The translations under genes and the position numbers were made by a program. The notes beneath the pieces were generated by a model that was not told where the DNA came from, searched no databases, and saw only the letters and a list, made by a program, of their open reading frames with translations. Shown in pieces: positions 1 through 21,487 of a stretch of 21,487 nucleotides of DNA (positions are counted from its first letter, which is position 1; the number at the start of each line of letters is the position of its first letter). The DNA comes from a virus. The stretch lies in IMG/VR virus record IMGVR_UViG_3300026518_000065, positions 1-21,487 of that record, one strand, 5' to 3'.

Positions 1-20
1 GCAAGGTTTAATCAAAATGT

Positions 21-126
21 ACCGGAAAAAACAAGCACAATCAAAGTAAACAGGTATAAAGGTACCGAATTACCGTAATGCCCGGAAAAATCATGTCTCA
101 TCAAAATAAATAGGTATTATGATACC
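21..126. repeat. 60-bp tandem repeat, two copies (third partial upstream)
   Basis: Two imperfect copies start at 21 and 81 (period 60). They share a CCGGAAAAA block, then a TCAAARTAAAYAGGTAT block, then a TACC ending. The first 20 bases of the window (ATCAAAATGTACC) look like the end of a further copy, so the array may continue to the left. Each copy carries a GGTA-N6-TACC dyad. Function is unknown. Iterons, operator arrays or part of a packaging site are all possible. Confidence 0.6.
53..126. promoter_or_regulatory. GGTA-N6-TACC dyads (53-66, 61-74, 113-126)
   Basis: Three 14-bp dyads of the form GGTA-N6-TACC lie here, two of them overlapping. A fourth lies at 1619-1632, and a one-mismatch version at 1759-1772. 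Dyad symmetry, constant spacing and recurrence on both sides of the leftward operon are what one expects of operators for a phage-encoded dimeric repressor. No such repressor is in the window, so this is inference. Confidence 0.35.
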
Positions 127-204
127 ATAATATGGGGATAAGAGTCTTGTAGTTAAATAGTTTCAAAATGAAAGTAATCTGAGGTCATTTTTAGATTCCG
201 AAAA

Positions 205-480
205 TAATTCCTCAATAAACCGCATAATATTCTGTTTTTTGACCCGATTCCAGCCGTATATTTCAAAGAATATTTCAAAAAACGTTTAAAATGTGGAAAA
301 TTTACCCGAAATTCAAAGAAATCTTCAATACACCGCATAATATTCTGTTTTTTGACCAGTTTCTATTCATTTCTTCCGAAGAATATTTCAAAATATGGTT
401 AAAAACCAAATAATATTCGGTGCATTTACCCGAAATTCAAAGAAAACCTCAATAAATGGCTGAAAATTTACCCGAAATTC
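205..480. repeat. Degenerate ~113-124 bp tandem repeat array
   Basis: The block CGCATAATATTCTGTTTTTT occurs at 221 and 334. GAATATTTCAAAA occurs at 268 and 381. TTTACCCGAAATTCAAAGAA occurs at 301 and 425, with a shorter copy at 468-480. CTCAATAAA or its variant TTCAATACA occurs at about 211, 324 and 448. This gives two full units and a partial third with periods of 113 to 124 bp. A minus-strand reading frame crosses the array but is not convincing as a gene. The stretch 127-560 otherwise shows no gene. Confidence 0.6.
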
Positions 481-595
481 TGACTTCGCACCAAAGATTC
501 TGTGATAAATATGACACAATTCGGTAATCATCAAGATAAGAATCGTTATTAGAACCATTCTAAAAAGGAAATAGAAGCATGAGATAGTTTGTAAC

Positions 596-614
596 GATAC
601 TAATAATCATTATC
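596..614. promoter_or_regulatory. Fur-box-like palindrome
   Basis: The 19-mer GATACTAATAATCATTATC matches the classical Fur-box consensus GATAATGATAATCATTATC at 17 of 19 positions. It lies just downstream of the leftward operon's terminator. Related sites occur at 738-756 (15/19, inside a small ORF), 1357-1375 (16/19) and 1316-1334 (14/19). In an AT-rich region this could be chance, but the clustering is suggestive. Confidence 0.35.
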
Positions 615-627
615 AAGTAAAAGAGAT

Positions 628-661
628 AAAAAAAAAAGCCCGCCGGGGTTAACCAGCGGGC
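628..661 (-). terminator. Intrinsic terminator of the leftward operon
   Basis: Read on the minus strand, a stem GCCCGCTGG / CCGGCGGGC (9 bp with one G-U pair) with a 6-nt loop is followed at once by a run of about ten T (the A-tract at 628-637 on the plus strand). This is a canonical rho-independent terminator for transcription coming from the minus-strand genes at 681-1081. Confidence 0.9.
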
Positions 662-680
662 AGAGTTTCAAGGGATTATT

Positions 681-698
681 TTAAATCAGATACGTCAT
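681..698 (-). CDS. Five-codon micro-ORF (MTYLI)
   Basis: On the minus strand a strong AAAGGAG lies about 8 nt before ATG ACG TAT CTG ATT TAA. It sits between the 27-aa ORF and the operon terminator. Such an ORF could be a leader peptide, a ribosome-sequestering minigene, or an accident. The only support is the ribosome binding site and the position in the operon. Confidence 0.2.
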   Translation of the reverse strand: MTYLI

Positions 699-716
699 TT
701 TTTCGACTCCTTTGTT

Positions 717-800
717 TTAAATGTTAAAGATTGTTCTGATTGTGATTATCACTAGCTCGCAATATCCGAGCGTGACCACCCATTTAAAGATTGTGTCCAT
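717..800 (-). CDS. 27-aa hydrophobic peptide
   Basis: This ORF begins with ATG at 800. A second in-frame ATG at 803 overlaps the TGA stop of the upstream gene as ATGA. AGGAG lies 7 nt before the ATG at 800. The peptide reads MDTIFKWVV...ELVIITIRTI and is mostly hydrophobic, with a plausible short membrane segment. The preceding 93-aa gene, the overlap and the terminator at 628-661 place it in a leftward operon. Function is unknown. A membrane-active regulatory or toxic peptide, or a lysis or exclusion accessory, are possibilities, but nothing in the sequence picks one. It is too short for similarity to be informative by eye. Confidence 0.45.
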   Translation of the reverse strand: MDTIFKWVVTLGYCELVIITIRTIFNI

Positions 801-1081
801 CATTCATCTCCTAAAAAAGTGTTATTTTTTATCCAGGGCTGATCTTTTAGCATTTTAATAGCATCTTGCCGGGATATGCGTCTATGGCTCCGTTGACCGA
901 ATCCTATACCATGATCGTAAAGAGATTCCAGAATATCCGGTATTGTGGCTTTTTGACTAATGAATATATCTGTGCAAGATATCTCACTATTAGCATACAT
1001 TAACAGGTCTAGTCTGCTATCGAATTCGGTTATATGCCGGATTCCTTTTCCGGCCTCGTCTGTTGCAATGTAAATGCTCAT
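800..1081 (-). CDS. Hypothetical 93-aa protein, leftward
   Basis: The proposed start is ATG at 1081, with AAGGA 8 nt upstream. A longer reading from TTG at 1099 lacks a comparable ribosome site. The product starts MSIYIATDEAGKGIRHITEF and is a soluble, mixed-charge protein with no signal peptide or membrane segment. Its last third is basic and polar (RSHRRISRQDAIKMLKDQPW). I do not recognise a family. It is the first gene of a leftward operon that continues through the 27-aa peptide and ends in the intrinsic terminator at 628-661. Being divergent from the structural genes, it may belong to the early or accessory part of the phage. No clear promoter was found in 1082-1300 on this strand. Confidence 0.75.
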   Translation of the reverse strand: MSIYIATDEAGKGIRHITEFDSRLDLLMYANSEISCTDIFISQKATIPDILESLYDHGIGFGQRSHRRISRQDAIKMLKDQPWIKNNTFLGDE

Positions 1082-1212
1082 TTTATTTTTCCTTTTCAAA
1101 GTTATGCTGCTATTTTAAACATCAACGCGCCCCTTGATGCCCCCATATACGGGGTTAGGCTCTTATACCTACGCGAATCAGTCTAGACCCGCTTTCTGTT
1201 ATTATTTATACA

Positions 1213-1556
1213 TCATAGTACATATAATGCAAGTAATCTTTTCACTTGACATGATTTTAATTTTTCATGAGTTTTTGTTGCCCGAGTCGGTCTATACCTG
1301 TCTATACAGCTTTTCGCTATTGATAATCATTCATATAAACCTGTCTATACATGACTGCTATTGATAATCATTATTGTCGCTATTGTGTGACATTTATGCA
1401 ACAGTTTATGCTATTGATAATCCTTCGCAAAGTAAAACCCGGATGCGATTCCATATTGGGTCCCCCCTCCCGATCTACTTCCCCATATTTTAACCAGAAA
1501 TCATAGTACAAGTAATGCAAGATGGTGTTTAACCATATTTTTACCCAAAATCATAG
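1213..1556. repeat. Scattered short direct repeats in intergenic DNA
   Basis: The region 1100-1900 has no convincing gene. It contains three families of short direct repeats. TCATAGTACA-N2-TAATGCAAG occurs at 1213-1233 and 1501-1521. A 24-bp element beginning CCATATTTT and ending AATCATAG occurs at 1483-1506 and 1533-1556 (3 mismatches). GCTATTGATAATCATT occurs at 1316-1331 and 1357-1372, with a variant at 1410-1424. CTGTCTATAC is also duplicated (1299 and 1341). Their role is unknown. Confidence 0.6.
1357..1375. promoter_or_regulatory. Fur-box-like site in repeat cluster
   Basis: GCTATTGATAATCATTATT matches the 19-bp Fur-box consensus at 16 positions. A 14/19 copy lies at 1316-1334 and a weaker one at 1410-1428, giving a phased cluster at about 41 and 53 bp spacing. 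It lies roughly 280 bp upstream of the leftward gene ending at 800. Whether it binds Fur or is a phage iteron is undetermined. Confidence 0.3.
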
Positions 1557-1618
1557 CCGTCCCGTGTCCCCGGACAGAGAACAAGAGTAAAAATATTCAC
1601 GAATCGATGTGAAGGAAT

Positions 1619-1632
1619 GGTACCGAAATACC
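1619..1632. promoter_or_regulatory. GGTA-N6-TACC dyad, fourth copy
   Basis: GGTACCGAAATACC repeats the dyad seen three times at 53-126. It lies about 280 bp upstream of the late promoter. A near copy (GGTA-N6-TACG) is at 1759-1772, and a separate 6-1-6 palindrome, GTATGG-C-CCATAC, is at 1691-1703. These are candidate operators. Confidence 0.3.
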
Positions 1633-1786
1633 ACTAAGAAAAAATATACAAATCGTATTTTGACAGGCAGTGCAGGTATTGAATTGACGAGTATGGCCCA
1701 TACCTTCAGTATGATAAGGTCATCGTAAACTTACCCTGTTTTCCTTCTTGGAGAATGGGGTACTTTTTTACGGGCTGAAAAGCACT

Positions 1787-1818
1787 GAAACCCGATAACG
1801 TGAGAGTTACCGGGTTTC
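1787..1818. other. 13-bp inverted repeat hairpin
   Basis: GAAACCCGATAAC and GTTACCGGGTTTC form a 13-bp inverted repeat with one mismatch and a 6-nt loop. Neither flank has a clear T-run, so it is not a standard intrinsic terminator, though a weak leftward one is conceivable. AAAAGGAG follows directly on the plus strand. It could be an operator or an RNA hairpin. Confidence 0.5.
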
Positions 1819-1901
1819 AAAAGGAGAAGGTGCTGCCCCGTGTTGGATTTTAACATGACATAGATCAGTAGAACGTGACAGCAAGAGAACAATATAACAT
1901 C

Positions 1902-1930
1902 TTGACTCGCATGTCAACAACTTTTATAGT
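1902..1930 (+). promoter_or_regulatory. Sigma70-type promoter of the late operon
   Basis: A -35 box TTGACT (1902-1907) and a -10 box TATAGT (1925-1930) are separated by exactly 17 bp. The expected start of transcription, near 1937, lies just before the AAGGAG ribosome site (1938-1943) of the first gene, giving a very short leader. It is the only strong promoter seen ahead of the packaging and head genes. Confidence 0.75.
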
Positions 1931-1951
1931 GCAAACCAAGGAGATATAACG

Positions 1952-2206
1952 ATGATGAATAAATTTATAGAGAATGTTGACGAAATCACAATATTCATAG
2001 TGTCACTCATAGTTGGCCTTGTATTCCTGCCAATGTGGCTGTACTTTCTAATAAACTTGGCTTTAACCTTGAGGTGCCTGCAAACCAACGGCTTTCCTTC
2101 AGCCAGACCACTATTAGTCGCAATGCTTTGTATAGGCATTCCCACATACGCCGCTGTGCTATTTGAGAACATAAAAGATGGTAGACACTGGTATGATTCC
2201 TTATGA
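1952..2206 (+). CDS. Small membrane protein, two TM segments
   Basis: The start ATG at 1952 is 8 nt after a strong AAGGAG. A second ATG follows directly. The 84-aa product has a long hydrophobic stretch (residues ~11-39, with a charged N-terminal side) and a second one (~53-70), followed by a charged tail ENIKDGRHW. It is the first gene after the late promoter and sits just upstream of terminase. Size and topology fit a class II holin or a small phage membrane protein, but there is no adjacent endolysin. The function is left open. Confidence 0.7.
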   Translation: MMNKFIENVDEITIFIVSLIVGLVFLPMWLYFLINLALTLRCLQTNGFPSARPLLVAMLCIGIPTYAAVLFENIKDGRHWYDSL

Positions 2207-2230
2207 AATATGAACACGGGGTGGCTCCTT

Positions 2231-2518
2231 ATGAAAAATAAAGATAATATTATATCCCTTGTAAGCAAAGCTAACGCCGAAAACAAGGAAGATGAAGTAG
2301 GCAAGAAGGATGTCATAGAATTTCTTCAGAGCATAATTGACGATGTTAAAAATGACAAGAGGCTTCCTTTTGATAAGCTGCTAGTTCTTGGGCACACTTG
2401 GGACGAGGATAAATATGGATTTACCCTCTACAGGCACCGGTTGGGTATGTCGGGTTTAGAATCTATAAGCACTATTGAAATGGCTAAAGCCCTGTTCATG
2501 GACGAGATTCTTAATTGA
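2231..2518 (+). CDS. Hypothetical protein upstream of TerL
   Basis: The product from ATG 2231 is 95 aa. GGGGTGG upstream gives a plausible ribosome site, whereas the earlier in-frame ATG at 2210 has none. It is an acidic, helical, soluble protein (KDNIISLVSKANAENKEDE, then IEFLQSIIDDVKNDKRLPFD, then a TWDEDKYGFTLYRHR segment). No family is recognised. Its TGA stop overlaps the TTG start of TerL by 3 nt, so the two are likely translationally coupled. Position just before TerL is where a small terminase subunit often lies, but no HTH motif is visible and a better TerS candidate lies at 5924. Confidence 0.65.
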   Translation: MKNKDNIISLVSKANAENKEDEVGKKDVIEFLQSIIDDVKNDKRLPFDKLLVLGHTWDEDKYGFTLYRHRLGMSGLESISTIEMAKALFMDEILN

Positions 2519-4437
2519 CTGACACTATTGAAACAAGAGTAGTTTATGTTGACGAAATGGGTATGCCCGCTGCGTGGTGGGGGTTGTGTAAAGAGGAAGC
2601 TCTGGACGACCCCGTTTGGCGTCCGTTCGCATTAGATGAAAAGGGGGACGTTTATTCCCCTGCTTTTTTGCCCCTACCTGGCTCTCAGATGCTATTTCTG
2701 GAGTGTCCGGTATTTGAGGCGTTATACCATGGGAATAGGGGACCGGGGAAAACAATAACCCTTCTTATGGACTTCGCAAGGGACGTAGGCAAAGGATATG
2801 GCAGTTCCTGGCGGGGGATACTGTTCAGACGGCATTTTAAAGACCTTGATGACGTTGTTAAAAAGATGGAAGAGTTCTTTCCCAAGATGTTCCCCGGCTG
2901 GAAGTTTCTAAGGTCAAAGTCCGAGTACATGGCGATGTGGCCTACGGGAGAGGCTCTCCTTATACGCCATATACGGGATGAAGACGACTATGCCGACTAT
3001 CACGGGCATGAATACCCCTGGCAGGGATGGGAAGAGCTGACCCAATGGCCTGACGATAAAGTATTTAAACTGATGCAATCCTGTTGCAGATCAGCACAAC
3101 CGGGCATCCCCAGCAGAGTGAGAGCCACAACTAACCCTTCGGGGATTGGCCATTCCTGGGTCAAAAAGAGGTATGACCTCCCTCAGTCTGATGGGCAGGT
3201 ATTAAAACTGCCGGGACAGATGCCAAGGGTGGCTATCAGAGGCTCCTTGCGTGAGAACTTTCTTCTGCTATCTATCCAGCCCCACTATGAGATCATAATT
3301 CAAAATGCCGCCAAGAACCCGGCGCAGGCAAAAGCATGGATAGAGGGGGACTGGAACGTTACTTCCGGGGGGATGTTTGATGACCTGTGGGACCATAAAT
3401 ACCACGTCATACCCAGTATTTCGGTGTCAGATATACCACACTCATGGACAATTACGAGGGCATATGACCACGGCCAAAGCCATCCGTTTAGTGTCGGGTG
3501 GTGGCTTGAATCCTCTGGTGAGGGTATCATTGTGGATGGCGTAACCATAGGCAATGTCCGGGGTGATCTTATATTATGGATGGAGTGGTACGGCACCACA
3601 GGGGAGGAGAACACTGGTATCAGAATGGCCGCTTCCAAGATAGCTCAGGGGATTTTAGACCGTGAAGATGACGCTGGTGTGAGGGGCAGGGTACTCGATG
3701 GCCCTGCTGATACTGAAATATATACCAAAGTTGCCACTGGTACAGGCCGTGGTCCATCTGATGATATGGAGGATGTTGGGGTGACGTGGGAAAGAGCCGA
3801 CAAGTCCAGAGGGTCAAGGAAAAGAGGATGGGAGAAACTCAGGACTCTGATGTCAAATGCTATACCGGGAAAAGACGGCACAAGGGAGCTGCCCGGACTG
3901 TTTATCTGTAAAAATAACAAACACTGGCTTGAATTAGCCCCCTCTGTTCCCCGTAGTGAAGCCGATCAGGATGAGATACCTGCTAACTATGAGGACCATT
4001 GTCTGCATCCAGACACTCTTGTTCCTACTTCTGAGGGGGTATTCCCGATTAAGAAGCTAGTCGGAAAATCCGACAAGGTTATGACTGTAGACGGGTGGAT
4101 GCCGTATTACGGCGCAAGACTGACGCGCAAAGACACAGAAATGGTGGAAATCACCTTCTCTGATGGCTCTACCCTCGTATGTACGCCAGACCATAAAATT
4201 ATGACAGGATTAGGCGGTATGGTGGGGGCATCATGTTCGGTCGGGCGGTGTTTGTACGGCATAGATAGACGAGTTGTGCGAGTAAAGCCCGTAGAAAGCA
4301 GTGATTCTTACTGTCTAACGGTTCCATCCCATGGTCATTTTATGCTTTCTAACGGGGTGTTCGTCTCTAATTGCCTTGATATGACCAGATATAGGGCTAC
4401 TTGGGAAGTAATGGGCATGTTCAGGAAGGGGTTTTGA
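2515..4437 (+). CDS. terL: Phage terminase large subunit with intein
   Basis: This is the packaging motor ATPase and nuclease that cuts the concatemer and pumps DNA through the portal. Walker A is GNRGPGKT (residues 73-80). The likely Walker B/catalytic acids are E173-E174 (GWEEL), and the coupling motif is ATTNPSG (204-210). The RNase H-like nuclease shows D318 (YDHG) and D395 (LDGPAD). The final motif is split: D494-H495, then a 124-aa intein (496-619), then C620-L621-D622-x-x-R-Y. The precursor is 640 aa and the spliced enzyme 516 aa, a usual TerL size. The start is TTG at 2515, overlapping the preceding TGA; ATG at residue 15 is the alternative. The portal follows after about 75 bp. Confidence 0.93.
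   Translation: MTDTIETRVVYVDEMGMPAAWWGLCKEEALDDPVWRPFALDEKGDVYSPAFLPLPGSQMLFLECPVFEALYHGNRGPGKTITLLMDFARDVGKGYGSSWRGILFRRHFKDLDDVVKKMEEFFPKMFPGWKFLRSKSEYMAMWPTGEALLIRHIRDEDDYADYHGHEYPWQGWEELTQWPDDKVFKLMQSCCRSAQPGIPSRVRATTNPSGIGHSWVKKRYDLPQSDGQVLKLPGQMPRVAIRGSLRENFLLLSIQPHYEIIIQNAAKNPAQAKAWIEGDWNVTSGGMFDDLWDHKYHVIPSISVSDIPHSWTITRAYDHGQSHPFSVGWWLESSGEGIIVDGVTIGNVRGDLILWMEWYGTTGEENTGIRMAASKIAQGILDREDDAGVRGRVLDGPADTEIYTKVATGTGRGPSDDMEDVGVTWERADKSRGSRKRGWEKLRTLMSNAIPGKDGTRELPGLFICKNNKHWLELAPSVPRSEADQDEIPANYEDHCLHPDTLVPTSEGVFPIKKLVGKSDKVMTVDGWMPYYGARLTRKDTEMVEITFSDGSTLVCTPDHKIMTGLGGMVGASCSVGRCLYGIDRRVVRVKPVESSDSYCLTVPSHGHFMLSNGVFVSNCLDMTRYRATWEVMGMFRKGF
4000..4371 (+). other. Mini-intein (Hint domain) within TerL
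   Basis: This is an in-frame protein-splicing element of 124 aa, residues 496-619 of the precursor. Block A starts with nucleophile C496 (CLHPDTLVPTSEG). Block B contains TPDH (T557, H560). Block F is the YCLTVPSHGHFMLSNG segment (C600 at the usual Asp/Cys position). Block G ends VFVSN, followed by +1 Cys C620. The penultimate residue is Ser618 rather than the usual His. No homing-endonuclease domain (LAGLIDADG or HNH) fits in 124 aa. The exteins join as DH-CLDMTRY, the conserved last nuclease motif of TerL. This insertion point explains why the element has stayed precise. Confidence 0.9.
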
Positions 4438-4512
4438 TGAGAGATAGACAATTAGGGCTTTCTAGTGATACTATAAGAACAAATTGCCGGTACATAATGC
4501 GGAGTGAGACAT

Positions 4513-5922
4513 TTGCCCCTTAAAAAAGACCCTAGTGATCCATCCTCAACCTCAATGGCTTGGGACTTGATGGCCCCCAAATGGGATATGATGAATACCA
4601 TTTTGGCGGGTACTCAGGCTATGCGTGACTCTGGTGAGGTATATCTGCCAAGGCATGATAGTGAGAGTGCCTCCAACTACGATGAAAGGTTGAATAGGTG
4701 TACCCTGTTCAACATGACTGAACTCACCTTATGCACATGGGTAGGTAAACCATTCTCAGACCCGGTTAAGCTAAATGAGGATGTGCCTCAGGAAATAATA
4801 AATATTACAGACGACATCGATCTTCAGGGCGATAGCATCACAGTGATGGCTAGGGACTGGTTCAGAGAAGCACTATCTAAATCTTTCGCTCATATTCTTA
4901 TTGATATGCCCAGCATCCCCGATTCTATTAATGGACAGCAGCGGACAAAGGCCGATGACCTGAGAATGAATATCAGGCCATATTGGTCCCTGATTAGACC
5001 AGAAAACGTCATATTTGCTGAGTCTCAGGTGGTAAATGGGCAGGAGATGTTAACCCATGTTCGGATACGTGAAACCCTTGTAAAGAGAGTTGGTTTTGTA
5101 GAGACGTTGGTAGAGAGAATACGCATACTTGAACCCGGCACCTTCTCTGTGTGGGAACTCACCCCGAAGAGCAAAAGCTCCAAGAAGATGGTCTGGTCAG
5201 AGGTTGAGTCTGGGCAGACCGGACTCAATGAGATTCCCCTAGTCACCTTTTATGCTGACAGATCAGGACTTATGGAGGGTAAACCCCCATTAGAGGATTT
5301 GGCACATCTGAACATCCGCCATTGGCAGTCAACAGCAGACCAGATAAATATCCTTACAGTGTCAAGGTTTCCTATGCTTGCTGTGTCAGGTGCCGCTGAT
5401 CAGACTGGGGATACAATGGTTATTGGACCGAGGCAATTACTCGGTACGAAAGATTCTGCCGGAAGGTTTTACTATGTAGAACACTCTGGAAGGGCTATCG
5501 CTTCAGGTAAAGAGGACTTGGCTGACCTTGAAGAACAGATGGCCTCCTACGGCGCAGAGTTTCTTAAACGGGCAACGGGTAATCAGACCGCCACCGGCAG
5601 AGCATTGGACTCCTCTGAAGCCATGAGTCCATTGCAGGATATGGTAGTCCGTTTCACCGAGTCCATGAATGAGGCTCTTGACCTTACTGCAAAATGGCTT
5701 AATCTGGAGTCAGGGGGCACTGTTGATATTGCTACTGACTTCTCAATATCTGGTCAATCAGATGCAGAACTTAGAACCCTTACAGAAGCCAGAAAAAATG
5801 GCGACTTGTCACAGGTGGATTTCCTTAGAGAGCTTAAAAATCGCGGGATACTTAGCGATGACTTTTCTATCACACAAGGTGTTATAGATTCTGCTGTTGA
5901 CCCAAATGCGACCTTGACTTAA
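4513..5922 (+). CDS. Portal protein (DUF4055-type)
   Basis: The portal forms the dodecameric DNA entry ring at one head vertex, docking terminase and later the connectors. The product is about 469 aa. The N-terminal half is typical of DUF4055 portals: WDLMAPKWDMMNTILAGTQAMRDSGEVYLP, the FNMTELTLCTWVGKPF segment, and ENVIFAESQVVNGQEMLTHVRIRE. The C-terminal helical part has LEEQMASYGAEFLKR followed by SSEAMSPLQDMV. The start is taken as TTG 4513, with GGAG 8 nt upstream; the GTG at 4504 lies inside that site and is less likely. It follows TerL and directly precedes the HTH gene (1-nt gap). Confidence 0.9.
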   Translation: MPLKKDPSDPSSTSMAWDLMAPKWDMMNTILAGTQAMRDSGEVYLPRHDSESASNYDERLNRCTLFNMTELTLCTWVGKPFSDPVKLNEDVPQEIINITDDIDLQGDSITVMARDWFREALSKSFAHILIDMPSIPDSINGQQRTKADDLRMNIRPYWSLIRPENVIFAESQVVNGQEMLTHVRIRETLVKRVGFVETLVERIRILEPGTFSVWELTPKSKSSKKMVWSEVESGQTGLNEIPLVTFYADRSGLMEGKPPLEDLAHLNIRHWQSTADQINILTVSRFPMLAVSGAADQTGDTMVIGPRQLLGTKDSAGRFYYVEHSGRAIASGKEDLADLEEQMASYGAEFLKRATGNQTATGRALDSSEAMSPLQDMVVRFTESMNEALDLTAKWLNLESGGTVDIATDFSISGQSDAELRTLTEARKNGDLSQVDFLRELKNRGILSDDFSITQGVIDSAVDPNATLT

Positions 5923-5923
5923 C

Positions 5924-6535
5924 ATGGGCCGAAATTACAGGTATAAAAGAGGTATGGACCCCAGAAAGAAAGGCAAACTACCCAAAAGACGTAGGCTTCT
6001 AACCGTATCTGAGAAAAAGAGAAAGATATTTCTTATAGCCTTGGAAGAGTGCGGGCAGGTTAATCAGGCGGCGTCCATAGCCGGGTACTCAAGCTCTGCC
6101 GCGCTAAGAGCCTATAGGGCTAAGGATGAAGAATTTGCCAAGGCTTGGGATGTGGCCGAGAGTGTGGCTTTTGACATCCTTGAGGATGAGGCACACAGGC
6201 GAGCTGTTGAGGGTGTTATGGAGCCGGTGTTCCATCAGGGCGAGATAGTTGGGCATAGGGTTAAGTATAGTGATGCCCTGTTAACCACCCTTCTAAAAGC
6301 TAATAACCCGGATAAATATAGAGATAATATAAAAGTCGATCAGGAGGTGAAGGGTAACTTTGGTGTAGCTATACTTCCGTCAACACACACTAGTGCATTA
6401 GACTGGGAGAGCCGGGCGGCTATTGTGCATGAATCCCAAGATGCTCTGATGTCTGATGTCGATGATAAACCAGATGAATCAATTATAGATGGCGAATATG
6501 AAGAAGAACAGAACACGGAGATGACAAGAGGATGA
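5924..6535 (+). CDS. HTH protein, probable terminase small subunit
   Basis: The 203-aa product has a very basic N-terminus (KKGKLPKRRR). A helix-turn-helix follows: a KIFLIALEECGQVNQAASIA helix pair, then GYSSSAALRAYRAKDEEFAKAW. Next comes a segment typical of phage TerS/phBC6A51-like HTH proteins (EDEAHRRAVEGVMEPVFHQG, then KYSDALLTTLLKANNPDKYR). The C-terminal 70 residues are acidic and probably disordered. It would bind the packaging site and load TerL. Its place after portal, rather than before TerL, is unusual. Start ATG 5924 is one base after the portal stop, with no good ribosome site, so coupling is likely. Confidence 0.7.
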   Translation: MGRNYRYKRGMDPRKKGKLPKRRRLLTVSEKKRKIFLIALEECGQVNQAASIAGYSSSAALRAYRAKDEEFAKAWDVAESVAFDILEDEAHRRAVEGVMEPVFHQGEIVGHRVKYSDALLTTLLKANNPDKYRDNIKVDQEVKGNFGVAILPSTHTSALDWESRAAIVHESQDALMSDVDDKPDESIIDGEYEEEQNTEMTRG

Positions 6536-6717
6536 GACCAATTCCCGGCTGGTATCGAGTATTTCTTAAAAATATAAAAAATGGGGTGACTGAGATTCAG
6601 GCCGCTAAAATGTCACTCATAGGGCAGGACGCTCTAATCCGGGCTAAACGCACTGACCCCGAATTTCTAAAGAGCTTGAGAGAATCCCAATTCTCCGCTA
6701 AGGGAAAGCGGGGTTGA
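6532..6717 (+). CDS. Small HTH protein, TerS-like paralogue
   Basis: The 61-aa product starts at ATG 6532, overlapping the previous stop as ATGA. The segment GVTEIQAAKMSLIGQDALIR followed by AKRTDPEFLKSL parallels GQVNQAASIAGYSSSAALRA followed by YRAKDEEFAKAW of the neighbour. It is thus a second, minimal copy of the same HTH with a short basic tail (SAKGKRG) and without the C-terminal oligomerisation region. It may bind DNA alone or modulate the larger protein. A remnant of duplication is the other option. Confidence 0.6.
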   Translation: MRPIPGWYRVFLKNIKNGVTEIQAAKMSLIGQDALIRAKRTDPEFLKSLRESQFSAKGKRG

Positions 6718-6744
6718 TAAACGTGTTTATACCCGCTATATTAC

Positions 6745-6790
6745 TAACAAAACAAACTGAAAAGGACTAAACGATGGCATTTAAATTTTC
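6745..6790 (+). repeat. 46-bp perfect direct repeat, copy 1
   Basis: The 46 bases 6745-6790 are identical to 7125-7170. They cover the untranslated leader, the AAAAGGA ribosome site, the start codon and the first codons (MAFKFS) of two adjacent genes. This marks a tandem gene duplication, or recent gene conversion of the leader, and recombination between the copies would delete the first gene exactly. Confidence 0.95.
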
Positions 6791-7127
6791 AGAGAACCAG
6801 AGAGTGTTTGATATAACAATAGTCCCTGAAGACCTCAGGGTAGCGTTTGAAGAGACGACTGGCTATTACGAATCATTTCCAGAGGATGATGACAATACCC
6901 CCCATAACAAATGGCAAGAGTGGCGAATCAAAGAGGACATGTGGCCTCTCGTAGTTAAATATGAGTCTATGCAGGTGGAGTTGGAAAAGCTAAGGCAGTA
7001 TAAGGACGAGGTGTCTCATAATATTATGCGTAAAGGGATAGAGGATAGATTGACCGGTAAAACACAATGTAAAGTGTTTGATAACATGATCTTTAAAGGT
7101 CAATACAAGAAACAAGCTATATCATAA
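6774..7127 (+). CDS. Short scaffold-like paralogue
   Basis: The 117-aa product begins MAFKFSENQRVFDITIVPED. The next gene begins MAFKFSENETVADISVVPQE. Both then share a PLV-x2-YE-x5-L-K segment (WPLVVKYESMQVELEK here, KPLVNAYEGVSSALAK there). After that this protein diverges and stops, with a basic end, while the neighbour continues as a long coiled coil. It is therefore an N-terminal-only relative of the scaffold. It could regulate scaffold assembly, cap it, or be a decaying duplicate; its reading frame is intact and has a good ribosome site (AAAAGGA, 8 nt). Confidence 0.7.
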   Translation: MAFKFSENQRVFDITIVPEDLRVAFEETTGYYESFPEDDDNTPHNKWQEWRIKEDMWPLVVKYESMQVELEKLRQYKDEVSHNIMRKGIEDRLTGKTQCKVFDNMIFKGQYKKQAIS

Positions 7128-7170
7128 CAAAACAAACTGAAAAGGACTAAACGATGGCATTTAAATTTTC
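7125..7170 (+). repeat. 46-bp perfect direct repeat, copy 2
   Basis: Identical to 6745-6790. It overlaps the stop codon of the short paralogue (the TAA at 7125-7127 is the first three bases of the repeat) and supplies the ribosome site and start of the scaffold gene. A shorter relative of the leader (AAAAAGGAATAAACGATGGC) precedes the gene at 9210. Confidence 0.95.
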
Positions 7171-7978
7171 CGAAAACGAAACAGTAGCAGATATTTCTGT
7201 GGTACCACAGGAGTTTCAGTCTCATTATGCAGAAGCAGAGGTGGATGGTAAAAAGGTATTCACTATCAGTGATGCGTCCAAGCCTCTGGTTAATGCTTAT
7301 GAGGGTGTAAGCTCTGCACTAGCTAAAGCTCAATCTGATAAAAAGCAGGCAAGCGATGAATCCGCTAGGCGGCGTAATGCCTTGAAAGAGTATGATTCCA
7401 TTTATGATAACCTAGGTCTGTCAGATGATAACCGGACAGTTGAGGGGATTCTGAACCATATTAACGACCTGATGGATCAGGTTAAGGGCGGCAAGGAGGT
7501 TAAAATTAACCTCGATAAGATTAATAGTGAAAACGCCAAGCGCATGGAAGAACTTGCCGCAGCTAAAGACGAGAAATATAATAAGCTTCAGGCGTCATTG
7601 GTTAAGCATATGATCACAGAAGCCGCCACGTCCAGCATTGCTAAAGAGAAGGGGTCAGTGGAGCTTCTGCTTCCTATTGTTTCTAACCAGTGTAAGGTTG
7701 TGGAAGAGGATGATGGGTACACCGTGCGTGTTGTGGATTCACAGGGGGATGTACGGTCAGATGGACTTGGAGGCATGATGGGCATAGATGGACTTATCAA
7801 AGAACTGAAGGGGTCTAACGTGTATGCGCGGGCCTTTGACAGCGAAACTCCATCAGGGTCAGGCTCCACACCGGGTGCCTCCAATCCGCCCATGTCTGCT
7901 CAGAGGTTCAGTCAGACCAAGGATATATCTGCCACTGACAAGATTGCACAGGGGCTTGCTAAACGGAGCAGGGGTTGA
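7154..7978 (+). CDS. Capsid scaffolding protein (probable)
   Basis: The 274-aa product lies directly before the major capsid gene, the usual place for scaffold. It is rich in charged helices with coiled-coil character over residues ~45-155 (SSALAKAQSDKKQASDES, then NSENAKRMEELAAAKDEKYN). A compact C-terminal region and a flexible tail rich in Ser/Gly/Pro (~227-250) follow. No protease motif is visible. It would fill the procapsid and guide coat assembly. The first ~35 residues are shared with the preceding short gene. The family is inferred from position and composition rather than from a signature. Confidence 0.75.
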   Translation: MAFKFSENETVADISVVPQEFQSHYAEAEVDGKKVFTISDASKPLVNAYEGVSSALAKAQSDKKQASDESARRRNALKEYDSIYDNLGLSDDNRTVEGILNHINDLMDQVKGGKEVKINLDKINSENAKRMEELAAAKDEKYNKLQASLVKHMITEAATSSIAKEKGSVELLLPIVSNQCKVVEEDDGYTVRVVDSQGDVRSDGLGGMMGIDGLIKELKGSNVYARAFDSETPSGSGSTPGASNPPMSAQRFSQTKDISATDKIAQGLAKRSRG

Positions 7979-8004
7979 CTCTTGCTTTAGCATATGCGTA
8001 AATA
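7975..8004 (+). promoter_or_regulatory. Possible promoter ahead of major capsid gene
   Basis: TTGACT at 7975-7980 overlaps the scaffold stop codon. An 18-bp spacer separates it from TAAATA at 7999-8004. A dedicated promoter would fit the high demand for capsid protein, but the -10 box is a modest match. Confidence 0.35.
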
Positions 8005-8023
8005 TACGTAAGTTTTATAGGTA

Positions 8024-8060
8024 TGTGATACAGATAGCCGGGATGATTATCTGTATCACA
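8024..8060 (+). promoter_or_regulatory. Perfect 13-bp inverted repeat upstream of capsid
   Basis: TGTGATACAGATA (8024-8036) and TATCTGTATCACA (8048-8060) are exact reverse complements around an 11-nt loop. No T-run follows, so it is not a simple intrinsic terminator. As RNA it makes a long stable stem in the scaffold-capsid gap, suitable for RNA processing, stability or attenuation. As DNA it is a good operator candidate. Confidence 0.8.
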
Positions 8061-8178
8061 TGAGGGACTAAGGTTCTCAAAGGGTGATCTGGAGAGGCCG
8101 AGCTTTTAACCAGACGTGATGTCTAACCTCCAGCCGGACTTGAATTTTTATTTTTAAACTCTTAGAGGAGAGCCAAAA
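8061..8178 (+). promoter_or_regulatory. Structured 5' leader of major capsid gene
   Basis: Several pairings can be drawn. TGAG/CTCA (8061-8064 with 8076-8079) forms a bulged hairpin. CTGGAG (8089-8094) pairs with CTCCAG (8128-8133) and encloses AGAC-GTGAT-GTCT (8112-8124). A competing pair TCTGG (8088-8092) with CCAGA (8110-8114) excludes the CTGGAG stem. A T-rich single-stranded stretch (8141-8156) and a strong AGAGGAG ribosome site (8164-8170) follow. This may be a translational or attenuation control element. It is not a known riboswitch that I recognise. Confidence 0.4.
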
Positions 8179-9150
8179 ATGGCTACAGTTACCCTTACTG
8201 AATCAGCAAAGCTGTCTCAGGATTCACTCGTTCAGGGTGTTATCGAAAATGTTATTACAGTTAACCGCATGTTTGAAGTTCTGCCTTTTGACGGGATTGA
8301 AGGTAATGCTATCTCTTACAATCGTGAAAATGTCCTTGGTGCAGTTGCCACTGTTGGTATTGGCGATACAGAGGGCGTTATCGGTTCCAGTGCTTCCGCT
8401 GGTACTAACCTTACAGCTCGGCAGGCTGCTAAGAACGCCGCAACCTTTACCAATGTAGCAAGCTCACTGACGACCATCTTGGGCGATGCAGAAGTGAATG
8501 GACTCATTCAAGCTACCCGCTCCAACATCACTGATCAGACTGCCACCCAGATTGCTTCTAAAGCCAAGTCTGCTGGTCGTAGCTTCCAGAGTCAGTTGAT
8601 CACAGGCGATGGCACAAACAACACCTTCTCAGGTCTGATTTCACTCTGTGTATCTGGTCAGACTGTGGGTGCCACTGGTGCTAATGGTGACGCTCTGTCC
8701 TTTGCTACTATGGATGAGATGCTTGATCTGGTTGTTGATAAAGATGGTGATGTTGATTACATTGCTATGCACGCCCGCACCATGCGGAGTTTCCGGGCAT
8801 TGCTTCGGGGCCTCGGTGGGGCGAGTATTGCTGATGTTGTTGAACTGCCAAGTGGTTCTACCGTTCCAGCCTATAATGGTGTACCTATCTTCCGTAACGA
8901 CTATGTGCCTACCAATCAGACCACTGGTACAACGACCACTACCACGTCTATCTTTGCGGGTAACATGGATGATGGTTCCCGGTCACACGGCATTGCCGGG
9001 CTGACTGCTGCTACTGATGCCGGTATTCAGGTTGAAGATGCCGGGGTATCCGAAACCAAAGATGAGCGCATCTGGCGCATCAAGTGGTATTGCGGATTGG
9101 CATTGTTCTCTGAAAAAGGACTTGCTTGCGCAACAGGTATCACTAACTAA
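8179..9150 (+). CDS. Major capsid protein
   Basis: The 323-aa product forms the icosahedral shell. It begins MATVTLTESAKLSQDSLVQG and has features of HK97-fold coat proteins of this type: a Gly/Ala/Thr-rich N-terminal arm, the LITGDGTNNTFSGLISLC segment, a conserved central P/A-domain stretch (MHARTMRSFRALLRGLGG, then YNGVPIFRNDYVPT), and a C-terminal ERIWRIKWYCGLALFSEKG. Codon use shifts here to more regular, highly expressed-type codons than in neighbours. The ribosome site AGAGGAG is 8 nt before ATG. An intrinsic terminator follows. No N-terminal cleavage region (delta domain) is evident, consistent with a separate scaffold. Confidence 0.9.
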   Translation: MATVTLTESAKLSQDSLVQGVIENVITVNRMFEVLPFDGIEGNAISYNRENVLGAVATVGIGDTEGVIGSSASAGTNLTARQAAKNAATFTNVASSLTTILGDAEVNGLIQATRSNITDQTATQIASKAKSAGRSFQSQLITGDGTNNTFSGLISLCVSGQTVGATGANGDALSFATMDEMLDLVVDKDGDVDYIAMHARTMRSFRALLRGLGGASIADVVELPSGSTVPAYNGVPIFRNDYVPTNQTTGTTTTTTSIFAGNMDDGSRSHGIAGLTAATDAGIQVEDAGVSETKDERIWRIKWYCGLALFSEKGLACATGITN

Positions 9151-9159
9151 GAATGAGAG

Positions 9160-9186
9160 TGGGGGCTTCGGCCCCCATTTTTTTTT
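9160..9186 (+). terminator. Intrinsic terminator after capsid gene
   Basis: GGGGGC-TTCG-GCCCCC makes a 6-bp GC stem (7 with the flanking T-A) closed by a stable TTCG tetraloop, followed by a run of nine T. It lies just after the capsid stop codon and would limit read-through into the connector genes, favouring capsid over downstream products. Confidence 0.95.
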
Positions 9187-9209
9187 CTTCTAATAAAAAG
9201 GAATAAACG

Positions 9210-9872
9210 ATGGCTTCTACTGTAGAAATGAAGATGGTACTTACTGGGCCTAGAGCCGGTAATACCGAAAATATTAATGGTCATGTGTTCGTTGATGGTG
9301 AGTGTACCATTATTGGACAGGACGAGCAGCTTGTGAATTTTATCCGCTTTATGTCCACATATGGGGCGTATCCAGAAGGGTCGCAGGAACATACTGACGC
9401 TGACGAGGCGTACAAAAAGCTAACAGGAGAGTCTGATGGGGTCAGTGACACTGAGGAAAAGAAAAGGCGGGGGAAACGTAAGGACGTTTCAGGCGGTGTT
9501 CAGTCGTCTGGGAAAGGGTCTGCCAAAAAAGAAACTGCTGGGTCCACTGAAGATGTTGGTGCCGAAGCCGGGGCCAAAGAAGAGCCTTCTGATGGGGCTG
9601 GACATGAACACTCCGGGGATGCGCCGGAGCCGGAGGCAAAGGCCCATGCCGAGACGCCGGTAGTTAATAATAAATTACTGAAGGCTATTTATTCACTAGA
9701 CCCTGAGAATGAGGACCATTGGGTTAAGACCGGCAAGCATGTTGGTAAGCCCAAAGTTAGTGTGATCGAGGAAGCCTACGGGGACGCCGGGGTTACGCGG
9801 TCGGACGTAGAGGAAGTGGCACCTGAGTATGATAGAGAAGCTGCTTTGGAAAAGCTCATCTCTGAACTATAA
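9210..9872 (+). CDS. Two-domain head-associated protein (hypothetical)
   Basis: The 220-aa product has a small N-terminal domain (~1-72, MVLTGPRAGNTENINGHVFV), a long low-complexity linker rich in Glu/Lys/Gly/Ala (~73-150), and a C-terminal domain (~151-220). The latter has the phage motif LDPENEDHWVKTGKHVGKPK and VTRSDVEEVAPEYDREAA, of the DP-x-HW-x-K-x-G type found in several structural-module proteins. The role is not known; position after the coat suggests a head decoration or connector-associated protein. AAGGA lies 8-9 nt before ATG. It sits between two terminators, so it is largely its own transcription unit unless the first one leaks. Confidence 0.7.
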   Translation: MASTVEMKMVLTGPRAGNTENINGHVFVDGECTIIGQDEQLVNFIRFMSTYGAYPEGSQEHTDADEAYKKLTGESDGVSDTEEKKRRGKRKDVSGGVQSSGKGSAKKETAGSTEDVGAEAGAKEEPSDGAGHEHSGDAPEPEAKAHAETPVVNNKLLKAIYSLDPENEDHWVKTGKHVGKPKVSVIEEAYGDAGVTRSDVEEVAPEYDREAALEKLISEL

Positions 9873-9897
9873 CCAGTAACTTGCATATTTTAGAAGT

Positions 9898-9940
9898 ATA
9901 GCGAACTCAATCGTCTGGTGGGGTTCGCTATTTTCATTTC
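9898..9940 (+). terminator. Intrinsic terminator after gene 9210-9872
   Basis: ATAGCGAAC (9898-9906) and GTTCGCTAT (9923-9931) form a perfect 9-bp stem with a 16-nt loop, followed by TTTTCATTTCT. It is weaker than the capsid terminator because of the large loop and interrupted T-run. The rest of the gap to 10026 holds a 12-bp dyad CCATAGATATGG (9979-9990) and a TAGCGCA repeat, but no clear promoter. Confidence 0.75.
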
Positions 9941-10026
9941 TATATGATAGACTATTCTTATCTGAGATAGCGCATAAACCATAGATATGGGGATTAGCGC
10001 ACAAAAGAGTGTAGGAGATGTGATAT

Positions 10027-10593
10027 ATGGTCACACTTGTTGTTGAAGATGGTAATTCCCTTAGCACTGCTAATGCTTATGTGGCAGAGGCTTTTGTTAC
10101 CACGTATCATAGTGATAGGGGTAATACTGCGTGGGCGGCTCTGTCTGCTGACAATAAAAATATAGCAATAATAAAAGCTACAGATTATATTGATAAGAGG
10201 TTTGGGCGTAGGTTCAGAGGGTATAAGAAACAGAAGGACCAGTCGCTTGAGTGGCCTAGATATGGGGCGTCTGATAACAGCTCTTATTCATACTCCGGCG
10301 CAGATATTGTTCCCCGTAACCTTCAGAAGGCTTGTGCTGAGTATGCTCTAAGAACTATATCCACGCCAGAACTTGCCCCTGATCCATCCGCTTCCGGGAC
10401 CGGCTCATTGACCGGGAATAAACAGGTAGTTGGGCCTATTGAAACCCAGCAGAACTTTGCAGGGGCTTTATCCCGTGATACCTCATCCGCATTAATCTCT
10501 GGCTCCAATATTCCTGAATATCCAGCAGCAGACTTATGGATAGAGGAGCTGTTAGTTTCCAATTTGGGAACCTCTTTTGGTAGAGGTGATTAA
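10027..10593 (+). CDS. DnaT-like head-tail connector (gp6/gp7-type)
   Basis: The 188-aa product matches the phage family often called putative DnaT-like ssDNA-binding protein: MVTLVVEDGNSLSTANAYV, the AYHSDRG-like YHSDRGNTAWAALS, KATDYIDKRFGRRFRGYK, SLEWPRYGA, and VPRNLQKACAEYALRT. Despite the name, its constant place between coat and tail genes implies a head-tail connector (adaptor) on the portal. AGGAG lies 9 nt before ATG. The stop overlaps the next start (TAATG). Confidence 0.8.
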   Translation: MVTLVVEDGNSLSTANAYVAEAFVTTYHSDRGNTAWAALSADNKNIAIIKATDYIDKRFGRRFRGYKKQKDQSLEWPRYGASDNSSYSYSGADIVPRNLQKACAEYALRTISTPELAPDPSASGTGSLTGNKQVVGPIETQQNFAGALSRDTSSALISGSNIPEYPAADLWIEELLVSNLGTSFGRGD

Positions 10594-11000
10594 TGGCGTT
10601 TGACTATACCGGAGTTATGACCACAGCACAGACCCTGATTGATTCGTTCGGCAGGGATGTGACCCTTGTTATTAGAGATACCACCCCGGCAGATGCAACT
10701 AAGCCTTGGAGAGGACCGGCTTCGCCCGGAACAGACATAACACTGGTAGCCAAGGGCGTTATAGTGAGTCCCTCATCTTCAAGAGGTTCTTTCTTTGGTG
10801 CTGAGTATGTCAATGATGCAGGTAAACTGATACGCCGTACGGACAAGTCTATCCTGTTTGCTGAAAACGCAGTTAGTGGAATCACCATGAAGGATGTAGA
10901 TAAGATTATAGATGGTGCTGATACATACAGGGTGGACCGGGTTAATGTGCTTGAGCCGGGGGGTTCTCCTATCATTTATGAGATGGACATTAAGAAATGA
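10593..11000 (+). CDS. Head closure / head-tail joining protein
   Basis: The 135-aa product is beta-rich: FGRDVTLVIRDTTPAD, then TLVAKGVIVSPSSSRGSFFG, then a KSILFAENAVSGITMKDVDK segment, and DTYRVDRVNVLEPGGSPIIY. The layout matches phage head-closure (stopper) proteins that sit below the adaptor and hold DNA in the head. It overlaps the previous gene by one base (TAATG) and the next as ATGA, which shows tight translational coupling within the connector block. Confidence 0.75.
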   Translation: MAFDYTGVMTTAQTLIDSFGRDVTLVIRDTTPADATKPWRGPASPGTDITLVAKGVIVSPSSSRGSFFGAEYVNDAGKLIRRTDKSILFAENAVSGITMKDVDKIIDGADTYRVDRVNVLEPGGSPIIYEMDIKK

Positions 11001-11422
11001 CCGTTACCCCTGATCAAGCCATAGATGAGATGCTAACTGTTTTCAAATCTGCATGGGACGCTGATGCGACATCTTCTGGTATATCGGTCGTATATCCTGA
11101 TGTATCAAAACCTATCACTGATGGTAATACCTCGTGGGTTGAGGCTAAGATACAACACTCAGTAGCGGGTGAAGCCAACCTGTTTAATGGTGATACCCGG
11201 AGATATAGAAACACTGGATTTTTGATATTTTCTATATACACGCCCTTCGGGGATGGGTTGACCTTGGCGGGCGGTCTTGCTAAGGTCATAATCAACGCTT
11301 TCGAGAACGGGGTGAAGCAGTTTGTTACCTATGTGTCCGCCGCACCAACGTATGTAGGGCAGGTCGGAGCATGGCACATGACAAATGTGATTGTAGAATT
11401 TGTTTATGATACTATAAGGTAG
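10997..11422 (+). CDS. Tail terminator-like protein 1 (DUF4128-like)
   Basis: The 141-aa product starts with the helix DQAIDEMLTVFKSAWDADAT. The SYIFSIYTPFGDGL-type strand follows (FSIYTPFGDGLTLAGGLAKV), and the end is WHMTNVIVEFVYDTIR. These are the marks of the DUF4128 tail-terminator-like family, which caps the tail tube and joins it to the neck. A clear paralogue lies at 16042-16545, with fibre genes between. ATG overlaps the previous TGA. Confidence 0.8.
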   Translation: MTVTPDQAIDEMLTVFKSAWDADATSSGISVVYPDVSKPITDGNTSWVEAKIQHSVAGEANLFNGDTRRYRNTGFLIFSIYTPFGDGLTLAGGLAKVIINAFENGVKQFVTYVSAAPTYVGQVGAWHMTNVIVEFVYDTIR

Positions 11423-11427
11423 GGAAA

Positions 11428-11703
11428 ATGGGTATTGAAAAAGGGAGCTTTGTTTATAGGCTTGGGGCGTTTGACCAGTTTGTGAACTCACTGATAGGCA
11501 AGGGTAGCAGAGATCAGACCTTTTCAGCTAGATGCTATGAGGGCAGGACGTACGGAGTGAAGTGGTGTATTATTGCAGAGAAAATACTGAATTTTATGTT
11601 CTTTTGGGAGCCACATCATTGTGAAGTGAGCTTTTTTACAGACCCAACAGAATGGACCTATGGGAATAAAGATGGAGATGGAGTCCGAAATAAGCAGGAT
11701 TGA
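11428..11703 (+). CDS. Hypothetical 91-aa protein
   Basis: The start ATG 11428 is preceded by AAGGTAGGG. The product begins MGIEKGSFVYRLGAFDQFVN and continues LIGKGSRDQTFSARCYEGRT; it has a hydrophobic aromatic middle (ILNFMFFWEPHHCEVSFF). The pattern resembles short conserved phage proteins found in late modules, with GS-F-YRLG-F-QFVNSLIGKGS, but I know of no function. It begins the cassette between the two tail-terminator paralogues. Confidence 0.6.
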   Translation: MGIEKGSFVYRLGAFDQFVNSLIGKGSRDQTFSARCYEGRTYGVKWCIIAEKILNFMFFWEPHHCEVSFFTDPTEWTYGNKDGDGVRNKQD

Positions 11704-12001
11704 CTGCCGATTGATGAATACCGATGGTGACATGCAGCACTATTTTACCATTGATCGGATTAGCATAGACACTGCTATGGTTTCGGGGATTACATTTAAG
11801 ATGGACCGGCGAACCCTACATGAGATTATGAGTAGAACAAAAGATGCAGGATTTAGATTTATAATGTATGAACGACCTAATAGAACTATAACCTATGACC
11901 TAAATGAGAATAGATTTGTTAACATAGAAAAGAAGGACTTAAGAGATGGCCTTAGCTCAAATTTTAGCAAGCTATACCACTCCTACCCAAGCATTGGCTG
12001 A
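11660..12001 (+). CDS. Hypothetical 113-aa protein
   Basis: The reading frame overlaps the preceding ORF by 44 nt and the following one by 56 nt. In-frame ATGs at 11660, 11672, 11678 and 11714 are all possible starts and none has a convincing ribosome site. The middle (FTIDRISIDTAMVSGITFKM, then MSRTKDAGFRFIMYERPN) reads as a normal soluble domain, and codon use (many AGA and ATA) is like the neighbours. Function unknown. Confidence 0.5.
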   Translation: MGIKMEMESEISRIDCRLMNTDGDMQHYFTIDRISIDTAMVSGITFKMDRRTLHEIMSRTKDAGFRFIMYERPNRTITYDLNENRFVNIEKKDLRDGLSSNFSKLYHSYPSIG

Positions 12002-12359
12002 TTTGCTTTCACTGGTTCCGGGACCAATGCAGCCTATCCCCGTCGAGTCTGTTAAAGCATGGGCCTTGCGGCAGTCTGGGTTGATTTACCAACTAAAACA
12101 GACTGCCAAAGGCACAACAGCGGCGGCGCCATTGGCAGATACTGTACTTGAAGCAATCGGGGTAAATATGCCGCCTTGGGATATGAGCAACCCAGCTAAT
12201 ATAGGCTTAATGGATGCGGTGGTTGCCGCCGGACTCGTTACAGCTCAACAGAAAGCCGACTTGCTTTTACTGGCGGACACACAGATACCGAAATGGCAGA
12301 GTCTTGGATTAAAGCAAGCCCCGCAACTGTGGCAAATTGAGGAAGAAAGAATATGGTAA
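11946..12359 (+). CDS. Hypothetical phage structural protein, 137 aa
   Basis: AAGGA lies 8 nt before ATG 11946, although the start is inside the previous ORF. The product is helical and hydrophobic-rich: MALAQILASYTTPTQALADL, then PGPMQPIPVESVKAWALRQS, with ADTVLEAIG and QKADLLLLADTQIPKWQSLG. I take it as a phage virion-associated protein of unknown role, lying next to fibre-like genes. No catalytic motif is seen. The stop overlaps the next gene. Confidence 0.65.
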   Translation: MALAQILASYTTPTQALADLLSLVPGPMQPIPVESVKAWALRQSGLIYQLKQTAKGTTAAAPLADTVLEAIGVNMPPWDMSNPANIGLMDAVVAAGLVTAQQKADLLLLADTQIPKWQSLGLKQAPQLWQIEEERIW

Positions 12360-12763
12360 GTTATTCACAAGAATATGCGGCTGCTGTTTCTGCGGTAACT
12401 GTCACTCTAACGAGTCTGGCAAACGGGTCCGGGGTTGACAGTTCTATAATCGATAATAGTGTTGATTTGAATATTGATGCGGATGTTGAAATTAAAACAA
12501 ACGGGCAGGCAAGTGGAACAGGACTCCTTGAGGTTTATCTACTTTCCTCGATTGACAATGCTGATTTTACCGACAGTGCAAATGCCAGACTGATCGGTTC
12601 TGTTCAGATGAATTCAGCAGTAGCGGTTAAAAAGACTTTACGTCTCTTTGATCTGCCCAAATATTATAAATTCAGATTTGTAAATCAATCTGGGGCGGCT
12701 TTATCCGCTACAGCCGGAGACCATGCAGTTTCATTCCTGGGCGTTAAATATAAAAGCGTTTAA
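12353..12763 (+). CDS. Beta-rich structural protein, 136 aa
   Basis: The start ATG 12353 overlaps the previous TAA. The product is Ser/Ala/Val-rich and predicted as a beta sandwich: DLNIDADVEIKTNGQASGTG, then LEVYLLSSIDNADFTDSANA, then LFDLPKYYKFRFVNQSGAAL. It resembles small carbohydrate-binding-like jelly-roll proteins in phage adhesion modules. It lies just before a LamG-like gene, so a role in an adhesion appendage is likely but unproved. Confidence 0.6.
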   Translation: MVSYSQEYAAAVSAVTVTLTSLANGSGVDSSIIDNSVDLNIDADVEIKTNGQASGTGLLEVYLLSSIDNADFTDSANARLIGSVQMNSAVAVKKTLRLFDLPKYYKFRFVNQSGAALSATAGDHAVSFLGVKYKSV

Positions 12764-12774
12764 GGATTTGAAAT

Positions 12775-13581
12775 ATGCGTAATCGCATAAATATAAAACC
12801 CGGATTTGAATTAACACCGCGCAGAGATATTGCCGATAGGTATAATCTCCTTGCCCATTCGTTTTTTCGTAGAACGGATGTTGTCGCTTACGACTCCACT
12901 GTTGCGTCCTTCATTAAAGATCGTGGTATTGACGTTGGCAGAGTCGCTGGCGGTGGTGTAGCTCATAACGCGATTGAAGTTGAAAATCCGAAAACGAATA
13001 CGATAAAGCAGTCTATCGTTTTTCGGTTTAAAGCAACTGCTTATGGAAGTACTCTTTACGGAAGTAGTTTATTATTAGCTAATAAAGACCAATTTGGGCC
13101 ACATGATAATTGGGATACAGGCCTTAGGTGGTATGTAGGGGCGGATAGCTGGAATTCTGCGCAATTACTGATTAATGATTCAAGTCTGCCATCAAGATGG
13201 GCTTATGATAATCAATATCATACGATTGTACTTACTTGGGATGGTGTCGCAGGCATTGCAAGATTTTTCCTTGACGGCAGGTTAATCACAGAAAACCTCT
13301 CTTCAGGAACTCTTCTGTCGCGAAAAGACCAATCGACAGTAGATGCAACACAAAAAGCGTTTCCTTACAGAACAAGTACGTCATGGGCCGATGGTAATGC
13401 AGAATTATACTTTAATTTCCATGATGAATTGCCTTATGACCTCGCATTGGAAATATCAAAAAATCCCTATATTCTTGTAAAACAACGCAGACGGTTTTTT
13501 GGGATGCCTGTGGCGAGCGGGGGCGTTGCTTTCCAACCGGCATGGGCATATAATGCTAATACATTGATAGGTGGTTTATGA
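12775..13581 (+). CDS. LamG / concanavalin-like adhesin
   Basis: The 268-aa product has a LamG-type jelly roll over residues ~70-230: SIVFRFKATAYG, a substrate-loop region, then WAYDNQYHTIVLTWDGVAGI, and ARFFLDGRLITENLSSGTL. The segment LALEISKNPYILVKQRRRFF after it is the usual end of phage LamG proteins. The last 25 residues form a short exposed tail. It probably binds glycans or is part of a virion appendage. AAGGA is 8 nt upstream of ATG. Its stop overlaps the fibre start as ATGA. Confidence 0.75.
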   Translation: MRNRINIKPGFELTPRRDIADRYNLLAHSFFRRTDVVAYDSTVASFIKDRGIDVGRVAGGGVAHNAIEVENPKTNTIKQSIVFRFKATAYGSTLYGSSLLLANKDQFGPHDNWDTGLRWYVGADSWNSAQLLINDSSLPSRWAYDNQYHTIVLTWDGVAGIARFFLDGRLITENLSSGTLLSRKDQSTVDATQKAFPYRTSTSWADGNAELYFNFHDELPYDLALEISKNPYILVKQRRRFFGMPVASGGVAFQPAWAYNANTLIGGL

Positions 13582-16040
13582 GCTTTAAAAAGAATACAGC
13601 AGTTACAGGGTTTCCAGTAGGGCTAGTTAGCGCGACTGACGGGTCTGCTATAACTACGGGAACGCCGGTAGGATATTATCTGCTTGATGGGGGAACTCAG
13701 ACCGCCATAGCAGATGTCACTCCTGTGCATGAGGGTAATGGGATGTGGACCTTTAATCTAACTGCCGCAGAGATGAACGGTGATATAGTGGGGCTTACCT
13801 TCACCCATGCCTCTGCTATCACGGCACATTTCACGATTAAAACAGAGGTAACGACCCCATCAGACCTCAATAACTTTAACCCTGCGACAGACACGGTGGC
13901 TACTGTAACAAATTTAACTAATCTGCCCAGCATACCTACAAACTGGATTACCGCCGCAGGTATTGCTGCTTCCGCATTTAATGGCAAGGGTGATTGGAAT
14001 ATTGGCAAGACGGGATATAGTATATCAGGCACTAAGACCACCCTTGACGCTTTAAATGACATCGCCGCTACAGCCATTGTCTCTGCCGGAGCTATTACTA
14101 CCCTATCAGGAAAAGTTACCAATGTGGGAACTGTGGATACTGTAACCACGAACACGGATATGCGAGGAACAGATGGGGCTAATACAACCGCACCGGATAA
14201 TGCTTCTATCGCCGCCATTTTGACCGACACTGGTACGACAATTCCCGCCCAGATCACTGCTTTAAATGACTTTAACCCCGCTACTGACACGGTGGCTACG
14301 GTAACAAATTTAACTAATCTGCCCAGCATACCTACAAACTGGATTACCGCCGCAGGTATTTCAGCCTCAGCACTCAACGGTAAGGGCGATTGGAACGTTG
14401 GCAAGACGGGCTACACTTTAACCCAGACTTTCCCTACAAACTTTGCCGACATGGCAATCACAGCTACTACAGGTAAGGTTACGGTAGGAACTAACAATGA
14501 CAAGACGGGGTATAGCATCTCAGGCACAAAAACCACCCTTGATGCTCTTAATGACTTCGACCCCGCATTAGATACGGTAGCTCATGTCACACTGGTTGAC
14601 ACTACCACTACTAATACAGATATGCGAGGCACAGATAACGCGAATACCGTGGCACCGGATAACACGTCTATAGCATCTATCCTTGTTGACACGGGTACTA
14701 CTCTAGATACGAAACTGAATGATATACAAGGTGGCACGTTCTCTTCTGCTACAGACTCTCTTGAGGCTATTAGAAATAGAGGCGATGCCGCATGGACAAC
14801 AGGTGCAGGTGGAACCCCTCCTCAATTATTACAAAGCACCACTATAGCAACCTTGGCCTCTCAGACCAGCTTTACTCTTACTGCCGGGTCTGCTGATGAT
14901 AGTGCATATAATGGGGCTGTTGTTGTAGTCACAGACAGCGTCACAAGCACACAGAAGGCCGTGGGGGATGTGTTATCATATACGGGTGCTACCAAGACCA
15001 TCACGCTATCTTCAGACCCCGGCATATTTACTATGGCCGCAGGGGATACGATAGATGTTATTGCTAATGCCTCATCTGCCCCGTCTGCCTCTACAGTGGC
15101 TAGTGCCGTGTGGGAAGAATCCACCGCCGGGCATGTGACTGCTGGAACCTATGGTAAGTCTGTCGCAGATGTCGAGGTAGACACAAGCACGACAATTCCT
15201 GCGCAGATCACAGGCTTAAATAACTTCAACCCTGCTACTGACACGGTGGCTACAGTAACTAATCTGACTAATCTGCCCAGCATACCTACAAACTGGCTAA
15301 CAGCCGCTGGTATCAGTGCCGGAGCATTTAATGGCAAGGGTGATTGGAACATTGGCAAGACGGGCTACACTTTGTCCCAGACTTTCCCCACAAACTTCGC
15401 TGATCTATCAATCACCGCTACAACAGGTAAGGTTACGGTCGGGACTAATAGTGATAAAACAGGGTACAGTATCTCAGGTACAAAAACCACCCTTGATGCA
15501 CTGAATGACATAGCAGTCACATCTCTAAACAATTTTGACCCTGCGACTGATACTGTGGCCCATGTTACTCTGGTTGACACGACTACAACCAACACTGATA
15601 TGCGAGGGACTGATGGTGCAAACACTGCGGCTCCTGATAATGCTTCTATCGCCGCAATACTGACTGATACAGGCACAACCCTGCCAGCACAGATCACGGC
15701 TCTGCATAATTTTGATCCGGCCACGCAGACTGTGGATATTGGCAAGATAGCTGGGAACAGTGCTGCATCAACCCGGTTAGCTCTGAGTGCTAGTCAGATC
15801 ATACCATTCACAGTTAGCAGTGCCACCTTTACGCCCACGGTCACAGACTTTGAAGCCTCTGACATAACAGAGGCTACCACAGATCATTTTAACGGCAGGA
15901 TTATCATTTGGACCACAGGAGCCTTAACTGGACAGGCAACGTCAATATATGCATATGTTCTGTCTAGTGGTAAAGGCAAGTTCACTGTAGTAGGAATGAC
16001 TGAGGCACCAGCCAACGGGGATACTGGAGTCATAGTCTAA
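13578..16040 (+). CDS. Large repetitive fibre protein, 820 aa
   Basis: The N-terminal ~90 residues form an Ig-like or BppU-like domain (VTGFPVGLVSATDGSAITTG). The body is a mosaic of repeated modules: DTVATVTNLTNLPSIPTNW three times, NTDMRGTD three times with APDNASIAAILTDTGTT, and TGYSISGTKTTLDALND three times. Two further beta domains lie at ~400-520 (SADDSAYNGAVVVVTD) and at the C-terminus (FEASDITEATTDHFNGRIII). The whole is Thr/Asn/Ala-rich with few charges, like trimeric fibres. It lies between the two tail-terminator genes, so it may be a neck or head whisker rather than a tail-tip fibre. The domain order is inferred by eye. Confidence 0.8.
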   Translation: MSFKKNTAVTGFPVGLVSATDGSAITTGTPVGYYLLDGGTQTAIADVTPVHEGNGMWTFNLTAAEMNGDIVGLTFTHASAITAHFTIKTEVTTPSDLNNFNPATDTVATVTNLTNLPSIPTNWITAAGIAASAFNGKGDWNIGKTGYSISGTKTTLDALNDIAATAIVSAGAITTLSGKVTNVGTVDTVTTNTDMRGTDGANTTAPDNASIAAILTDTGTTIPAQITALNDFNPATDTVATVTNLTNLPSIPTNWITAAGISASALNGKGDWNVGKTGYTLTQTFPTNFADMAITATTGKVTVGTNNDKTGYSISGTKTTLDALNDFDPALDTVAHVTLVDTTTTNTDMRGTDNANTVAPDNTSIASILVDTGTTLDTKLNDIQGGTFSSATDSLEAIRNRGDAAWTTGAGGTPPQLLQSTTIATLASQTSFTLTAGSADDSAYNGAVVVVTDSVTSTQKAVGDVLSYTGATKTITLSSDPGIFTMAAGDTIDVIANASSAPSASTVASAVWEESTAGHVTAGTYGKSVADVEVDTSTTIPAQITGLNNFNPATDTVATVTNLTNLPSIPTNWLTAAGISAGAFNGKGDWNIGKTGYTLSQTFPTNFADLSITATTGKVTVGTNSDKTGYSISGTKTTLDALNDIAVTSLNNFDPATDTVAHVTLVDTTTTNTDMRGTDGANTAAPDNASIAAILTDTGTTLPAQITALHNFDPATQTVDIGKIAGNSAASTRLALSASQIIPFTVSSATFTPTVTDFEASDITEATTDHFNGRIIIWTTGALTGQATSIYAYVLSSGKGKFTVVGMTEAPANGDTGVIV
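13872..15370 (+). repeat. ~150-bp in-frame repeats of the fibre gene
   Basis: Near-identical blocks lie at about 13872-14020, 14268-14416 and 15222-15370. Other repeated blocks (around 14143, 14607, 15592 and around 14428, 15379) are interleaved. Conservation at DNA level, including runs such as CTAATCTGCCCAGCATACC, points to recent duplication or homogenisation. Repeat-mediated length change is expected. Confidence 0.9.
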
Positions 16041-16041
16041 T

Positions 16042-16545
16042 ATGGCGACCACCGCACTACATCCCGGAGGAACACCCGGCGCACCCTACACCTTTACGGT
16101 AAAGACCGTCACGGGTGTTGTCATAATCCAGAACCCGGATATATCTGAAGCTAGAGATATTATCTTAACAGAGTTTAAAACCCAGTGGGATTTGGATTCA
16201 GCTACGACCGGGATACCTATAGCTTATCAGGACGTGTCTTTTGTCACGCCTACAAGCGGCCCTTGGATTGAAATAAATATTGACTATGATGATTCGAGGC
16301 CGTGGGCGATAGGCGGGGTGTTAAAGCGCCGGGGAGGGCAAGTATCTATTATGATTTACACCCCTTTCGGGCAGGGCTTGTTCTCTGCATATAATTTAGG
16401 TATAATTGCCTTAAATGCGTTAAAGGGTAAGAATCTGGAGTCTAATGTGTGGCTTAGTAACGCTACTATATCCGAGGTGGGTATAGTCGGGAATAATTCG
16501 GTACTGGAAGTGACTGTAGATTTTGTGCATAGTCAGCTTCAATAA
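16042..16545 (+). CDS. Tail terminator-like protein 2 (DUF4128-like)
   Basis: The 167-aa product has an N-terminal extension rich in Gly/Pro/Thr (~1-30). It then aligns with the protein at 10997: ILTEFKTQWDLDSATTGIPI (versus MLTVFKSAWDADATSSGISV), VSIMIYTPFGQGLFSAYNLG (versus FSIYTPFGDGLTLAGGL), and VLEVTVDFVHSQLQ at the end. It directly precedes the tail tube gene, the usual place of the true tail terminator, so this copy is the more likely tail-capping protein. The N-terminal extension may be an added contact surface. Confidence 0.8.
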   Translation: MATTALHPGGTPGAPYTFTVKTVTGVVIIQNPDISEARDIILTEFKTQWDLDSATTGIPIAYQDVSFVTPTSGPWIEINIDYDDSRPWAIGGVLKRRGGQVSIMIYTPFGQGLFSAYNLGIIALNALKGKNLESNVWLSNATISEVGIVGNNSVLEVTVDFVHSQLQ

Positions 16546-16556
16546 AGGAAAACATA

Positions 16557-18080
16557 ATGGCGCAAGTTAACAAGATCAATTCAGACGGCACAGGACTCCG
16601 GTATTCAAAGGAACTGAGCATTGGGGTAGTTGACCCGTCTGCTGTATGGACCCCTCTGGAGCCAAACTCATACTCTGATTTTGGTGGTGATACTATTCTT
16701 AAAGCCCGGTCCCCAATCAATGCAGGTCGGCAGCTCAAAAAGGGGGTTGTTGTAGATGAAAACTCATCTGGGGGCTTTAACAGTGATCTCACCCAGAGTA
16801 ACCTTGCTGACCTGTTGCAGGGCTTTTTCTTTGCTGATGCACGAACCAAGAGTGAGTTCAGTGCAGTCACCGCTGTTGATGGCACCCTTGAAAAATACTC
16901 AGGAGCTTCGGGCCTGTCTATCTATAATTCAGGAGACTTGGTTTTCGCTTCGGGATTTACTAACACTGCTAATAACGGGCTAAAGCGGGTCACAGCCTCC
17001 GCAGCAACAAGTATCACAGTGGCAGAGAACATTACCACAGAAGCTTCGCCCCCATCATCTTCCAAACTTGTACAGGTTGGCTATCAATTTGCTGCCGGTG
17101 ATCTAGATGTATCCGCCGCTGGAGGAGCCTATCCTACTTTAACTACCACAACCAAAGACATGACTACCCTCGGCATCATTCCCGGAGAATGGATTTTCAT
17201 TGGTGGGGATACTGCCTCTCTCGGATTTTCTAACGCTGCTAACAACGGGTATGCGCGGGTTTTATCTGTAACTGCTAATGTTATGACGCTGGATAAGACC
17301 CAATCCACTATGGTCACTGAAGCCTCTACCACCGAGACTGTCCAGATTTTCTTCGGTCGGGTGCTGAAGAATGAAAGTGACACATCTTTACAGGTACGCA
17401 GTTCATATCAGCTAGAACGTCAACTGGGCGCACCGGATGATTCGCAGCCATCGCAAATTCAGAGCGAATATCTGGTCGGCTCTGTACCTAATGATCTTAC
17501 CTTTAAATTTGATACTGCTGATAAAATCACTGTTGATTTATCCTTCTTGTCAACCAGCCATGAAGTGAGATCAGGTGTTACTGGTGTCAAGGCCGGTACA
17601 CGCCCAAGTCTCGCAGACTCAGATGCCTTTGATGCTACAAACTCAACATCCAGACTGAAGATGAACGTAGTCAGCACCACAGACTCTAACCCTACTGCAT
17701 TGTTTGGTTTTCTATTAAACTTTGATATTAATATTAAGAATAACCTTACAGCTGATAAGGCCATCGGGGTCCTTGGTGCCTTTGACATCACTGCCGGTAA
17801 CTTTGAGGTAGGTGGGACAATGACCGCGTATTTCTCTGACGTTTCCGCTATCACGTCTATCCGTAATAACGCAGACGTCACGCTGGACTTTGCACTGGCT
17901 CAGAACAATGCCGGGGTTGTTGTTGACGTCCCCCTTATTTCCCTCAGTGGAGGCAAACTTAATGTTGAGCAGAACAAGCCTATTGAGATGCCTCTGACAA
18001 CCCCAGCCGCCGAACATACTACATTTGGGCATACCCTGCTTATGTCCTTCTTTGACTATCTGCCTACAGCAGCAATGTAA
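16557..18080 (+). CDS. Major tail tube protein
   Basis: The 507-aa product stacks as hexameric rings around the DNA channel. It starts with VNKINSDGTGLRYSKELSIG, and has the tube core in the N-terminal ~120 and C-terminal ~250 residues (QLERQLGAPDDSQPSQIQSE, EYLVGSVPNDLTFKF). Between lies an insertion of two related units (~121-164 and ~208-257), each with GF-[ST]-N-x-ANNG-x-x-RV and an ending TEAS. These probably project outward from the tail. AAAGGAAAA precedes ATG. It is followed by the chaperone pair. Confidence 0.85.
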   Translation: MAQVNKINSDGTGLRYSKELSIGVVDPSAVWTPLEPNSYSDFGGDTILKARSPINAGRQLKKGVVVDENSSGGFNSDLTQSNLADLLQGFFFADARTKSEFSAVTAVDGTLEKYSGASGLSIYNSGDLVFASGFTNTANNGLKRVTASAATSITVAENITTEASPPSSSKLVQVGYQFAAGDLDVSAAGGAYPTLTTTTKDMTTLGIIPGEWIFIGGDTASLGFSNAANNGYARVLSVTANVMTLDKTQSTMVTEASTTETVQIFFGRVLKNESDTSLQVRSSYQLERQLGAPDDSQPSQIQSEYLVGSVPNDLTFKFDTADKITVDLSFLSTSHEVRSGVTGVKAGTRPSLADSDAFDATNSTSRLKMNVVSTTDSNPTALFGFLLNFDINIKNNLTADKAIGVLGAFDITAGNFEVGGTMTAYFSDVSAITSIRNNADVTLDFALAQNNAGVVVDVPLISLSGGKLNVEQNKPIEMPLTTPAAEHTTFGHTLLMSFFDYLPTAAM

Positions 18081-18111
18081 TCATATAAACCTGAAAATAG
18101 GACGATGACGA

Positions 18112-18543
18112 ATGACTAAGAAGAAAACTACGAGTAAGTCTATCTATGACCTTTTCGATTGTGACAAGGAAATGGAGGTAAAAGGAATTTGGCAGGACTT
18201 CGGAGTATATGGCCGGTTCCTTATAGCCCGTGCAGGGGGCGCAAACGCTCGATATGTGACTATGCTGAGCAAGGCTATGGAGCCATACCAACGTCAGCTT
18301 CAGAAAGACATGATGGACAACAAGGTAGCGGAGGGTATCCTTATTAGAGTATTTGCCCGTACTGTTATCCTTGATTGGGAGGGCGTCATTGGCCGTGATG
18401 GAAAGGAAATCAAATACAGCGTTGAAAATTGTATTAAACTTCTGACTGACTTACCCGACTTCTTCCTCGACATGCGTGAAGAATCTGCCCGACTACAGAA
18501 CTTCCGCAAGCATGACCTTGAGGAAGATTCAAAAAACTCATAG
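18112..18543 (+). CDS. Tail assembly chaperone (gpG-like)
   Basis: The 143-aa product resembles G-type tail chaperones: IYDLFDCDKEMEVKGIWQDF, then FLIARAGGANARYVTMLSKA, and CIKLLTDLPDFFLDMREESA. It binds and solubilises the tape measure during tail assembly and is not in the virion. AGGA is 9 nt before ATG. The last codons carry A AAA AAC, so a minority of ribosomes should shift -1 into the downstream ORF. The 0-frame stop is TAG at 18541-18543. Confidence 0.85.
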   Translation: MTKKKTTSKSIYDLFDCDKEMEVKGIWQDFGVYGRFLIARAGGANARYVTMLSKAMEPYQRQLQKDMMDNKVAEGILIRVFARTVILDWEGVIGRDGKEIKYSVENCIKLLTDLPDFFLDMREESARLQNFRKHDLEEDSKNS

Positions 18544-18571
18544 AAGTCTTGCTTTATGATTTAGAGCAAGG
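18531..18571 (+). promoter_or_regulatory. -1 programmed ribosomal frameshift element
   Basis: The slippery heptamer A AAA AAC (18531-18537) is in the right phase of the chaperone frame (tcA AAA AAC). After a 9-10 nt spacer, which contains the 0-frame TAG stop, a stem-loop forms: CTTGCTTTA (18548-18556) with TAGAGCAAG (18562-18570), 9 bp with one G-U and a 5-nt loop. The -1 frame is open from 18522 to 18890. This mirrors the gpG/gpGT signal of lambda-like tails. Confidence 0.85.
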
Positions 18572-18890
18572 CCCACATGAAAAAACCATACTGAAGCAGG
18601 CTCGTATGCAGGGGCTACCCGTCCCTGAAACCATTGTCAATGCCCCCAAACTACGTTCTGGATTAGAGTTCTTTTATAAGGCTTTCTGGGACTTGAACCA
18701 TGACAGGGAAGTAGGGATGGCTGAGGGAGGAATCCCTTGGTCTGCTATAGATAGGTATGCTCAAAGGTATAGGTATGATGATATTGATGACTTTGAAAGG
18801 CTAGTGGACTTGATAAGACTCATAGATATAGCGTATCGTAAGTATAGTGAGGGCACTCAGAAAAGTGATAGACCCATTAGCTCGGAATGA
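18537..18890 (+). CDS. T-domain of tail chaperone, made by -1 frameshift
   Basis: Read after the slip, the chain continues LIEVLLYDLEQGPHEKTILK to 18890. The fusion is about 259 aa (142 + 117). The downstream part is charged and helical: PETIVNAPKLRSGLEFFYKA, then IPWSAIDRYAQRYRYDDIDD. As in gpGT, the T segment would bring tube subunits to the tape measure. A stand-alone start at TTG 18549 has no ribosome site, so frameshifting is the likely route. It ends 13 nt before the next gene. Confidence 0.8.
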   Translation, partial: LIEVLLYDLEQGPHEKTILKQARMQGLPVPETIVNAPKLRSGLEFFYKAFWDLNHDREVGMAEGGIPWSAIDRYAQRYRYDDIDDFERLVDLIRLIDIAYRKYSEGTQKSDRPISSE

Positions 18891-18902
18891 CAGGGACAAA
18901 CT

Positions 18903-19355
18903 ATGGCGGATATAAGTGAGTTAAAGGGAAGGATGGACGCTAGGGCCAAACAGTTTCAGAGAGGCGTGGAACGGGTATTAAAATCCTTTGTTTTTGAGAT
19001 AAGTAGAGAGATTATATCTGACACCCCACAGGACACGGGCAAAGCCGCATCCAACTGGAAAATAGGTATAAACAGACCCACTGATAGCATCATTGATCCC
19101 CACAGCCCCGGTAAACATCTAGGCTTAGGCAATACTCAAAACGTTAATCCCGCAGTCCGACTCATGGCCCAGAAGCTCAAGGGCTTTAAGTTGGGTAAAA
19201 GAAATGTTATATTCTTAACTAACAACGTGTCTTACATAAAGCTTCTGGATGCGGGAATAGCCTCTAAACAAACTAGGCCCCTAATTGTTAAAAGGGGGAT
19301 AGAACGAGGCAGAAAAATAGCGAGAGCTAAGTTAACAAAGGTATTGGATAAATAG
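18903..19355 (+). CDS. HK97 gp10-like / neck or tail-completion protein
   Basis: The 150-aa product has the gp10-like signature ISDTPQDTGKAASNWKIGIN, then KRNVIFLTNNVSYIKLLDAG and IASKQTRPLIVKRGIERGRK. Members join head to tail or complete the tail. Here the gene sits after the chaperones and before the tape measure rather than in the connector block, a moved position. AGGGA lies 8 nt before ATG, and the stop TAG is directly followed by the TTG start of the tape measure. Confidence 0.75.
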   Translation: MADISELKGRMDARAKQFQRGVERVLKSFVFEISREIISDTPQDTGKAASNWKIGINRPTDSIIDPHSPGKHLGLGNTQNVNPAVRLMAQKLKGFKLGKRNVIFLTNNVSYIKLLDAGIASKQTRPLIVKRGIERGRKIARAKLTKVLDK

Positions 19356-21487
19356 TTGGCTACTGAACGGTTTGACGTTATATTTAGGCCCGTAGGGTCC
19401 AGCACTGTTGTAAGAGACTTAAATGCGATCGGAACAAGCGGTGAGAGAGCTGCCTCAGGGGTTAAAACCCTTCAGATTGCAGCACAGAGAGCTAGGTTCG
19501 AATTAGTTAGGGCTTTTAGTCTTGTGGCCATCATAGGGACTGTTACCGGTGCTGTCAGGATAATGTCTAAGTTCTCGGATTCTATAGCGACCATCAGGGG
19601 CGTTGCCGGAATCACGGGAAAAGCACTGGATTCTCTTAAAGAGCGAGCAAGGGAACTTGGAGCCACAACAGTTTTTACTGCCTCAGAGGCAGCAGACGCT
19701 ATGGTGACACTGGCTAAAACAGGGGCGGACGCAACACAGATACTTTTCCAGATAGGTCCATCACTACTGTTGGCTAGAGCTGGTGGACTGGAGTTGAATC
19801 AGGCCACTGAAATACTTATCAACACTATGGCAAACTTTGGTATTGAGGCTAGTAAAGCAGGAAACGTGGCTGACATACTTTCTAAAGGTGCTAACCAGAC
19901 TAGCACTACTGTGGAAGAATTAGCTGCTGCTCTAAAGAATGCCGCACCCTTTGCTGTAACATTAGGCATCTCTCTTAAGGAAACTATAGCAGCATTAGGT
20001 GTATTGGCCAAAGGGGGTTTCAAAGGGACAAGAGGGGGGACTATCCTTAAAAACGTGTTCGTCAAAATGATAAAGCAGGGTAGACTGTTAAAAGTAGCTC
20101 TCAATGGTGCAAGTCTTGAGGGACTAGGGCTTTTCAAAATATTAAGTAAATTTAAAACTGTTAATCCAGCCGATATTCAGGGCATATTCGGTCTTAGAGG
20201 GGGGCCGGGTGTTCTGAGTTTTAACCAGAACCTCCCACTACTAAAAGAATTTATAACCAATCTTGATGATCTGGACGGGGTATCAAAAAAGGTAGCAGCA
20301 GAAATAGATAAGTCATTAGGGTCAGCATTAACAAGAGTAGGGTCTGCTTATACTGAGTTTATTTTATCTTTGAACCAGACAGAAAATTTTACTTCAGCAT
20401 TTGACGCGCTGGCAGATGGCATACGGTTCATTGCCAGTAACCTTAAAACCGCCGGGGTGTTTGCTGGAACACTCATGCTTACGCTATCTGCGGGGTTAGT
20501 AAAACAAATAGGCATAGCTATATTCGGGTGGTCCAAAGGTATGACAGCCTTCACAGTAGCAACTAAAGCAGCCACCTTTGCCGTGAGAACTCTTTTTAGG
20601 GCACTTCTTATAGGATTCGCTATTGAGGGCATTATATCGCTTGTTGATGAAGTAGGTAAACTTAATCAGAAGATTAGAGAGACAGGAGAGACTTTATCTA
20701 ATGTTCAAATAGTTTCAAATATTGGTGCAGGACTTAAAAAGACATTCATCACATTTACTAAAAATATAAGTATCTCTATCGGGACTATAATATTATCACT
20801 AGCTGACATACTAGCTGGAGCTATATCTGCTTTATCCGTCGGAGTATCCAAACTTATTGGCAACATGATTCAAAGAAATAAAGACGCGGTTAAAGGGTTT
20901 ATATTTGATATTAAGGATAGTATTAATGCGCTCGCACATGTGGCAGATGTCATAGCACTTAATAAGTTATTTGGTGGAAAACAGGTTTTTGATCTTCCCA
21001 AAAATAGGCCCGGACAACAAGTAGGCGGAATAACAGAGGGGGTTGGGGCCGCAGTTCTCGGTGGGGGTAATGGGTTTTTTAAAAAAGCTTTAGTTGATTT
21101 CAAAAAAGGTATTGACATCTTAGATTTTGGCGGACCCGTCACGGGGAAGGGGGGCGGAAAAGGCGCTCCTCTGGATGCTACAGGTCTTGACCCCGTTGTA
21201 GTGCAAACCCAGAAAGGCGCTGCTGCTCGAACAGCGAGAATAAACCTGGCTCTTATAGATTTTAATCGAACTCAAAATCAAAATATAGAATTATCTAAAC
21301 TTGGAACAATAGCAAGACGATCATTGGCGCAGGTTAACGGGTTAGTTAATAAATCTATAAAAGACGGAAATGCATTATCCGGGGAGCGGATAAAAGCGTT
21401 GAAGAAAACAACTCTAGCGGCCAATAACCTGATCGAAGTAAATAAGAGAGCTGTGGCTTTCGCTAACGGCGGGGTTAAACATGCCCC
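19356..21487 (+). CDS. Tape measure protein (5' part, runs off the window)
   Basis: The frame is open from TTG 19356 (immediately after TAG) to the end of the window, 710 codons and two bases, with no stop. It begins MATERFDVIFRPVGSSTVVR. A TP901-type tape-measure core lies at ~75-235: RGVAGITGKALDSLKERARE, LGATTVFTASEAADAMVTLA, NFGIEASKAGNVADILSKGA and ETIAALGVLAKGG. Hydrophobic segments are at ~370-390, ~415-430 and ~470-500. It sets tail length inside the tube and helps DNA entry. Later coding is richer in Gly and Lys. The C-terminus is not in the window. Confidence 0.9.
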   Translation, partial: MATERFDVIFRPVGSSTVVRDLNAIGTSGERAASGVKTLQIAAQRARFELVRAFSLVAIIGTVTGAVRIMSKFSDSIATIRGVAGITGKALDSLKERARELGATTVFTASEAADAMVTLAKTGADATQILFQIGPSLLLARAGGLELNQATEILINTMANFGIEASKAGNVADILSKGANQTSTTVEELAAALKNAAPFAVTLGISLKETIAALGVLAKGGFKGTRGGTILKNVFVKMIKQGRLLKVALNGASLEGLGLFKILSKFKTVNPADIQGIFGLRGGPGVLSFNQNLPLLKEFITNLDDLDGVSKKVAAEIDKSLGSALTRVGSAYTEFILSLNQTENFTSAFDALADGIRFIASNLKTAGVFAGTLMLTLSAGLVKQIGIAIFGWSKGMTAFTVATKAATFAVRTLFRALLIGFAIEGIISLVDEVGKLNQKIRETGETLSNVQIVSNIGAGLKKTFITFTKNISISIGTIILSLADILAGAISALSVGVSKLIGNMIQRNKDAVKGFIFDIKDSINALAHVADVIALNKLFGGKQVFDLPKNRPGQQVGGITEGVGAAVLGGGNGFFKKALVDFKKGIDILDFGGPVTGKGGGKGAPLDATGLDPVVVQTQKGAAARTARINLALIDFNRTQNQNIELSKLGTIARRSLAQVNGLVNKSIKDGNALSGERIKALKKTTLAANNLIEVNKRAVAFANGGVKHA

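Follow-up and report, generated by a model that had tools for sequence, protein, structure and literature searches.

A class 1 mini-intein without an endonuclease at a recurrent site in the terminal nuclease motif of a phage large terminase

The large terminase subunit (TerL) of cyanophage Mic1 carries an intein in its nuclease domain, for which the authors proposed a role in the control of packaging (PMC7156551). In mycobacteriophages, a survey reported TerL inteins at seven sites, all of them in the ATPase domain, and for several of these terminase inteins both splicing and cleavage of the empty site were demonstrated (PMC5050341). As for the nuclease, the TerL of G20c binds metal through D294, D347, and D429, which are indispensable, and H427 and D428 also contribute (PMC5389553). 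The site described here lies in the terminal nuclease motif, at the junction DH/C (the slash marks the insertion point), and a literature search, with most subscription journals outside its reach, found no paper on this site as such.

We analyzed a virus record of 21,487 bases, referred to here as the window, which we read as a head-and-tail module (Table 1). The terL gene was recognized by its match to the PHROG terminase large subunit (E = 2.7e-26), by a score above the cut-off for Pfam Terminase_6N, and by a P-loop, GNRGPGKT, conserved in the alignment with phage TerLs. In fold comparison with crystal structures, the model of the precursor resembles the solved TerLs of D6E, Sf6, T4, and HK97; its product thus combines the P-loop ATPase and the RNase H-like nuclease of a TerL. 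A tblastn search with the protein matched 628 phage records. The small-terminase-like gene is located downstream of the portal gene and not ahead of terL, an unusual order that is the same in a relative, L001 (IMG/VR 3300023310_000036). Two adjacent genes (6774-7127 and 7154-7978) code for proteins that both begin with MAFKFSEN..., perhaps as partial tandem duplicates, and L001 has this pair too. Last, the 820-aa product of 13578-16040 has long repeats within its sequence (GKGDWNIGKTGY..., TTNTDMRGTD...) and is presumably a structural protein of repetitive type.

Table 1. Features of the intein-containing terL gene and of selected neighboring genes in the window
Feature	Coordinates	Strand	Remarks
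TerL (large terminase subunit)	2515-4437	+	TTG start, 640 aa, single uninterrupted frame
N-extein	2515..3999	+	TerL residues 1-495; ATPase domain and most of the nuclease domain; ends ...YEDH
Asp318, candidate first catalytic acid	3466..3468	+	Invariant; ends strand 312-318 in model; tentative assignment
Asp399, candidate second catalytic acid	3709..3711	+	Invariant; precedes short helix in model; tentative assignment
Glu493-Asp494-His495	3991..3999	+	5' half of EDHxxDxxRY; conserved in intein-free relatives
His495	3997-3999	+	Last N-extein residue
Mini-intein	4000..4371	+	124 aa, class 1, without endonuclease; residues 496-619, between His495 and Cys620
Block A, CLHPDTLVPT	4000..4029	+	Begins at Cys1; identical in L001
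Block B, CTPDH (Thr62, His65)	4180..4194	+	T62 and H65 invariant in same-site alignment
Block F, SDSYCLTVPSHGHFMLS	4300..4350	+	First 16 residues identical in L001; aligns with gp41-1 C-terminal block
Block G, NGVFVSN (Ser123-Asn124)	4351..4371	+	N124 invariant; penultimate Ser, not His
Cys620	4372-4374	+	First C-extein residue
C-extein	4372..4434	+	Cys620 (+1 nucleophile), Asp622, Arg625, Tyr626, and C-terminal tail; D622, R625, and Y626 invariant
Asp622, candidate third carboxylate	4378-4380	+	Invariant; in last helix of model
Portal	4504-5922		Window gene
Small-terminase-like protein	5924-6535		Window gene
Major capsid protein	8179-9150		Window gene
Tape measure protein	19356 to window end

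The element that interrupts this TerL belongs to the intein family. NCBIfam intein_Nterm scores 30.6 bits (cut-off, 24.5) across residues 496 to 564 and intein_Cterm 18.9 bits (cut-off, 15.6) across residues 599 to 620, and the intein alone matches Pfam Intein_splicing with an E value of 9e-6, yet under Pfam's own cut-off. A phmmer search against PDB sequences matched it to the DnaE, gp41-1, and NrdJ-1 inteins. The AlphaFold2 model of the 124-aa element, built from an input alignment of eight same-site inteins, has a Hint fold with a mean pLDDT of 96.8, and the top PDB matches by Foldseek are all inteins, with Npu DnaE first (TM score of 0.87; up to 0.89 by query length), followed by NrdJ-1, Ssp DnaE, and gp41-1. 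The model of the whole precursor is poor in this region (pLDDT of <50 for most of residues 494 to 617) because a single aligned sequence shares the intein, and only its TerL part was used. The continuous reading frame would also suit an insertion domain of the nuclease, specific to this lineage and retained in the mature protein, but the intein models above their cut-offs, the Hint fold, and a join that fits the intein-free motif exactly make such a domain extremely improbable.

The residues required of a class 1 intein are in place. The codon of Cys1 occupies 4000-4002, block B has the TxxH motif, the C-terminal residue is Asn, the +1 residue is Cys, and the two flanks together give a host protein free of interruption. 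Across an alignment of nine same-site mini-inteins, Cys1, Asp5, Thr6, Thr62, His65, and Asn124 are invariant. Cys105 occupies the block F position usually taken by Asp or Cys, and many same-site inteins have Cys there too. The penultimate His, a usual although not obligatory trait of class 1, is replaced by Ser123, as in 7 of 51 same-site inteins. We did not take this His as defining, since splicing exceptions are known: the Npu DnaE intein, which splices fast, has a penultimate Ser as well.

Other intein types were considered and rejected. A class 3 intein lacks the N-terminal nucleophile and has a W-C-T motif, whereas Cys1 is present here and Cys105 in block F is insufficient by itself. A split intein encoded by two genes does not agree with the single continuous ORF. 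No in-frame or nested endonuclease is present, as the intein has only 124 aa and its other forward frames carry stops. Across the whole window we found no HNH motif, and the ten other window proteins revealed no second intein.

The first-pass annotation of this DNA, made from the letters alone, had proposed a mini-intein in TerL, and the NCBIfam models, the modeled Hint fold, and the splice residues all agree with it; its borders, its numbering, the extein join DH-CLDMTRY, and the predicted spliced length of 516 aa were exact. It had also claimed that the intein splits a conserved nuclease motif, a view open to contradiction by homologs without DHxxDxxRY at this point. This too was borne out, as the motif is present in all the intein-free homologs that we examined: EDHxxDxxRY runs uninterrupted across the exact join in 80 of 80 intein-free IMG/VR relatives and in all 14 intein-free phage TerLs. 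The intein therefore breaks up a conserved motif, the terminal one of the TerL nuclease. The residue after DH varies among the intein-free relatives; Kaya and L088 have Cys there, and the enzyme thus tolerates a Cys at this position.

In an alignment of 23 TerLs, D318, D399, D494, H495, D622, R625, and Y626 are invariant. From the order of the conserved acids, their invariance, the fold, and the parallel with G20c, D622 is the best candidate for, and a plausible choice as, the third metal ligand, an RNase H-type carboxylate. In the hhalign comparison of the TerL family profile with G20c TerL the terminal motif was not aligned, and a sequence-level search with the profile found no solved TerL.

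L001 has an intein of equal length at the same site and was the sole match in a scan with an alignment of the intein plus its flanks. Protein identity between both phages is 94% in the extein and 68% in the intein, with a C-extein (helix 618-629 in the precursor model) that is identical. By the Nei-Gojobori method, which is rough at such divergence, dN/dS is ~0.16 in the intein and 0.04 in the extein, and dS is similar in both (~1.5 and ~1.2, respectively) and near saturation. There are no indels between the two inteins, and block A, block F, and the CTPDH motif in block B are the same in both. Similar dS, low dN/dS, and a frame kept intact over a long time indicate that the intein was inherited together with its host gene, and we read the comparison as that of an element that is maintained and transmitted vertically. 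Purifying selection on the intein, as on the extein, supports the idea that splicing is under selection and that the element must splice, and activity in splicing is very likely, judging from these sequences. A dead or dying intein, with splicing lost and a TerL defective in its nuclease, could be suspected from the penultimate Ser; it is very unlikely given the low dN/dS, the absence of indels, the intact catalytic residues, and the identity of blocks A and F together with full conservation of the C-extein in L001.

The DH/C junction is a recurrent intein site. When IMG/VR was scanned with patterns for this junction, 12 further loci had CLHPDT, another had PDT, and in 62 loci EDH was followed by GDT; the upstream frames of most loci hold a P-loop, and some, such as L104, are partial. 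After removal of duplicates and unresolved ends and the addition of MW202478 and the window, the comparison set comprised 51 inteins. Counted over IMG/VR and the phages of GenBank, roughly 50 different inteins use this junction. An HNH motif was seen beside or inside 35 of the 51, and an HNH_3 domain was confirmed in two same-site inteins. Mini-inteins without HNH number 10, the one in the window included. On the splice-domain tree, the mini and HNH states changed at least six times, and L116, a mini-intein of another TerL, clusters with the inteins of L001 and the window (SH-aLRT, 90). The eight same-site mini-inteins aligned with that of the window are 29 to 68% identical to it, L001 being the highest and the others at most 46%. 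Within the TerL subfamily of the window itself, we found no HNH-bearing intein.

Larger DH/C inteins show an arrangement in which the middle ~200 codons code in another frame for an HNH_3 endonuclease nested in an intein ORF that stays open (L104, L105, L107, L111-L113, L117, L120, L122, L127, L129, L131, L144, L148, L149, L151, L156, L164, L168, L173, and L175). The nested frame is +2 except in L117, where it is +1. With HNH in the +2 frame, the intein frame is free of stops in 24 of 26 loci versus 1.8 expected when the synonymous codons of HNH are shuffled; with HNH in the +1 frame, 11 of 12 loci are fractured and contain stops. For phage methylases that lack a splicing domain, HNH insertions out of frame have been published (PMC11855218).

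In Lactobacillus phage CL2 (L003), Brochothrix phage BL3 (L005), and rat-gut TERL3 (L004), a split intein at DH/C leaves TerL fractured, in CL2 with an HNH gene between the two intein halves. All three records annotate a truncated TerL; the last catalytic motif is located in a small separate ORF in BL3 (gp3, 98 aa) and is unannotated in CL2. In L019 (tuull) and L020 (AQKL99), TerL is annotated as two pieces. The family phrog_28563 (98 positions, function unknown) matches window positions 4270-4395, that is, the C terminus of the intein plus the TerL tail, and BL3 gp3 has the same makeup; the family probably represents fractured TerLs by their C-terminal piece.

Taken with the fold and the splice residues, this distribution makes it very probable that the element is a class 1 mini-intein from a homing lineage at the DH/C site of TerL, which has lost its endonuclease and splices constitutively. 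Its ancestor would have been an intein with an associated HNH homing endonuclease that targeted the DH/C junction of phage large terminases, entering there because of the high conservation of the DNA that encodes the nuclease motif. Later, its endonuclease would have been lost, as suggested by the HNH of the wider family. Splicing, which we expect to be fast, would take the standard course of an acyl shift at Cys1, transesterification to Cys620, cyclization of Asn124, and an S-to-N shift, so joining EDH to CLDMTRY and completing the RNase H-like nuclease site. The simplest account of the comparisons is a homing intein family that is aimed at this conserved stretch of coding DNA and has lost its endonuclease repeatedly.

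The first-pass annotation had gone further and suggested that conditional splicing times headful or cos cutting. Under such regulation, a response to redox, metal, temperature, or the state of the DNA would withhold the nuclease, with the ATPase presumed to be working already. The insertion inside an invariant nuclease motif is compatible with this, as are retention without a homing endonuclease across a large synonymous divergence, the five cysteines of the intein, among which Cys105 of block F could pair with Cys1, and the same proposal made by the authors of Mic1 for its two-intein TerL (PMC7156551). The idea of packaging control is thus not new. Against it, the sequence gives no direct sign of regulation, and two of the five cysteines (Cys79 and Cys84) are not conserved in L001. 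Relatives as a rule have no intein, so a regulatory intein is not needed, and mini-inteins can persist regardless because precise deletion is rare. The preference for the site is explained by homing: many other inteins, mostly linked to HNH, use DH/C, which is what site targeting predicts. In addition, a precursor with an inserted Hint domain may fail to assemble the motor at all, a block already argued for ATPase-domain TerL inteins (PMC5050341). We consider a regulatory intein unlikely, and a shade less likely still that splicing in the infected cell limits the rate or depends on a signal and so holds the packaging nuclease back until late, with the recurrence at DH/C reflecting selection for a switch and not homing only. 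If splicing were regulated, it would be a posttranslational switch on the packaging nuclease.

In environmental phages, inteins make heavy use of the terminal nuclease motif of TerL. In practice, terL genes that carry these inserts appear in annotations as truncated or split, as in BL3, CL2, and rat-gut TERL3; the insert should therefore be removed and the pieces joined for annotation and phylogenies.

Compared with known systems, Npu DnaE, gp41-1, NrdJ-1, and VidaL (PDB 4kl5, 6qaz, 8ubs, and 6vgv) share the Hint fold and are among the best structural matches, but they come from other hosts and sites and are naturally split, whereas the intein of the window is contiguous. The closest systems by position are MW202478, BL3, CL2, rat-gut TERL3, and the IMG/VR loci L104-L178, with the same insertion point and mostly a +1 Cys; L109, L116, L139, L150, L165, L172, and MW202478 have mini-inteins like that of the window, and the difference from the rest is the HNH gene that most of them carry and the split (fractured) inteins of BL3 and CL2. 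The Mic1 TerL (MN013189) is similar in having a small intein with an N-terminal Cys and a +1 Cys in the same terminal nuclease motif. It differs in that the insertion is one residue downstream, DHL/CDALRY versus DH/CLDMTRY in the window (read from the Mic1 TerL, L179 1-2859), in the second, large intein of its ATPase domain, and in belonging to a different TerL family. The mycobacteriophage inteins TerL1-a to -e, TerL6-f, and Pham3880-g are likewise terminase inteins at functional motifs (PMC5050341), but their seven sites are all in the ATPase domain, many with an endonuclease, and the intein of the window, in the terminal nuclease motif, matches none of the sites a to g. It adds a very short mini-intein at a site unrecorded in that survey (PMC5050341).
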